Assembly (NCBI RefSeq): GCF_014698305.1
Contig: NZ_JACJST010000029.1
Location: forward strand, 1-64,000
Length of the DNA stretch: 64,000 bases
Source: Anabaena lutea FACHB-196
GTDB taxonomy: Bacteria; Cyanobacteriota; Cyanobacteriia; Cyanobacteriales; Nostocaceae
Direction: 5' to 3'
The notes under the pieces were generated by a model. It saw nothing but the letters and a program-made list of their open reading frames with translations, did not search any database and was not told the origin of the DNA. Both the position numbers and the translations under genes were made by a program. This document shows positions 1 through 64,000 of the stretch, one piece after another; position 1 is the first letter of the stretch, and every line of letters begins with the position of its first letter.

Positions 1-1519
<1,519 letters not shown>

Positions 1520-1564
1520 GTTTTGATCAGATTTATTTCATCACTGACAATATAATGTTTTTAT

Positions 1565-1593
1565 AGCTCTTGCTTTACAGCAAGGGCTTTTTT
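1565..1593 (+). terminator. Rho-independent terminator after psbC
   Basis: A 10-bp stem (AGCTCTTGCT with AGCAAGGGCT, one G-T pair), a TTAC loop and a run of six T's lie 46 bases after the psbC stop. This is a classic intrinsic terminator for the psbDC transcript. Confidence 0.8.
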
Positions 1594-1707
1594 ATGGTTT
1601 GTTTTGGGATTTTACACATTACAATTTGTTGTAAATCCTATTTTTAATCCTCTCGCCTGTCACTTGTTATAATTAAATTAACTTGTGTTTTATTCTTAGA
1701 TATACAA

Positions 1708-2338
1708 ATGATCATAACCAAACATCGCGCTGATAGAGTCCTGCTTTACAACATTAGTTGGCAACAGTTTGAAAATCTTCTGCAAGATTTAGGAGAAAGT
1801 CGCGCTGCTAGAGTGGCTTATGATGATGGAAATTTAGAAATTATGACACCCTTGCCAGAACACGAATCTTATAAAGAAGTAATTTAGTGATGCAGTTAAA
1901 GATATCGCTGAAGAGTTGGATTGAGACTATGAAAGTTTGGGTTCAACTACCTGGAAGAGAGAACGGAAAATGGCAGGTTTAGAGGCAGATAATTGTTTTT
2001 ATTTTCAACAAAAGGAAGCATTAGTTAGAGGTAGATTCGATTTAGATTTACAAAGCGATCCACCTCCTAATTTAGCTTTAGAAATTGATGTTAAAAGTAA
2101 GTCTTTAAATCGGTTTTCTATTTATTCTCGTTTGGCAGTTCCTGAGATTTGGTGTTATGATTTTGGAGAATTAAAGATTTATCTTTTACAAAATGAAGAA
2201 TATGTGGAATCTGAGAAAAGTTTGGTATTTCCTAGTTTAGAAATTCGATATTTACCAAAACTGATTGAGCAAAATCGTTTAAATGGTAGAAGGGCAATTA
2301 GAAAAGCAGTGAGGGAATGGGTAAGGAATGAAAAGTGA
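1708..2338 (+). pseudogene. Uma2-family (DUF820) nuclease-like gene, broken
   Basis: ATG at 1708 opens a 59-codon frame reading as a Uma2 N-terminus (DGNLEIMTPLPEHESYKEVI), then stops at 1885-1887. The same protein continues in the next frame (FSDAVKDIAEELD), meets a TGA at 1922-1924, and runs on with DYESLGSTTWKRE to the end at 2338 (VKSKSLNRFSIYSRLAVPEIW is the conserved second half). So one frameshift near 1883 and one in-frame stop separate the two halves. Uma2 proteins are PD-(D/E)XK-fold proteins that are abundant in cyanobacteria and have unclear roles. The fold residues in the second half (ALEIDVKSKS) remain. A shortened product from the TTG at 1937 is possible but unlikely to work. 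An intact paralogue lies at 56110-56799. Confidence 0.8.
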
Positions 2339-2351
2339 AAGAAGGAATAAT

Positions 2352-3185
2352 TCATTCCCCCACATTCATCGCCGCTAAAAAAGCCTTTTGACTGACATCT
2401 TTATAAACTAATTGCAAATATTTCATCACCAAATCACCAGCAGGTGAATTAGTTGAATTTTCCTCATCTTTTGCTAAAGGAATTGTCCCTAATACATCTA
2501 ACACTGTCTCACTAACAGCAGGTGAAATTACTACTAAAGACGATTCTAATGGCTCATTATATTGCCAAAAATTATCTATTTTAATAGCATATTGAGTTTG
2601 AGAAACTTCTTGTTGAATATCCGATTTTGGCTGAATCACTTCTACATTTTTAGTATTACGTAAATGCCGCAAATCACTGATAATTTGCTCTTTTGTGCGT
2701 CCCCGTAATTGAAATAAAACAAATGGGTCTTCACTGAAACGGTCGCCTAATTGATAATAAACAGCACCTACGTGTTTACAAGGATTGACTTTATCAGGAC
2801 AAGAACATTTGCTGTGAACGTCACCTAGGGTAAAAGGAAATAAAGAAAGTCCGTTACTTGTAAAAACTTCTTCTATATTTTGTGGCATTTCTCCTGCTAG
2901 TAACTTAGCAGCATAAATTGCCTTTCGGGACATAGTTTCAATTACATAACCCCATTCTTCATCACTAAAATGGTCAAGAGAAAGAGAAACTTTGTAAGGT
3001 TCGGCTTCACTACCTTGAACTCTTGCTAATACTTTTGCTCCTTTAAATTCAATACTCAAAACATTTCCTTGTCTAGAATAAGTTCTTGCCCTTTCTAAAC
3101 GCTTTTTGAATCGATAGGCATCTAGTAAATCAAGCCACTGTTGTGACCACCATTCTCGACTTGCTTGCAAGGTATCGTTAGTCAT
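2352..3185 (-). CDS. SWIM zinc-finger protein
   Basis: The 277-residue protein has a SWIM zinc finger of the form C-x-C-x6-C-x-H (C127, C129, C136, H138; CSCPDKVNPCKH). SWIM domains bind zinc and are linked to DNA or protein binding. In bacteria and archaea they are often encoded next to SNF2-family helicases. That is the case here: the helicase gene ends upstream on the same strand, 125 bases away, so the two are probably co-transcribed and work together. No enzymatic motif is visible. Start at ATG 3185 (MTNDTLQASREWW). The 125-base spacer holds a short direct repeat (AAACGCAG type) and no gene. Confidence 0.88.
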   Translation of the reverse strand: MTNDTLQASREWWSQQWLDLLDAYRFKKRLERARTYSRQGNVLSIEFKGAKVLARVQGSEAEPYKVSLSLDHFSDEEWGYVIETMSRKAIYAAKLLAGEMPQNIEEVFTSNGLSLFPFTLGDVHSKCSCPDKVNPCKHVGAVYYQLGDRFSEDPFVLFQLRGRTKEQIISDLRHLRNTKNVEVIQPKSDIQQEVSQTQYAIKIDNFWQYNEPLESSLVVISPAVSETVLDVLGTIPLAKDEENSTNSPAGDLVMKYLQLVYKDVSQKAFLAAMNVGE

Positions 3186-3310
3186 AAGTCAAACTTTGTA
3201 ACAGATAATTATTGAAAAATTAACCGCAGATAAACGCAGGTAAACGCAGATAATTTATTGATGTGTATCTGGGTTTATATATTTTTTGTGACGAGATTTT
3301 TACCATAGTT

Positions 3311-6300
3311 CTATTCTTCATCCTCATCAATTATTGCATTTCGGTCAAGTAGTAATAAATTGCGAAGTTGGTTTGTGTCCATTTCTGTTAACCATTCTTC
3401 ACCCGCGCCAACAACTTGTTCTGCTAATTGTTTTTTACTTTCAATCATGTCATTAATTTTTTCTTCTAAAGTTCCAGTACACACAAATTTATGCACTTGA
3501 ACATTCCGGGTTTGCCCAATTCTAAATACTCGATCTGTAGCTTGATTCTCAACTGCGGGATTCCACCATCTATCAAAGTGAAAAACATGATTTGCTCTAG
3601 TTAAATTCAAACCAACACCACCAGCTTTCAATGATAAAATCATGATTGGTGGACTTTCGGGATCATGTTGAAATCGGTCAATCATTTCTTCACGTTGCTT
3701 TTTAGTGGTACTACCATATAAAAACAATATTTCTCGATTTAGCTTTTTTTCTAAATGAGGCTTGAGTAATTTGCCCCATTCTGCAAATTGGGTAAAAATT
3801 AAAGCCCGATCATTTTCTGCTAAAACTTCTTCTAACATTTCCTCCAATCGTTGCAATTTAGCAGAGTTATGTTTTTCTAAAGTTGCCAATTTTAAATATT
3901 GCGCTGGGTGATTACAGATTTGTTTTAGCTTCATTAATAAGGCTAAAATCATTCCCCTACGCTGCAAACCTTCTGCTGATTCAATTTCAACTAAAGATTC
4001 ATCGACTAATGTTTGATATAGTTGCCCTTGTTCAGCACTGAGTCCACAAAATACTGTCATTTCTTGCTTTTCTGGCAAGTCTTGAATAATGTCTTTGTCA
4101 GTTTTTAAGCGTCGTAGAATAAAAGGCTGAACTAAAGAACGTAATTGACTTAAAGAAGCTGTATCACCATACTTTTCAATGGGCATGGCAAACCGGCGTT
4201 GAAAAAATTGTTTATTACCTAAATAACCAGGATTGAGAAAATCTAAAATAGACCATAATTCTTGCAATCTATTTTCTATGGGTGTTCCTGTTAAAGCAAT
4301 GCGAAAAGTAGTTTTTATCTGCCGAATTGCCTGAGATTGCTTTGCATCTGAATTTTTGACATTCTGGGCTTCATCTAAAACAATTATTTGCCAATTAATG
4401 CTTTGTAATAATTTAACATCGCGGGGAATTAGTGCATAACTAGTAATTACTAAATCATGCTTTTGTATTGCTTCCGTAAATGCCTTACCTTTAGGACGTT
4501 TATCACCATGATATTCTAAAACTTTGAGTGTTGGTGCAAATTTCTTCACTTCCTTTTCCCAATTTCCCATCACAGAAGTGGGACAAACTAACAAAGTTGG
4601 GTTTTCTAGTGCATTTTCTTCTTTGAGGTGGAGTAGAAAAGCAATAAATTGAACAGTGTTATGACAGATAATATTGTTAGCAACAAAATTATGATGTTCG
4701 CTAACTTCAAAGTCATAAACCCACCCTTCATAATCTACATATTCTATACTTTTAATTTGACAATAATATACTTCCTGTTCTAGCAATATTTGTAGGTATT
4801 GCTGTGTTATATTTAGTTGTTTTATATCTAGATGATTATAAGCATCTAGAGTTTTAGTTGTCCATTTAGAAGGTTTTGATAATTGGTACTGTTGTTGAGT
4901 TTCACCGCTAATTATCTGGTTTATGCTGATTAAAACTGGGTGTAAACTTTCTCTAGAAAATTGCTGTGAACCATTAATATAAACAGTATTGTGCATTCCA
5001 AAATGACGTAACGGTAAACTAGTTGTTTTCACCGCTTGCGCTATAATCTCAGAAGCGGGAATACCTTCTACATTTGTATTGTTTATTTTTTGACAAATTA
5101 CATCTAATTTATGTTGTTTTTGAGAATTACCAAAACCTATTTCTTCCCAAAATCTACGGGCAGAATTACCACCAATAACACCAGTATAATAGGTTCGTAA
5201 AGTCCGAGTACCATTAGTAGCACATTTCTGTTTAGATGATATTCTTAACCAAATTCCAAATCGTCGCAGCAGAGTAGAAATTTGCTGAATTAATAAATAT
5301 GAAGCTGTAGCAATTTCAATACTCCGCATACTATAAACAACAGCAGACTCAGCGTCAAAATAGTTTTGCAAAAATATTATCGCCGTCTTTAAATCCGCTT
5401 GCATGATAAAATCTGGAATAGATTTTTCTGCGGATAATTTCCCCCAATTATATCCGTAAGACTCTAAAAACCTTCGGTATGCTTGACTATCAATTCTTAG
5501 ACAATAAACTTGCCGATTTTTAGAAATTGTTGGGTTATTAATTTTAAAATTATATTGTCCACTAATTTTTTGGAAAGTTTTTAGTAAATCTTCTAATAAC
5601 ATTGGGTCTTTTTGGGTAATTGTCACCCTACCCAAATCTTTATTTTCATAACCCTCAGCAATTTGCCAAGCTAAAAACTTGACTAAATTATGATGTTGAT
5701 GTTTTTGTTCTTTGGCATTCCCAATGATTTTACTAGGTACACATACATAATCACCTACATTTAAATGATTATTCCAACCTTTATTAGTCAATAACTTATG
5801 CTGACAAGTGATAGTAATACTACTGCCATCTTCCAGTGTAACTTTTCTTAATTGTTCCTTCACCTGTTGCCGATATAATTTATTAATTGGCGCTTGGATA
5901 ATCTTACCCGTTTTTTCATTAATGGAATTTACTAATAATTTTTGATTCGGTTCTGACCAAAAACCATCACCATCAAAAACTATGTTTGCAGCATAATAAT
6001 CCCAAATTTGTTCTGCTGTCAGCAATTTACCATTGACGTTTATTAATGTATCTGGGGCTACGCATTTGCCCAATCCCATATCGTCTGCTAAACAAGCACC
6101 TAAACCCCAACGTTCTAGGAAAGCTAACCAAGCAGCACCTCTTTCTTGATAAGGACGCAATTGTCCCCGAAAACTTGCAGGTTTGGGTAAAGGTTCTATT
6201 ACTTGATTATTAGTTAATGCCCCAATCAATTCTTGTAATGCACCTGAAGCTTCAAAACTAACAACTGGTAATTTTTCAATTACTTGAGTATCCCCTGTAC

Positions 6301-7936
6301 TAATACGTAAAGCATCTTCTAATGATAAAGACATTTGTTCTTTGCGAGATGCAAAAAAGTTTTGCGCTGTTTTAATATCTTGGGAACGCAATTCAACCCA
6401 CTCGTCATTAATTTTTACTAGTGGACTATTTAAAGCTACCAATTTATCAAATTCATTTTTAGAAATTGTCTGTCCACCAATTGCTAATTGCCACTGGAAG
6501 TTTAGCAGACTTTGTAAATCCAAACGTCCTTGTTTTTTCTGAGGTGTTTCTACGTTAATTTTTAAACCTAAGCGGTTAGCCCATCCTTCACGGTTGGCTA
6601 AACTTGGTGGTAAAATAACTCCTAAACCGCTATCTTCTAACCTCCAAGCTACAGACCTGATAAATTCATAAGCCTGCATGGGTGTAAGATGACAAAATTG
6701 AGGAGATTCAGTTTCTAAACTGGGGGCTATAACTGGATACAATCGAGAAGCTAAACCCAAACCTCGCAAAAATATTTCCTGAGGTTGTTCAATGGTGCGA
6801 TTTTGATAAATTAATTGTTCTGTAGGGTTAGCCCAAATAGTTGCTGCATTTACTAAAAATTCAGAATCATCTGCTGCTTGTAGAAAATAAGCCAATACCC
6901 AATTTGTTTCTCCAGTTTCTGGAGGAAGCAGTTGAAAAGAAGTATGAAATGAAGCTTTTCCTGTTAATTGATATTGCAATGGCACTGTCCAAGCTTTTAG
7001 CGCGGCTTCAAGTCTTTCCACTCCCATTGCATCTGCATTAATTGTGTTAGATACACTAGTTAAAGCTTGTAACCAATGCTGTACCGCAGATGGTAAAGAC
7101 ATCATTTCTCTAGTTTCAATTGAAGATTGATAACTAACCATATCGCGCAGTTGGGCATCTATTACACTGTTGAGAAAACCCAAAATTAATTCTTGTGGTT
7201 CTATAGGTAAATCAACTGCTAAGTTACTTTTAATATCTTCGTGATTTTGCTGATATGTACGACAAGCTAAGGGCATTTTAGCGGCAAAATTTTCTAGACG
7301 AGTAACGTCTACAGCACTATCTAAAAGTACTTGCCATTGAGCAACTATAGAACCAGCTAAGTCCTTTTGAATAGTTGGTAAAAATTTACAGCGGGAGATT
7401 AAATCTAAACTCCAACGCGCTACTTGTACCCAAAAACGTAAATCTCCTCCTAAAAAGGCATCTTTGCCATCAGTTGAACTCAAAGGTAAGGAAGTGAGTA
7501 ATTTAATTGCTGCGCTGGGTTTGAGACAAAAACCTTCTACTTTCCAAGGTTGTAGGTATTGCGGCGAGTTGATATCAATATCTAAACTAGCTGAATGTAT
7601 TGGATAAATTAAAGCATCTTTTTCTAGAAAAATTGTTGTTAAATCAATGACATGGGACTGTAGAGGTAAAGTTTTTTCTGCCTTACTTGTTGTAGCTTTA
7701 CGTCCTTTGATGGTGCTAACAGTAGATGATATTGTTTGGATATAATTGGAAATTTTTAAATTACGCGATTCCAACCAATCACTTAACTCCGTTGGTGTCA
7801 TTGCCAAGGGATGTGATGGAATTTCTCCTGATGTAATATATTCAAGATTCACCTGTAAACTTCGCCAAGTTTCTCCCCAAATAAATAAACAATTATTTTG
7901 ATTTTTTAGTAACCAACTGCCGTGTAAAATTGCCAT
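3311..7936 (-). CDS. SNF2-family DEAD/H-box helicase interrupted by an intein
   Basis: The 1541-residue precursor consists of a 1072-residue helicase and a 469-residue intein (residues 625-1093). The long N-terminal region (1 to about 590) is the type found on bacterial SNF2 ATPases. The catalytic core follows: RPYQERGAAWLAFLERWGLG, then LADDMGLGK, where the intein splits the Walker A loop, resuming with TVQFIAFLLHLKEE. Next come the DEAQ box (IIVLDEAQNVKN), LTGTPIENRLQELWSI, and the C-terminal helicase lobe with LSLKAGGVGLNLT and NQATDRVFRIGQTR. SNF2 enzymes are ATP-driven DNA translocases; the exact role of this bacterial class is not established. Splicing must occur to rebuild GLGKT, so helicase activity depends on the intein. 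Start ATG 7936 (MAILHGSWLL) is well placed. Confidence 0.93.
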   Translation of the reverse strand: MAILHGSWLLKNQNNCLFIWGETWRSLQVNLEYITSGEIPSHPLAMTPTELSDWLESRNLKISNYIQTISSTVSTIKGRKATTSKAEKTLPLQSHVIDLTTIFLEKDALIYPIHSASLDIDINSPQYLQPWKVEGFCLKPSAAIKLLTSLPLSSTDGKDAFLGGDLRFWVQVARWSLDLISRCKFLPTIQKDLAGSIVAQWQVLLDSAVDVTRLENFAAKMPLACRTYQQNHEDIKSNLAVDLPIEPQELILGFLNSVIDAQLRDMVSYQSSIETREMMSLPSAVQHWLQALTSVSNTINADAMGVERLEAALKAWTVPLQYQLTGKASFHTSFQLLPPETGETNWVLAYFLQAADDSEFLVNAATIWANPTEQLIYQNRTIEQPQEIFLRGLGLASRLYPVIAPSLETESPQFCHLTPMQAYEFIRSVAWRLEDSGLGVILPPSLANREGWANRLGLKINVETPQKKQGRLDLQSLLNFQWQLAIGGQTISKNEFDKLVALNSPLVKINDEWVELRSQDIKTAQNFFASRKEQMSLSLEDALRISTGDTQVIEKLPVVSFEASGALQELIGALTNNQVIEPLPKPASFRGQLRPYQERGAAWLAFLERWGLGACLADDMGLGKCVAPDTLINVNGKLLTAEQIWDYYAANIVFDGDGFWSEPNQKLLVNSINEKTGKIIQAPINKLYRQQVKEQLRKVTLEDGSSITITCQHKLLTNKGWNNHLNVGDYVCVPSKIIGNAKEQKHQHHNLVKFLAWQIAEGYENKDLGRVTITQKDPMLLEDLLKTFQKISGQYNFKINNPTISKNRQVYCLRIDSQAYRRFLESYGYNWGKLSAEKSIPDFIMQADLKTAIIFLQNYFDAESAVVYSMRSIEIATASYLLIQQISTLLRRFGIWLRISSKQKCATNGTRTLRTYYTGVIGGNSARRFWEEIGFGNSQKQHKLDVICQKINNTNVEGIPASEIIAQAVKTTSLPLRHFGMHNTVYINGSQQFSRESLHPVLISINQIISGETQQQYQLSKPSKWTTKTLDAYNHLDIKQLNITQQYLQILLEQEVYYCQIKSIEYVDYEGWVYDFEVSEHHNFVANNIICHNTVQFIAFLLHLKEENALENPTLLVCPTSVMGNWEKEVKKFAPTLKVLEYHGDKRPKGKAFTEAIQKHDLVITSYALIPRDVKLLQSINWQIIVLDEAQNVKNSDAKQSQAIRQIKTTFRIALTGTPIENRLQELWSILDFLNPGYLGNKQFFQRRFAMPIEKYGDTASLSQLRSLVQPFILRRLKTDKDIIQDLPEKQEMTVFCGLSAEQGQLYQTLVDESLVEIESAEGLQRRGMILALLMKLKQICNHPAQYLKLATLEKHNSAKLQRLEEMLEEVLAENDRALIFTQFAEWGKLLKPHLEKKLNREILFLYGSTTKKQREEMIDRFQHDPESPPIMILSLKAGGVGLNLTRANHVFHFDRWWNPAVENQATDRVFRIGQTRNVQVHKFVCTGTLEEKINDMIESKKQLAEQVVGAGEEWLTEMDTNQLRNLLLLDRNAIIDEDEE
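4658..6064 (-). mobile_element. Intein with LAGLIDADG-type homing endonuclease, in the SNF2 helicase
   Basis: The boundaries are set by the helicase motif: DDMGLGK, then Cys1 (codon at 6064-6062), and the intein ends ..ICHN (Asn codon 4660-4658), followed by Thr+1 (TVQF). It is 469 residues long. N-terminal splicing block: CVAPDTLINVNG; block B: SITITCQHKLLT with the T-x-x-H motif at intein residues 84-89; C-terminal blocks: YDFEVSEHHNFVANNIICHN. The centre has two LAGLIDADG-like helices, LAWQIAEGYE (about 131-140) and FLQNYFDAES, with acidic residues E and D at the catalytic positions. This makes it a large intein with a dodecapeptide (DOD) endonuclease that may still be active. Cys1, the final His-Asn and Thr+1 are all splicing-competent. 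Confidence 0.92.
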
Positions 7937-8070
7937 ATTTTAAGTTTAAAAATGATTGACTAAATCAAGATTGAATTTGGTTTTTGCATTTCTCACTCCT
8001 CGCGTCCTTGAATGCGACTAACCTGCTGGGTACGAGGCTGTAATGTTGAATTTGGTGTTTGTAACTAATC

Positions 8071-8188
8071 TATAGCAACCGCCAAGGTGCTTAGGACACA
8101 AACTGTTAGCGCAGGTTGGCGTAAGTAAGCTATTTATAAAATCTAGACACCAAAAGACTTTTCACGCTGTCAAGAGTCACCTGCTATA
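8071..8188 (+). repeat. MITE-like element, family 1, copy 1
   Basis: The element begins TATAGCAACCGCCAAGG and ends CACCTGCTATA, so its termini are inverted (TATAGCA/TGCTATA). Internal blocks TTAGGACAC and TAGACACCAAAAGACTTTT are shared with copies at 33125-33229 (opposite strand) and 46136-46219. There is no coding capacity, which suggests a non-autonomous miniature transposable element. It lies in the SNF2-pnp spacer (7937-8519), which otherwise holds only the family 2 element below and the pnp leader. Confidence 0.72.
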
Positions 8189-8250
8189 TAAATGAATCTC
8201 CGTGTAAAAGCGTCCGTCCATCTGTATCAACCTGAAAGTGAAAGGGTATT

Positions 8251-8355
8251 ATATCAAGACCGACTAATTACTTATCAAAAAAACTCGACCAGTCCCCGTG
8301 TTCCCCCATTTGGAGCGTTCAGATCTAATTATAAGTCTTTAACCGGACACAATAT
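8251..8355 (+). repeat. MITE-like element, family 2, copy 1 (with internal insertion)
   Basis: Terminal inverted repeats are ATATCAAGACCG (start) and CGGACACAATAT (end). Inside, CTAATTACTTATCAAAAAAA and ATAAGTCTTTAACC match the copies at 22538-22615 and 25763-25842. This copy is about 27 bases longer because its centre carries extra sequence around 8286-8323. There is no coding capacity. Confidence 0.68.
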
Positions 8356-8519
8356 CAGTAGGTGAAGATGGGGTAGATGCGCTGATTATGTATCGGGCTT
8401 GGTGTTGACTGAGTGGTTAACCTTGTTTATCTTTGTATTCAACAGAAGCCGTCCATAGTGCATAAATGTTAGGATTGCCACAGAGAGAGAATAGCGTGCA
8501 TAGAAGGAAAAAAAACTGA

Positions 8520-10676
8520 ATGGCAGAAGTTGATAAGTCAATATCCTTTGATGGACGGGATATTCGACTCAAAGTTGGACTATTAGCACCCCAAGCGGGT
8601 GGGTCTGTGTTGATACAATCGGGAGATACAGCTGTTTTAGTGACAGCTACGCGATCGCAAGCCAGAGAAGGCATTGATTTTCTTCCCCTGACTGTAGACT
8701 ATGAAGAAAGATTGTATGCAGCGGGCAGAATCCCCGGTGGTATCATGCGCCGAGAGGGTCGTCCACCAGAAAGAACGATTCTTACCAGCCGTCTAATCGA
8801 CCGTCCTCTACGTCCTCTCTTCCCTTCATGGTTGCGGGATGATTTGCAAGTAATTGCCTTCACCATGTCCATGGATGAGCAAGTACCACCTGATGTACTA
8901 GCTGTAACAGGCGCTTCCATTGCTACCCTGATTGCCCAAATTCCCTTTAACGGACCAATGGCAGCAGTACGGGTAGGTTTAGTGGGTGATGATTTCATTA
9001 TTAACCCCACCTATGCAGAAATTGAAGCCGGAGATTTGGATCTCATTGTCGCCGGTTCACCAGATGGTGTAATCATGGTAGAGGCGGGGGCAAATCAGTT
9101 GCCGGAACGAGATATTATTGAGGCGATTGATTTTGGTTACGAAGCGGTGCGGGATTTAATCCAAGCGCAATTAGATTTAGTCGAAGAACTGGGTCTAAAG
9201 ATAGTGCATGAAGCACCACCGGAAGTAGACCAAACACTAGAAAACTATATCCGCGATCGCGCTAGTGCTGAAATTAAAAAAATCTTGTCGCAATTTGAGT
9301 TAACTAAACCAGAACGCGATGCCGCTTTAGATGTTGTCAAGGATCAGATAAAAGACGAAATTCAAGCTCTTCCAGAAGAAGATCCCATTCGCACTGCCGC
9401 AACTGCAAATAGTAAAGCCCTTGGTAATACCTTTAAGGACATTACTAAATACTTTATGCGCCGTCAAATCGTTGAAGACAACGTTCGTGTTGATGGTCGC
9501 AAACTAGATGAAGTTCGACCTATATCTTGTCAAGTTGACGTTTTACCCAAGCGGGTTCATGGTAGCGGTTTATTTAACCGGGGTCTAACCCAGGTATTAT
9601 CCACTTGCACTCTCGGCACACCAGGAGATGCTCAAAATCTCAACGACGACTTGCAAGCAGACCAACATAAACGTTATCTGCATCATTACAACTTCCCTCC
9701 TTTCTCCGTTGGTGAAACCAAACCCATGCGTGCGCCAGGAAGACGGGAAATCGGACATGGGGCGCTGGCAGAAAGAGCAATTTTACCTGTTTTACCCACA
9801 AAAGAACAATTCCCCTACGTGATCCGCGTAGTTTCGGAAGTGCTTTCTTCTAACGGTTCCACCTCAATGGGTTCAGTCTGCGGTTCCACCCTTTCTCTTA
9901 TGGATGCTGGTGTACCCATCCTGAAACCTGTTAGCGGTGCTGCAATGGGTCTGATTAAGGAAGGGGACGAAGTGCGAATCCTCACCGATATTCAGGGTAT
10001 TGAAGACTTTTTGGGTGACATGGACTTTAAAGTTGCTGGTACAGATACTGGTATCACCGCTTTGCAAATGGATATGAAAATATCTGGTTTGTCTTTGGAA
10101 GTTATTGCTCAAGCTGTTCATCAAGCCAAAGCTGCTCGATTGCATATTCTGGACAAAATGCTCCAGACTATCGACACCCCACGTGCTGAAACTTCAGCTT
10201 ATGCCCCACGCCTGTTGACTATTAAGATTGATCCCGACATGATTGGTCTAGTCATTGGACCTGGTGGGAAAACGATTAAAGGCATCACTGAAGAAACTGG
10301 TGCAAAAATTGACATCGAAGACGATGGCACAGTTACCATTTCCGCAGTTGATGAAAGCAGGGCGAAGAGAGCGCGTAACATTGTCCAAGGCATGACTCGC
10401 AAGCTACATGAAGGTGATGTTTATGTAGGTCGTGTGACACGGATTATACCTATTGGTGCGTTTGTGGAATTTTTGCCAGGAAAAGAAGGCATGATTCACA
10501 TTTCTCAACTCGCTGACTATCGTGTTGGTAAAGTTGAAGATGAAGTAGCAGTTGGTGATGAAGTGATTGTCAAAGTGCGCGAAATTGACAATAAAGGTAG
10601 AATTAACCTGACACGCTTGGGTATCCACCCAGATCAAGCAGCTGCGGCGCGGGAAGCTGCGGCGGTGAATCGTTAA
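8520..10676 (+). CDS. pnp: Polyribonucleotide nucleotidyltransferase (PNPase)
   Basis: The 718-residue protein is full length. PNPase is a homotrimeric phosphorolytic 3'-5' exoribonuclease and, in cyanobacteria, also a tail-adding polymerase. Visible in order: a first RNase PH domain (from [20 protein letters not shown]), an all-alpha linker, a second catalytic RNase PH domain ([20 protein letters not shown], with [12 protein letters not shown] and [14 protein letters not shown]), a KH domain ([20 protein letters not shown]) and a C-terminal S1 domain ([20 protein letters not shown]). ATG at 8520 is preceded by an AGGA-type ribosome site. Two adjacent hairpins follow the stop. The gene stands alone on its strand. 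Confidence 0.97.
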
Positions 10677-10685
10677 ATCGATTAA

Positions 10686-10770
10686 GGATTTTAGATTTTG
10701 GATTAGGGATGAATCGCAAATCTAAAATCCGCGATGCCTTTTACAGCAGGCATCGCTGTATGATTTTTTT
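10686..10770 (+). terminator. Double hairpin terminator after pnp
   Basis: A perfect 13-bp stem (GGATTTTAGATTT at 10686-10698 with its complement at 10718-10730) is immediately followed by a second 8-bp stem (GCGATGCC 10731-10738 with GGCATCGC 10749-10756) and then a run of seven T's at 10764-10770. The second hairpin plus the T-run looks like the terminator. The first may protect or process the 3' end. Confidence 0.65.
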
Positions 10771-10897
10771 AATTATTTTTGAATAGTCGAATCATCAGAA
10801 GCCGAACAACTGAAGTCGCGGCTACACTAATACATAAGTTAGTATTATTACGAGTGCCATCAAGTACCCAAAACCTTTCAGTGAGAATTTATAAGAT

Positions 10898-13345
10898 ATG
10901 CAGCATGAAGCAATACTGAAACTAAAGCCGCGTCCTCTCCGCTTAGTTTACTTAGCGAATACCACAACAGACCTGAAAAATGCCGTCACCCTTTACACGC
11001 ATTTATGGGGGGGCTTCTCAAATGCTATCTTTCCAGTACCTGATGATACTGATAAACTTATCCTCTTGCAGTACGCCTTACAGTCAATTAATCCTGATTA
11101 TATTTTCTTGCCAGAGCAAAACCTTCCAGAAAATGTCACTGAAATCTTAGATGAGTTTCCAAGTTTTTGCTTAAAACTTTCATCAGAGCGAATTGAAGAC
11201 ATAGCTAATCTTAATGATCATCTTTTTGGTCTTCCATTGCTGACAGTGAATGGTTCTCAAATTAGAGAATTTCCACATATTATTCGTGTCTTAAATTCTA
11301 TATACAAAAATCCCTTATCGGACAGTAATATTTGCTTAATATCAAATGATTCTACATTTGAACATGAGATATTTGTGCAATTTGGTAGACCATCAAATCA
11401 ATATCAAGAATACCTGCGAAATCATCTAAATGCTCGATTAATTTCCATCAATTCTATTGAAGCTTTACTAAAAGCAAGCTTACTAACAGCAACAAAAATA
11501 TTAACTAACTCACTCTCTATGACGAAAAAGGAGATTGTACATACACAATCTTCAGGTGGTTGGTCAATTTGTGATCATGAAAAAGTTTGTAATTTATTTC
11601 TTGACGAAGATAAGGCAATTAATATTGCAGCTAGTTTTTGGAACTACCGCCGTTTAGATATATGGTATAGTAATAAGTTAATTTTACCTAAAAAAGACTT
11701 CCTTGAGAACTTGGAAAGTAGTATTTCAATTTTGTCTAATTTCCTTCCTTCAATGTGCCATTTGAGAATTTATGTGAATTTATTAGAGGATGAATCAAGA
11801 AAATTAGCTAACCAAATTAATACTATTTTTCAGGAATTTAACAAAGAAGTTTTTGTAAGAGTTTTTTATAATAATTCCGGTTTTGATTTTAAACCAGGTA
11901 ACGTTTACTCTAGCGAAGCAGTTATTACAACACGAGAAATTTCATCATTAGATAACTCCATACGCTTTAGTCCCGTCGTACCTTCTGGACACGAAAATTC
12001 TAATTATCTTTTTGGGTATGATGCAGAAATTGAATTTTCCTCTGGTAAATCATTTTCTGCACCTTTTACACAAACTTCTGCTGTACTCCTATCGAATCAC
12101 ATACAAGAAATTAAATATTCAGAAAATTCTCAATACTCTTCAAAAGATTGGCAACAGCAGAAAACACAACCTGTGCGACCTGCTGAAAAGGGTGTGACAG
12201 GGTTAGTTTACTCTAACGCAGAATGCCGTATATATTTACCTGAAAGCGAAGAAATTATTGCAAGATGGTTAAAAAGTAAAGGTTTATTTTTTGAATTAAA
12301 TGATCATACTCGCTATGCTAAAGGATTTATTAAACGTTTTGGAGGTTTTGATAAAACTAGAGATTTAATTATGTCAGGTGGAGCCAAAATATTTTTGGCT
12401 TTTGGTACTAGTGAATCCTCGGAAATCAATAAATTAGATGGAAATAAATTAAAGCATTCACATAAATCTGAACAAAGTGGATTAAAGTGTTCACAAATAG
12501 AGGGTTTTTTAAAACAAAAATTAAATCTAAGTCAGGGAGATGCAAGGAAGATAGTCAAGCAAAATCTTCCGGCATTATTGGAAGCAGGGTTATTATACCG
12601 AGGACACCCTCTAAAATGCCCAACCTGTGGATTAGAAGACTGGTACAAGCTTGAAAAAGTTAACGAATTTGTTGAATGTAATGGTTGTGCAGAAAATTTC
12701 CAGTTAGAAAGCTTGACTAGTTTAGAATTTGCATATAAACCTAATGAATTAGCAACCCGGTTTCTCAAGACTGGTGGACAGGCTGTACTCTCAACAGCAG
12801 TTTTTTTATCCTGGCTTGCTTCTTCTGGATATATTCAACTAGGAGGAGACATTTCACACTTAGGTGAAAAGCAGTCCTTCGCAGAAATTGATTTATTTAT
12901 CCTTGTTAAAGATGTTTTAATACTTGCTGAATGTAAGTCTTGGCGTGTAATAGATGAATCAAAGGCAAACGATATAATCAAGCATCTTGAAAAAGTAATT
13001 GAAACAGCAGTCCTTGTAAGCGCCAAAGTAGTAGTTTTAGGTGTTGTGACTACATCAATTACCTGTGACTTACATTCCCTAGTGAGCGATGTGGCACAAA
13101 ATGCAACCGAAAAAGGAATTGGAGTACATCTCCTGCTCAATGATACGTTTTATCTGTGGGGTCAACAAGAGAACGCAGTAACAGAACAATGGCAACTAAA
13201 TGTGATGGATCTTCTAGTTCCAGAAAAGGACTTGCCACAGAATCCAGATGTATCTGTAGGAGAACCTGTCAGAGTATTTAGTTGGAACGAGGGAGATCAA
13301 CTGGTAAATAGAGACTTGCTGGAATGCTGGAAGCAAGAGTTTTAA
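10898..13345 (+). CDS. Large protein of unknown function with zinc ribbon and nuclease-like C-terminus
   Basis: I do not recognise this 815-residue protein as a named family. The N-terminus (PRPLRLVYLANTTTDLKNAV, then YTHLWGGFSNAIFPVP) forms a globular domain. A central region follows with GGWSICDHEKVCNLF and SFWNYRRLDIWY. Near residues 570-600 there is a four-cysteine zinc ribbon (CPTCGLEDW ... CNGC). The C-terminal part (about 640-730) has the pattern EIDLFILVKDVLILAECKSW. Its D...E-x-K arrangement and alternating strands resemble PD-(D/E)XK restriction-type (NERD/Mrr-like) nucleases. The gene sits alone between pnp and a DUF3146 gene and is more A+T-rich than they are, which fits acquired accessory DNA. 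A nuclease used in defence is an inference from the C-terminal motif only. ATG 10898 is the first in-frame start. Confidence 0.85.
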   Translation: MQHEAILKLKPRPLRLVYLANTTTDLKNAVTLYTHLWGGFSNAIFPVPDDTDKLILLQYALQSINPDYIFLPEQNLPENVTEILDEFPSFCLKLSSERIEDIANLNDHLFGLPLLTVNGSQIREFPHIIRVLNSIYKNPLSDSNICLISNDSTFEHEIFVQFGRPSNQYQEYLRNHLNARLISINSIEALLKASLLTATKILTNSLSMTKKEIVHTQSSGGWSICDHEKVCNLFLDEDKAINIAASFWNYRRLDIWYSNKLILPKKDFLENLESSISILSNFLPSMCHLRIYVNLLEDESRKLANQINTIFQEFNKEVFVRVFYNNSGFDFKPGNVYSSEAVITTREISSLDNSIRFSPVVPSGHENSNYLFGYDAEIEFSSGKSFSAPFTQTSAVLLSNHIQEIKYSENSQYSSKDWQQQKTQPVRPAEKGVTGLVYSNAECRIYLPESEEIIARWLKSKGLFFELNDHTRYAKGFIKRFGGFDKTRDLIMSGGAKIFLAFGTSESSEINKLDGNKLKHSHKSEQSGLKCSQIEGFLKQKLNLSQGDARKIVKQNLPALLEAGLLYRGHPLKCPTCGLEDWYKLEKVNEFVECNGCAENFQLESLTSLEFAYKPNELATRFLKTGGQAVLSTAVFLSWLASSGYIQLGGDISHLGEKQSFAEIDLFILVKDVLILAECKSWRVIDESKANDIIKHLEKVIETAVLVSAKVVVLGVVTTSITCDLHSLVSDVAQNATEKGIGVHLLLNDTFYLWGQQENAVTEQWQLNVMDLLVPEKDLPQNPDVSVGEPVRVFSWNEGDQLVNRDLLECWKQEF

Positions 13346-13486
13346 AGGTTTATCTGTTCGTGTAGCCGCTACAATTTGACTCATCCGGCTCCCCTTTGCC
13401 AATTTGTCAATTTCAGGGATTTTTGGTACATAAAGATTAAGTAACCTACATGGTTGACTGTTATCCCATACTCGACATAAAGCATA

Positions 13487-13750
13487 GTGAGTGCTAAACG
13501 TCTACCAGAAACAACCGCCAATGTCAGAATCACCCGCCAATCTTGGCAACATGGCTTTCTTGAAGGTGAAGTAAGCGCAGGCGATTTTGAATGGCATTTT
13601 CAATGGCATTTCCGCCGGGGAGAACTATCTGTGAAGCCTTCCCAAGGTCGCGCTTTAATCAAAGAACCTCTCGGCCGCTTTTTGGAAAAACAAGATTACC
13701 AGCTAGAACCAGGGGGCGATTATGCTTTTACTATTCGGGCTGAATTGTAA
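13487..13750 (+). CDS. DUF3146 family protein
   Basis: This small 87-residue cyanobacterial protein (SWQHGFLEGEVSAGDFEWHF, ending YAFTIRAEL) belongs to a family found in cyanobacteria without assigned function. It is soluble and rich in aromatic and charged residues, with no signal peptide or membrane segment. The start is GTG at 13487 (MSAKRLPETTAN); no ATG lies further upstream in frame. The YqgF-like gene converges on it and ends 18 bases downstream. Confidence 0.82.
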   Translation: MSAKRLPETTANVRITRQSWQHGFLEGEVSAGDFEWHFQWHFRRGELSVKPSQGRALIKEPLGRFLEKQDYQLEPGGDYAFTIRAEL

Positions 13751-13768
13751 TTAGTTATTAGTCATTGG

Positions 13769-14206
13769 TCATTGGTCATTAGAACTATTGGCAGTTAAGC
13801 GATTGAGGTAGCGTTCAATTAAGAGAATAGCCACAATATCGTCTATTGGTCGTGGTGGTTGACGCATTCCCTTGGGTAATAGTTTGGTGATTCCTGTGGG
13901 TGGGAACATCTGCCAATAGCGATCGCGTGCTTCTAAAGTGCTATAGCGCTCATCGACTAAAATAATATTCAGCTTGTCTGTTAATTCCTGATTTAATTGC
14001 TGTTTCCACTTTTTGGCGGTAGTTTGGTCGCCCATGACTACTAAGGAAACTGGGAATTTTTGACGCAGTGATTCAATGTGAGCGATCGCATCGGCAGCAG
14101 GAACAACTTGATGATAGTACAGTTGCCGATCCAGTCCCATCACTGCCACACCACATTTATCTCGACCGGGATCAAAGCCTAAAATTGCTGGTTGTGTATT
14201 AGTCAT
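13769..14206 (-). CDS. YqgF/RuvX-like RNase H-fold nuclease
   Basis: The 145-residue protein has the YqgF/RuvC-like fold. The first catalytic Asp is in ILGFDPGRDKCGVAVMG; then come LVDERYSTLEARDRYW (catalytic Glu/Asp region) and the C-terminal PPRPIDDIVAILLIERYL (final Asp). YqgF-type enzymes process the 5' end of 16S rRNA precursors or resolve branched DNA. This cyanobacterial form is divergent, so which activity it has is uncertain. The ATG (14206-14204) lies inside a 7-base tandem repeat array, so the first residues (MTN) are encoded by repeat sequence and no normal ribosome site precedes it. Confidence 0.85.
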   Translation of the reverse strand: MTNTQPAILGFDPGRDKCGVAVMGLDRQLYYHQVVPAADAIAHIESLRQKFPVSLVVMGDQTTAKKWKQQLNQELTDKLNIILVDERYSTLEARDRYWQMFPPTGITKLLPKGMRQPPRPIDDIVAILLIERYLNRLTANSSNDQ

Positions 14207-14244
14207 TGGTCATTAGTCATTAGTCATTAGTCATTGGTCATTGG
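14198..14244. repeat. 7-base tandem repeat (STRR type)
   Basis: About six tandem copies of ATTAGTC/ATTGGTC, a short tandemly repeated sequence typical of heterocystous cyanobacteria. On the minus strand it reads ATGACTA/ATGACCA and provides the start codon of the YqgF-like gene. The same repeat occurs at 18550-18606 and 23695-23745. Confidence 0.9.
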
Positions 14245-14259
14245 TAATAATTATTCTCT

Positions 14260-14596
14260 GCCCATCTCCCCATCTCTCCATCTCCCCATCTCCCCATCTC
14301 CCCATCTCCCCATCTCCGCGTCCCCGCGTCTCCCCATCTCCGCGTCCCCGCGTCTCCCCATCTCCCCATCTCCCCATCTCCCCATCTCCCCATCTCCCCA
14401 TCTCCCCATCTCCCCATCTCTCCATCTCTCCATCTCTCCATCTCCCCATCTCCGCGTCCCCGCGTCTCCCCATCTCCCCATCTCCCCATCTCCCCATCTC
14501 TCCATCTCTCCGCGTCCCCGCGTCTCCCCATCTCTCCATCTCTCCATCTCTCCATCTCTCCATCTCCCCATCTCCGCGTCCCCGCGTCTCTCCATC
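14260..14596. repeat. 8-base tandem repeat array (CCCCATCT with CTCCATCT and CCGCGTCC/CCGCGTCT variants)
   Basis: About 42 tandem octamers, in mixed order: CCCCATCT (most frequent), CTCCATCT and CCGCGTCC-CCGCGTCT pairs. Because the unit has no stop codon in most registers, long false ORFs appear in several frames on both strands. The array fills the space between the YqgF-like gene and the DUF3084 gene. It is preceded by GGTAATAATTATTCTCT and followed by GGTCACCTGTCACCT; the same flanks enclose a shorter array at 23758-23806. Confidence 0.92.
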
Positions 14597-14614
14597 GGTC
14601 ACCTGTCACCTAAT

Positions 14615-16063
14615 TTACGTGCTAAAAATAACTTGCCCATTAAATATTGCTACTAGTTTGACTCTCAGCGGACCCGCTGTATAAGTATCAGCCGCCGCTA
14701 TTGCTTTAATTTCCACAGGTTGCTCAAACTGCTGCAATTGGTTAAAAAAGCGTAAAAAAGTCCCATCTATTTGCACAGTTTCGACTATGCCAGCATTTCG
14801 GGCGCGAAATTGAGAAGCGGAAATTAGTAAATCAATTCGTTGCCGCAGTTGATAAGATGTCATAGTTTTCATATCAGCAGAAGTTGTTGCCAATACCTGG
14901 TCTGTGGAAAATACCAACAGATTCCGCGATGCATCAGCAAAAAATTCTATCTGCTTTTCTCCTCTAACATAATTCCCTGCCGAGAAAATCCGCACCACAT
15001 ATTCTCGACCATCATCAATCTGCTTGATCAGTTGCTCAACTTTGTCTTGGGTTAAACGCAATAGTTCCGTATTTCCAGGAGTTGTTCCAGGTTCAGTTAA
15101 TTGAATATTAGCAGTGCGGTTAGCTTCCTGTAGAATTTGTATAACTACCTGACGAGCCGCAGGCGGTTGAGTGACGCGAACTACACCAGATGCTATGACT
15201 TGTCCGCGAACTAAAGCCAGCTTACCTAAACGTAGGTCACGGTAGGACTGATAATATTTTTCTAACCTTGCAACTTCCTGCTCTAAATATTCTTGCTGTT
15301 TTTCTAATTCTTTGAGGCGAGACTCCCTTGTAGCAATTACTTGCTCTCGCTTTTGAATTTCTAGATTACGATTTTGAATAAGTTGGTCTAACTGGGCAAT
15401 TTTCTGATCGCGTTTTTCAATAGCTGTCTTCGCTTCATCAATAGCTTTTTTTGCTTCTGTATATAGTCGCTGACGTTCTGTCTTTAATTGTTCAACAGCA
15501 GCTTGCAATACCTTTCTTTGATTATAAAGACTCTGTAGTTCAGCTATGGATTTTTGGTACTGAACAACTACTTCACCCAGTCGGCTTTGAGTTCCTTGGA
15601 GTTGAGCTTGAGTTTTAGCTTGTTGGCTAATGGTGCGGTTGAGTTGTGCTTGCGTGATTCTTTGTTTGACATTGACCGCTTGCAATGACTTATTGATTTC
15701 CTGTAAATCTTGCTGTGCTTGAGCTTGGTCTTTTCTAGCTTGGTTTAGCTGATTTTCTACTTGGCTTTTTTGGGTTTCAGCCGTTTTTAGTTGTTCTCGC
15801 TTGTTTCTGAGGTCTCTTTGAATATCCTCTAACTCAAAAACCCCTTTCCTCAATCCTTCGTCAGCGGCAAATAAAATCGCTAGAGTTGAGGCGGAAATTA
15901 AACCACCTGTAAAAATAGTGACTAGTACTGCCGTTTTTTTGGGACGAAGGTTGAACAGTGAGAGACGTGCTTTGCCAACTCGTGTGCCGATGCGATCGCC
16001 CACGGTGGCAATTACGCCTCCCAAAATTAAAATTGCTGCGATGAGGATGTACCCAGTGGTCAT
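14615..16063 (-). CDS. DUF3084 domain-containing coiled-coil membrane protein
   Basis: The 482-residue protein starts with a hydrophobic segment (ILIAAILILGGVIATVGDR), then SLFNLRPKKTAVLVTIFTGG and a second membrane segment. A long coiled coil of Glu/Gln/Lys-rich heptads follows (about residues 75-270). The C-terminal globular half contains VVRVTQPPAARQVVIQIL. This is the layout of the cyanobacterial DUF3084 family, whose function is unknown; the architecture suggests a structural or scaffolding role at the membrane. The stop lies directly against the 8-base repeat array. ATG 16063 is followed by the conserved N-terminus. Confidence 0.86.
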   Translation of the reverse strand: MTTGYILIAAILILGGVIATVGDRIGTRVGKARLSLFNLRPKKTAVLVTIFTGGLISASTLAILFAADEGLRKGVFELEDIQRDLRNKREQLKTAETQKSQVENQLNQARKDQAQAQQDLQEINKSLQAVNVKQRITQAQLNRTISQQAKTQAQLQGTQSRLGEVVVQYQKSIAELQSLYNQRKVLQAAVEQLKTERQRLYTEAKKAIDEAKTAIEKRDQKIAQLDQLIQNRNLEIQKREQVIATRESRLKELEKQQEYLEQEVARLEKYYQSYRDLRLGKLALVRGQVIASGVVRVTQPPAARQVVIQILQEANRTANIQLTEPGTTPGNTELLRLTQDKVEQLIKQIDDGREYVVRIFSAGNYVRGEKQIEFFADASRNLLVFSTDQVLATTSADMKTMTSYQLRQRIDLLISASQFRARNAGIVETVQIDGTFLRFFNQLQQFEQPVEIKAIAAADTYTAGPLRVKLVAIFNGQVIFST

Positions 16064-16252
16064 CTTCAGCTACCGTTCACGTATTGTGCTGTCGGCATAA
16101 TGCTTCCAGATACAGCCTACTACTTTCAACCCTGTTCTGGTGGGGGATAGAGATTGGCAAGGCCAGAAATTACTCAATTTTTAGATTTACCTCCGATTGT
16201 GGGTGTCCTTTCTGAAAACAAAACCTGTACCAACTCATTTCCCCAGTAGTTT

Positions 16253-16924
16253 TTAAGTAAATTGTCTACTTAAGGTGACAGGTTTATGCACAGTAATTTT
16301 TTTCTTGTGAATCGAAATCATTTTTTTCTCACGTAAATCTCCGAGTAACCTGGTGACGGTGACACGAGTAGAACCAATTGCTTCAGCGATCGCTTGATGA
16401 GATAACTTCAGATCAATAGTGATACCATCGGCACAAGGAACACCAAAATCTCGACAAAGAATTAACAGAAAACTTATCAACCTAGAACCCATATCTCGGT
16501 GAGCGAGGGTTTCAATCATCATCTCTGTCTGGAGAATCCGTGAAGACAGACCTCGCAACATCAACATGGATAATTCGGGATTTTCCTTAAGAGCTTGCTC
16601 CACTTGTTCAATTGGTGCTGAAAGCAATTCTACAGCCGTAAAAGCGACTGCATGGTAAAACCTATCAGACTTGTTACCCGTTAGCAGTGACAACACACCA
16701 AACACACTATTTTCCCGCAGCAGCGCTACCGTTATTTCTTCTCCTGCCTCGTACACCCTGGAAAGTTTCACAGCACCCTTGAGAAGAAAATAAACTCGTT
16801 CGGCAGGATCGCCGGGAAAAAAGATAGTTTTGTTGCGTTCAAACGTTTCCACAACCGGCGGAAACGCTCCGGTCGCCATCTGACGAAAAACATTTGCTAG
16901 GGCTTTATCTTGTGTCACGATCAT
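16253..16924 (-). CDS. ntcA: Global nitrogen regulator NtcA
   Basis: The 223-residue protein is the CRP-family regulator NtcA, which activates nitrogen-assimilation and heterocyst genes under nitrogen limitation in response to 2-oxoglutarate and PipX. The N-terminal cyclic-nucleotide-binding-like fold ([20 protein letters not shown]) is followed by the dimerisation helix and a C-terminal helix-turn-helix ([20 protein letters not shown]), which recognises GTA-N8-TAC sites and is nearly invariant among cyanobacteria. Start ATG 16924. I found no clear GTA-N8-TAC palindrome in the upstream spacer, so autoregulation is not supported by what I can read. Confidence 0.97.
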
Positions 16925-17727
16925 CTACCTTCCCCTACCCAATGCCGGAAAAACAAAAACTGATTACCTAAGAATACACCTGAAAAATCAAGAAAGCACC
17001 GTCAACCTTTTTGTTTTTTCCTATACTCAAATTTAATTCTTCATAGTTATTTGTTTATTATGATACATAATTATTGTTATTTTTAGCCAGGAGTTGTTGA
17101 TAAGTGGTTTCATAAACTCAAATAACGAGGTTTTTTCTCTAAAAATTTTCCATATCTTTATAACTTCTTAAACAATCTGCAGCAATTTTGTTGCCCTCAA
17201 CACCCTGACTGAAAACAAGCCAACCAGCCCCTGCACACAAGCAACAGGTTGAAGGAACTAAGTTTTTTGATGTATTTCGGTGACGTAGTTCCAGATGGCT
17301 ACCAACCCTTAGTGAAATTGAAAATTAAAAATCAAAAAAAATTAAAAAATTTATAAAGCTTATTCAACAAGCTTTTCAGCGCTTCTAAATAGTTGGTTCA
17401 TTTCTCCTAACCTGTAAGACTTAATGAGAATTTTCACCAATCCCGTAGCCAACAAAATTAAAGGAATTGAGAATATAGTAGTACTTCTTGGCGATTCCTA
17501 ATTGCCAATACCATCAATTACGTGACCCCCTTCGAGATAAGATTTCAGCCAAAAAATAATTTTTGACACATTTTGTGCAATGGGGCGGCAGATAAAAATC
17601 ACTATCAGCTAATCGCAGCATAAATCTCTCCTCACCATCTATAACTCCTTACACCTAAACTACTTCTTTGTCAAAATAGGCTCAGATTCTAGTATGCTCC
17701 TATTGGTTGATCAAATTAACAATTTCT
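16925..17727. other. Divergent ntcA-fabI spacer
   Basis: About 800 bases of A+T-rich sequence between two divergent genes. It must hold the ntcA promoters and the fabI promoter. I see no convincing gene, tRNA or transposon end in it. Confidence 0.5.
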
Positions 17728-18504
17728 ATGCTGAATCTGTCTGGAAAAAACGCCTTAGTAACAGGTATTGCCAATAACCGCTCAATCGCCTGGGGTATTG
17801 CTCAACAACTCCACAAAGCAGGGGCTAACTTGGGTATTACCTACTTGCCAGATGAAAAAGGTAAGATGGAGAGAAAAGTAGCGGAGTTGGTAGAACCCCT
17901 GCAACCCAGCTTATTCCTCCCCTGCAATGTAGAAAATGACGAGCAGATTAAATCGACCTTTGAGACAATCAAACAGGAATGGGGAAAAATAGACATCCTC
18001 ATTCATTGCCTAGCGTTTGCAAACAAAGATGATTTAAGTGGAGATTTTAGTCAAACTTCCCGTTCTGGTTTCAATAAAGCTTTGGAAGTTAGCACTTATT
18101 CACTAGTACAGTTAAGTGGTGCTGCTAAACCTTTGATGACAGAAGGAGGTAGTATTGTTACTCTCACATATTTGGGCGCAGTCCGAGCCATTCCCAACTA
18201 TAACATTATGGGAGTTGCTAAAGCTGGATTAGAAGCAAGTGTACGTTACTTAGCTGCTGAACTAGGTCAACAAAATATTCGGGTGAATGGGATATCAGCA
18301 GGACCTATCCGCACTTTGGCATCTTCAGCAGTGGGTGGGATTTTGGATATGATTCATCATGTTGAACAAGTAGCTCCCCTGCGTCGTACTGTCACTCAGT
18401 TAGAAGTCGGCAATACAGCAGCATTCCTATGTAGTGATTTAGCAAGCGGTATTACTGGGCAAATTCTGTATGTAGATGCAGGATATGAAATCATGGGAAT
18501 GTAA
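17728..18504 (+). CDS. fabI: Enoyl-[acyl-carrier-protein] reductase (NADH)
   Basis: The 258-residue short-chain dehydrogenase catalyses the last step of each fatty-acid elongation cycle. The cofactor-binding N-terminus is NALVTGIANNRSIAWGIAQQ. The active site has the Tyr-x6-Lys pattern in YNIMGVAKAGLEASVRYLA, and the C-terminus GQILYVDAGYEIMGM is typical of FabI. I place the start at ATG 17728 (MLNLSGKNALVTG), as in family members; a TTG seven codons upstream is in frame but not expected. hisB follows on the same strand after a repeat-filled gap of 95 bases. Confidence 0.95.
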   Translation: MLNLSGKNALVTGIANNRSIAWGIAQQLHKAGANLGITYLPDEKGKMERKVAELVEPLQPSLFLPCNVENDEQIKSTFETIKQEWGKIDILIHCLAFANKDDLSGDFSQTSRSGFNKALEVSTYSLVQLSGAAKPLMTEGGSIVTLTYLGAVRAIPNYNIMGVAKAGLEASVRYLAAELGQQNIRVNGISAGPIRTLASSAVGGILDMIHHVEQVAPLRRTVTQLEVGNTAAFLCSDLASGITGQILYVDAGYEIMGM

Positions 18505-18549
18505 TCGGGACAAATCAAGCCAAAAGTCAAAAGTCAAAATTAGAAACCT

Positions 18550-18612
18550 AATGACTAATGACTAATGACTAATCACCAATGACCAATCACCAATGACCAA
18601 TGACCAATCACC
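18550..18612. repeat. 7-base tandem repeat overlapping the hisB start
   Basis: Tandem ATGACTA / ATGACCA / ATCACCA units (about eight) run up to and across the hisB initiation codon. They are the reverse-complement register of the ATTAGTC arrays at 14198 and 23695. Confidence 0.88.
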
Positions 18613-19196
18613 GCATTGCCACAGTTCACCGCACCACGGGTGAAACTGATGTCCATGTCACCATCAACCTCGATGGTACAGGTATCTGTAAAGCCTCAAC
18701 AGGTATTCCCTTTTTGGATCATATGTTGCATCAAATTTCCTCTCATGGGCTGTTTGATTTAGATATTCAAGCCAAAGGTGACTGGGAAATTGATGATCAC
18801 CACACTAATGAAGATGTCGGTATTACCTTGGGACAAGCCTTACATCAAGCACTGGGGAATAAAAAAGGTATTGTCCGCTTTGGTAATTTTCTCGCACCTT
18901 TAGATGAAGCTCTAATTCAAGTAGCATTAGACTTTTCTGGACGACCTCACCTCAGTTATGGCTTGCAACTTCCTACTCAACGGGTGGGAACCTATGATAC
19001 TCAATTGGTGCGTGAATTCTTTGTAGCTGTAGTCAATCATAGCCAAATGACGCTGCACATTCGCCAACTAGATGGCATTAATTCCCATCATCTTATTGAA
19101 GCAACTTTTAAAGCCTTTGCTAGAGCCATGCGAATGGCAGTAGCAATTGATCCACGCCGTGAGGAGACTATTCCTAGTTCTAAAGGTGTGCTATAA
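18600..19196 (+). CDS. hisB: Imidazoleglycerol-phosphate dehydratase
   Basis: The 198-residue enzyme of histidine biosynthesis converts imidazoleglycerol phosphate to imidazoleacetol phosphate. The manganese-binding histidine motifs are present: [51 protein letters not shown]. The N-terminus [20 protein letters not shown] is the usual start of the fold, but its first codons (ATG ACC AAT CAC) are the last units of a 7-base repeat array. That array supplies several ATGs and no Shine-Dalgarno sequence. Length matches the monofunctional HisB of cyanobacteria. Confidence 0.96.
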
Positions 19197-19327
19197 GTTA
19201 CTACTGAAAGTTTCACGCAGCTACTCGGTTGACGATAATTAACACATTAAATAGAGACAGTTTTTATCGTCCTACCGAGCAACTTGTAATTAATCACACA
19301 TAGCCGGGAATTGGTCATTTAACCGCA

Positions 19328-20311
19328 ATGAATGCTGTTGCAGATACCCCTGAACCTCAACTCAATCCTGTAGAACAACCACCAGTCGTCCTAACTTCTG
19401 AGTTGCGAAAAGTCTATCGCACTGGGTTTTGGCTGAATCAAAAAGTTGTATCTCTCAAAAGCTGTTCTTTACAAGTTTACCCAGGGCAAACCTTTGGGTT
19501 ACTGGGTCCTAATGGTGCTGGTAAAACAACGCTGTTAAAACTTTTACTAGGAATTATCCGTCCTTCCTCTGGTAGGGGCTTATTATTAGGTAAGCCATTA
19601 GGCGATCGCTCTGTGAAGCAACGTATTGGCTATTTACCAGAGAATCCCTATTTGTATGACTATCTGACTGGTTGGGAATTTTTAGAATTAGCTGCTGGGT
19701 TATTCCAAATTCCCCAACGGATACAACGTCAACGTATTCCCGAATTACTAGAATTAGTTGGTTTATCCCCAGCTGATGCTCGCAAAAAGCTGATGCGCCG
19801 CTATTCTAAAGGTATGCTTCAGCGTGTTGGTATGGCTCAAGCATTAATAAATGACCCAGATTTGGTATTTCTAGACGAACCAATGTCTGGACTTGATCCC
19901 CTGGGACGCTACCAAATGCGTGAGATTATCCTTTCTCTCAAATCTGCTGGGAAAACCATATTTTTCAATAGTCATGTTTTGAGTGAAGTAGAACAAATTT
20001 GCGATCGCGTAGCCATCCTTGATCGAGGACAATTAATTTGCTCTGGTTCCCTTAATGAACTCTTAGGCACAGAATACACATATCATGTCAAAGGTCAAGG
20101 GGGTGACGGAGAAATTCTCAAAACCAGGATATCCGATCTAAAATTTGAGCCTGATGGTTCTTGGCAAGGCATACTACAAGACGACTACTATGATTTTCTG
20201 GCCAGTCTCCGGTTAATGGGAGGAGAAATCATCGCCATGAATTTATCCCATCAATCCCTAGAAGAGTTTTTTATCCAACAGATCCAAAAACAAAATCATT
20301 CGCTTAACTAA
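19328..20311 (+). CDS. ABC transporter ATP-binding protein
   Basis: The 327-residue protein has one nucleotide-binding domain: Walker A GPNGAGKTT (about residue 60), a signature loop YSKGMLQRVGMAQAL, Walker B LVFLDEPMSGLD and the H-loop FFNSHVLSEVEQICDRVAIL. A C-terminal extension of about 90 residues follows (YHVKGQGGDGEIL onward), as in DrrA/CcmA-like exporters. No permease gene is adjacent, so its partner and substrate are unknown. ATG 19328 gives an N-terminal extension (MNAVADTPEPQLNPVEQPP) before the core; it is proline-rich and may be flexible. Confidence 0.9.
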   Translation: MNAVADTPEPQLNPVEQPPVVLTSELRKVYRTGFWLNQKVVSLKSCSLQVYPGQTFGLLGPNGAGKTTLLKLLLGIIRPSSGRGLLLGKPLGDRSVKQRIGYLPENPYLYDYLTGWEFLELAAGLFQIPQRIQRQRIPELLELVGLSPADARKKLMRRYSKGMLQRVGMAQALINDPDLVFLDEPMSGLDPLGRYQMREIILSLKSAGKTIFFNSHVLSEVEQICDRVAILDRGQLICSGSLNELLGTEYTYHVKGQGGDGEILKTRISDLKFEPDGSWQGILQDDYYDFLASLRLMGGEIIAMNLSHQSLEEFFIQQIQKQNHSLN

Positions 20312-20815
20312 GAAGGATGGGATCAACAATTAAAGAGTCAAAATTTTTCCCATTACGATCATCACAACTGCCGATACCATTTGGGATTTGAGATTTTGGA
20401 TTATCAAAAACTTACTATATAAGCTTTTGAGTATTTTATTAGTCTCTATCCTTGTCCAAATTGGTATGAGAATATTACGATGTAACCGCGACTTATAATC
20501 GCTTTATTAACCTATGAAATTAGACTTTTAAAACATCTTCATAAAATTAAAAATCAACTTCTGGGAAATTTTGATTCTTGAGCATTGACTATTTTGACAA
20601 TCCTTGGTCTAATCATGGACAATCCATGGCTTCAAACTCATTTGGCTTTAAATTAACTTTACTAAAATTTCAAAATAAATCCCTAAGTTATATCCGGAAA
20701 ATCCAGGATTTTTCAGAAAAGAACAGTGTCGGGGAACTTGAATATTTAAGTATAGTCAACGGTAAAATGTCTAGACAGTACTTCACAGATAGTAGTTTCA
20801 TAATCTCAGGTAAAG
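20312..20815. other. Spacer upstream of the polysaccharide-export gene
   Basis: About 500 A+T-rich bases. One open frame of 81 codons (TTG start at 20578, overlapping the next gene by 8 bases) has no recognisable features and no convincing start, so I do not call it. The leader and promoter of the next gene must lie here. Confidence 0.4.
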
Positions 20816-22231
20816 ATGCTTAATATAAATTTGTGGAAATTTTTTACTCATTCAACTACATCTGTAGTTTTGTTAACGACTTTCAGTATCGCTTTGCCAT
20901 CTGTTAGTCTAGCTCAAAAATCACCAATCTCATCAAGCTCCCGCATCTCTACAGATTACTTATTAGGCGGCGGCGATGTTATCCGCGTCAATGTATTTGA
21001 AGTACCCGAATATACGGGAGAATACCAAGTTCCTCCTGGTGGGGCGATTAACCTACCTTTGATAGGCAGTGTATCCGTTCTCAGATTAACAACGGAACAG
21101 GCAGCGGACGAAATAGCTAGAAGATATAGTCGCTTTCTTAAACGTCCTTTGATTTCCGTCAATTTGTTGTCACCTCGTCCCATCAATGTTTTTGTAGCTG
21201 GAGAGGTGACAAGACCAGGAGCTTACACTCTCAACTTACAAGGAGGCAGCGGAAATACTCCAGGAGTACAATACCCAACTATATTAGCTGCATTAACTAC
21301 AGCCCAAGGGGTAACACTAGCAGCAGATGTGACTAAAGTTCAATTACGGCGGAAGATAGGACTTTCAGGCGAGCAGATTGTCAGTTTCAACTTAAAGGAA
21401 CTTACCCAAACAGGTACAATACCCCAGGATATTACCTTACGGGATGGAGACACCTTAGTTGTACCCACTGCTACAGAATTCAACATTGCAGAAGCACGCA
21501 ATTTATTTTCTGCTAACTTTGCTGCAAGTCAAACTGCACCCCGCACAGTCGCAATCACTGGTGAAGTTTACCGTCCTGGTTCTTATCTTGTCACCGCAGG
21601 CGGTACAGAGGGAGCGGGAACCGGTTTACCAACGGTAATGCGGGCGCTGCAACTAGCGGGAGGAATTACGTCACAAGCCGATGTTAGAACTATCAAGTTA
21701 CGCCGACCGACGCGAACTGGCACAGAACAAACTATAGATATCAATCTTTGGGAATTATTGCAGACTGGTGATCTTAATCAAGACGCGGTTGTGCAAGATG
21801 GAGATACAATTGTTGTCCCCACTGCAACCGACATTAACACAGCAGAAGCAACTCAATTAGCTACTACTACTTTGTCACCAACCAAAATTCAAGTTGGTGT
21901 GGTAGGTGAAGTTAAAAAACCTGGATTAACAGATTTACAGCCGAATAGTTCTTTAAATCAGGCGTTGCTTGCGGCTGGTGGCTTTAATGATGCTAGAGCT
22001 AGTAGTGCTGCTGTAGATTTAATTCGTCTTAATGCCAATGGTACTGTCACTAAGCGTGTAGTGAAGATAGATTTCTCAAAAGGCATTAATGATGACACCA
22101 ATCCTATACTTCGCAATAATGATGTTGTAGTAGTTGGCCGTTCTGGTCTTGCTAAGTCTGGTGATACATTAGGTGTTGTAGCTGGTCCCTTAGGTATTAT
22201 CTTTAATTTCCTCAGGTTTTTTGGACTTTAA
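20816..22231 (+). CDS. SLBB-domain polysaccharide export (OPX/Wza-like) protein
   Basis: The 471-residue protein has a Sec signal peptide (hydrophobic TSVVLLTTFSIALPSVSLAQ), then a Poly_export domain (YLLGGGDVIRVNVFEVPEYT, LPLIGSVSVLRLTTEQAADE). Three SLBB repeats follow: INVFVAGEVTRPGAYTL, VAITGEVYRPGSYLVTAGG and VGVVGEVKKPGLTDLQPN, ending in a hydrophobic C-terminus (LGIIFNFLRFFGL). OPX proteins form the outer-membrane channel that exports capsule or exopolysaccharide. Filamentous cyanobacteria often have several; here no glycosyltransferase or Wzc gene is adjacent, so the polymer is unknown. ATG 20816 directly precedes the signal peptide. Confidence 0.92.
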   Translation: MLNINLWKFFTHSTTSVVLLTTFSIALPSVSLAQKSPISSSSRISTDYLLGGGDVIRVNVFEVPEYTGEYQVPPGGAINLPLIGSVSVLRLTTEQAADEIARRYSRFLKRPLISVNLLSPRPINVFVAGEVTRPGAYTLNLQGGSGNTPGVQYPTILAALTTAQGVTLAADVTKVQLRRKIGLSGEQIVSFNLKELTQTGTIPQDITLRDGDTLVVPTATEFNIAEARNLFSANFAASQTAPRTVAITGEVYRPGSYLVTAGGTEGAGTGLPTVMRALQLAGGITSQADVRTIKLRRPTRTGTEQTIDINLWELLQTGDLNQDAVVQDGDTIVVPTATDINTAEATQLATTTLSPTKIQVGVVGEVKKPGLTDLQPNSSLNQALLAAGGFNDARASSAAVDLIRLNANGTVTKRVVKIDFSKGINDDTNPILRNNDVVVVGRSGLAKSGDTLGVVAGPLGIIFNFLRFFGL

Positions 22232-22247
22232 GTTCATTTAAGTTCGT

Positions 22248-22275
22248 AAAGAGGGGGCTGATTAATTCCCCCTTT
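22248..22275 (+). terminator. Terminator after the polysaccharide-export gene
   Basis: A stem of AAAGAGGGGG with CCCCCTTTT, about 17 bases after the stop, ends in a short T-run. The spacer that follows (22276-22842) holds the family 2 MITE-like element at 22538-22615 and nothing else recognisable. Confidence 0.6.
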
Positions 22276-22537
22276 TGATCAAGTAAAATGGTGTAATTTG
22301 TAATTAAGTTTTGTAACGGATATTTAAGTAAGTGGGCGTGAGATATGCTCAAAATGGCTGAGATTTGAACTTTTATATATAAGATTTAAGATTGCGAAAA
22401 AACCCAGATTTGTAAGGGTTTAGCAATGTGCTTTACCCCTATTACTTATAGAATCAAACGATTAAGCCATTTTTAGTAAACTATTACACATCTAATTTAC
22501 AAATTCAGAAATTTGATGTCCTGATATTTGCACTGTA

Positions 22538-22615
22538 ATATCATGTCCGCCTAATCATTTATCAAAAAAATTCTCCGCGTCAGTCTAAATGATAAGTATT
22601 CAACCAGACATGATA
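22538..22615 (+). repeat. MITE-like element, family 2, copy 2
   Basis: A compact 78-base copy bounded by ATATCATGTCCG and CAGACATGATAC, with CTAATCATTTATCAAAAAAA and CTCCGCGTC inside. It aligns over its whole length with the element at 25763-25842 in reverse orientation. Confidence 0.72.
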
Positions 22616-22842
22616 CTCAATGAAGGAAGGGGGTTAGGTCACGGATGTATGGGATGCAATCGAGAACTGGTATATTGCCAGCTGGTGAGTAAAGTGCTTT
22701 AATAGCGATCGCTTATAGTATGACCTTTTGCTGATCCTGCTTGTTAAAAAATTACGCTTTCAAACCATTTTACTTACAGTTAATATACGCTGTTAGCATA
22801 ACCTCAACAATTAATTTTGCCCAACGCTGAATAGGAGCATAT

Positions 22843-23691
22843 ATGGAGCCAATTATTGCTATAGTTTTAGCGCTTATCGGTTATGCCTTGGGATCTGCAA
22901 AAATGATTAATCAAGGGAATGAAGCCCTTGTGGAACGCTTAGGGCGGTATCATCGCAAACTTAAACCTGGACTCAACTTTATTGTTCCCTTCCTTGATCA
23001 GATTGTCATGGAAGATACAACACGGGAGCAAGTTTTAGACATCAAGCCTCAAAATGTGATTACTAAAGATGGTATTTACCTAGAAGTAGATGCTGTTGTG
23101 TATTGGCGCATCACAAATATTGAAAAAAGCTTTTATGCAATTGATGATCTTCAACAAGCATTATCAAACTTAACTACAACTACCCTACGGGAAGTTATTG
23201 CCCAAAATACCTTAGACGCTACCAATATGTCCAGAGCCGACATGGACAGAACCATATTAGACCAGTTAAATCCAATTACAAACGATTGGGGAGTCCAAAT
23301 TATCCGGTTAGATATTCAGAGAATTACACCGCCGGAAAGTGTAAGAAACTCAATGCAAGAGCAACAAGCGGCAGAAATTAAAAAAATGGCCTTGATTTCC
23401 GAAGCTGAAGGGGAACGACAAGCAGCGATTAAAAAAGCTGAAGGAACTAGGACTTCTATGGAGATTATTGGTGAAGTCTTACGTTCTCATCCTGAAACTA
23501 AGGAAATTCTCCGGTATCTTGTCGCTCAAGATTACGTACAAGCCAGCCAAAAGCTTAGTGCAAGTAATAACGCCAAAATTGTTTTTGTAGATCCAGCTAA
23601 CTCCACAGATATGTTTCAGGAGTTGATTGCTGAGTCAGTAACTCACGAAGAAAATGGCAAAACTTCTGGGAACGGTAATGGTGCTAATTAA
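22843..23691 (+). CDS. SPFH/Band 7 (stomatin-like) membrane protein
   Basis: The 282-residue protein begins with a short membrane segment (MEPIIAIVLALIGYALGSA), followed by a Band 7 domain (NQGNEALVERLGRYHRKLKP, GIYLEVDAVVYWRITN) and a charged helical region (MQEQQAAEIKKMALISEAEGE), then a low-complexity tail. Stomatin/paraslipin proteins oligomerise at the membrane in lipid microdomains and often associate with proteases or channels. No NfeD-like partner is adjacent. The start ATG at 22843 has GGAG in AATAGGAGCATAT just upstream. Confidence 0.9.
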   Translation: MEPIIAIVLALIGYALGSAKMINQGNEALVERLGRYHRKLKPGLNFIVPFLDQIVMEDTTREQVLDIKPQNVITKDGIYLEVDAVVYWRITNIEKSFYAIDDLQQALSNLTTTTLREVIAQNTLDATNMSRADMDRTILDQLNPITNDWGVQIIRLDIQRITPPESVRNSMQEQQAAEIKKMALISEAEGERQAAIKKAEGTRTSMEIIGEVLRSHPETKEILRYLVAQDYVQASQKLSASNNAKIVFVDPANSTDMFQELIAESVTHEENGKTSGNGNGAN

Positions 23692-23694
23692 TAG

Positions 23695-23822
23695 TTCATT
23701 AGTCATTAGTCATTAGTCATTGGTGATTGGTCATTGGTCATTGGTAATAATTATTCTCTCCCCATCTCCGCGTCTCCCTATCTCCGCGTCTTTGCGTCTC
23801 TCCATTGGTCACCTGTCACCTG
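23695..23822. repeat. Composite repeat: 7-base array plus short octamer array
   Basis: ATTAGTC/ATTGGTC units are followed by GGTAATAATTATTCTCT, then a short array of CCCCATCT/CCGCGTCT-like octamers, then GGTCACCTGTCACCT. The order and flanks are the same as at 14198-14612, but the octamer part is only about 50 bases instead of about 340. It fills the gap between the SPFH gene and folP. Confidence 0.85.
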
Positions 23823-23826
23823 TAAC

Positions 23827-24666
23827 TTATCGATAAATGGCATCAGCAACCAGGGCAACTTCACGCATTTCTGAGACATCGTGAACTCGGAGGATATCAG
23901 CACCATAAAAAATGGCTGCACTACAAGCAGCTGCTGTTCCCCAAACTCTGGCTTGGGGATCTGGTTGGTTTAAAATTTTACCGATAAAACTTTTACGAGA
24001 AGCTCCTACCAGTATTGGACAGTTAAGTGCTTTTAATGTTTGCAAGCGGCGAAAAATTTCTAAATTTTGCTCATAGTTTTTAGCAAAGCCAATCCCCGGA
24101 TCAATAATGATGTTGTCATGTTTAATCCCCGCCGCAATTGCGGCATTTATTTGCTGAGATAAAAAGCTATAAATATCCCCTATCAAATCCTGATAATCAG
24201 TTTGTTGTTGCATCGTCTGGGGAGTTCCCCGGATGTGCATCAACATAATTGGTACATCTAAATTAGCTACCGTTGACAACATTTCTGAGTCAAATGTACC
24301 GCCAGAAATATCATTGACGATATCGGCTCCAGATAATACAGCAGCCTTAGCAACATTGGCTCTAGTTGTATCTACAGAAATAGGAATTGCAATCTCTGGA
24401 CGGATTACTTGTAAAACCGACAGTACCCGGTCAAGTTCTTCTGTGAGGGTGATTTGTTCTGCACCTGGTCGAGTTGATTGACCACCGATATCAATAATAT
24501 CAGCACCAGCGGCTACCATTGCTTGCGCTTGGTTTAAAGCGGCGGAAACTGTGTTAAATTTACCACCATCACTAAAGCTGTCAGGGGTGACATTTAAGAT
24601 GCCCATGAGATAAGTTCGCTGTCCCCAGATAAAACAGCGTTCTCGAATCATTAATTGGTTTGACAT
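23827..24666 (-). CDS. folP: Dihydropteroate synthase
   Basis: The 279-residue TIM-barrel enzyme of folate biosynthesis joins p-aminobenzoate to the pterin pyrophosphate. Diagnostic motifs are YLMGILNVTPDSFSDGG at the start, DIIDIGGQSTRPGA, ISVDTTRANVAKAA, NDISGG and IIIDPGIGFAKNYEQN, ending with LRVHDVSEMREVALVADAI. Length is normal. tpiA lies upstream on the same strand, with a 96-base gap that contains a repeat hairpin, so co-transcription is possible. Confidence 0.95.
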   Translation of the reverse strand: MSNQLMIRERCFIWGQRTYLMGILNVTPDSFSDGGKFNTVSAALNQAQAMVAAGADIIDIGGQSTRPGAEQITLTEELDRVLSVLQVIRPEIAIPISVDTTRANVAKAAVLSGADIVNDISGGTFDSEMLSTVANLDVPIMLMHIRGTPQTMQQQTDYQDLIGDIYSFLSQQINAAIAAGIKHDNIIIDPGIGFAKNYEQNLEIFRRLQTLKALNCPILVGASRKSFIGKILNQPDPQARVWGTAAACSAAIFYGADILRVHDVSEMREVALVADAIYR

Positions 24667-24673
24667 AAGTTAC

Positions 24674-24725
24674 AATCCCGCCTCGGAATGAATTCCGAGG
24701 CTAATAGCCAAAGTCCGTTTTAACG
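24674..24725. repeat. Palindromic intergenic repeat
   Basis: A hairpin CCTCGGAAT/ATTCCGAGG is followed by GCTAATAGCCAAAGTCCGTT. A related, longer copy lies at 60004-60122. It is a palindromic repeat between tpiA and folP. Confidence 0.65.
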
Positions 24726-24762
24726 AACTAAATTGATTTGTTAAAAAGTTGTAAATGGCGTT

Positions 24763-25488
24763 CTACTGATAATTGACAATTCTGGCAAAACTATCAGCTT
24801 CTAGACTTGCACCTCCCACGAGAGCGCCGTCAATTTCTGGTTGAGCCATGATTTCATCAATATTATTCGGCTTGACTGAACCGCCGTATTGAATGGAGAC
24901 ATTAGGATTAGTCAACTGAGAGCGAATTAAGCCAATTACCCGATTCGCTTCTTTGCTTTCACAAGTGTCACCTGTTCCTATCGCCCAAATTGGTTCATAA
25001 GCAATGACCAAATTATTTTGATCAATATCTACTAAGTCTTTTTCTAACTGAGTGGTAATCAGTTTTTCGGTTTCCCCTGCGTCCCGTTGTTGTTTAGTTT
25101 CACCAACACAGAGAATGGGGATAAGTCCATGCTTTTGAGCGGCTTTAAGGCGTAGGTTAACAGTTGCGTCTGTTTCGCCAAAATATTGCCGTCTTTCGCT
25201 ATGACCAACGATGACATAGCGCACACCAATTTCTGTGAGCATGGGAGCGGCGATTTCACCCGTGTAGGCTCCATTTTCTTCCCAATGGACGTTTTGTGCG
25301 CCCAGTTGGATCAGGCTACCGTGCAAATATTTGGACATGACGCTTAAGTCAGTGAAGGGAGGACACAGTACCACTTCTCGTTCTGAGGGTGTTTCCTCCA
25401 AGTGGGGCAGAAATCCGCGTAAAAAGTCTTCGGACTCTGACCGGGTTTTGAACATTTTCCAGTTGCCGGCTATAACTATTTTTCGCAC
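24763..25488 (-). CDS. tpiA: Triosephosphate isomerase
   Basis: This TIM-barrel enzyme interconverts glyceraldehyde 3-phosphate and dihydroxyacetone phosphate in glycolysis and the Calvin cycle. Visible motifs are [12 protein letters not shown] (Asn and Lys of the active site), [15 protein letters not shown] (catalytic His), [15 protein letters not shown] (catalytic Glu and the mobile loop) and [10 protein letters not shown] prefer GTG at 25488, which gives 241 residues beginning VRKIVIAG, the usual cyanobacterial length. An in-frame ATG at 25533 would add 15 residues ([15 protein letters not shown]) and cannot be excluded. Confidence 0.94.
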
Positions 25489-25762
25489 AGGTGATTTTGT
25501 CAAGATGCTAACGCTACTAGATGCATTTTTCACTCTACTACTTTTTAGGACACTCCTTGTCTACCGAGAGGGTAAAGGCTGCTATCTGAGTGTCTTAACT
25601 GTCGGGCTAGGTTTACAGTTCCGATGTTGTGGGGTTTGGGGAGATGGTAGAATGTCAGAAAAAACTGAGGAGATGGAAAGCGTTAGCGTAGCTCATCGTA
25701 GATATCGCTTTTTACTAAACCGATATTTTACGCCCTACTGATTTGGTTCACAATTCCCCTTT

Positions 25763-25842
25763 ATATCGTGTTCGGTTAAAGACTGATAATTAAGGCCGAC
25801 GCGGAGAGTTTTTTTGGATAAGTAATTAAGCGAACATGATAT
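25763..25842 (-). repeat. MITE-like element, family 2, copy 3
   Basis: An 80-base element; on the minus strand it reads ATATCATGTTCGCTTAATTA ... GTCTTTAACCGAACACGATAT, with inverted ends ATATC(A/G)TGTTCG. It is inserted right after the codons for DKAF of an hsdS remnant. Confidence 0.75.
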
Positions 25843-25966
25843 TAAATGCTTTATCGAGTATGGAAGGTAAAAGAGCATCAAGTTATTTTATTGCTTCTTC
25901 TCTGAATTGTTTGATTGTGTCTATTTTGGTTTGGAGTTCATCGAGGTAGGTATAGCTATATTAGTA
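25843..25966 (-). pseudogene. Type I restriction specificity subunit (hsdS) C-terminal remnant
   Basis: Read on the minus strand this short stretch gives YLDELQTKIDTIKQFREEAI, K, stop, then LDALLPSILDKAF. That is the conserved C-terminal helix and tail of HsdS subunits, with Glu changed to TAA. The normal end (KGEL) is replaced by a MITE-like element, and the rest of the gene is missing upstream. It is evidence of a former type I restriction-modification locus. The remaining sequence to 26114 shows only a small hairpin near 25990-26012. Confidence 0.65.
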
Positions 25967-26114
25967 CAAATGTAGTGATATATACTCTAAACCCTAACAC
26001 AGGGTGGGTTTTATGATTTGAGTCTATTTTTCTCCAGTCAAATACTAATGACTACGGTTTTACCTATTTTCTGTATCACGAATGATTTATGATTGCTATG
26101 ATAATATTTTTATA

Positions 26115-26571
26115 TTAACTAATATCTTGAATAGAAACTGGTTGTTGACGATTTTGATTTAAGAATTTACCAACTTTTGTCGGTGAATGACTCGAATCTG
26201 GTATTACAAGTTCATCTGGTTTGAAAATAATATCATTATAATTTTCCATCTGACGTAATTCCATAATATTACTTTTGATTTTATTAAGCTCATTTTCAAC
26301 TGATTTCCAGTCTAAATCTTCTTCTAAGAAGACATTTAATAAATTAACCCAACCACCCCAAAATTTTGATAATAAGAAAGAAGTTTTTGGTTCATTTCTA
26401 CTAGTTGGTTTATCTTTTTTGAAAACTGAGAACACAAGATTAAAATAGCGTTCAAATAGAATTATACTTTTTTCAACAAGAGTATCTTTATCAGATAACT
26501 CTGTTATCTTAGTAGCAAATAGTTTTTCAAACCCATATTTCTTAGACTTATTTTTTTCAATTCTATAGGAA
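26115..26571 (-). pseudogene. C-terminal part of an unknown gene cut by the IS630 element
   Basis: An open frame of about 150 codons (from SYRIEKNKSKKYGFEKLF to NQNRQQPVSIQDIS) runs out of the IS element. Its apparent ATG at 26624 and first 17 residues come from IS sequence. On the other side of the IS the frame meets a TAG at once, so the original gene was already cut or started nearby. The protein is Lys/Glu/Asn-rich and helical, without a motif I recognise. The region is very A+T-rich. It lies inside the span bounded on one side by the CAST-like end, so it may be a cargo remnant. Confidence 0.5.
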
Positions 26572-27717
26572 TAATATTTGATTTTTGAAAAAAAACTAAG
26601 AGATAATACGGAGAGGGTGTGCAAGTCTAAAGGAAAACAATGAGAAAGCAGGATTTAGAACAGGGGATGCCAGTGGTGGGTGAAGTCATCGCCGAACTAC
26701 AGGAGTTTATAGCTCAAAATGCAAATGCTCGTGAGGTGAGGAAAGGATTAGCAATCAAACTGGTTTATCAAGGTTACTTATATGAAGAAATTCAAACAAT
26801 TCTAGGCGTGTCACTAGGTTCAATAACAGGTTGGAAACAAGTCTACGAGGAAAATGGAATTGATGGGTTAAAACTAAAATACAAAGGAAGAAAAAGCTAT
26901 TTGAATACCGAACAGAAACAGGAGGTATTGTGTTGGCTTCAAACAAAGGATTATTGGGAAATAGGAGAGTTAGAGTATAAACTAGCATTTGAATATGATG
27001 TAGTTTACGAGACCAAAAAAAGTTATTACGATTTGTTTAAAGCAGCCGGAATAAGTTGGAAAAAAACCACTAAGTCAAACCCTAAAACTGACCCAGATGC
27101 TGTAGCGGTAAAAAAAAAGAGATTGAAACACTGTTGGAAAACAACAGTAGGGAACTTGAAACAGGTAAATTGAGAGCTTTACTAATTGATGAGTGTCATT
27201 TAATGTGGGGAGACTTAAGTGGCTATGTATGGGGTAAAACAGACCAAGAAATCGCAGTTCCAGTGGTCAATGAGCGAAAAAAACAGACATATTATGGAGC
27301 AATTGACTATCTCGAAGGAGAATTAATACTTAAAAGTTACGATAAAGGTAATTCAAAAAATACTATTGATTATTTACTTTATTTACTCAAACAGTCTCCT
27401 GATCAACGATTACTCATCCTTTGGGATGGTGCTAGTTACCATCGTTCTCAAGAAATTAGAGATTTTTTGGACGAAATTAATCAGGGACTTTCAAGCGATC
27501 AATGGAAAATACAATGCGTTCGTTTTGCTCCTAATTGTCCGATACAAAATCCCATTGAGGATATTTGGTTACAAGCTAAAACATGGGTTCGACGTTTTTG
27601 TGCGTTGATACCAACATTTTCTCATTTAAAATGGATGTTTGAATGGTTTATCCGACACACTACTTTTGATTTTCCTACGCTTCAGATGTACGGAGCTTTT
27701 TCAAAAATCAAATATTA
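26572..27717 (+). mobile_element. IS630-family insertion sequence
   Basis: A 1146-base element with perfect 21-base terminal inverted repeats (left TAATATTTGATTTTTGAAAA at 26572, its complement ending at 27717). The outermost TA is probably the duplicated target dinucleotide, as expected for the IS630/Tc1-mariner superfamily. It encodes a transposase in two overlapping frames. The element looks complete, so it may be recent. It inserted into a degraded region between an hsdS remnant and a CAST-like end. Confidence 0.88.
26640..27173 (+). CDS. IS630-family transposase, N-terminal frame (DNA-binding)
   Basis: The 177-residue frame has helix-turn-helix regions (AIKLVYQGYLYEEIQTILGV, SLGSITGWKQVYEENG) and a second winged-helix part (WLQTKDYWEIGELEYKLAFE), the DNA-binding half of IS630 transposases. 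A run of nine A's at 27110-27118 lies in the overlap with the next frame. A -1 ribosomal slip there would join VAVKKK to EIETLLENN and produce the full transposase. Start ATG 26640, 16 bases after a GTGTGCAAGTC leader inside the IS. Confidence 0.85.
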   Translation: MRKQDLEQGMPVVGEVIAELQEFIAQNANAREVRKGLAIKLVYQGYLYEEIQTILGVSLGSITGWKQVYEENGIDGLKLKYKGRKSYLNTEQKQEVLCWLQTKDYWEIGELEYKLAFEYDVVYETKKSYYDLFKAAGISWKKTTKSNPKTDPDAVAVKKKRLKHCWKTTVGNLKQVN

Positions 27718-27718
27718 G
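27134..27718 (+). CDS. IS630-family transposase, C-terminal DDE frame
   Basis: This frame carries the catalytic DDE triad: Asp in LLIDECHLMWGD, Asp in LILWDGASYH and Glu in NPIEDIWLQAKTW. The product is made by frameshifting at the nine-A run; the internal start at 27134 is probably not used. The stop TAG at 27716-27718 spans the last bases of the right inverted repeat and the first flanking base. Confidence 0.85.
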   Translation: MENNSRELETGKLRALLIDECHLMWGDLSGYVWGKTDQEIAVPVVNERKKQTYYGAIDYLEGELILKSYDKGNSKNTIDYLLYLLKQSPDQRLLILWDGASYHRSQEIRDFLDEINQGLSSDQWKIQCVRFAPNCPIQNPIEDIWLQAKTWVRRFCALIPTFSHLKWMFEWFIRHTTFDFPTLQMYGAFSKIKY

Positions 27719-27785
27719 TCCTATATATTATTCAATGGGAGGGTTAGAAGGCGCACTTCGTTCGGGACTATTCTCCAGTTTTTTC

Positions 27786-27802
27786 CTATACTAGAAGTAT
27801 AG
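27786..27802. promoter_or_regulatory. Perfect palindrome, possible MerR-type operator
   Basis: CTATACTAGAAGTATAG has 6-base arms and a 5-base centre, and lies 28 bases inside the CAST-like terminal repeats. Sites of this shape are bound by MerR-family regulators within an overlong promoter spacer. No regulator gene remains nearby, so this is a guess from symmetry and position. Confidence 0.35.
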
Positions 27803-27829
27803 TGAAGTCAAATCTACAGCATAAAAATA

Positions 27830-27933
27830 GACGACATTAATTTGTTAACAATCATCTAGAAGGATTTGACGACACTAATTAGTTAACAGCGACACTAATC
27901 TGCGAATTGCGACATTTAATTTGCGAATGTACA
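27830..27933 (-). mobile_element. Terminal repeats of a Tn7-like / type V-K CAST-type transposon (one end only)
   Basis: Read outward-in on the minus strand from 27933, the end is TGTACATTCGCAAATTAAAT followed by GTCGC. Four related TnsB-site-like repeats follow: CGCAAATTAAATGTCGC, CGCAGATTAGTGTCGC, TTAACTAATTAGTGTCGTC and TTAACAAATTAATGTCGTC. A TGTACA terminus and ATTAxTGTCG repeats are the hallmarks of cyanobacterial type V-K CRISPR-associated transposon ends. The terminus lies 4 bases from the 3' end of a tRNA gene, a known attachment position for these elements. No tnsB, tnsC, tniQ, cas12k or CRISPR array remains in the window, and I found no opposite end, so this is an orphan end. Confidence 0.75.
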
Positions 27934-27937
27934 ACAA

Positions 27938-28010
27938 TGGAGAATAGGAGACTCGAACCCCTGACCTCTGCGGTGCGATCGCAGCACTCTACCAACTGAG
28001 CTAATTCCCC
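27938..28010 (-). tRNA. tRNA-Ala (anticodon CGC)
   Basis: A 73-base tRNA: acceptor GGGGAAT pairs with ATTCTCC (one G-T), D arm TTAGCTCAGTTGGTAGAG, anticodon stem CTGCG/CGCAG with loop ATCGCAC (anticodon CGC, U33 present), T arm with GGTTCGAGTC, discriminator A. CCA is not encoded. The anticodon loop region contains the HIP1 octamer GCGATCGC. The 3' end is adjacent to the CAST-like terminus. Confidence 0.93.
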
Positions 28011-28052
28011 TTATGAGTGCAGAGTAGCAAACTCTGACAGACGTACTCTATC

Positions 28053-28781
28053 TTAACACTCAGGCACGGCAGATTTTACATCTTTTTGCAAATAAACCTC
28101 CTGTACCCTTTCCAATTCCAAATCTGTCAAATAATCTACAGTCCAGTTGGCTTGACGCTGAAGCATATGAAAAGGGTAAGTATTCGCTACCCCAACTACT
28201 TGTATCTGAGCGCGTTTTGCGGCTTGAATACCCGCTGGAGTATCTTCAATCGCTAAACAATCTTGGGGTTGCAAATTCAATTCTACAAATTTTTGGTTGA
28301 AGCGTTCTACTGCCAGCAAATAACCTTCTGGTTGAGGTTTACTAGTGTTAGTGTCATCCCCAGTAACAATAATCTGAAAGTATTCAGCCAGTTTGCTACG
28401 TTCTAGCACAAATTCTATTTCTTGACAAAGAGCGTCACTAACTAAGCCTAGTTTAAGATTTTGCGATCGCACTTGAAAAATTAAGTCATCTATTCCCGGA
28501 TACAAAGGCAGTTTTTCTAACTTCTCCAGTTCCAGCACATAAGCCTGAGCCTTGCGTTTGAGCAACTGAATTAAATACTCCTCGGTTGCAACTCTACCAC
28601 GATTTTTCAGCAAGTCTTGAAAACAAGCGCGATAGCTCCTTCCCAGTGAAGCTTGACGCTCTTGCACCCTTTGGGGTTGGAGATTTTCCTGCACCAGAAT
28701 CTCATCTATCAGTTTCAGATGAATCGGCTCATCTTTAATAATCACACCATTAAAATCGAACAGAACTGCCTTTAAACTCAT
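28053..28781 (-). CDS. HAD-family hydrolase (beta-phosphoglucomutase-like)
   Basis: The 242-residue protein has a HAD core with an inserted helical cap. Motif I is VLFDFNGVIIKDEP (nucleophile Asp, with Asn in place of the usual second Asp), motif II LGLVSDA, motif III TSKPQPEGYLLA (Lys) and motif IV CLAIEDTPAGIQAAK. The arrangement is that of subfamily I phosphatases and beta-phosphoglucomutases. The D-to-N change in motif I alters the usual acid/base position, so substrate and reaction cannot be stated. It stands alone, 42 bases from tRNA-Ala. Confidence 0.88.
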   Translation of the reverse strand: MSLKAVLFDFNGVIIKDEPIHLKLIDEILVQENLQPQRVQERQASLGRSYRACFQDLLKNRGRVATEEYLIQLLKRKAQAYVLELEKLEKLPLYPGIDDLIFQVRSQNLKLGLVSDALCQEIEFVLERSKLAEYFQIIVTGDDTNTSKPQPEGYLLAVERFNQKFVELNLQPQDCLAIEDTPAGIQAAKRAQIQVVGVANTYPFHMLQRQANWTVDYLTDLELERVQEVYLQKDVKSAVPEC

Positions 28782-29029
28782 GCCACTATGCCAAACACTA
28801 GGAAAGCAATATCCTGAAAATTATTATTATCCATTCTGGTGTCTGTTAATGTGAGCGATCGCTTGACAAACATATTACTTTTGTATTACAACTAAGTTAC
28901 AGCAATCTGAAAATATTCTATGTACCGTCTAAATTTATACTAGCAATATACACTATTGTGTTTGCAATTCCGCAAATAGTCTATCTATGAATTTTCCCAA
29001 TCCCAAATCTCAAATCCCAAAATCAAATT

Positions 29030-31177
29030 ATGCCCTACGAACAATTAGGAATTAACACACCATCCCCCGTTTTATCTTGGGCAAATCATCCCTTAGCCTC
29101 AGATGAAACCAAGATGGCCAAGAATGTTGCCTCCTTGCCATTTGTGTTTAAACACGTTGCTTTAATGCCCGATGTTCACTTTGGAAAAGGAGCATTAGTT
29201 GGTTCAGTTATTGCCACCAAAGAAGCGATTATTCCTGCTGCTGTCGGAGTAGATATTGGTTGCTTTGTGGGAGAAACTTTAATTCCTTTAATAGATGGAA
29301 AATCCTATCCAATCAAAGAATTAGCAGATAATAACGGAGAATTTATTGTTTATGCTTGTACACCAACAGGAAAAATTGTAGCTGCCAAAGCCACTGCTCG
29401 ATTAACAAGAAAAAATGCTCCTTTGGTGAAAGTAATTTTAGATAACAGTGAAGAGATTATCTGTACTCCAGATCATCAATTTATGCTTCGAGATGGCAGC
29501 TACCAAGAAGCACAATTTCTGGAAACAGGTACTTCCTTAATGCCTTTTTATTCCCAAGTTGATAAAGATGGTTATACACTCATATCTCAACCATACTCTG
29601 GGAGATGGCAAAAAGCACATTGGATGATTGCTCGTTCTGGTTTACTAGGTAAAATTCCCAAATTTGAGGGACAAAGAACAGTTATTCATCATCGCAATTT
29701 CCATGAATCAGATAATCGTCCAGAAAATCTGGAATTTATGGGAGCTAATGAGCATTCTGCCTATCACCGTTCTTTACTAGAAAGTAATCAACATTGGCAA
29801 TCTCCAGAATTTGAAGAAAATAGAAAAGCTGCTATTGCGCGAAAAGCACAAACTCCAGAAGGATATCAATATTATGCCGAGCGAGGTACTAAAAATATTC
29901 TTCAGTATATGCAACAGCAACCAGAACATTTTAAAAATGCAGTTGCAGATAATGGAATTCGGGGTAAGCAATATCTAATCACATATAACACAAGTGAAAA
30001 AGGGAGAGCAAAGTCTCAAGAAATTGCCAATCGTTACTACACCTGTGAAATCTGTGGTGCAGAAGTTAAGACACCAATTGGACTGCATAACCACCGTCGC
30101 AAGGAACACAAATGCAATCACAAAGTTGTCGCAGTAATTCCCCTAAATTACACAGAAAATGTGTATTGTCTGACAGTACCAGAGTATCATAACTTTGCTC
30201 TAAAAGCAGGGGTATTTGTTCACAACTGCGGAATGTGTGCCATAAAAACACCATTTACAGGTGAACAACTCGAAGGTAAACTCAAGAAAATTCGCCTAGA
30301 TATTGAAGCTGCAATTCCCACAGGATTTAATGAAAACAAAGATGTAGAAAAAGCAGTAACTAACTGGCAACGTTGGCGCGATTTTTCTAACTTGCATCGT
30401 GGTGTGCAAGATTTAGAAAGCAAAGCCATGAAACAAATGGGTTCTCTTGGTGGAGGGAATCACTTTATCGAAATATGTCTCGATACAGAAAACCAAGTTT
30501 GGCTGATGTTGCATTCCGGTTCTCGCAACATTGGTAATAAACTAGCCCAATGCCATATTAATACCGCCAAAGAATTAGCGAAAATGGCAAGTGAGAAATT
30601 ACCTGATCCTGATTTAGCTTACTTTGTGGCTGGTACACCAGAATTCCAAGCATACTGGAAAGACTTACAATGGGCGCAAAATTACGCACTTTTTAACCGT
30701 GATGTAATGATGTCCCGATTTAAAAAAATTGTCGAAAAACATCTTACAGGGGGGAAAGTAACCAAACCTTTATTAGAGGTAAATTGTCATCACAACTATG
30801 CCGAAAAAGAAGTACATTTTGGCGAAGATGTGTATGTAACTCGTAAAGGTGCAGTTCGCGCTCAAACAGAAGATTATGGGATTATTCCTGGTTCAATGGG
30901 AGCAAAATCTTTCATTGTCAAAGGTAAAGGAAATGCTCATAGTTTCTGTTCTTGTTCTCATGGTGCAGGGCGTTTGATGTCCAGAAATAAGGCAAAAAAT
31001 GTCTACACACTTGATGATTTAATTGAGCAAACTCAGGGTGTAGAATGCCGTAAGGATACTGGAGTTTTAGATGAAATTCCTGGTGCTTATAAACCAATTG
31101 AGCAGGTGATGGAAAATCAAGCTGATTTGGTGGAAATAGTGGCAACTCTTAAACAAGTTCTTTGTGTAAAAGGTTAA
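29030..31177 (+). CDS. rtcB: RNA-splicing ligase RtcB, interrupted by an intein
   Basis: The 715-residue precursor is a 393-residue RtcB plus a 322-residue intein. RtcB is a GTP- and Mn-dependent ligase that joins 2',3'-cyclic-phosphate (or 3'-phosphate) and 5'-hydroxyl RNA ends in tRNA splicing or RNA repair. Extein motifs: MPDVHFGKGALVGSV, AAVGVDIG followed after splicing by CGMCAIKTPF (metal-binding Cys), MGSLGGGNHFIEI (metal His), MLHSGSRNIGN, NCHHNYAE and the C-terminal CSHGAGRLMSRNKA with the guanylylated His. The intein splits VDIG and CGM, so ligase activity depends on splicing. Start ATG 29030. No rtcA or regulator is adjacent. Confidence 0.95.
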   Translation: MPYEQLGINTPSPVLSWANHPLASDETKMAKNVASLPFVFKHVALMPDVHFGKGALVGSVIATKEAIIPAAVGVDIGCFVGETLIPLIDGKSYPIKELADNNGEFIVYACTPTGKIVAAKATARLTRKNAPLVKVILDNSEEIICTPDHQFMLRDGSYQEAQFLETGTSLMPFYSQVDKDGYTLISQPYSGRWQKAHWMIARSGLLGKIPKFEGQRTVIHHRNFHESDNRPENLEFMGANEHSAYHRSLLESNQHWQSPEFEENRKAAIARKAQTPEGYQYYAERGTKNILQYMQQQPEHFKNAVADNGIRGKQYLITYNTSEKGRAKSQEIANRYYTCEICGAEVKTPIGLHNHRRKEHKCNHKVVAVIPLNYTENVYCLTVPEYHNFALKAGVFVHNCGMCAIKTPFTGEQLEGKLKKIRLDIEAAIPTGFNENKDVEKAVTNWQRWRDFSNLHRGVQDLESKAMKQMGSLGGGNHFIEICLDTENQVWLMLHSGSRNIGNKLAQCHINTAKELAKMASEKLPDPDLAYFVAGTPEFQAYWKDLQWAQNYALFNRDVMMSRFKKIVEKHLTGGKVTKPLLEVNCHHNYAEKEVHFGEDVYVTRKGAVRAQTEDYGIIPGSMGAKSFIVKGKGNAHSFCSCSHGAGRLMSRNKAKNVYTLDDLIEQTQGVECRKDTGVLDEIPGAYKPIEQVMENQADLVEIVATLKQVLCVKG
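29261..30226 (+). mobile_element. Intein with HNH endonuclease and zinc finger, in RtcB
   Basis: The intein has 322 residues (precursor residues 78-399), from Cys1 (CFVGETLIPL) to the final His-Asn (KAGVFVHN), with Cys+1. Block B is IICTPDHQFML; block F is VYCLTVPEYHNFALK. The centre carries an HNH homing-endonuclease motif (TVIHHRNFHESDNRPENLEF), then a basic region and a C2H2-type zinc finger (CEICGAEVKTPIGLHNH). All residues needed for splicing are present. The insertion point, before the metal-binding Cys of RtcB, is a known conserved-site type of intein location. Confidence 0.92.
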
Positions 31178-31185
31178 ATTTGTAG

Positions 31186-31208
31186 GGTGGGCAATGCCCA
31201 CCTTTTTT
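31186..31208 (+). terminator. Terminator after rtcB
   Basis: GGTGGG-CAATG-CCCACC followed by six T's begins 9 bases after the rtcB stop. Confidence 0.82.
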
Positions 31209-31304
31209 ATTTTTAAACGCAGAGGTACGCTGAGGTTAGCGCGGAGGTACGCTGAGAGTAGGGATAAAATTGGGAGTTTATAGCTGGTAATTGTGAAAAG
31301 AGGT

Positions 31305-33029
31305 CTATTCTTGCTCAGGTCTAACACTTAAATATCTATCTTTACGAATAGTTTTGATAACAGTTTGGATATAACTTTCTGCTGCACCCAAGGTTTTTAG
31401 TAAATGATTTCCTAACTCTAATGCTGCTTCAAATTCAGGTTGTACTACTTCTTTAGCGCCCATTTGGGTTAAGATGTCAATTTCTTTGTTACTGTGTGAG
31501 CGAGCAATTACATCTAAATGAGGTGCAATAGTCAAAGCAATTTTCAAAAGTAAGCGAGTGCTGGCAGGATCTGGAAGGGCAATTGCTAAAGCTTTGGCAG
31601 TTTCTAAATGTGCTTTTTCTAATACTAATTCAGAATCGGCATCTCCGAAAATGTAAGGGATTTGGTGCATTCGCAGTCTTTGTACAGATGCTTCGCTATT
31701 TTCAATTACTAAAACTGGATATCCTTCGCTTTGTAATATGTTGACAATTACTTGCCCAACTCTACCGTAACCTGCTACTACTACGTGACCAGTAATTATT
31801 TCTGGCATAGATATTGTTTTTGGTGTAGAAAAGCGTTGTAATAACTTTGCTAGAAAGGGGTTTTTATTCAAAGTATCTGCAATAAAAGGTGCAACATTGA
31901 GCGATAAAGGAGTGAGTAGGAGTGTAATTGCTGTTGTTCCTAATAATAAAGAATAGGTTTGTTGAGATATCAGTCCTAATTTTAAACCTACTAAGGATAA
32001 TACAAAAGAAAATTCTCCAATTTGGTTGATACCAAAACTGACTATAATGGCATTTTTTAGAGAGTAGCCAAACTTGAGAACAATGACTAAAATAATTGCT
32101 GCTTTACCCAGCATGACTAAAGTTACAAGTTCTAATATTAGTCCAAAATTGTTGATAAGGATAGCAGGATCAATCAGCATTCCAATTGATGCAAAAAACA
32201 GACTCGCAAATGTATCTCGCAAAGGTAAAATTTTTGCTAATGCCTGATCTGCATAATCAATTTCGGAAATCATTAAACCAGCTACAAATGCCCCCATTGC
32301 AATTGAAAGACCTAAATATGCAGTTGTTAAAGCAACTCCTAAACATAAGGCAATTACAACTAACAGAAATAACTCATTACTTTCGGTAGCGGCAATATTA
32401 CTTAAAACATGAGGTACTATCCACCGACTAAATATAATTGCGACTATTACAAAAAGTGCAATTTTAAGAAGAGCAAATCCTAGCGCTACAGCAATATTTT
32501 CTGGTTGTTTAAAAGCAGGAAGTATTGCTAACATTACACCCAATGCTAAATCTTGGGTAATTAAAATTGCCAGCATAATTTGCCCATGCACTGTATTAGT
32601 TTCACCCCTTTCTGTGAGTGTTTTTAAAACAATTGCTGTGGAAGAAAGAGATAAAACTGCTCCTAAGAAGATTCCTTGTGTGATTCCCGCGGCCCAACCC
32701 GTAATTGATGTTACTAGTGTTACTAAAGCAATTGTCAATCCAATTTGCAGTAAACTACCTTTAAGAGCAATTTCTTTAACTCGTTTTAATTCTGCTAGAG
32801 AGAATTCTACACCCAGTGCAAACAGCAGGAAAGCGACACCAATTTCTGCTAAAGATTTAATGTCAGAAACATTGCCTAATAACTTGAAGCCAAAAGGGCC
32901 TATAGCAAATCCACTGACTAAATAACCAAGTATTACAGGTTGATGCAGCCGATGTGCTACAAATCCTCCGAGTGCTGTACTTACTAAAACAATTGTTAAA
33001 TCTAGAATTAAACTATGCTCTGTCACCAT
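31305..33029 (-). CDS. CPA2-family cation:proton antiporter with RCK domain (KefB/YbaL-like)
   Basis: The 574-residue membrane protein has about 12 hydrophobic segments (from LILDLTIVLVSTALGGFVAH; FAIGPFGFKLLG; LSSTAIVLKTLTERGETNT), typical of monovalent cation/H+ antiporters. A cytosolic RCK/TrkA-N domain follows (VVVAGYGRVGQVIVNILQSE, with the GYGRVG nucleotide-binding loop). Such proteins move K+ or Na+ against protons under nucleotide or redox control. Start ATG 33029. The upstream gap carries a family 1 MITE-like element. Confidence 0.92.
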   Translation of the reverse strand: MVTEHSLILDLTIVLVSTALGGFVAHRLHQPVILGYLVSGFAIGPFGFKLLGNVSDIKSLAEIGVAFLLFALGVEFSLAELKRVKEIALKGSLLQIGLTIALVTLVTSITGWAAGITQGIFLGAVLSLSSTAIVLKTLTERGETNTVHGQIMLAILITQDLALGVMLAILPAFKQPENIAVALGFALLKIALFVIVAIIFSRWIVPHVLSNIAATESNELFLLVVIALCLGVALTTAYLGLSIAMGAFVAGLMISEIDYADQALAKILPLRDTFASLFFASIGMLIDPAILINNFGLILELVTLVMLGKAAIILVIVLKFGYSLKNAIIVSFGINQIGEFSFVLSLVGLKLGLISQQTYSLLLGTTAITLLLTPLSLNVAPFIADTLNKNPFLAKLLQRFSTPKTISMPEIITGHVVVAGYGRVGQVIVNILQSEGYPVLVIENSEASVQRLRMHQIPYIFGDADSELVLEKAHLETAKALAIALPDPASTRLLLKIALTIAPHLDVIARSHSNKEIDILTQMGAKEVVQPEFEAALELGNHLLKTLGAAESYIQTVIKTIRKDRYLSVRPEQE

Positions 33030-33124
33030 GTTGTCTTTGGTTTTATTTTGTTGTCAACTTTTGTCACTTACTTTTCAGAGTAACTTGAGTTGACAATAGT
33101 CAACATCTACAGTGCGATAGCTGA

Positions 33125-33229
33125 TATAGCAGGTGACAGAGGACAGGTGACTCTTGACAGTCTGAAGAGTATTTTGGTGTCTAGGTTTTATAATCAGTTG
33201 GTGTCCTAACCGCCCTGTCCGTTGCTATA
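33125..33229 (-). repeat. MITE-like element, family 1, copy 2
   Basis: 105 bases, in reverse orientation: on the minus strand it starts TATAGCAACGGACAGGGCGG and ends CACCTGCTATA, with TTAGGACACCA and CCTAGACACCAAAAT inside. It lies between the antiporter gene and the E2 gene. Confidence 0.75.
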
Positions 33230-33299
33230 AAAAAAACTTGGAATTTAAAAACTCCAAGTCTGAAATTAAGTAAGATTTATTGGTTTCTAAAGTTTTTCC

Positions 33300-34583
33300 T
33301 TAAAGTGTCAAAGATTGAGGATTGGTTTCAATCAAATTAGCCAAATCTTTCAGGAATGCTGCTGCATTAGCACCGTAAATAATCCGGTGATCACAGGTAA
33401 TATTAACTTTCATTTGTTGACGCACACCAAATAAACCATCAGCAGTGGCTACTACTTGTGGACGAGAGGCAGCGATCGCTAAAATTGAACCTTGTCCAGG
33501 TGGTAAAATTGCGTCAAATGTATCTACACCAAACATTCCCAGGTTAGACAGGGTAAAAGTTCCACTGTTGTATTCTTCTGGTTGTAGTTGTTTAGCTCTA
33601 GCCTTGTCAACCAAAGTTTTCCAATTGCGAGATAGAGAATAGATATCTACTGCATCTGCTTTTTGTAATACTGGTGTAATCAAACCGCCATCATCCATCG
33701 CCACTGCAACGGCAATATTGATACTAGAATGATACACAATTCCTTGGTCTGAATAACTGGCATTCAATAAAGGGTGTTTTTGTAATGTCACTGCTACAGC
33801 TTTCGCTAATAGCGCTGTCATCGTCACCCCTTTAGATTTAATTTGCTTGTAAAGTTTGTCTAATCCATCAGTGGTAATTGTGTAACCGACATGGAATGTA
33901 GGTACAGATAGGCTGGTCATCATGTTCCGTACCACTGCATTTTGCAGAGTAGTTAATGGTACTGTCTGACCAGGAACAGCACTGTTGACCACAGGTGCAG
34001 GAGATGGTTTTGTATCTGCTACAGGTGTCGCTGGGGTAATAGCAGGAGCCGGAGTAGGAATTTGCTTAACTTTACCAACGGATGTTTCCACATCTTCAGC
34101 GACAATCCGACCGTAGGGACCACTACCTTTAAGGGTATTTAAATCTACTTTCAGTTCTTTTGCCAATTTGCGGGCGCGGGGTGAAGCTACTAGCCTTCCT
34201 TCCCGGTGGTTAGAACCATTTTGAGAGACTGCGGCGGGTGTGGCGACGGTTGCAGCGGCGACGGGTACGGGAGCGGGTGTAGCAGGAGCAGCAGCAGTGC
34301 TTCCTGGATTAGCTTGAGATATTGCTGTTTCAATTTCAGCTTCTGTTTCTACTACGTAAGCGATCGCTGCTCCAACTGGGGCGCTTTCACCAGCGGGGAC
34401 TATAATATGGGCTAGAAATCCCTCATAGAAGGATTCCACATCCATATCTGCCTTATCGGACTCCACAACCACCACTGTTTCGCCTTTTTCCACTTTATCC
34501 CCTGGCGATTTTACCCAAGAGACAATCTTCCCCTCTGTCATGGTGGAACTCAGCGCCGGCATAAATACTTCATGAATGCTCAT
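33300..34583 (-). CDS. Dihydrolipoamide acetyltransferase, E2 of pyruvate dehydrogenase
   Basis: The 427-residue protein has one lipoyl domain (IHEVFMPALSSTMTEGKIVS, lipoylated Lys in VESDKADMDVES), an Ala/Pro-rich linker, a peripheral subunit-binding domain (VASPRARKLAKELKVDLNTL, GSGPYGRIVAEDVE), a second Pro-rich linker and a catalytic acyltransferase domain ending in DHRIIYGANAAAF with the active-site His. It is the core of pyruvate dehydrogenase, making acetyl-CoA. As is usual in cyanobacteria, the gene is separate from E1 and E3. LipA, which makes its cofactor, is encoded at 46-47 kb. Confidence 0.94.
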   Translation of the reverse strand: MSIHEVFMPALSSTMTEGKIVSWVKSPGDKVEKGETVVVVESDKADMDVESFYEGFLAHIIVPAGESAPVGAAIAYVVETEAEIETAISQANPGSTAAAPATPAPVPVAAATVATPAAVSQNGSNHREGRLVASPRARKLAKELKVDLNTLKGSGPYGRIVAEDVETSVGKVKQIPTPAPAITPATPVADTKPSPAPVVNSAVPGQTVPLTTLQNAVVRNMMTSLSVPTFHVGYTITTDGLDKLYKQIKSKGVTMTALLAKAVAVTLQKHPLLNASYSDQGIVYHSSINIAVAVAMDDGGLITPVLQKADAVDIYSLSRNWKTLVDKARAKQLQPEEYNSGTFTLSNLGMFGVDTFDAILPPGQGSILAIAASRPQVVATADGLFGVRQQMKVNITCDHRIIYGANAAAFLKDLANLIETNPQSLTL

Positions 34584-35113
34584 AATGGTGGTTTCAGAAT
34601 CAATAATTTTATGGACTTTAACAGCTGTTGCCAGATCGAATTGTATCTTGGCACGAGAATTTTAGGTTATAAACGGGTCTGGGGATTGGTGACAAATCAA
34701 TTGACACTACCCACGGCCAGAACCCCAGGGATTCCAGCTTCACCGACTCCAATTGGAACCTAAAGCGTCGGGTGATGTCTATATACATAGCAATTATTGA
34801 TAGTTAGTCAATAGCAACTAAAATTATTGCTATATAGTACAGTACGGTGGAAATAACCCACCCATTAGAAAAGTCTAAAACCCTGACGGAATGGTAATTA
34901 CGAATTACATATCCCTAGCGGAACCAGAGGTACTATTACGTATCCCTAGCGGGACCGGAGGCATTATTACGAATTCCGCAAAGCGGTAATAGCTATGTTA
35001 TTCACCACTTGGAAGATATAAAAGCTGCTTATTAGCAGTGGCTAGGGGTGGGAGCGAAATCTAGAATTCAAAATTGGTCGTTAACCTGTTTGAAATTCCC
35101 CTTTAATAGTATT
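34584..35113. other. Spacer with CCCTAGCGG-type repeats
   Basis: The stretch around 34893-34990 contains two copies of TATCCCTAGCGG(A/G)ACC and the ATTACGAATT motif also seen at 39117-39178 and 53188-53240. These are dispersed palindromic repeats; no gene is evident. An in-frame TTG/GTG extension of the next gene into this region is not supported. Confidence 0.5.
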
Positions 35114-35638
35114 ATGTCGGCAAAGTTCAAATTGTTTTTAATTTTGATACTCAGCGTCTTTGCCACTGCTGCCGGAGTGTATTTAATCCAGCATCAGCCA
35201 CCAGCATTAATTACTGGAACTGCCAATGGGCAACAGCAAAAATTGTCTGTAGAAAAGCAATCTTCCGAATTCCTCGCTTACCCTGAGCGTTCTCATTATC
35301 AAACCATACCTTTAGAAAGTATCAATTCTGCACTTCAAGGCAGTGATCCTGCAACTCTAGCTCTGAATGCTCTTGATGAGGTGGCATCAGGGGTGAGGAT
35401 ACATCAAGTAGAGGTGGCTTATCCTCAACCTAATCAAGCCTTAGTGACGATTACACAAGTCAAGCAGGCTAAAGATAATTCTGGAAGTTCCATTAGATAT
35501 CGCATAGAAATGAGCCGCTTTGGGCGATCGCTTTTAGTGAGTTCACCCCCCATCTGGGAAATTATCTGGGCTGGCTCCCAGGTACAATGTTTTTCTAGAA
35601 GTCCAGCCCATAATAAATTGAGTAACTCCTGTCGTTAG
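35114..35638 (+). CDS. Hypothetical exported or membrane-anchored protein
   Basis: The 174-residue protein begins with a basic stretch and a strong hydrophobic segment (FKLFLILILSVFATAAGVYL), either a signal anchor or an uncleaved signal. The rest is soluble and periplasmic in type (NALDEVASGVRIHQVEVAYP, IRYRIEMSRFGRSLLVSSPP). I do not recognise the family. ATG 35114 places the hydrophobic segment at the N-terminus; an upstream in-frame start at 35048 would add 22 residues that fit poorly. A hairpin repeat follows at 35679-35734 and may end the transcript. Confidence 0.75.
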   Translation: MSAKFKLFLILILSVFATAAGVYLIQHQPPALITGTANGQQQKLSVEKQSSEFLAYPERSHYQTIPLESINSALQGSDPATLALNALDEVASGVRIHQVEVAYPQPNQALVTITQVKQAKDNSGSSIRYRIEMSRFGRSLLVSSPPIWEIIWAGSQVQCFSRSPAHNKLSNSCR

Positions 35639-35678
35639 TCATTGTTCATGACTAATAGACATCGGCCTTTCTTTAAAT

Positions 35679-35734
35679 ATGCGTTATCCAGAACCCTTGT
35701 AGAGACGTGACTGGGTAGGAATTCTCGTCTCTAC
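35679..35734. repeat. Dispersed hairpin repeat, copy 1
   Basis: ATGCGTTATCCAGAACCCTT leads into the inverted pair GTAGAGACG/CGTCTCTAC. The same sequence and hairpin occur at 51565-51613. The T-rich sequence after the stem (AATCTTTTT) could make this copy act as a terminator. Confidence 0.7.
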
Positions 35735-35768
35735 AATCTTTTTCACTCCTATGTCTAATGACTAAATC

Positions 35769-36218
35769 TTAGATATCACCGCGAATTTCTTCAACAATGC
35801 CATCACGCAGCACAACTTCAACCTGCATTTTGCTAATTAAGTTATCACCTGGTTCTACCCGGAAAAAGCCTTCCATTTGAAATTGGTTGACTTCCTGATC
35901 TAACTCCAAAAACTGTACTTGCTGAAGATTTTGTAGTAACTGATTTTTCTGTTCTAGCAGTTCACTTTTCTTTTGATTGACTTGGAGTTGGATATTGTCA
36001 ATTTGTTGGAGGGTTTGGGGGCCTGGTGGTTGTAAACTCTGCTTTTGAATTGCGGCAACTGCTCTTTGTCCTTCAACGTCTAGTTGTTGCAGTTGTTGAT
36101 CTAGTTGATTGATCTGAGCCTGTAGCTGCTGTTGCACTTCCTCTTTCCAGAGGGGAGTGACGATAACTTTCACATTAACGCCACGTTTTAAAAGCAATTG
36201 CGGGTTGGAGACATCCAT
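35769..36218 (-). CDS. YlqD-family protein
   Basis: The 149-residue protein has the segment LLLKRGVNVKVIVTPLWKEE, then a Gln/Leu-rich coiled coil (about residues 25-105), then a small C-terminal domain (FFRVEPGDNLISKMQVEVVL, DGIVEEIRGDI). This matches the YlqD family of unknown function. I take ATG 36218 (MDVSNPQLLL); the longer frame begins with TTG at 36251. It is 39 bases downstream of the acyl-ACP synthetase gene on the same strand, so the two are probably co-transcribed. Confidence 0.82.
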   Translation of the reverse strand: MDVSNPQLLLKRGVNVKVIVTPLWKEEVQQQLQAQINQLDQQLQQLDVEGQRAVAAIQKQSLQPPGPQTLQQIDNIQLQVNQKKSELLEQKNQLLQNLQQVQFLELDQEVNQFQMEGFFRVEPGDNLISKMQVEVVLRDGIVEEIRGDI

Positions 36219-36257
36219 AAAAATTTCACGTTCACTATTACTAGTTTGCAAGTGGAA

Positions 36258-38237
36258 TTATTTGGCAAACATTCCGTCAATAATATCGTGATACCGTTCG
36301 GTGACAACGTGTCGTCGAATTTTGAGGGTTTGTGTCATCAGACCATTTTCCATCGAAAACGGTTCTAGAATTAGTTTGAAGGGGCCAATCCGATCATCGG
36401 CTCGATAGCCTGGACGATTCTGCACTTCCCGATTCAACTCTTGCCTAAATAAATCCTGGATTATTTTACTCTCTATGTTAACTTTTTGACTGTCTGAGGT
36501 AGTAAGATTATCATCCTTGGTACTGAAATTCAGATTTTGACTTTCTGCCCATTTTTCCAAGGCTTCGATATTGGGAACAATCAAAGCACCAATACTGCGC
36601 TGGTCTTGTCCCACCAGCATGATTTGATCAATGTAGGGCGATCGCAAGCAAGCATTTTCAATTGGCTGTGGTTCGATATTTTCGCCATTGGTTAATACAA
36701 TCGTATCCTTGGCTCTACCAGTCAGCACTAAGTCATTTTCGGGAGTCACCCAACCCAAGTCACCGCTATCAAACCAACCTTCAGCATCTATTACTTTCTT
36801 TGTCGCTTCGGGATTTTGGTAATAGCCCTGCATAACTTGTGGCCCTTTGAGCAACACTAAACCCCGTTCTCCTACTGCTAGAGGCTGACGAGTTTCAGGA
36901 TTCACAATTTTTACTTCTGTAGCCGGAATTGGTTGTCCACATGAACCCCGCAAATTTCGCCAAGGACGACGCGCATGAGTTACTGGTGAAGTTTCTGTCA
37001 AGCCATAGCCTTGTAAAATCTCTACCCCAATAATTTCAAAAAAGTTATCTATATGTCTGGGAAGCGCACCTCCACCGCTAATTACCTGCTTAATGCGATC
37101 GCCTGTCGCTTCTCGCACCTTAGCATAAACTAATTTTTCTCCCAGGGCATGAAAAGGTAACAAAGCCAATTCTGCTATCTTCGCTTCTGAACGCTCAATG
37201 ACTGAGGCATTGATGTGATCTAAACTCAATCCCTGAGCAGTTCGCCGCGCTTGGATGTATTTCTGGCTCATTTCCAGTAAGAATTTAATTAATTGCTGTT
37301 TTTTGGCTGGTTGTGAGCGGAATTGCTTCTGCACGCCTTCATAAATTGATTCCCATAGCCGGGGTACACCAATCATGTAATTGGGTTTAAATTTTTTTAA
37401 ATCATCTTTAACAGCACGTAAATTGGTGTAAATTTGTGTGCAACCTTGAGAAAGTAAAAAATATTCACCACTCCGTTCGTAGCTGTGCCATGTGGGGAGA
37501 ATGCTGAGGACTATATCTCCTGCTTGTGGTTGCACCAACACTCCCAAGTTTTTTACTTGGTGTAGTAAGTTTTTCTGAGACAGCATTACACCCTTGGGTT
37601 TTCCTGTAGTACCAGAAGTATAAATTAGCGTTGCTAATGTGTCGCTGCTTTGTTTGATGACGACTAAAGTGTGGTTGCTACCAATTTCCAGCAATTGGGA
37701 AAAGTTCAGCACTGGAAAATTTTCTGCCGCAGGTGCGGCTTCGTCGGAAAGTAAGATTACCAGTTTAATGGGTAAGTCTTTCAGACGTGCCTCTAGTTTC
37801 TGGAATGTCTTGATATCCTCGAGTACAACCGCAGTGCTACCACTATTAGCAATGATAAAAAGTAATTCTTCTTGTTCTGCTTGGGCGCTACGCACCGCGT
37901 TCACTGCCCCTGCTGTCATGATACCTTGATCGGCAATAAACCAGCGGTGACTATTGTCCGCAATTAGGGAAATGCATTCACCTACATTTACTCCTAAGGA
38001 CTGCAACCCCGCTGCAAATCGTTGAATTTGGCTTGCTAACTGGCTATAGGTAATCTTAATTTCTGGTTTACTGTGGGGGTTATGAAGGGCAACAGTGCTA
38101 CCAAATTGCTTGCCAGCTAAAGGCCAAATTTCTGCCACCGACTCCACATTTGTATAATCTACCAAACTTTTTAATGCCTGACGTTCACGCTCAGGTAGAT
38201 TAGATAACGAAGAATACGCAGGTTGGGTGTTTGTCAT
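36258..38237 (-). CDS. Long-chain acyl-CoA/acyl-ACP synthetase (AMP-forming)
   Basis: The 659-residue ANL-family enzyme activates free fatty acids with ATP. Motifs: the P-loop LIYTSGTTGKPKGVMLSQ, LPTWHSYERSGEYF, QGYGLTETSPVTHARRP, and WFDSGDLGWVTPENDLVLTGRAKDTIV with the hinge. The overall form is that of the single cyanobacterial acyl-ACP synthetase (Aas), which recycles fatty acids from membrane lipids. Whether CoA or ACP is the acceptor cannot be seen in the sequence; ACP is inferred from the cyanobacterial family. Start ATG 38237. Confidence 0.93.
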   Translation of the reverse strand: MTNTQPAYSSLSNLPERERQALKSLVDYTNVESVAEIWPLAGKQFGSTVALHNPHSKPEIKITYSQLASQIQRFAAGLQSLGVNVGECISLIADNSHRWFIADQGIMTAGAVNAVRSAQAEQEELLFIIANSGSTAVVLEDIKTFQKLEARLKDLPIKLVILLSDEAAPAAENFPVLNFSQLLEIGSNHTLVVIKQSSDTLATLIYTSGTTGKPKGVMLSQKNLLHQVKNLGVLVQPQAGDIVLSILPTWHSYERSGEYFLLSQGCTQIYTNLRAVKDDLKKFKPNYMIGVPRLWESIYEGVQKQFRSQPAKKQQLIKFLLEMSQKYIQARRTAQGLSLDHINASVIERSEAKIAELALLPFHALGEKLVYAKVREATGDRIKQVISGGGALPRHIDNFFEIIGVEILQGYGLTETSPVTHARRPWRNLRGSCGQPIPATEVKIVNPETRQPLAVGERGLVLLKGPQVMQGYYQNPEATKKVIDAEGWFDSGDLGWVTPENDLVLTGRAKDTIVLTNGENIEPQPIENACLRSPYIDQIMLVGQDQRSIGALIVPNIEALEKWAESQNLNFSTKDDNLTTSDSQKVNIESKIIQDLFRQELNREVQNRPGYRADDRIGPFKLILEPFSMENGLMTQTLKIRRHVVTERYHDIIDGMFAK

Positions 38238-38813
38238 AATAGGTTGTTTGAAAAGTAATTTGGTTGTTCTTTGTATTAACAGTATTTAATATTTACAGTG
38301 TCTACCCTGTATAACCTCATGTGCAACTTTTTTCAAGCTCACCATCATAGAAGCTTTGAGGATCAGGATTTTATACAAAAGAGGCTGAAAACCTTGTTCT
38401 ATTTTAGAAAGTTGCACATCTTGTGTGGATGATAGTGCTGCAATTTCAACGATTATATTTACAAAAATTTATGCTAAACTGGATTTATATAGATTAAATG
38501 TAATAGTTTCATTTCTAGGCAGTTCCATGCATTTTACTGTCAGAGCCAATCAATGTCCCAATAATTGCTAATTCGCAATTCTCCTATTCATGAATGCAGA
38601 AGAGAGAAAATCACATTGCTTGGCGTTCATGACTTCTAGAAATCAATTCCAGCCGAATTTCTTCTGAGTCAGCAGTAACACAGGTTTGATATTGGCTTTT
38701 GTCCTATATTCTCTACTAAATACCTGAAATGTGCTGTAACTTTCTTTACCGCCATTAATTACGAGTTATGAGTTATGAATTGTTACCACTTAATTATCGA
38801 GGGGTGATTACCT
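38238..38813. other. Spacer upstream of the acyl-ACP synthetase
   Basis: About 575 A+T-rich bases between divergent genes. I see no RNA gene or strong repeat, only short ATTCGCAATT/ATTACGAGTTATGAGTTATG motifs near 38566 and 38757. Confidence 0.4.
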
Positions 38814-39068
38814 ATGGGTTTTATTGATGCATTATTAATTACAGCCATCAATGTGGCAGCTTGTTTAGCTTTCCCTAAGCTTCTATCTATGTTTTTAGCT
38901 CCTAAAACTAAATTATCTGAGCCATCATCAATGGCTTCTAATTTACAAGCCACTTACATAGAAGTAGCAAGTTTCCCCTATTGTACAACTTATGCGTTGA
39001 CTCGTAGACAGTTCTGTAAATTCAGCCCTCATTTCTGTTCCCAGTGTTCTCCTCATGGAAGGGAATAG
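38814..39068 (+). CDS. Small hypothetical membrane protein
   Basis: An 84-codon frame starting ATG with a GAGGGG motif 14 bases upstream. The N-terminus MGFIDALLITAINVAACLAF is a good membrane segment, followed by PKLLSMFLAPKTKLSEPSS. The C-terminal half is Cys-rich and irregular (CTTYALTRRQFCKFSPHFCS), which may mean that the true gene is shorter or frameshifted. Family unknown. Confidence 0.45.
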   Translation: MGFIDALLITAINVAACLAFPKLLSMFLAPKTKLSEPSSMASNLQATYIEVASFPYCTTYALTRRQFCKFSPHFCSQCSPHGRE

Positions 39069-39116
39069 TGACATTTGGGGATTTTAGCTGGAAACATAAA
39101 TTTGACTAAATAATTA

Positions 39117-39178
39117 CTAATTCGTAATTCGTAATAATGCCTACGGCAGGCTAGCATTATTATCAATTACGAATTATG
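39117..39178. repeat. Dispersed palindromic repeat (ATTACGAATT type)
   Basis: ATTCGTAATTCGTAATAATG, CCTACGGCAGGC and ATTATTATCAATTACGAATT form a long imperfect palindrome. A related copy is at 53188-53240 and a diverged one near 34893-34990. Confidence 0.65.
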
Positions 39179-39625
39179 TTGACATCTACCTGCTTTGGTA
39201 GAAATGGGTAATACTAAAGATAAAAATAAAATCTCCGCGTGCCTCTGTGGTTTTCTCTGTATTCCTCTGCGTTAAAATAACAATTTTTAATCAAAAAAGA
39301 TAGAGATTTGTACCTCTCTAACTCTCAACCTAAATAATTATAAAAAATATAATTTGGTGATAATTTAAAACATCATATCCCAAGGCAGATAACAAAAAAT
39401 TTTACAGCTTTATAGCCAGAGTATACAAAAAGTACAGAACAATGACTATAAAGCCAAAATATGTCCTAGAGGACATGATATCTAGGATAAATTTCCAAAG
39501 GATAACAAGAGAGCAATTCCGCCGAATTTGCTAAAAATTGCCCACACTGATTTTCTTTCTTTATTTACACCGCTATAAATTAGCGGGAATTAAATTTTAT
39601 TCAGCACGTTATCCTTAGGGGCTAA

Positions 39626-39681
39626 CTGAGTTTTTTACTCAGTTTCTGAGTCGTGAAGGGGATCTGGTTTCAGATCCCTTT
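39626..39681. other. Two adjacent hairpins in a long gene-free stretch
   Basis: CTGAGT-TTTTT-ACTCAG (39626-39642) and a near-perfect 11-bp stem AAGGGGATCTG/CAGATCCCTTT (39656-39681) lie in the 950-base spacer 39069-40021. No gene precedes them closely on either strand, so they could end an unannotated transcript or belong to a small RNA. The rest of the spacer shows no supported gene. Confidence 0.4.
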
Positions 39682-40021
39682 ACAGGTTCATTAGACAAAG
39701 GAATTTGTTGCCAAGATGCAACAACGCCGATGGATGTCTTTTGAATGGAACGAGGTTTATTTAATAGGAAGTGGCTATCGATTTAGTCAAGGTAGATAGT
39801 TCCAAAAAGCATAGACATTTAATTTATGCTTAGAGTTTGACGGAGATAAAGCCGACAAGGAACACTACCAGACTTTCTGACACCAACCTACCAACATTTA
39901 CCTAAAACAGGGCATTTGTAAAAAAATGCATTGATATTGATGACGAATCAACCATCACAGGCACAAAGGAGTGTGCCGCTATTCCCGAACTAGCGTTGGG
40001 AATAACTTGGGTGCGGCAAAT

Positions 40022-40234
40022 TCAGATGTCACCATTGACCTGCATTTGATGGACTTGATCCGCTAACTCTTGACGACCTTGGTCATCAAGTTTATCAATT
40101 GCTAACATCCCCATAAGAATCACTTCTTTCAGGGTTAAACGCGTAGAATGTGCCTGTTTTTGCACAATCTCTTTGATAATTGGACTTACACCGATTGCTG
40201 TACTAGCTCTAGCCACGGAAGAACAGGGAAACAT
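40022..40234 (-). CDS. Small hypothetical protein
   Basis: A 70-codon frame with coherent composition (IIKEIVQKQAHSTRLTLKEV, MLAIDKLDDQGRQELADQVH). The second half predicts two amphipathic helices, as in small DNA-binding or regulatory proteins. ATG start at 40234. No family recognised. It is divergent from the SGNH hydrolase gene. Confidence 0.5.
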   Translation of the reverse strand: MFPCSSVARASTAIGVSPIIKEIVQKQAHSTRLTLKEVILMGMLAIDKLDDQGRQELADQVHQMQVNGDI

Positions 40235-40455
40235 TAACGACTGCGGATAAATCCTAGCACGTTAAAGGCAGTTATTGTATATAGCGAAAATTTTCATAAA
40301 AATGCTTATAGTTACAATTTATACTAATTTTGCGAAAAAACTATTCTGACGGGGGATCTTGATACAAGCGTAAGGAAAGTAAAATTTTCCTGAATTCAGT
40401 CCGATAAGGCTGTCATAAGGAAAAGCAGTGAGTACTTACGAGGAAAGAAAAAACG

Positions 40456-41520
40456 ATGACGGAACCTTATCTGTTGGCAGCGAGCTTGTTAACAGGATTG
40501 GCAGTACCAGCATCGGCTCTCCCAAAGATGTCGAGTATCCCGCCAGAAAATACTGAATTCCTGTGGAATTTCCCACAGGATTCACAGTTACAAGTAGGTA
40601 AAAAATTTATCCCCAGTGTTGATATTTCTTTACCAGAATTCAGTAGTCAATCTGTTTCCGCTAGGAATTTACAGCCCACCTCAGGTAAACAAATAATACC
40701 TAGTGTTGACATCTTGTTAGCACAAGTCAAGAACTACGTTTTGCCAACACCCATAAAATCATCACTGAACTTCAGTTCCCAACCAACTAACCAAATTCCC
40801 GTATCTGGGAATCAACTTTACTATCTGAGATTAGCGTCTCTAAGAACTGGTCAAATTTACACTCGTGTGGATGATGAGGATTTACAGTCTTCTTGGAAGT
40901 CCACTAAAAAACAGAAACTCAGCTATGAGGATTGGAAAGACTTATTAGCTATGGAAGCCAGAGCTATTTCCCAAGGACAAGGTACAAATCGTTTGAGTAT
41001 CTTGGTGGGTGATTCTTTGAGTCTGTGGTTTCCTAAAGAAAAACTGCCTGCTGGTAAATTGTGGTTAAATCAAGGCATATCTGGAGATAGTTCCATAGGA
41101 GTTTTCAAAAGATTAGCGGCATTTTCAGCCACAAAGCCGGAAGTGATTTATCTGATGGTGGGTATCAATGATTTACTCAAGGGTGCTAGTGACTTGTCAA
41201 TTTTGCATAATCAACGCCTGATTATTCGCCGCTTACGCCAGACTCACCCCAAAAGTCGGATCATTGTCCAATCAATTTTGCCGATTCGCCGGACGAAAAT
41301 TCCTAACAGCCGTATTCGTCACCTCAATGCCCAAATTGGTGTGATTGCTAAACAAGAAGGTGCTAATTATTTAAATATCCACAATTGGTTTACAGATGTT
41401 CAGGGCAACTTACTTTCAGAGTTGACAACAGATGGGGTGCATTTGTCACCAGAGGGATATGATGTATGGCGATCAGCCCTCCAGCAAATAGAATACAGAG
41501 TTGCTCAACGGGCGAATTGA
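40456..41520 (+). CDS. SGNH/GDSL-family hydrolase
   Basis: The 354-residue protein has an N-terminal hydrophobic stretch (PYLLAASLLTGLAVPASALP), probably a signal peptide, a low-complexity linker with a doubled K(F/Q)IIPSVDI-type segment, and a C-terminal SGNH domain. The catalytic blocks are SILVGDSLSLWFP (Ser), LNQGISGDSS (Gly), YLMVGINDLLKG (Asn) and TTDGVHLSPEGYDVW (Asp and His). Such enzymes cleave esters of lipids, polysaccharides or peptidoglycan; the substrate is unknown. ATG 40456 is the start. Confidence 0.88.
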   Translation: MTEPYLLAASLLTGLAVPASALPKMSSIPPENTEFLWNFPQDSQLQVGKKFIPSVDISLPEFSSQSVSARNLQPTSGKQIIPSVDILLAQVKNYVLPTPIKSSLNFSSQPTNQIPVSGNQLYYLRLASLRTGQIYTRVDDEDLQSSWKSTKKQKLSYEDWKDLLAMEARAISQGQGTNRLSILVGDSLSLWFPKEKLPAGKLWLNQGISGDSSIGVFKRLAAFSATKPEVIYLMVGINDLLKGASDLSILHNQRLIIRRLRQTHPKSRIIVQSILPIRRTKIPNSRIRHLNAQIGVIAKQEGANYLNIHNWFTDVQGNLLSELTTDGVHLSPEGYDVWRSALQQIEYRVAQRAN

Positions 41521-41637
41521 GTTTCAGCTAATGTGTTTTTAGTATGATCAAGACGCGGAAGGAAAGGTTTTGATGCAGTTTAAATGATGATCAGGTTATA
41601 GGTAGCATTCTTATTTGATTTGCTCTCATGGAAAGGT

Positions 41638-42480
41638 TCAGATACCCGACTTTGCCAAGATGCTGGGTATCTGGTAGTTTAAAACCTGATTTAACTTGCC
41701 ACTGCGATAACCTTCTAAATCTAGGGTGACGTAGATAAAGCCCAAATTCTGAAATGCACTAACTAAAGTGGGTAAATCTGTAGTCAAGACAAAATCTTTA
41801 ATTTTTTCTGGTGGTAGTTCAATGCGTGCTGTATCATCTGCTGAACGCACTCGTAAATTCTCCCAACCTAATTTTCGTAGATAAATTTCTGCTCTACCAA
41901 CTCGCTGTAACTTGGCGATAGTAATTTCTTCACCATAGGGAAAGCGAGAACTCAGACAAGGTTGAGCGGGTTTATCCCACCAAGGTAAACCGAGTTGTTG
42001 AGAAAGTTGACGGACTTCGGCTTTGGTGACACTAATTTCGGCTAAGGGCGATCGCGCACCTCTTTCTTTTGCAGCCTTAATTCCGGGGCGATAATCGTGC
42101 AGATCATCGGCGTTTACGCCATCTACCACATAGGGATAGCCTAACTCTAAAGCTAAAGGCCTGAGTGTATCATGCAGTTCACTTTTGCAAAAATAGCAGC
42201 GGTTAACAGGGTTAGAGGTGTAATTGGGATTTTCCATCTCGTGAGTCTGGACGATTTGATGGTGAATCCCGATAGTTGCGGCTTGAATTTTCGCGTCTTC
42301 CAACTCTTCTGGTAATAGGGAAGGAGAGACAGCAGTTACAGCCAAAGCGCGATCGCCCAACACATCATAGGCAATTTTAGCCACTAATGTACTGTCAACT
42401 CCTCCTGAGTAGGCAATCAAAGCCTGCTCCATTTCTGCAAATAATGCTTTTAATTGTTCTAGTTTTTCTGTTAGTTTCAT
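41638..42480 (-). CDS. larE: ATP-dependent sacrificial sulfur transferase LarE
   Basis: The 280-residue PP-loop enzyme supplies sulfur for the nickel-pincer cofactor in organisms with lactate racemase-type enzymes. Motifs: the pyrophosphatase loop ALIAYSGGVDSTLVAKIAYD, NRCYFCKSELHDTLRPLA, YVVDGVNADDLHDYRPG and PCLSSRFPYGEEIT. The Cys in NRCYFCKSEL or PCLSSRF could be the sacrificial one. larB and larC are not adjacent, so the cofactor role is inferred from the family. I place the start at ATG 42480 (MKLTEKLEQ); the frame is open further upstream only to a TTG at 42516. Confidence 0.88.
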   Translation of the reverse strand: MKLTEKLEQLKALFAEMEQALIAYSGGVDSTLVAKIAYDVLGDRALAVTAVSPSLLPEELEDAKIQAATIGIHHQIVQTHEMENPNYTSNPVNRCYFCKSELHDTLRPLALELGYPYVVDGVNADDLHDYRPGIKAAKERGARSPLAEISVTKAEVRQLSQQLGLPWWDKPAQPCLSSRFPYGEEITIAKLQRVGRAEIYLRKLGWENLRVRSADDTARIELPPEKIKDFVLTTDLPTLVSAFQNLGFIYVTLDLEGYRSGKLNQVLNYQIPSILAKSGI

Positions 42481-42757
42481 TTCCCAATCCTGCCAAAACT
42501 TTATAGCACCCGACAACTTCTATTTTAGAAGAGCAGACCGTTATCTTCTCTAAAAAACTGGTAAGTAGGTTGGTGTAAAGCGATCTTGCTGGAGGGAATA
42601 GGGTTTTAGCCTAATTTTTTGTCAGAATCAGGATGCATGGCTTTAGCTGGCGTGACGACGTATAAGTCATACGCCAAGCTGCGCTATCAGGATTAGAGGA
42701 TTTTTAGGATTTGTACTTGATAATTAATCCCTAATTATGGATATATCACAACACATC

Positions 42758-42920
42758 ATCAAAAATCATGATTCTGTAAATCCTTAAATCCTGTAAATCC
42801 TGATTCTGACAAATAATCAAAAATCATGATTCTGTAAATCCTTAAATCCTATAAATCCTGATTCTGACAAATAATCAAATATCATCATCCTATACCTCCT
42901 TAAATCCTGATTCTGATAAT
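42758..42920. repeat. 58-base tandem direct repeat
   Basis: Two near-identical 58-base units (42758-42815 and 42816-42873; ATCAAAAATCATGATTCTGT ... TCCTGATTCTGACAAATA) are followed by a diverged partial third. Each unit contains nested TAAATCCT motifs. It lies between larE and the hybrid kinase gene. A related motif (GAATCAGGATGTCCAGGATT) occurs near 60251. Confidence 0.85.
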
Positions 42921-44758
42921 TAGCTATACTTGGCTACCATACTACCTAAAAGTTGTAAATCTAGTGGTTTAGAAATATAGTCATTGACACCGGCGGCTAG
43001 ACAAGTTTCTCTATCCCCTTTCATAGCCATCGCTGTTTGAGCAATTATGGGTATATTTTGGTATTGAGAATTTTCTCGCAGTTGTTGTACCAAGTTCAAA
43101 CCATTGGCATCTGGGAGGCTGACATCGATTAAAATGATTGCTGGTTGCATCTGTGAAAGTATCGTCCACATTTCAAAAGCATTCTTCACACAAGTTACCT
43201 GATAACCCAATCTACCCAGATAAATTCGCATTAATTCAGCATTGGCTAAATCATCTTCTACCAATAAAACTTGTTTTGAAGAACTAATAACATCACCAGA
43301 TTCAGCTAGGGATGCAGAATAATTATTTAAATCTTGACTAATTTCTAAATCCTTTGCGGCCTTTACTTCTATAGCTTCTAATACCTTTCCCGTTGGCTTT
43401 AGGGGAAGGAGGATGGTAAAACAGGAACCGCGATTTACTTCCGATTCCAATTCTAAAGAACCACCATGAATTTCTGCCAGTTGCTTAGTCACTACTAACC
43501 CCAAACCAGTACCTTCATTGCTACTAGATGCAGAGTTAGCAATTTGGCTATAAGGACGAAATAGTAAAGCTTGATTTTCAGGAGAGATGCCAATCCCAGT
43601 ATCCCAAATGGTAAAACGTAAATATAAATCTTGCGTAGTTACTCGTAAACCGACGCTGCCTAAATTTGTAAATTTGACGGCATTGAAAAGTAAATTTAAT
43701 AGCATTTGTTTAAGTCGCAAAGGGTCAGCTACTAAATTTTTGATATCAGGGTCTATTTCTAGTCGTAGTTTCAAACCTTTATTAGCGGCTTTTTCTTTGA
43801 CCAAAGCTAAAACATTGCGGCATAGTATCGGTACATCAACTACATCCCATTGCACTTCCATTTGATTAGCTTCAATTTTGGAGAGATCCAAAATATCATT
43901 AATCAGACCTAGCAAATGCTTACCACTAGATTGGATGATGTGTAGATACTCTTGGTGACGCTGTTTTTCTGGTTCGTAGCCTTGTGCCAGCAGCAGATGG
44001 GTGAATCCAATAATCGAACTAAGCGGGGTACGAATTTCGTGACTGGTATTAGCCAGAAACTGGTTTTTGAGTTGATTGGTGCGTTCTAGTTCCTGATTGA
44101 AGCTTGCTAACTGTTCACTATGTTGTTGCCAAGATTGTATTTGCTTAAGTTGTGCTAAGGTGCGATCGCAATACTCGACTGTTTTGTTGATTAGTTGCGA
44201 TCGCAGTTCATTTAGGGATGGGTTGAGTGGTTCGCAATTAGAGTTGGAGTTAGCTGTGGCAATAATCAGCCATCCCTTGACACCGCTAGAATCCTCAACC
44301 AAAGGCCAAGCGCTGGCAGGTTTTTGTCTCTCCATCTGCTGCACATCTTCAAATCTAATGGCAGCGTGTAATCGCAATCGCAGCTTTGTTCCTTTTGTGG
44401 ATCTTACTTCCAAGGTCAAAGTTTGTGAACTGGGAGAAGCCGAAACATAACAGACCTGACCAACTGTTTCTTGTGGTTGAAACAGAGCAATACCAACGGC
44501 ACACTGCACTCGACTGCCACTTAAAGCCTTGTGAAGTAAGTTGACCACGATTTGGAAAATTTCTGCTTCTGGAGGTCTTGTCTGTGACATTTGGGTAGAA
44601 GCAGAAAGCAGACAATCGTTGAGACGACACTGCAATTGGTTCAAGCTGCTTTCTAACCACAATTGCTCCCGCAGGTGCTGGATTGTTGTCAAAAGTGCTG
44701 GAGTTTTATCTATCTGTGAGTTCTGTTCTGGTAAGCTTGAAGACTGCTGCATGGTCAA
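42920..44758 (-). CDS. Hybrid sensor histidine kinase/response regulator
   Basis: The 612-residue protein lacks membrane segments. The N-terminal about 200 residues form a GAF-like or unknown sensor region. The kinase core has FLANTSHEIRTPLSSIIGFT (phospho-His), LLFNAVKFTNLGSVGL (N box), WDTGIGISPENQALLF (G1) and GTGLGLVVTKQLAEIHGG (G2). A C-terminal receiver has IILIDVSLPDANGL (phospho-Asp) and DYISKPLDLQLL. The signal sensed is unknown. Start ATG 44758. Confidence 0.92.
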   Translation of the reverse strand: MTMQQSSSLPEQNSQIDKTPALLTTIQHLREQLWLESSLNQLQCRLNDCLLSASTQMSQTRPPEAEIFQIVVNLLHKALSGSRVQCAVGIALFQPQETVGQVCYVSASPSSQTLTLEVRSTKGTKLRLRLHAAIRFEDVQQMERQKPASAWPLVEDSSGVKGWLIIATANSNSNCEPLNPSLNELRSQLINKTVEYCDRTLAQLKQIQSWQQHSEQLASFNQELERTNQLKNQFLANTSHEIRTPLSSIIGFTHLLLAQGYEPEKQRHQEYLHIIQSSGKHLLGLINDILDLSKIEANQMEVQWDVVDVPILCRNVLALVKEKAANKGLKLRLEIDPDIKNLVADPLRLKQMLLNLLFNAVKFTNLGSVGLRVTTQDLYLRFTIWDTGIGISPENQALLFRPYSQIANSASSSNEGTGLGLVVTKQLAEIHGGSLELESEVNRGSCFTILLPLKPTGKVLEAIEVKAAKDLEISQDLNNYSASLAESGDVISSSKQVLLVEDDLANAELMRIYLGRLGYQVTCVKNAFEMWTILSQMQPAIILIDVSLPDANGLNLVQQLRENSQYQNIPIIAQTAMAMKGDRETCLAAGVNDYISKPLDLQLLGSMVAKYS

Positions 44759-44935
44759 CTAGACCACTGAAAAAAGTGATCTTTGCAAGAAAATATGAAC
44801 CTGATTTTATGTATATTAACGTACAAAATTTTTCTATTTGTCAAATATAACTGATAGTGTCAATTTTAACTGCTAATCGCACCATTATTGAAGGAAATTA
44901 CACACCGAAAATTTTCTTAATAGAGACTTAAAACT

Positions 44936-45802
44936 ATGGATACACAACTAGCTCAATTAATGATCAACGGTATTGCTGTGGGCAGCATTATTGCTCTAGC
45001 AGCAGTTGGACTCACGCTTACTTATGGAATTTTACGATTATCTAACTTTGCTCACGGTGACTTTCTCACCTTGGGAGCTTATCTCACTCTACTGGTAAAT
45101 AACCTCGGTCTAAATATTTGGCTATCAATGATTTTAGCGGCTGGGGGAACAGTAGCAGCGATGTTAGTGGCAGAAAAATTGCTCTGGTCAAGAATGCGGT
45201 CTATCCGTGCTACTTCGACAACACTAATAATTATTTCCATTGGACTGGCTTTATTTCTCCGCAATGGCATTATTTTCATTTGGGGCGGTAAAAACCTCGA
45301 CTATAATCTGCCTGTAATTCCGGCTTTAGAATTTGGGCAATTAAAAGTACCGCAAAATCAATTATGGGTACTGGGGTTAGCCGTGCTGGCGATTGTGTTC
45401 CTACACTACCTCCTGCAAAACACCAAAATTGGCAAAGCAATGCGGGCTGTTGCTGACGATTTAGACTTAGCGAGAGTATCTGGCATCAACGTTGATAGAG
45501 TAATTCTTTGGACTTGGGTAATTGCGGGAACTTTCACTTCTTTAGGCGGCAGTATGTATGGTTTGATTACTGCTGTACGACCGAATATGGGCTGGTTTTT
45601 GATTTTGCCTTTATTTGCTTCTGTGATTTTAGGGGGAATTGGCAATCCTTATGGTGCGATCGCAGCGGCTTTCATCATTGGCATCGTACAAGAAGTGAGT
45701 ACTCTTTGGCTGGGTTCTCAATATAAACAAGGTGTAGCTTTGTTTATGATGATTTTGGTGCTGCTCATTCGTCCCAAAGGTTTATTTAAAGGCACGATTT
45801 AA
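44936..45802 (+). CDS. Branched-chain/neutral amino acid ABC transporter permease (LivH-type)
   Basis: The 288-residue inner-membrane permease has about eight hydrophobic segments. Family motifs: GSIIALAAVGLTLTYGILRL, NFAHGDFLTLGAYL, IGKAMRAVADDLDLARVSGI (the EAA-like cytoplasmic loop) and FASVILGGIGNPYGAIAAAF. It resembles NatD/LivH of the cyanobacterial N-II neutral amino-acid uptake system, whose other subunits are not adjacent. A long inverted repeat follows. Confidence 0.9.
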   Translation: MDTQLAQLMINGIAVGSIIALAAVGLTLTYGILRLSNFAHGDFLTLGAYLTLLVNNLGLNIWLSMILAAGGTVAAMLVAEKLLWSRMRSIRATSTTLIIISIGLALFLRNGIIFIWGGKNLDYNLPVIPALEFGQLKVPQNQLWVLGLAVLAIVFLHYLLQNTKIGKAMRAVADDLDLARVSGINVDRVILWTWVIAGTFTSLGGSMYGLITAVRPNMGWFLILPLFASVILGGIGNPYGAIAAAFIIGIVQEVSTLWLGSQYKQGVALFMMILVLLIRPKGLFKGTI

Positions 45803-45877
45803 CAGTGAGCAGTTTTCCGTTACCAGTGACATAGCGGGTGTGAAACACTACGCCATGTCCCTGATAACTGTTCACTG
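45803..45877. repeat. Long inverted repeat (hairpin) after the permease gene
   Basis: CAGTGAGCAGTT at 45803 pairs with AACTGTTCACTG ending at 45877, and the inner parts (GTGACATAGCG / CGCCATGTCCC) also pair imperfectly. It is a likely terminator or palindromic element between two convergent genes. Confidence 0.65.
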
Positions 45878-45904
45878 ATTTGAGCAGCACCAGTCCACTT
45901 CTAA

Positions 45905-46024
45905 CTACTCAATGATGTGGAAATAATAAGCTGCTACCAAAAAATTGATAGCCAACAGTAGCAAAGCCCAACCTGTACGAAAGACGTAGGTAGGTTTAGC
46001 AGCAGTTTTGCCTTTAGCTGTCAT
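45905..46024 (-). CDS. psaX: Photosystem I subunit PsaX
   Basis: The 39-residue single-helix protein (MTAKGKTAAKPTYVFRTGWA, then a hydrophobic helix LLLLAINFLVAAYYF ending HIIE) matches PsaX of thermophilic and heterocystous cyanobacteria. PsaX is a small peripheral photosystem I subunit that binds a chlorophyll. The ATG at 46024 has AGGAG in TAGGAGAACTGCTAATG just upstream. The frame continues upstream to 46171, but that part is non-homologous and untranslated in my reading. Confidence 0.85.
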   Translation of the reverse strand: MTAKGKTAAKPTYVFRTGWALLLLAINFLVAAYYFHIIE

Positions 46025-46135
46025 TAGCAGTTCTCCTAAATTTGGTGACTTTTTAAGAAATACCAAACAGCAGCGCCAATTGCCCAAATTCTTTAAAAAT
46101 ATTTTTGTAAGAACAGGGAATCGTCCGTTTACGGT

Positions 46136-46219
46136 TATAGCAACAGACAAGGCTGTTAGGACATCAAGCAATGCTAAAACTTAGACACAAAAAGACTTTT
46201 AGCTCTGTCACCTGCTTTA
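46136..46219 (+). repeat. MITE-like element, family 1, copy 3
   Basis: An 84-base shortened copy starts TATAGCAACAGACAAGGCTG, contains TTAGGACAT and TTAGACACAAAAAGACTTTT and ends CACCTGCTTTA. Its last three bases encode the lipA stop codon on the minus strand. Confidence 0.7.
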
Positions 46220-47119
46220 ACTGTTAGCTGATCCCGCATGGTAGGAACTACGAACTAAAGGGGCAGAACGGACGTGGCTAAATCCCATATCTCTGGCGAT
46301 GCTGCCAAGTTCCTCGAATTCCTCTGGTGTCCAGTATTTTTGCACTGGTAGATGTTCTAAAGAAGGGCGCATATATTGACCTATAGTTAAGCGATCGCAC
46401 TTTACAGCCCTCAGATCCGCCATTGTTTCGATTACTTCCTCAATCGTTTCTCCATGTCCCAGCATCAAACCTGATTTAGTGGGAATAGAGGCATCGATTT
46501 CTTTGACTGTCGCCAGCACTTCTAAAGAGCGATCGTACTTAGCCCCCCGGCGCACAGGCCCAGTTAGAGAGCGTACTGTTTCCACATTATGGTTAAAACA
46601 AGCTGGTTGAGCGGCAACAATCATCCCTATCCGCTGGCGTTGTCCTGCTACACCCGCACCACTCCAAAAATCAGGTGTCAGAACTTCAATTTCAGTTGCT
46701 GGGTTGATTTGGCGGATAGCCTCCATCGTCGTCACAAAATGACCCGCGCCCCCATCTGACAAATCATCACGGGCTACAGAAGTCAGCACCACATATTGCA
46801 ACCCCAAAATTTGTACTGCCTCTGCTACTTTTTGCGGTTCTTCCATATCTAGAGGCATTGGTGCATGACCTTTATCTACTTGACAAAAAGCACAAGAGCG
46901 CGTGCAAGTTGGTCCCATCAGTAAAAAAGTAGCGGTTTTTTGGGCGTAGCATTCCCCTCGATTGGGGCAGCGTCCTTCTTCACAAATTGTGTGAATTTGC
47001 CGCTGCTTAATGATACGTTGTACAGTAGAGATATCACTGGCTTTGCCCAGAGGACGACGTAACCAGCTAGGCATTGCTGTAATTTCTGATTTGAGTTCGG
47101 CTTGTCGTGAATAAATCAT
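46217..47119 (-). CDS. lipA: Lipoyl synthase
   Basis: The 300-residue radical-SAM enzyme inserts two sulfurs into protein-bound octanoate. It has both clusters: the auxiliary 4Fe-4S site [15 protein letters not shown] and the radical-SAM site [10 protein letters not shown]. It ends with the conserved VRSSYHAGS (C-terminal Ser ligand). Other motifs are [16 protein letters not shown] and [13 protein letters not shown]. Its product is needed by the E2 protein at 33-34 kb. The stop codon lies in the terminal repeat of a MITE-like element, so the insertion may have replaced the original 3' end. Start ATG 47119. Confidence 0.95.
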
Positions 47120-47224
47120 AGATATCAGGAATGAGAGCCAAAAATAAAGATAAAAGATATACTAATGCAGGTTGGCAGAAATAATGGATTAGCTTAAATC
47201 AGATAGAAAACCTTTGAAGAAGAT

Positions 47225-47279
47225 ACGGGGACACGGAGACACGGGGATAATCTCTCCGCGTCACCGCGTTTCCCCATCT
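47225..47279. repeat. Imperfect inverted repeat of octamer type
   Basis: ACGGGGACACGGAGACACGG faces CTCCGCGTCACCGCGTTTCC, using the same CCGCGTCT/CCCCATCT vocabulary as the 14.3 kb array. It lies in the 400-base spacer between lipA and the response-regulator gene, which otherwise shows no gene. Confidence 0.55.
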
Positions 47280-47547
47280 GGAGCGTCCTCTTCGGTCGCA
47301 TCAGACTTTTAAAGCTACTGATAATTGATCACTGAACATTAGTACGAGTTTTCCACTTGATTAAATTACTATGATACAAATTGATCACAGCACAGACGGC
47401 TGTTTAATAAACTACTTGCGTTTTTGACACTTATACAGAAATATACTCTCCCCCAATTTACATAAATTTTGTATATAGTGGGAGAATTCTTCATTTCAAT
47501 CGGCAACCAGCCATCTACACTTAAACTTTCTGGTAGAGTAATCAGTC

Positions 47548-48129
47548 GTGGCAAACAAAATTCTAGTTATTGATGACACCACAGTTGTTAGGGTAAAAGT
47601 ACGACAAATGTTGCCTCAGCAGGGCAATTTTGAAGTCTTGGAAGCAAAAGACGGTCTCGAAGGATATAATCTCATCCTTCAGGAAAAAGTCAGCTTGATC
47701 ATGTTAGATTTCATACTACCAAAAATGAGTGGCTGGGAAGTTTTCCAGAAAATTCAAGCCAACTCAGAATTAAAGAAAATTCCTTTGGTGATCATGTCTG
47801 GTCGCAAGGAAGAGGTAACGGAAAAAATTCCTGAACCGTTTGAATATTTTGAATTTCTCAACAAGCCTTTTGACCAGAGACAGCTGATTAATGCTATTAA
47901 ATCAGCTATGGCTATAGCTGCGAAAAAAGGTACTACAGACACTGTTTCCCCAGTGGTAACAGTGCCTAAAAAAGAACTAGTAGCGGTGAAACCTACTGTG
48001 GAGGGCAGTAGTTCTTCTGCCGATATTGAGGCACTAAATGCCAAAATTGTCAAGATGCAAGCAGAAATTGATAACTTGAAAAAGCAGCTAACTCAGGTAG
48101 TAACATTTATTAAACAGAAAATTAAGTAG
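47548..48129 (+). CDS. Response regulator with C-terminal coiled coil
   Basis: The 193-residue protein has a full receiver domain: acidic pair in ILVIDDTTVVRVKV, phospho-acceptor Asp in LIMLDFILPKMSGWEVF, conserved Ser in PLVIMSGR and Lys in EFLNKPFDQRQL. A variable linker and a C-terminal coiled coil (ALNAKIVKMQAEIDNLKKQL) follow instead of a DNA-binding domain, so it probably acts by protein contact. The start is GTG at 47548 (MANKILVIDD). It is the first gene of a probable signalling set with the MetOD1 protein and histidine kinase that follow, though a terminator lies between. Confidence 0.88.
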   Translation: MANKILVIDDTTVVRVKVRQMLPQQGNFEVLEAKDGLEGYNLILQEKVSLIMLDFILPKMSGWEVFQKIQANSELKKIPLVIMSGRKEEVTEKIPEPFEYFEFLNKPFDQRQLINAIKSAMAIAAKKGTTDTVSPVVTVPKKELVAVKPTVEGSSSSADIEALNAKIVKMQAEIDNLKKQLTQVVTFIKQKIK

Positions 48130-48291
48130 TAAGCTGATTATCATTTCAACTGTATCAGAGCGTCAGAACGTCAAAACATCTTGCCAACGCTACTGATTGA
48201 AGCAAATTAAAGGCACATTGGCTGATTGGCTCTTTCTATTATCCTTGCCTCACAAAATACTTCGGTCGATAACAGCAGTTATGGACTGACT

Positions 48292-48337
48292 AAACCTGCC
48301 TGTTTATATATAAAATAACAGAATGGCAGGTTTTTTT
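48292..48337 (+). terminator. Terminator after the response-regulator gene
   Basis: AAACCTGCCTGTT pairs with AACA...GGCAGGTTT across an A+T-rich loop and runs into seven T's (48331-48337). Confidence 0.72.
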
Positions 48338-48476
48338 GGTTGGGGAGAAAATCGCAGCGACACAGACACAACCTCCCTAGTGCGGGTTCGGTGTTGTGGA
48401 GATTAAGGTTGCGTTAATGATCAATGAAATATTCGCTTACAACCCATTTTTGGAATAGAAGTATAGTTCAAAAAAA

Positions 48477-49025
48477 ATGGTTTCAAAATTTATGAACCAA
48501 TACCCTCAGCAATCATTAGATAATATCAATGTCCCTTTAGAACGGGATGTTTTTTTGCGTACATTAATTAGAGAATTATCAGGGACATTACAGGACGTAG
48601 TAGGGTTGGAAGAAGCCGCTGGATTTATTAGCGTAGTGGGTGAAAGCATGGGTAGGCAGATTAACCAGGATTATAAGTCTGCCCTGAAAGTATCAAATCT
48701 TGATCGTCAGCAAGTTGTTGAAGTCTTGATTGATTTGAAAAAAAGAATCCAGGGCGGTTTTTATGTCATTGAGGAGAATGATGAAAAAATCGTCTTTGGA
48801 AACCACATCTGTCCATTTGCAGAAAAAGTAATTGATCGTCCTGCTATGTGTATGATGACATCAAACGTCTTTGGAGCTATTACATCTGATAATTTGGGAT
48901 ACGCCAAAGTAGAGTTGCAAGAGACAATAGCAGAGGGTGCAGATAGATGTAAAATCGTAGTCTACCTAAAAACTACACTAGAGTCAGAAGATGCACCAGG
49001 TCGAGAGTATTTTAAAGGGTTATAA
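48477..49025 (+). CDS. MetOD1-type signalling domain protein
   Basis: The 182-residue soluble protein has a C-terminal half with [20 protein letters not shown] followed by [20 protein letters not shown]. This pattern, with its conserved Cys residues, is that of the methanogen output domain 1 (MetOD1) family, related to V4R-like sensor domains. Two in-frame ATGs (48477 and 48492) are possible. A 94-base gap separates it from the histidine kinase gene; together with the upstream regulator they form a likely signalling set. Role unknown. Confidence 0.75.
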
Positions 49026-49119
49026 GCTGTATCAATTTATTTTTATTCAGCCCATGCTTGATTCTTAGATTATTATTGCATTTTTGTCGGAATGCTTAAA
49101 GATTAAAAATAGAAACTGC

Positions 49120-50511
49120 ATGACTCCTGAACATTTTCTTGAATTTGCCAGAGTTTTGCCAGAACCTTTACTTTTAGTGAATAGTGATGGTCAGATACTA
49201 GCTACTAATCGACCAGTAACAGATATGCTGGGATTACGCCGTCAGGAATTGCAAGAAAAAAAGATTTTTGATCTGGCAATTGAGCCTCACCATAAAATTT
49301 CTGCTTACCTCAAAGCTTGTTCTCGTAGCCGTGCAATGGTTTTGGGTTCATTGACTTTATACAATAGTCATGGAAAAACATTAGTGTGTCGTTGTCAAGG
49401 AGCCGTTATTCAACCTTGGTCTGAAGAATCTTTAGCTCTAATTCTTCTCAGGTTGGAAGAGAGAAAAGCAGCCAATATTAACTTTGTTTTGCTGACTAAA
49501 AAAATAGATGAATTAGCAAAAGAAATCCAAGGACGTAAACAAGCAGAAGAAGCTCTTTTAAAAGCAAATCAAGAACTAGAACTTAGAGTTGAGGAACGGA
49601 CAACTACCTTAAAGCAAACATTGAAAGAGTTACAACTTACCCAAACCCACCTGATTCAATCTGAGAAAATGTCTAGTTTAGGTCAGATGGTTGCTGGTGT
49701 GGCTCACGAAATTAATAACCCGATAAACTTTATTCAGGGTAATCTTACCCATACCGAACAGTATATTGAAAATTTGTTAAAATTATTAGAAAAATATCAA
49801 GCATATTATCCAAATCCTCCTCAAGAGATACAAGATATTAGAGCAGCCATAGATGTGGATTTTATAGTAGAAGATATAATTCAAGTTATCAATTCTATGA
49901 GATTGGGAACAAAACGGATTGAGGCAATTGTTAAATCGTTACGTAACTTTTCTAGGCTGGACGAAGCTGAACTCAAGGCAGTCGATATACACGAGGGAAT
50001 TGACAGCACTTTAATGGTTTTGGCGCACAGATTGGAAGGAAAAGACTATAGATATCCAGAAATTAAAGTTATCAAACAATACGGTAAATTGCCAAATATC
50101 ACTTGCTATCCTTGTAAACTTAATCAAGTGTTTCTGAATCTTCTAACTAATGCCATCGATGCCATAGAAGATTCTTTTTTTAGTGATAATTGCTCAATGT
50201 TAAACTCAAAAATAGCTGAAGAAGAAATAGGAAAAATAAAGAAACCCACAATTTGTATCACTACCGAAATACTAGATGCTAAATGGATAACAATAACTGT
50301 TGCAGATAACGGTTCGGGAATCGAAGCCGCATTACACAGCAAGATATTTAATCCCTTTTTTACAACAAAACCTGTAGGCAAAGGTGCAGGTCTGGGTTTA
50401 TCGATTAGTTATCAAATTATAGTTGAAGAACATGGGGGATATCTTAGCTATGATTCCATACCTATGAAAGAAACTAAATTTGTGATTAAGATTCCAATCA
50501 ATAAGAGTTAA
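49120..50511 (+). CDS. PAS-domain sensor histidine kinase
   Basis: The 463-residue soluble kinase has an N-terminal PAS domain (FARVLPEPLLLVNSDGQILA), a long coiled coil (ELELRVEERTTTLKQTLKEL) and a kinase core: phospho-His in MVAGVAHEINNPINFIQGNL, N box LLTNAIDAIEDS, G1 VADNGSGIEAAL, F box NPFFTTKPVGKG and G2 GAGLGLSISYQI. It is the HAMP-less class IV type common in cyanobacteria. I choose ATG 49120 (MTPEHFLEFA) rather than TTG 49084. Likely partner: the response regulator at 47548. Confidence 0.9.
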   Translation: MTPEHFLEFARVLPEPLLLVNSDGQILATNRPVTDMLGLRRQELQEKKIFDLAIEPHHKISAYLKACSRSRAMVLGSLTLYNSHGKTLVCRCQGAVIQPWSEESLALILLRLEERKAANINFVLLTKKIDELAKEIQGRKQAEEALLKANQELELRVEERTTTLKQTLKELQLTQTHLIQSEKMSSLGQMVAGVAHEINNPINFIQGNLTHTEQYIENLLKLLEKYQAYYPNPPQEIQDIRAAIDVDFIVEDIIQVINSMRLGTKRIEAIVKSLRNFSRLDEAELKAVDIHEGIDSTLMVLAHRLEGKDYRYPEIKVIKQYGKLPNITCYPCKLNQVFLNLLTNAIDAIEDSFFSDNCSMLNSKIAEEEIGKIKKPTICITTEILDAKWITITVADNGSGIEAALHSKIFNPFFTTKPVGKGAGLGLSISYQIIVEEHGGYLSYDSIPMKETKFVIKIPINKS

Positions 50512-50861
50512 TTCAATAGTTGTCGGTTAGTGAATGTTTTTCAATTTATAGAGAAAGGTTATAAACATTATCTGAGAAGGGGCAAGAGGGTTTAGGTTGG
50601 AGGGCTTTTAATGTTAATAACAATACCATACAAACATCTTTTTATACCAATTTTATGTGAGGTGTCACAGAATAATGAAATCCATTGGTTATCTTTGCTT
50701 ATATGTGTTTACATAGGATTAATTATTGTTATTTTTGAATTCTATGCAACTTCATCTTCTGATAGGTATTAGATTTATTTCATAGGAAGAAACCTTTATT
50801 GTGAACTAACGTCTTAGTTCATACAGCCTAAAGTTTAATTTAATTGTCTATTGACATCGCC
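50512..50861. other. Spacer after the histidine kinase
   Basis: 350 A+T-rich bases without a convincing gene. Short hydrophobic reading frames around 50611-50770 lack good starts. Confidence 0.4.
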
Positions 50862-51563
50862 ATGAAATCTATCATCAAACTGTTAACTCAAATCAACAGC
50901 ACCCGCAAATTACCTCAAGGGATTATTCTCACCCTGGTCTTAACAAGTTTACTAGCTTGTGGGATGGGAATTACTAACAATAATCCATCGTTAGCTGTTC
51001 CTAATACAGAACAGAGACAAACGTCTCAAAACAATTTACCTAAAAGTATTTCTAGAAAATTACTACTGGATGCATCCAAACGTTCTGGAGTAAAAACACG
51101 TGATTTGAAAATTACTCAAGTTACAACCAAAACCTTTAGTAATCCTTGCGCTTTTCAATTTGGAGAAATTTGCACTAGGGAATATAGACCTATTCAAGGT
51201 TGGGAAGTGGTTGTTAAGGTAAAAAATCAATCATGGACTTATCATGTCAATAAATCTGGCTCACAAATTATCTTAGATCCCAAAGTCAGCACTAATCAAC
51301 TACCGAAAAGTATTGCTGATAAAGTTTTGAGAGATGCTGCTCAACGTTCTGGCTTACCGATTAATGCGATAAAAATCACTCAAAGCACCCAGAAAACCTT
51401 TAGTAATGCCTGTGTGTTCAACTTTGGGGAAATCTGTACTCAACAGTATGATCCTGTAGAAGGCTGGGCAGTCAGCGTGAAAGTGAAAAACCAATCTTGG
51501 ACTTACCATGTTGACAAATCTGGCTCAAGCGTTGTCTTAGATCCCAATAGACCCAAAAATTAA
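50862..51563 (+). CDS. Putative lipoprotein with two tandem copies of one domain
   Basis: The 233-residue protein has an N-terminal basic-hydrophobic segment ending in a lipobox (TLVLTSLLACGMG, Cys as lipid site). It then has two consecutive domains of about 82 residues that are clearly duplicates. Both begin LPKSI and contain KTFSN(P/A)CxFxFGEICTxxY, GWxVxVKVKNQSWTYHV and LDP. Each copy has two Cys that could form a disulfide. The family is not recognised; the layout suggests a periplasmic binding or inhibitor-like domain. ATG 50862 is chosen over the TTG at 50844. Confidence 0.82.
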   Translation: MKSIIKLLTQINSTRKLPQGIILTLVLTSLLACGMGITNNNPSLAVPNTEQRQTSQNNLPKSISRKLLLDASKRSGVKTRDLKITQVTTKTFSNPCAFQFGEICTREYRPIQGWEVVVKVKNQSWTYHVNKSGSQIILDPKVSTNQLPKSIADKVLRDAAQRSGLPINAIKITQSTQKTFSNACVFNFGEICTQQYDPVEGWAVSVKVKNQSWTYHVDKSGSSVVLDPNRPKN

Positions 51564-51564
51564 A

Positions 51565-51613
51565 GATGCGTTATCTGGAACCCTTGTAGAGACGTTCCAT
51601 GGAATGTCTCTAC
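51565..51613. repeat. Dispersed hairpin repeat, copy 2
   Basis: ATGCGTTATCTGGAACCCTT then GTAGAGAC/GTCTCTAC with the palindrome GTTCCATGGAAT in the loop. It begins 2 bases after the lipoprotein stop and is homologous to 35679-35734. Confidence 0.7.
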
Positions 51614-51751
51614 TTTGTTGGAGATGTCTAAATATCAACGCCACTTTGAAAATTTAAATTTCTTTCCTCTGCGGTCTCTAGGCTGCTGCGGTTAGTTCAT
51701 TTCAATTTTTTTAGTGTATACTATTAGATTGTGTCGAATCAAAGCCATCCC

Positions 51752-51949
51752 ATGCCTAAACTCAAGACTCGTAAAGCAGCCGCCAAGCGATTTCGTGCTA
51801 CTGGCACCGGTAAAATCGTCCGTCGCAAAGCTTTCAAAAGCCACCTTCTTGAACACAAGTCTTCTAACAAAAAGCGCGGTTTGCGCCAGTCTGCACTTGT
51901 ACATGAGCGCGACGAAGACAATGTGCGCTTGATGCTTCCTTATTTGTAA
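51752..51949 (+). CDS. rpmI: Ribosomal protein L35
   Basis: The 65-residue, strongly basic ribosomal protein ([38 protein letters not shown]) of the large subunit. ATG 51752 gives the standard N-terminus; the GTG seven codons earlier is not used. rplT follows after 21 bases in the same transcript. infC, often upstream, is absent here. Confidence 0.96.
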
Positions 51950-51970
51950 AACATCACAGGTAGTTAAGAT

Positions 51971-52327
51971 ATGACCCGGGTAAAACGCGGTAATGTAGCT
52001 CGTAAACGCCGCAATAAAATTCTCAAACTAGCTAAAGGTTTTCGTGGTTCTCACTCAACTCTGTTTAGAACCGCTAACCAACAGGTAATGAAGGCACTTC
52101 GCAGTGCTTACCGCGATCGCAAAAATAAAAAGCGCGATTTTCGTCGTCTGTGGATCACTCGTATTAACGCGGCTTCCAGACAACATGGCTTAAGCTACAG
52201 CCAGTTAATCGGTAATCTGAAAAAAGCCAACGTGGAACTAAATCGCAAAATGTTGGCACAATTGGCAGTTCTTGACCCTACAAGTTTCGCCAAAGTTGCT
52301 GAATTGGCAAGCTCAGTTAAAGGATAA
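51971..52327 (+). CDS. rplT: Ribosomal protein L20
   Basis: The 118-residue assembly protein of the large subunit: [60 protein letters not shown]. It binds 23S rRNA and, in many bacteria, represses its own operon. Full length; co-transcribed with rpmI. Confidence 0.97.
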
Positions 52328-52339
52328 AGGTGGCAACGG

Positions 52340-53146
52340 ATGAATAACGGATGTAACAAATGGTCAAAAATTAATCAGTTACATCTGGTATTATCCGCTA
52401 CCTTGTTTCTGATTTTTTGTCTCTCCTTTGGAGGAACTGCATCAGCCGCTACGTTGCCGGAAATTCAGCAAAGAGGCTATGTAAATATTGCTGTTAAAGA
52501 TAACTTGCGTCCGTTGGGATTTAGGGATAGTAAAGGCGATTTACAAGGTTTAGAAATTGATTTAGCCAAGCGTTTGGCAGGTGATTTGTTAGGTAAAATC
52601 GATGCTGTGAAGTTGCAACCAGTGGCTAATAGCGATCGCTTGTCCGTGGTCTTAGAAAATAAAGTTGACCTCACCATTGCCAGAGTCACAGCAACTGAAT
52701 CGCGCTCCCGCATAGTCAGCTTCAGTGTTCCTTACTATTTTGATGGTGCAGCAATAGTCACAAAAGATACGGCAATTAATCAGCTAAAAGATTTGGAAAA
52801 ACGCAAAATAGCTGTACTCAACAACTCCAGCACGATTAGTTATGTAAAATATTTTATACCAAGTGCCGAATTAATAGGCGTGAACTCCTATATTCAAGGA
52901 CGAGAGCAAATAGAAAGCAACACTGCTGATGCTTTTGCTGCTGATACCAGCGTTCTGAGTGGTTGGGTACAAGAAGATTCCCAATATCGGCTACTACCAA
53001 CCAAGCTATCAGCCGAGCCTTTGTCGGTGGTTACACCCAAGGGATTGCAGTACGATGAGTTAAGAAGAAAGGTGAATGAAGCGATCGCTCGTTATACAGT
53101 AACAGGTTGGCTCAAAGAACGCGCACAATTTTGGGGATTATCATAG
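52340..53146 (+). CDS. Extracellular solute-binding protein (family 3)
   Basis: The 268-residue protein has a signal peptide (LHLVLSATLFLIFCLSFGGT, cleavage after ASA) and a periplasmic-binding fold: EIQQRGYVNIAVKDNLRPLG, GLEIDLAKRLAGDLLG, VDLTIARVTATESRSRIVSF. This is the type that binds amino acids for ABC transporters. No permease or ATPase is adjacent, so it may serve a distant system or act as a sensor. It starts 12 bases after rplT, probably by read-through. Confidence 0.88.
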   Translation: MNNGCNKWSKINQLHLVLSATLFLIFCLSFGGTASAATLPEIQQRGYVNIAVKDNLRPLGFRDSKGDLQGLEIDLAKRLAGDLLGKIDAVKLQPVANSDRLSVVLENKVDLTIARVTATESRSRIVSFSVPYYFDGAAIVTKDTAINQLKDLEKRKIAVLNNSSTISYVKYFIPSAELIGVNSYIQGREQIESNTADAFAADTSVLSGWVQEDSQYRLLPTKLSAEPLSVVTPKGLQYDELRRKVNEAIARYTVTGWLKERAQFWGLS

Positions 53147-53187
53147 GTAGACATGAATATTTAACAGTAGGCAGAAGGCATAATTAC

Positions 53188-53240
53188 GTTGGCGGTAGCC
53201 TGCCGTAGGCATTATTAACAATTACGAATTACGAATTATT
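53188..53240. repeat. Dispersed palindromic repeat (ATTACGAATT type)
   Basis: GCGGTAGCCTGCCGTAGGC followed by ATTATTAACAATTACGAATT, the reverse-oriented relative of 39117-39178. Confidence 0.6.
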
Positions 53241-53315
53241 TTTTTATTTCTCCATTGTCCCAGAAAGCTGAATAATAGATAGAGAAAGCACTTTTAATAT
53301 TTGTAATTGTAGGTA

Positions 53316-53840
53316 ATGGATAACAATCTAGTCCTTGTTTATCTCTCAATTTTCGTCACGTTGCTGGCATTTGCCGGTGTGAGTGTTTTTCGCCAGCTTT
53401 TCAAAACTCGCAAACTAGAAAGTTCTCTTTCTAAGTTGAAAACCAAGTTAAGTAAAGAAAAGGGAACAGCACAAGAATATTACGAATTAGCCAGTATTTA
53501 TTCTGAAAAAAAAGTTTTTACCCAAGCAATACCGCTTTTTCAAAAAGCTTTAAAAGCTGCTGAGGAAGAGGGGGAAGAGAGTATTGCCCCAGTTTATAAT
53601 GGCTTGGGTTATGTTTACTTTGCCCAAGAGCAATATGACTTAGCAATTCGTCAATATAAAGAAGCCATTAAATTGAAACCAGATTATGTATCAGCCCTAA
53701 ATAATCTTGGACACGCCTACGAGAAGAAAAAATTACCCGCCCAGGCATTAGAAATGTATGAAACCACACTAAAAGTTTCACCCAACAATGCTACTGCAAA
53801 ACGCCGTGCAGAATCTTTGCGTCGCTTAGTTTCAGCTTAA
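53316..53840 (+). CDS. Membrane-anchored TPR protein, Ycf37-like
   Basis: The 174-residue protein has an N-terminal membrane anchor (LVLVYLSIFVTLLAFAGVSV), a basic stretch and then three tetratricopeptide repeats (AQEYYELASIYSEKKVFTQA, APVYNGLGYVYFAQEQYDLA, VSALNNLGHAYEKKKLPAQA). Length and layout match Ycf37, which assists photosystem I assembly or stability in cyanobacteria. TPR proteins are hard to tell apart by eye, so the specific name is tentative. Confidence 0.82.
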   Translation: MDNNLVLVYLSIFVTLLAFAGVSVFRQLFKTRKLESSLSKLKTKLSKEKGTAQEYYELASIYSEKKVFTQAIPLFQKALKAAEEEGEESIAPVYNGLGYVYFAQEQYDLAIRQYKEAIKLKPDYVSALNNLGHAYEKKKLPAQALEMYETTLKVSPNNATAKRRAESLRRLVSA

Positions 53841-53942
53841 AATTGCTCAATCTCAAATTGATATATGCCTCTTAATTTGGCGGTTTTTTGCTCAGAACGT
53901 AGGAATTAATAACTATGTTTTTATCAAAGAAAATCAACCATA

Positions 53943-55922
53943 ATGATTAAGAGGCTGAATCATTTTTTTAAGGTAGTTATTACCATTTTTCTTTTTTTTA
54001 CAATCTCCCTGGGATTTCCAGAAATATTATCTGCTCAGGAATCAGTAATTTCTCATCCTCTAAATCCATTAACTGAAGTAGAAATCAACGCAGCTGTAGA
54101 TATACTCAAACATAAAAAACAATTGAGTGAAACAGCATTTTTCCCAATAATAGCTTTGCAAGAACCTGATAAAAAAGAAGTCTTGAATTTTACACCTGGT
54201 AAACCGTTTCAGCGCCAGGTTTTTTTGGTAGTTTATGAGCGCGAACTCAATAAAACCTTTGAAGGCATAATTAACCTCGCTACAAACAGCGTAACATCCT
54301 GGCAAGAAAAAACGGGTGTTCAGCCTGCAATTCTCCCTCCAGATTATGAACTAGTTAGAGAAATAGTTACCTCTGATATTCGCTGGCAAAAAGCCATAAA
54401 GAAAAGAGGAATTAAAGATTTTGACCAAGTGCAAATCAGTTGTTGGTCATCAGGAATACTAACCAAAGAAGAAACAACCGCAGGTAATCGTATTTGTCGA
54501 GTATTATCTTATTATCGAGGTAAATCATGGAATTATTACGCCCGTCCCATTGAAGGGCTTTTAGTTACCGTCAATTTAAATAAAGCAGAAATTGCTAGTT
54601 TTGTGGATAACGGTATAGTTCCTATTTCCCAAGAGAACTGGGATTATGACATTAAGTCATTTAGCAAAGTAAGTCCACCACCTAAACCATTAAAAATTAT
54701 CCAGTCTGATGGTCATACTTTCCAAATTCAAGGCAACGAAATTACTTGGCAAGGTTGGAAATTTCGTTATTTAATGCATCCCCGTGAAGGCTTGGTTTTG
54801 TACCAGGCCAGTTATAACGATGGTGAAAAAAATCGTCCTGTATTGTATCGTGCCAGTTTATCAGAAATGGCAGTACCTTATGGTGATACAAATCCTAATT
54901 GGTCATTTCGTAATGCCTTTGATGTTGGTGAATACAACATTGGTTTATTAGCGAACCAAATGGAATTAGGTCAAGAAATTCCTGAAAATGGGATTTTACT
55001 TGATGCGGTGTTTGCTAATGGTGAAGGAGAGGCTTACACCATGCCAGGAGTAATTGGTATTTACGAACAAGATAACGGAGTATTGTGGAAACATTTTGAT
55101 TACAGTACCCAGAAAAATTATCTGCGTCGCAGTCGTGAATTAGTAATGAAGATGACGACGGCAGTTGATAATTATGACTACAGCATCAATTGGATATTTC
55201 ACCAAGACGGTACTTTAGAAGTACAAAATGAGTTAACTGGGATTGTATTGGCACAGGGAACAGCAGCAACAAAACAGGAAAATAATCACTTTGGACGATT
55301 GATTTCTAAGAATATATTTGGAGTCAATCATCAGCATTTCTTTAATTATCGTCTAGATTTAGATGTTGACGGACAGTCTAATTCCGTAATGGAAATGAAT
55401 GTTCAATCTTTGCCAATGGGTGATAAAAATCCTTTAGGAAATGCTATTACCGTAGAAGATACATCCTTAAAGACAGAAAAAGATGCTGTCCGTGATTTAG
55501 ATATCAAACACAGTCGAGAATGGATGATTACTAGTGCAGATAAACATAATAGTTTAGGTGTTGCTCCTGCATATATGTTGATGGCGGGAGGAAATACAAT
55601 TATGTATGCTGGAGAAGGTGCGAAGATCCGAGAAAAAGCTGCTTTTGCAACTCATCATCTTTGGGTGACAAAATATAAACCCGGTGAAATGTATGCAGGT
55701 GGAGATTATCCGAATCAAACAAAAATGGGAGAAGGTTTACCAAAATATATTGCTGATAATGAATCTTTGCAAAATGAAGATATTGTTGTGTGGTACACAA
55801 TGGGAATGACTCATGTTCCCCGTCCAGAAGATTGGCCTGTAATGCCACGACACCAAGTTGGGTTTAAGTTGATGCCCAGGGGGTTTTTTAGTAGGAATCC
55901 GGCGATTAATTTGGGTGAGTAA
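53943..55922 (+). CDS. Copper-containing primary amine oxidase
   Basis: The 659-residue protein has a signal peptide (VVITIFLFFTISLGFPEILS) and the full amine-oxidase catalytic domain. The catalytic Asp lies in NAFDVGEYNIGLL. The Tyr that becomes topaquinone is in TTAVDNYDYSINW. Copper-binding His are in VNHQHFFNYRLDLDVDG and MTHVPRPEDWPVMP. Such enzymes oxidise primary amines to aldehydes with release of ammonia and hydrogen peroxide. The signal peptide indicates a periplasmic enzyme. The gene stands alone and is complete. Confidence 0.93.
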   Translation: MIKRLNHFFKVVITIFLFFTISLGFPEILSAQESVISHPLNPLTEVEINAAVDILKHKKQLSETAFFPIIALQEPDKKEVLNFTPGKPFQRQVFLVVYERELNKTFEGIINLATNSVTSWQEKTGVQPAILPPDYELVREIVTSDIRWQKAIKKRGIKDFDQVQISCWSSGILTKEETTAGNRICRVLSYYRGKSWNYYARPIEGLLVTVNLNKAEIASFVDNGIVPISQENWDYDIKSFSKVSPPPKPLKIIQSDGHTFQIQGNEITWQGWKFRYLMHPREGLVLYQASYNDGEKNRPVLYRASLSEMAVPYGDTNPNWSFRNAFDVGEYNIGLLANQMELGQEIPENGILLDAVFANGEGEAYTMPGVIGIYEQDNGVLWKHFDYSTQKNYLRRSRELVMKMTTAVDNYDYSINWIFHQDGTLEVQNELTGIVLAQGTAATKQENNHFGRLISKNIFGVNHQHFFNYRLDLDVDGQSNSVMEMNVQSLPMGDKNPLGNAITVEDTSLKTEKDAVRDLDIKHSREWMITSADKHNSLGVAPAYMLMAGGNTIMYAGEGAKIREKAAFATHHLWVTKYKPGEMYAGGDYPNQTKMGEGLPKYIADNESLQNEDIVVWYTMGMTHVPRPEDWPVMPRHQVGFKLMPRGFFSRNPAINLGE

Positions 55923-56109
55923 ATTAGTTTTTTAGAGACTTTTTCTCGTTACCTGTCTCTGGCAGGTAATGAAATATACGAGGCTCCGCCTCCTGTGCTA
56001 CGCTGATCAAGCAGAGCCTTATTAAACACTATTTTGATTATCTATAAAAAAACTGACATTTACGGCATTAGGACTAATAAATTAAATTGTAAATCACTGC
56101 ATAATAGAG

Positions 56110-56799
56110 TTAATCACTACCTAATTTATGTATAAAATCCCTGTGTTCAACAGACTGTAAACCAGCTTGTAAAACATTCAACACGCCTTGCATATTACCT
56201 GTTAATAATTCATTTACTGCTAACCATAAACCTGGAAATACCCGACTTTTTAAAATTCCATCTTGATCAGGTGCTAGTTCTAAATATTCACCTTGTTCTA
56301 GAGAAAACCAAGTCAATTTTTGGTCTAAAACTTGCCAAACAATATATTCTTTGACACCATTACGGCGATAAGCTTGTTTTTTGCCATGTAGGTCTATAGC
56401 TGCACTACTAGCAGCAATTTCCACAACTAACTCTGGCGCACCTTCAATATAATCGTCCTCACTAAGTCTAGTTTGGCCTCCTGCTTCTGGTATAATAATC
56501 AGAATTGCATCAGGTTGAGGTTCGTTATCTAAGTCTAAACGCACTGTGGGTTCAACTCCTAATGCCACACCGGGAGTTAAAACTTCATAATTACCAAGCC
56601 ATGTTAAGATTCGAGCGTGAGGTTGTCCATGACTTCTAAAACGCAGAGCAGCAGGCATAATATAAACAATTCCTTCGATTAATTCAGCTTTTTTAGGTTT
56701 AGGGATGGCATTATATCGACGCTCAAATTCATAACGAGTGAGTTTGTCGCCGTTTGTCAAAGGAGGAATTGTCGAAGCCAGAAAGGGTATTTTTACCAT
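56110..56799 (-). CDS. Uma2-family (DUF820) protein
   Basis: The 229-residue protein has the PD-(D/E)XK-like core: VRLDLDNEPQPDAILIIIPE (Asp), APELVVEIAASSAAIDLHGK (Glu and Lys) and YRRNGVKEYIVWQVL. The family is highly expanded in cyanobacteria, and nuclease function is assumed but unproven. Start ATG 56799. A broken relative is at 1708-2338. Confidence 0.88.
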   Translation of the reverse strand: MVKIPFLASTIPPLTNGDKLTRYEFERRYNAIPKPKKAELIEGIVYIMPAALRFRSHGQPHARILTWLGNYEVLTPGVALGVEPTVRLDLDNEPQPDAILIIIPEAGGQTRLSEDDYIEGAPELVVEIAASSAAIDLHGKKQAYRRNGVKEYIVWQVLDQKLTWFSLEQGEYLELAPDQDGILKSRVFPGLWLAVNELLTGNMQGVLNVLQAGLQSVEHRDFIHKLGSD

Positions 56800-57137
56800 G
56801 ATTTTTGTAATGGGTAATGAAGCCGATAATTAACCCTATGGTGTATATTTTAGCGAATAACTGATCAAGGAAGTCATGTAAAGCGCTATTTAGGTGAGCG
56901 CTAAAAATTGATTGATAAAAGTATTGGTCAAATCATTAAGATTTATTTACTTAAACAACATGAATATTGTTTAAATCAACAGCCATAACCCAGTCAGTAA
57001 CTAGGTCTTATCGCCTCCTTCATCAAATAACCTCGCAACAAACCTTATTTGTTCATAGCGGTTAGGTTTGAGAAAATCAGAAACGATTTAATAATCAAGC
57101 ACTTATAGTTATTGAACTTGTCAAGGGAGAACACAGG
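56800..57137. other. Divergent spacer upstream of chlB
   Basis: About 340 bases containing the chlB leader, with a GGGAGA motif just upstream of the chlB ATG. No gene or clear regulatory palindrome seen. Confidence 0.4.
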
Positions 57138-58664
57138 ATGAAATTGGCTTACTGGATGTATTCTGGTCCCGCTCACATTGGTACTTTGCGGATTGCTAGT
57201 TCTTTTAAAAATGTTCATGCAATCATGCACGCCCCACTAGGTGATGACTACTTTAACGTCATGCGTTCCATGCTATCGCGGGAAAGGAACTTCACCCCAG
57301 TCACAACCAGCGTGGTGGACAGAAACGTTTTAGCCCGTGGTTCTCAAGAAAAGGTGGTAGATAACATCACCCGTAAAGATGCTGAAGAACACCCGGATTT
57401 AATTGTTTTAACCCCCACCTGCACCTCCAGCATTTTGCAAGAAGACTTACACAACTTTGTGGAAAGGGCGCAGTTGGAAGCGAAAGGGGACGTAATGCTG
57501 GCGGACGTGAACCATTACCGCTATAACGAACTACAAGCAGCAGACCGGACTCTACAACAAATCGTTCAATATTACATCGAGAAAGCCCGCAAAAAAGGTG
57601 AATTACCAGCAGGGAAAACGGCGAAACCCTCAGTTAACATTATCGGGGTTTCTACTCTTGGTTTCCACAATAACCACGATGTCACTGAATTGAAACGATT
57701 AATGGCTGATTTGGGAATTGAGGTAAATACTGTTATTCCTGAAGGTGCTTCGGTACACGAGTTAAAAAGTATGCCTCAAGCTTGGTTTAACCTCACTCCT
57801 TACCGAGAATTGGGGTTAACTACAGCTAAATATTTAGAAGAAGAATTTGGCACTCCTTACGTAGATATTACACCGATGGGTGTTGTGGAAACTGCAAGAT
57901 GTATCCGCAAAATTCAGCAGGTAATTAACGCCCAAGGTGCTGAGGTTGATTACGAAGACTTCATTAATGAGCAAACTCTCCATGTATCCCAAGCTGCTTG
58001 GTTCTCCCGTTCTATTGACTGTCAGAACTTGACTGGGAAGAAAGCGGTGGTATTTGGTGATAATACCCATGCTGCGGCTTTAACTAAGATTTTGGCACGA
58101 GAAATGGGGATTCATGTGGTTTGGGCTGGTACTTATTGCAAGTATGATGCTGACTGGTTTAGAGAACAGGTGAGCGAATATTGCGATGAGGTATTGATTA
58201 CAGACGATCATGGAGAAATTGGGGATGCGATCGCTCGCGTTGAACCTTCTGCTATATTTGGTACACAGATGGAACGTCACGTTGGTAAACGTTTGGATAT
58301 TCCTTGCGGTGTGATTGCAGCACCTATTCACGTGCAGAATTTCCCCATTGGTTACAAACCTTTTATGGGTTATGAAGGCACAAATCAAATCACAGATTTA
58401 ATCTACAATTCCTTTACTTTAGGAATGGAAGATCACTTATTAGAAATCTTTGGTGGACACGATACAAAAGAAGTAATTACCAAAGGAATTTCTGCGGAAT
58501 CTGGTTTGAATTGGACAAAAGATGGACAAGCAGAATTGAATAAAATTCCTGGGTTTGTGCGCGGGAAAGTGAAGCGAAATACTGAAAAGTTTGCTCGTGA
58601 ACGTGGGTTTAAAGATATCTCGGCTGAAGTTTTGTATGCAGCTAAGGAGTCTGTAGGGGCGTAG
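57138..58664 (+). CDS. chlB: Light-independent protochlorophyllide reductase subunit B
   Basis: The 508-residue subunit forms, with ChlN, the catalytic component of the dark-operative protochlorophyllide reductase, which is related to nitrogenase; ChlL delivers electrons. Motifs: [37 protein letters not shown] (Cys ligand), [14 protein letters not shown] and [20 protein letters not shown]. The extended C-terminal domain ([15 protein letters not shown]-like; here [20 protein letters not shown]) is typical. chlL and chlN are elsewhere. ATG 57138 with GGGAGAA upstream. Confidence 0.97.
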
Positions 58665-58698
58665 GTTTGAGTTTGGTTATTCTTATTTAACACTTTGT

Positions 58699-58722
58699 AG
58701 GGGTACAGCAATGCTGTACCCT
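58699..58722 (+). terminator. Hairpin after chlB
   Basis: GGGTACAGCA/TGCTGTACCC with only a short T-containing tail follows the chlB stop by about 35 bases. It is a likely transcript end, though the T-run is weak. Further downstream (58742-58790) lies a GCGTAGCGTCCCGTTAGGG-type repeat. Confidence 0.5.
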
Positions 58723-58999
58723 TACTTTTGAAATAACCACGAAGACACGTTCGCGTAGCGTCCCGTTAGGGATAGTACACGAAGGAAGAATACCAAGTAA
58801 TGTTGTAGCGCTGAAGGAATAATACATAATCTATAAATTAGAACAGTAAAAGTACGGCTATTACTACCTGTAATTATATTTTAATAGTACACAAATACTT
58901 CTGTGTAAGCTATGCTTTTAACAGCATAGTTAAATAGTTCAAAATAACCATGCAGTGTTTATTAGTTGTCAAAGACCCTGTACAATTACTAATGAATAT

Positions 59000-59980
59000 A
59001 TGGATGATATTGTAGAACGTATCCAAGAAGAAATTCTTAATCCAGAAGTAGCACTCCACACGATTTTGCTCAAAGCCAAGCTATTGGCTCATGATCTGAA
59101 AAATGATCGTTTAAAGCAGTTGGTTAAGTATGAGTTAGACGGCTATCCAGATATTGATAAAGTACCTGACTATCGTATTTTTTACACACCATTGCTGGCT
59201 CACATATCTAATGGATGGAATGGTTATGAAAATCTGCCAATCTCTCTAATTAATACACCTGATTGGTTTCAAAAAAATGCTGACAAAATTAGGTTTTCTC
59301 CTGGTATTAAAACAGTTGAAGAATACGCAGCAAGCCAAGATAGTATCACCTTTAGTTGGACTGCGAACCAAATTGCCGTTTGGAACGAATGTAATCCACT
59401 TGGAATTGGTGGACATCAATGCTATCAGGTAAAAAAACCCGTCTCTCCTAGTATCTTTGCTCAAATATTACTAACAGTTCGTAGTCGCTTGCAAGATTTT
59501 ATCCTCGAACTGAGTGATATTCCTTGGAAGATGCCCAAGGACTTAGCATTAAGCGATCAAATTGAAAGGCTTGTATCATTAACAATTTATAACAACGCAC
59601 AAGGAGGCAATGTGGCAACTTTTGATCAACGTAACCAGAAAGTACAAAATCAAAATAATGCAGCGCGTGATATTAACATCAAAGGTGATATAAATATTGG
59701 TGATATTCAGAATACCAATGATTTTATTCGTGAACTACAAAAAGTAAAAAGTGAACTATCAAAAGCTGGTGATGCTCAAATTATTGATGCTGAAATAGTT
59801 ACTGATGTAGATTACGAAATAGCTACTGCTATCCAAGAGGCTAAAAAACCTACACCTGATAAAAATGCAGTTGTAAGACCGATAGAAAAAGCTAAAAATT
59901 TATTAAGTAAAAGTGCTGGTGCTATGGAGTTTGTTACAGCACTTATGAGTCTGATTGCAGCAGGAATAACGTTATTTTAA
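59000..59980 (+). CDS. AbiTii-domain protein with hydrophobic C-terminal tail
   Basis: The 326-residue protein has an N-terminal AbiTii domain (VERIQEEILNPEVALHTILL, LLAHDLKNDRLKQLVKYELD, GYPDIDKVPDYRI), named after an abortive-infection protein. A Gln/Asn-rich low-complexity linker follows (FDQRNQKVQNQNNAARDINI, then KGDINIGDIQNTND). The C-terminal part ends in a hydrophobic stretch (MEFVTALMSLIAAGITLF) that could enter a membrane. This design suits a cell-killing antiphage effector, but that is inference from domain names and layout. I choose ATG 59000; GTG 58955 would add 15 unrelated residues. Confidence 0.82.
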   Translation: MDDIVERIQEEILNPEVALHTILLKAKLLAHDLKNDRLKQLVKYELDGYPDIDKVPDYRIFYTPLLAHISNGWNGYENLPISLINTPDWFQKNADKIRFSPGIKTVEEYAASQDSITFSWTANQIAVWNECNPLGIGGHQCYQVKKPVSPSIFAQILLTVRSRLQDFILELSDIPWKMPKDLALSDQIERLVSLTIYNNAQGGNVATFDQRNQKVQNQNNAARDINIKGDINIGDIQNTNDFIRELQKVKSELSKAGDAQIIDAEIVTDVDYEIATAIQEAKKPTPDKNAVVRPIEKAKNLLSKSAGAMEFVTALMSLIAAGITLF

Positions 59981-60003
59981 GCTTAAAGTCTACTCAAGTC
60001 CAA

Positions 60004-60122
60004 TAACCGCCTCAGAATGAATTCTGAGTCTAATAGCAAAAGTCGTCTAAAGACGACTAGAATAATCTTTGAGTCCGTTAAAACGGACTTCGGCTATTAG
60101 ACTGGGAATTAATTCCCAGACG
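60004..60122. repeat. Palindromic intergenic repeat cluster
   Basis: Nested hairpins: CCTCAGAATGAATTCTGAG, GTCGTCTAAAGACGAC, AGTCCGTTAAAACGGACT and TGGGAATTAATTCCCA. The CTAATAGC...GGCTATTAG arms are also paired. It is related to 24674-24725. The rest of the spacer up to 60435 shows one GAATCAGGATGTCC-type motif and no gene. Confidence 0.75.
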
Positions 60123-60435
60123 GGTGAGAAAGCAAACTGATAATATTGAAAAATATCAGCTACAGCATGAGGAAAAATCCCACCATGTCCAATCAAACAA
60201 ACTTAACTGATGCTCGTAATAACGTAAGTTGCTAGTTAGAGAAATTGTCTGAATCAGGATGTCCAGGATTTAAGGATGAACAGGATTAAGACTGAGATTT
60301 TATCACCAATTACCTATTACCAGCCTCAACTAGATAACTAGCATCTTGAGTTATTATTGAAGGCTGCTAGAGTTCTTGGTAAGAAAATTCATTTTGAATT
60401 GATAGATGCTGTTTAAAGTAGAAAAAATCAAACTC

Positions 60436-60762
60436 ATGGCTGATTATGGATGTTACCCTTTATGGTGGGTGAGTCCTGATAAAATTGGCAATATTGATCC
60501 AGAAACATTACCACTGAGTCAAGAAACTATTACCCGTTTAGAAAAATGGGAAGAAAGTTATAATGCAAGTTTGAATTGGGAAGATGCTGGTGACTCTCCT
60601 GGTTTTAGTACAGAAGAACAAACCGCTTTTGAGAAAGAAGGTATTAGTTTGTGGAAGCAACTGCAAAAAGAACTTGCACCTAATTATGAAGTTGTTTATT
60701 TCAGTGAAATATTACGTAAAGTTATAAATCATCCTAATAATATATTTTTATATTCCTTTTAA
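60436..60762 (+). CDS. Small hypothetical protein
   Basis: A 108-codon soluble protein: ADYGCYPLWWVSPDKIGNID, LSQETITRLEKWEESYNASL, FEKEGISLWKQLQKELAPNY. The composition is Trp- and Glu-rich with no membrane segment. It looks like a real conserved protein, but I do not recognise a named family. ATG 60436 (MADYG) looks like the natural start; an in-frame ATG at 60406 would add ten residues. Confidence 0.65.
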   Translation: MADYGCYPLWWVSPDKIGNIDPETLPLSQETITRLEKWEESYNASLNWEDAGDSPGFSTEEQTAFEKEGISLWKQLQKELAPNYEVVYFSEILRKVINHPNNIFLYSF

Positions 60763-61088
60763 TAAACTTTTAGTAAAAATTATTACAATAAACTTGACAG
60801 CTATTACACCTTGACAAATTCCCTTATCACAAGTTATGAGTACACTTCTACTATTTCCCAAATAGAAGATTTACTGATAAATAAAAATTTATTGCAGATA
60901 AATATCACAATACAAACTTATTATTTCCACCATTCAACCGCCCAAATCACCAATTTGTGTATTCACCGAAGTATCTCTCAAAACAATGTAATAAAAGTAT
61001 CCTAAAAATATCGCAAATTCTTCTAGAGAAAATTAGCAGATGCGTGTTAAGGTTTTAATTTCGTTGTCTTCCCCTAGCGCTTCTGCCC
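60763..61088. other. Spacer upstream of the CyRepA1-type gene
   Basis: A+T-rich sequence of about 325 bases with short meaningless frames. A short frame from ATG 61040 (MRVKVLISLSS) overlaps the next gene in another frame and could be a remnant of a longer N-terminus. Confidence 0.35.
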
Positions 61089-64000
61089 ATGCATCTGCAT
61101 TATTTACACCCCCAACACCTTGAAGAATTAGTCAAGGTTAATGGTATTTCTTTACACATAGCTCAACTAAATTTTAAATCGCTTCAAGGCGTGAATGCTT
61201 ATGAATATCTGCTGATTTCTGACCAACTCCCCCGCACCAATACTGGCATGATCAAAAACGGCTGGTTACAGCGTTACAGCCACATTACAGAAGGTGGTTG
61301 GTGGTGTTCTGGACGCGACCCTCTTAATAATTGGCAAATGATGGAATGGGGATGCTTTAAACCCAGTCAACCCCGACAAAATCAAAATGGCAAATCTATT
61401 AAATATGAACATCCTCCCAGCACACCAACACGGGTGTTTTGTTTGCGGGTGACATTGCAAATTTGGCAACAAGTTTCCCAACGTTATCAAATTGCCATGC
61501 CTGACAATATTAGCATTACTGAAGATGGTGAAGCAGTCGGTTTTTGGCAATGGGTAATGGCATCTAATATTGCGATAATTATTTGCGAAGGTGTGAAAAA
61601 AGCAGCCGCATTATTAACACAAGGATATGCTGCTATTGCTATTCCGGGAATTACCAGCGGTTATCGAGTTATTAAAGATGAATTTGGCAAAGTTACTCGT
61701 CGTCAATTAATACCTGATTTAGCTATATTCGCTAAAAATAAACGTAATTTTTATATTTGTTTTGATTTTGAAACTCAAGCTAAAAAAATTGCTGCTGTTA
61801 ATAATGCTATTTCCCAACTTGGTTGTTTATTTCAACAAGAAAACTGTCCTGTAAAAGTTGTTGAACTACCAGGAAAAGAAAAAGGCGTTGATGACTTTAT
61901 CGTCGCTAAAGGTGCAATCAGTTTCGATAAAGTTTATCACCAAAGTGTTGATTTAGAAATTTATCTTGCCCAAACTAAACCTCACACAGATTTAACAATT
62001 CCGGCTGCACTAACAGTGAAAGTTCCCTATTTAGGTGAACTACCTTTCCCTACCTCTGGTTTAGTGGGAGTTAAATCAGCTAAAGGCACAGGTAAAACCA
62101 CAGGATTGCAAGCTGTTGTTACTAAAGCTAAAAATCGCAATCAACCAGTTTTATTAATTACTCACAGAATCCTGTTAGGGCGGTTTTTGTGTGAAAAGAT
62201 TGGGATTAATTGGGGAATAAATAAAACAGAATGGTTTGCGGAAAATGAGCCTGAACTACCAATTACTCAATCTTTCGGTTTATGTGTTGATTCTATTTGG
62301 AAATTGAAGCCAGAAGATTGGCGAGGTGCAATAATTATTTTAGATGAAGTTGAACAATCTTTATGGCATTTACTCAATAGTAATACTTGTAAACAAAAGC
62401 GGGTAAGAATTCTTAAATTATTCCAAGAACTGATTTCTACAGTTTTAACAACTGGGGGTTTAGTAATTGCTCAAGATGCAGATTTATCAGATGTATCTCT
62501 GGAATATTTACAAGGATTATCAGGAATAAAATTAACTCCTTGGGTGGTTGTCAATGAATGGAAACCTCAGCAAGGTTGGGATGTGACTTTTTATGATTCT
62601 CCTAACCCAACTCCTTTAATTCATCAACTAGAATTGGATTTAATTGCTGGACGTAAATGTTATGTGACTACAGATAGTCGGACGGGACGTTACAGTTGTG
62701 AAACTATTGAAGGTTACTTAAGGCAAAGATTACAGAAATTAAGAAAAGAATTTCCTAATACATTGGTAGTTAGTAGCCATACGACTAATACACCTGGTCA
62801 TGCAGCGGTTGATTTTATAGGCGCTATTAATCAAAAAATAACTGATTATGAAACCGTTTTTGTTACTCCTAGTTTGGGAACAGGAATTAGTATTGATGTT
62901 CAACATTTTGACCGGGTTTATGGCATTTTTCAAGGAGTAATTCCTGACTCAGAAGCACGACAAGCTTTAGCTAGAGTCCGGGATGATGTACCGCGAGTTG
63001 TTTGGTGTGCTAAACGCGGTATTGGCTTAATTGGTAGCGGGAGTACAAATTATCGATTGTTATCTTATTGGTATCAGGAAAATCAAAAAGAAAATTTAGC
63101 TTTGCTGAGTCATTTACATAAAATAGATGTTGATTTACCTTTGGTTTATGACCCTATTCATTTAAGAACTTGGGCTAAATTATCTGCTAGAGTAAATGCT
63201 TCTATTCGTCTCTATCGTCAGTCGATGCAAGATGGTTTAATTACAGATGGGCATCACATTCAAATGCGAAGTAATGCCGTTCAAAATAATATTCTTCGGG
63301 ATTTACGTTTGGCATTTTTTGCAACTGATGCTAGTGATATAGAAACCCGAAAACGGTTAATATTAGAAATTGTGAAAGTGCAGAAAGATTGGTCGCAAAG
63401 TCGCCAAAAGGCTAAAGACATCAAACGCAAAATTCAAGATATTAAAATCCACAATCAATTATTGGCTGCAACTGCTGTCGCTAATGCTAAAGATATTGAT
63501 TATGTAGAGTATGAACAACTGTTGAGTAAGCATTCTTTGAGTGAAGCCGAACGTCAAGAAATTAATAAATATATCCTCAGACAAAGGTATGGAGTTGAAG
63601 TTACTCCGCTGTTGAAGTTACAAGATGATAAAGGATATTATGGACAATTGCTAATTCACTATTATCTAACTCATGAAAGTGAATATTTTCATGTCAGAGA
63701 TGAGCAAGAATGGTATCAGCAGTTATCTTGGGGTGAGGGTAAGGTTTTTCTGCCCGATTTAAGGACTTATACTCTGAAGGTTGAAGCTATGATAGCATTA
63801 GGAATGCTCCAGTTTTTGGAACCAGAAAGAGTGTTTAGTGAAAGTGATGCTGATTTAATTTGGCTAAAAAATGTTGCTGTTCAGAATAGTAAACATATTA
63901 AAAGAGCGCTGGGTATTGATTTGGTGAGAGGAAACGAAGTTGTTTCTGGAATTAAGATAATTAGCCGCATATTAAATTTGTTGGGTTTGCGGTTGAAACA
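61089..64000 (+). CDS. CyRepA1-family plasmid replication protein (DUF3854), 3' end outside the window
   Basis: One frame stays open from ATG 61089 to the window end (970 codons). The N-terminal part has HPQHLEELVKVNGISLHIAQ, GGWWCSGRDPLNNWQMMEWG and KYEHPPSTPTRVFCLRV. A Toprim-like DUF3854 region follows (IIICEGVKKAAALLTQGYAA, then FYICFDFETQAKK). A helicase-like part has Walker A GVKSAKGTGKTTGLQ, a DE box (AIIILDEVEQSLWHLL) and a later SLGTGISID motif. This is the layout of DUF3854 proteins now called CyRepA1, which are linked to replication of cyanobacterial plasmids. Family assignment is by motif memory. The N-terminus begins abruptly and may be truncated. Confidence 0.88.
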   Translation, partial: MHLHYLHPQHLEELVKVNGISLHIAQLNFKSLQGVNAYEYLLISDQLPRTNTGMIKNGWLQRYSHITEGGWWCSGRDPLNNWQMMEWGCFKPSQPRQNQNGKSIKYEHPPSTPTRVFCLRVTLQIWQQVSQRYQIAMPDNISITEDGEAVGFWQWVMASNIAIIICEGVKKAAALLTQGYAAIAIPGITSGYRVIKDEFGKVTRRQLIPDLAIFAKNKRNFYICFDFETQAKKIAAVNNAISQLGCLFQQENCPVKVVELPGKEKGVDDFIVAKGAISFDKVYHQSVDLEIYLAQTKPHTDLTIPAALTVKVPYLGELPFPTSGLVGVKSAKGTGKTTGLQAVVTKAKNRNQPVLLITHRILLGRFLCEKIGINWGINKTEWFAENEPELPITQSFGLCVDSIWKLKPEDWRGAIIILDEVEQSLWHLLNSNTCKQKRVRILKLFQELISTVLTTGGLVIAQDADLSDVSLEYLQGLSGIKLTPWVVVNEWKPQQGWDVTFYDSPNPTPLIHQLELDLIAGRKCYVTTDSRTGRYSCETIEGYLRQRLQKLRKEFPNTLVVSSHTTNTPGHAAVDFIGAINQKITDYETVFVTPSLGTGISIDVQHFDRVYGIFQGVIPDSEARQALARVRDDVPRVVWCAKRGIGLIGSGSTNYRLLSYWYQENQKENLALLSHLHKIDVDLPLVYDPIHLRTWAKLSARVNASIRLYRQSMQDGLITDGHHIQMRSNAVQNNILRDLRLAFFATDASDIETRKRLILEIVKVQKDWSQSRQKAKDIKRKIQDIKIHNQLLAATAVANAKDIDYVEYEQLLSKHSLSEAERQEINKYILRQRYGVEVTPLLKLQDDKGYYGQLLIHYYLTHESEYFHVRDEQEWYQQLSWGEGKVFLPDLRTYTLKVEAMIALGMLQFLEPERVFSESDADLIWLKNVAVQNSKHIKRALGIDLVRGNEVVSGIKIISRILNLLGLRLK

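Follow-up and report, generated by a model that had tools for sequence, protein, structure and literature searches.

Introduction

How does the end of an RNA-guided transposon come to lie beside one tRNA gene with a guide that fits another? This question is raised by a locus of Anabaena lutea FACHB-196 (genome G000), which we analysed within a stretch of 64,000 nucleotides (the window, to whose positions coordinates refer unless a contig or locus is named). In type V-K CRISPR-associated transposons (CASTs), which are RNA-guided integrators of practical interest, Cas12k finds a tRNA gene with a guide made of a short, truncated CRISPR repeat (R*) and a 17-nt anchor spacer, TnsC and TniQ bridge to TnsB, and TnsB, bound to the repeats, inserts the element some 56 nt past the PAM. 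The distance from PAM to left end (LE) in elements with R* and a 17-nt anchor spacer is described as 46-82 nt, with one exception, and the anchor spacer as usually, though not always, matching the tRNA beside the LE (PMC9938897, in part). A 2024 review describes V-K attachment-site guides as truncated, separate and mostly tRNA-directed, and attachment-site use as more dynamic than in I-F3 elements, for unknown reasons (PMC11406308, in part). We show here that the locus holds the remains of such an element, and we discuss by which route its guide and its site may have come to disagree.

Results

The left end beside tRNA-Ala(CGC)

The initial annotation had taken positions 27830-27933 for the orphan, tRNA-proximal end of a Tn7-like, V-K CAST-like element. 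We find that the LE extends over about 27735-27933 (199 nt) and includes R* and an anchor spacer (Table 1), and that it is almost certainly a type V-K CAST left end that survives as a relic at tRNA-Ala(CGC). As had been noted, the TGTACA terminus lies 4 bases (TTGT) from the tRNA gene. Four repeats are present, as described, but the core ATTA(A/G)TGTCG given for them is exact in three, the outermost reading ATTAAATGTCG with one extra base. The pattern ATTA[AG]{1,2}TGTCG occurs four times in the 64 kb, always within this LE and on one strand, compared to a mean of 0.32 per 64 kb (largest 3) and never two within 104 bp in 300 first-order simulations; thus, the repeat group is far beyond chance. 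TGTACA by itself is not significant (8 in the window versus 15.3 expected). The LE is 78% identical over 143 nt to that of a cas12k-bearing CAST of the same genome and 68-75% identical over nearly all 199 nt to several LEs at tRNA-Pro genes, and matches to it were found in 120 of 217 family genomes, G000 included. The homology to a cas12k element together with the matches across the family identifies it as a V-K CAST left end, and the repeats, for which the initial annotation had allowed that they might align with no such end, do align. The homolog in G000 came from a DNA similarity search; the pattern TGTACA-N-CGACATTAA in inverse orientation gave no match. That the repeats arose by chance or belong to a host regulatory sequence, for which we found no support, is refuted by this homology and by the clustering of the repeats far beyond simulation, and can practically be dismissed.

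Table 1. Features of the left end and its surroundings (window coordinates).
Feature	Position	Strand	Basis or remark
tRNA-Ala(CGC), attachment-site gene	27938..28010	-	tRNA call; GGTA motif at 27990-27993
TGTACA terminus of LE	27928..27933	-	same tip in many tRNA-adjoining LEs
TnsB-type repeat 1, TTCGCAAATTAAATGTCG, TTCGC class	27910..27927	-	motif scan and class call
TnsB-type repeat 2, TTCGCAGATTAGTGTCG, TTCGC class	27890..27906	-	motif scan and class call
TnsB-type repeat 3, TTAACTAATTAGTGTCG, GTTAAC class	27870..27886	-	motif scan and class call
TnsB-type repeat 4, TTAACAAATTAATGTCG, GTTAAC class	27832..27848	-	motif scan and class call
Inner LE part, homologous to the same part of the G000 tRNA-Thr CAST	27774..27831	-	DNA similarity
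Anchor (homing) spacer GCGCACTTCGTTCGGGA, 17 nt	27751..27767	+	17/17 to tRNA-Pro(CGG) at G000:C12 after GGTA
Decayed truncated CRISPR repeat R*, GGGTTAGAAG (commonest form elsewhere GGGTTGAAAG)	27741..27750	+	
IS630-family insertion, HTH and DDE_3 ORFs in two frames, inverted repeats	26564..27725	+	
Truncated gene, rest lost	26115..26563	-	possible decayed cargo
hsdS-like C-terminal scrap	25842..25950	-	92.7% to one in the G003 tRNA-Ala island
82-nt MITE-like insert, inverted ends (by eye), absent from G003	25760..25841	.	

With the tRNA-adjoining V-K LEs described in PMC9938897 (in part) the window shares the TGTACA tip, the TnsB-type repeats, R*, the 17-nt spacer, a tRNA that points into the element and a distance within 46-82 nt, the GGTA motif of tRNA-Ala(CGC) lying 56 nt from the LE tip. 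It differs from them in a spacer that fits another tRNA, an R* with two substitutions and mosaic repeats, and no right end, array, cas12k, tnsB, tnsC or tniQ was found. In line with the suggested loss of the machinery, the G000 proteins gave no tblastn match for cas12k, tnsB, tnsC or tniQ in 25501-28100. The partner end that had been predicted was not recovered, the pattern scan of 25501-27830, which repeats decayed past the pattern would escape, giving no repeat cluster; positions 25760-25841, tried as right end, were rejected, being an 82-nt insert inside sequence common to the congener G003. The anchor spacer follows R* and faces the LE. Given the two substitutions in R* and the IS630 insertion 10-15 bases upstream of it, the guide is probably dead.

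The neighbouring debris had been viewed as decayed cargo, which we can uphold in part at most. Copies of the IS630 end sequence are present at no fewer than 36 further places in G000 (40 of 92 candidates scored), indicating a multicopy, later insertion and not cargo. In G003, the hsdS gene that matches the scrap is situated beyond the right end of the CAST, hence the scrap probably belongs to an older island layer. The truncated gene may possibly be cargo; its ORF (26115-26624) starts inside IS630, neither gene nor ORF has a Pfam or PADLOC match, and of 207 other genomes two contain a relative, in one case a weak match. Elsewhere in the window, a short tandem repeat with 7-base steps (23696-23748) is much longer in G003 (27625-28139 of the oriented stretch). 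The gene at 29030-31177, which we take to be rtcB-like, encodes a 715-aa product interrupted by an apparent intein (CFVGETLIPL ... VFVHNC), and it matches several relatives in separate pieces, as if the insert differed or were absent there.

CASTs in the genus, the genome and the family

Related strains had been suspected to carry an intact system at this tRNA gene, and they do. Among the five genomes of the genus search (G000 included), all of which have the tRNA-Ala, G001 holds at tRNA-Ala(CGC) a V-K CAST of about 23 kb with tnsB, tnsC, tniQ and a cas12k 92.5% identical to that of G000. G003 holds a decayed one with fragments of tnsB and cas12k, an LE at tRNA-Ala and a right end at about 32326 of the oriented stretch. 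Both carry the Ala spacer GAGTGCTGCGATCG; comparison by eye gave no convincing pair of 5-bp target duplications in either. In G002 and G004 other, decayed LE-like repeats are seen by eye at the site, and there is no Cas12k match. The G001 element resembles the window in its attachment tRNA and its TTCGC-class tip (repeat classes are defined below), but has an Ala guide, all four core genes and TTCGC-class repeats throughout (L067), while the Ala-site end of G003 (L133) has GTTAAC-class repeats, tip included. G003 shares with the window the left flank (tpiA, folP) as well as 109 bases of hsdS. The order of a HAD gene followed by tRNA-Ala is widely kept, tRNA-Ala(CGC) lying 10-173 bp past the HAD match in 54 of 72 loci; the remaining 18 include some short pieces. 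The initial annotation had considered that the same sequence might follow the tRNA in many genomes; within 200 bp, with one mismatch allowed, 37 of these 54 loci have no repeat, eight have one and nine have two or more. This varied sequence and the CASTs of the relatives together mark tRNA-Ala as a recurrent attachment site, as proposed, and the sequence in the window as something other than a conserved host feature.

The G000 assembly (6.06 Mb, 62 contigs) contains a V-K CAST at tRNA-Thr(TGT) (C1, about 427348-441584) with all four core genes, where its one Cas12k match is full-length and scores 950 bits against a cut-off of 150. Pfam recognises tnsB (Mu-transpos_C), tnsC (TniB), tniQ and hsdS- and hsdM-type genes; an hsdR-like ORF is named from gene order and similarity to ORFs in relatives. 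The NCBIfam scan was clear for Cas12k only, with sub-cut-off transposase matches for TnsB and none for TnsC and TniQ, hence these three names rest on Pfam. A CRISPR array is present, and R* is followed by the spacer GTGCATCCGACTTGTAA, which matches the adjoining tRNA-Thr(TGT). Beyond the similarity of its LE, the element has in common with the window an R* and a tRNA-matching guide, and it differs by its core genes, TGTCGA tips, all-GTTAAC repeats and a guide that fits its own tRNA. Across the family, Cas12k matches occur in 141 of 217 genomes, 121 above the curated cut-off; 141 is an upper bound, because weak matches below the cut-off also occur in 2 of 14 control genomes.

Guide and attachment site disagree

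A crRNA-like spacer for the adjoining tRNA had been predicted. The spacer exists, yet it fits tRNA-Pro(CGG) at 17/17 and tRNA-Ala(CGC) at only 9/17, with 4 of the first 8 bases. A first reading as a poor tRNA-Ala match was dropped, since the match to tRNA-Pro(CGG) (C12:97012-97029) is exact, over 18 nt; there is no third exact copy in G000. Compared with the 43 tRNA genes of G000 after the GTN motif, the guide reaches 10-17/17 in nine, with 17 for tRNA-Pro(CGG) and 12 for the next best, tRNA-Pro(TGG). A guide that fits tRNA-Ala so poorly could hardly have directed the element there unaided.

We surveyed Pro and Ala guides in the 217 genomes, with up to two mismatches tolerated across R* and spacer together; controls with the reversed patterns found nothing. 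Pro guides were found in 51 places (47 genomes) and Ala guides in 43 (41 genomes), each of which was inspected in its locus, or 48 and 43 after identical 150-base stretches were collapsed. With the tRNA sought within 700 bp, tRNA-Pro(CGG) lies beside 43 Pro guides and tRNA-Ala(CGC) beside 39 Ala guides, and the one crossed case is the window, the only mismatch among 83 guides of these types with an adjoining tRNA call. Four Pro and four Ala guides are without a call nearby. By eye, the Ala guides L140 and L182 lie beside an interrupted tRNA-Ala sequence and L161 lies at a contig end. The Pro guides L160 and L168 are followed, by eye, by the right end of an adjacent element, so that at least two cases look like CASTs stacked at one tRNA with the older LE lost or displaced. 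G000 has no Ala guide now and no second R*-Pro guide. Other genomes have both guides, e.g. G003, G075, G076 and G138, and G003 indicates that co-residence occurs within the genus. A chimeric misassembly at the LE is unlikely, considering the distance of 186 nt between R* and tRNA and the absence of a second R*-Pro guide from G000. Our literature search, which took in parts of PMC11406308, PMC9938897 and PMC10293859, brought up no published case of guide and site in disagreement, though Saito 2021 and Hsieh and Peters 2022 may mention such cases.

Repeat classes in the left end

When the repeats of 101 LEs, window included, were classed by the bases before each core, 71 LEs were of a single class, 6 were mixed and 24 were not classable. 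The window reads TTCGC, TTCGC, GTTAAC, GTTAAC. This mix recurs in three of the 100 other LEs (L054, L059, L167), all at tRNA-Pro, i.e. in 3 of 44 Pro-site LEs (3 of the 44 unclassable) and in none of the 39 other Ala-site LEs (21 of the 39 unclassable). The outer 46 nt are matched by the tRNA-Pro end L042 with a score of 42 and by the best Ala-site end, L141, with 40, each with 43 identical bases; with a tRNA-Pro LE matching at least as well, the tip alone failed as proof of an Ala origin. Over all 199 nt the closest LEs are tRNA-Pro ones without a mosaic. Among them, the tRNA-Pro(CGG) CAST ends L041 and L042 (G044, G106) have the same guide and TTGT before TGTACA, and differ from the window in their site and in that their classed repeats are all of the TTCGC class. 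The spacing from R* to tRNA equals that of L041, and the 8 bases before R* (CAATGGGA) are identical in the Pro-site ends L041 and L048. For the inner 64 nt the best match is the tRNA-Thr CAST, followed by TTCGC-class and not by GTTAAC-class Pro ends.

Discussion

The object described here is a decayed representative of a known element type, in which one feature is new to us: its mosaic end carries a guide at odds with the site. Our favoured explanation, which we hold with slight preference, is that an Ala-site CAST end recombined with a Pro-guided CAST, giving both the mosaic LE and the wrong guide. An Ala guide would first have led a CAST to tRNA-Ala, as in two congeners. Later, recombination would have joined the LE of this CAST to that of a co-resident Pro-guided CAST, with the break between repeats 2 and 3. 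Such an exchange would have replaced the inner repeats and the guide and kept the Ala-site tip outside the break. The rest of the element was presumably deleted before IS630 landed in the remains.

The main rival is a move in trans, in which a resident CAST lent its machinery and Ala guide to a Pro-guided CAST whose tip was compatible, and so brought it to tRNA-Ala. It is in line with the nearly interchangeable tips of Ala-site and Pro-site ends, with a whole LE that is most similar to Pro LEs and matches L041 in R*-to-tRNA length, and with congeners that have Ala-guided CASTs at this site, some genomes having both guides. However, it leaves the mosaic unexplained, and no other cross-placed guide was seen in the 82 further cases with a tRNA call. 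Since a move in trans predicts a mosaic at a rate of about 3 in 44, the mosaic favours recombination, perhaps tenfold, a rough figure from one case. Several observations argue against recombination. The outer 46 nt are matched at least as well by a tRNA-Pro LE as by the best Ala-site one, and the tip therefore gives no proof of Ala origin; the closest LEs over 199 nt are non-mosaic Pro ends, one with equal spacing; the inner 64 nt are not nearest to GTTAAC-class Pro ends; and mosaic ends occur at tRNA-Pro itself, while an Ala-site tip can be of the GTTAAC class, as in G003. Weighing these, we regard mobilisation in trans as rather unlikely and recombination as the likelier of the two routes, judged from a single case.

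It is improbable that the guide of an Ala-guided element was later replaced by local change or capture, without recombination with another LE. Both the Pro and the Ala guide are seen with several LE repeat classes, so that guides and ends do change partners, but the exact 17/17 spacer preceded by the same 8 bases as in L041 and L048 points to transfer of a whole segment. Off-target homing, with a Pro guide that tolerated tRNA-Ala, could draw on the GGTA that precedes the target stretch in both tRNAs; against 9/17 pairs, 4 of them in the first 8, and nine tRNA genes of the own genome that score at least 10, we consider it very improbable. Unguided insertion is known for V-K systems, yet an untargeted insertion that chanced to fall beside a tRNA gene is hardly credible, with 43 tRNA genes, 37 positions each within the 46-82 nt range and one orientation in 6.06 Mb giving about 1e-4.

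Extending recombination from this locus to the family, we tentatively propose, at slightly less than even chance, that LEs of co-resident V-K CASTs recombine within the TnsB repeats and thereby swap R*-spacer guides as modules. If so, module swapping would help to explain why tRNA attachment sites change so quickly among closely related V-K elements, and the LE in the window would be a recombinant stranded at a site to which its own guide is not directed. The guide/site disagreement in a mosaic end may then be read as the fossil of an address change, and the prediction is segmental exchange within LEs, or guides used in trans.

A stretch of 100-200 bases beside a tRNA gene can suffice to recognise the scar of a lost CAST, and G000 offers further examples. 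Past tRNA-Pro(CGG) on C12, the tRNA addressed by the window guide, lies a one-repeat scar of a lost CAST (L015 9945-9960), and AAATTATTTGACCGCG downstream of this tRNA is common to the Pro-site element of G003. The tRNA-Thr(TGT) CAST contains between guide and repeats an internal TTTGCGAATGTACA (L009 9353-9366, i.e. C1 441352-441365), the same 14 bases as the window tip and perhaps a relic of another end. On C45 (L263), tRNA-Thr(CGT) is followed by TGTCGATTGTCAAGTTATTTGACTGCG, by eye a probable decayed CAST end.
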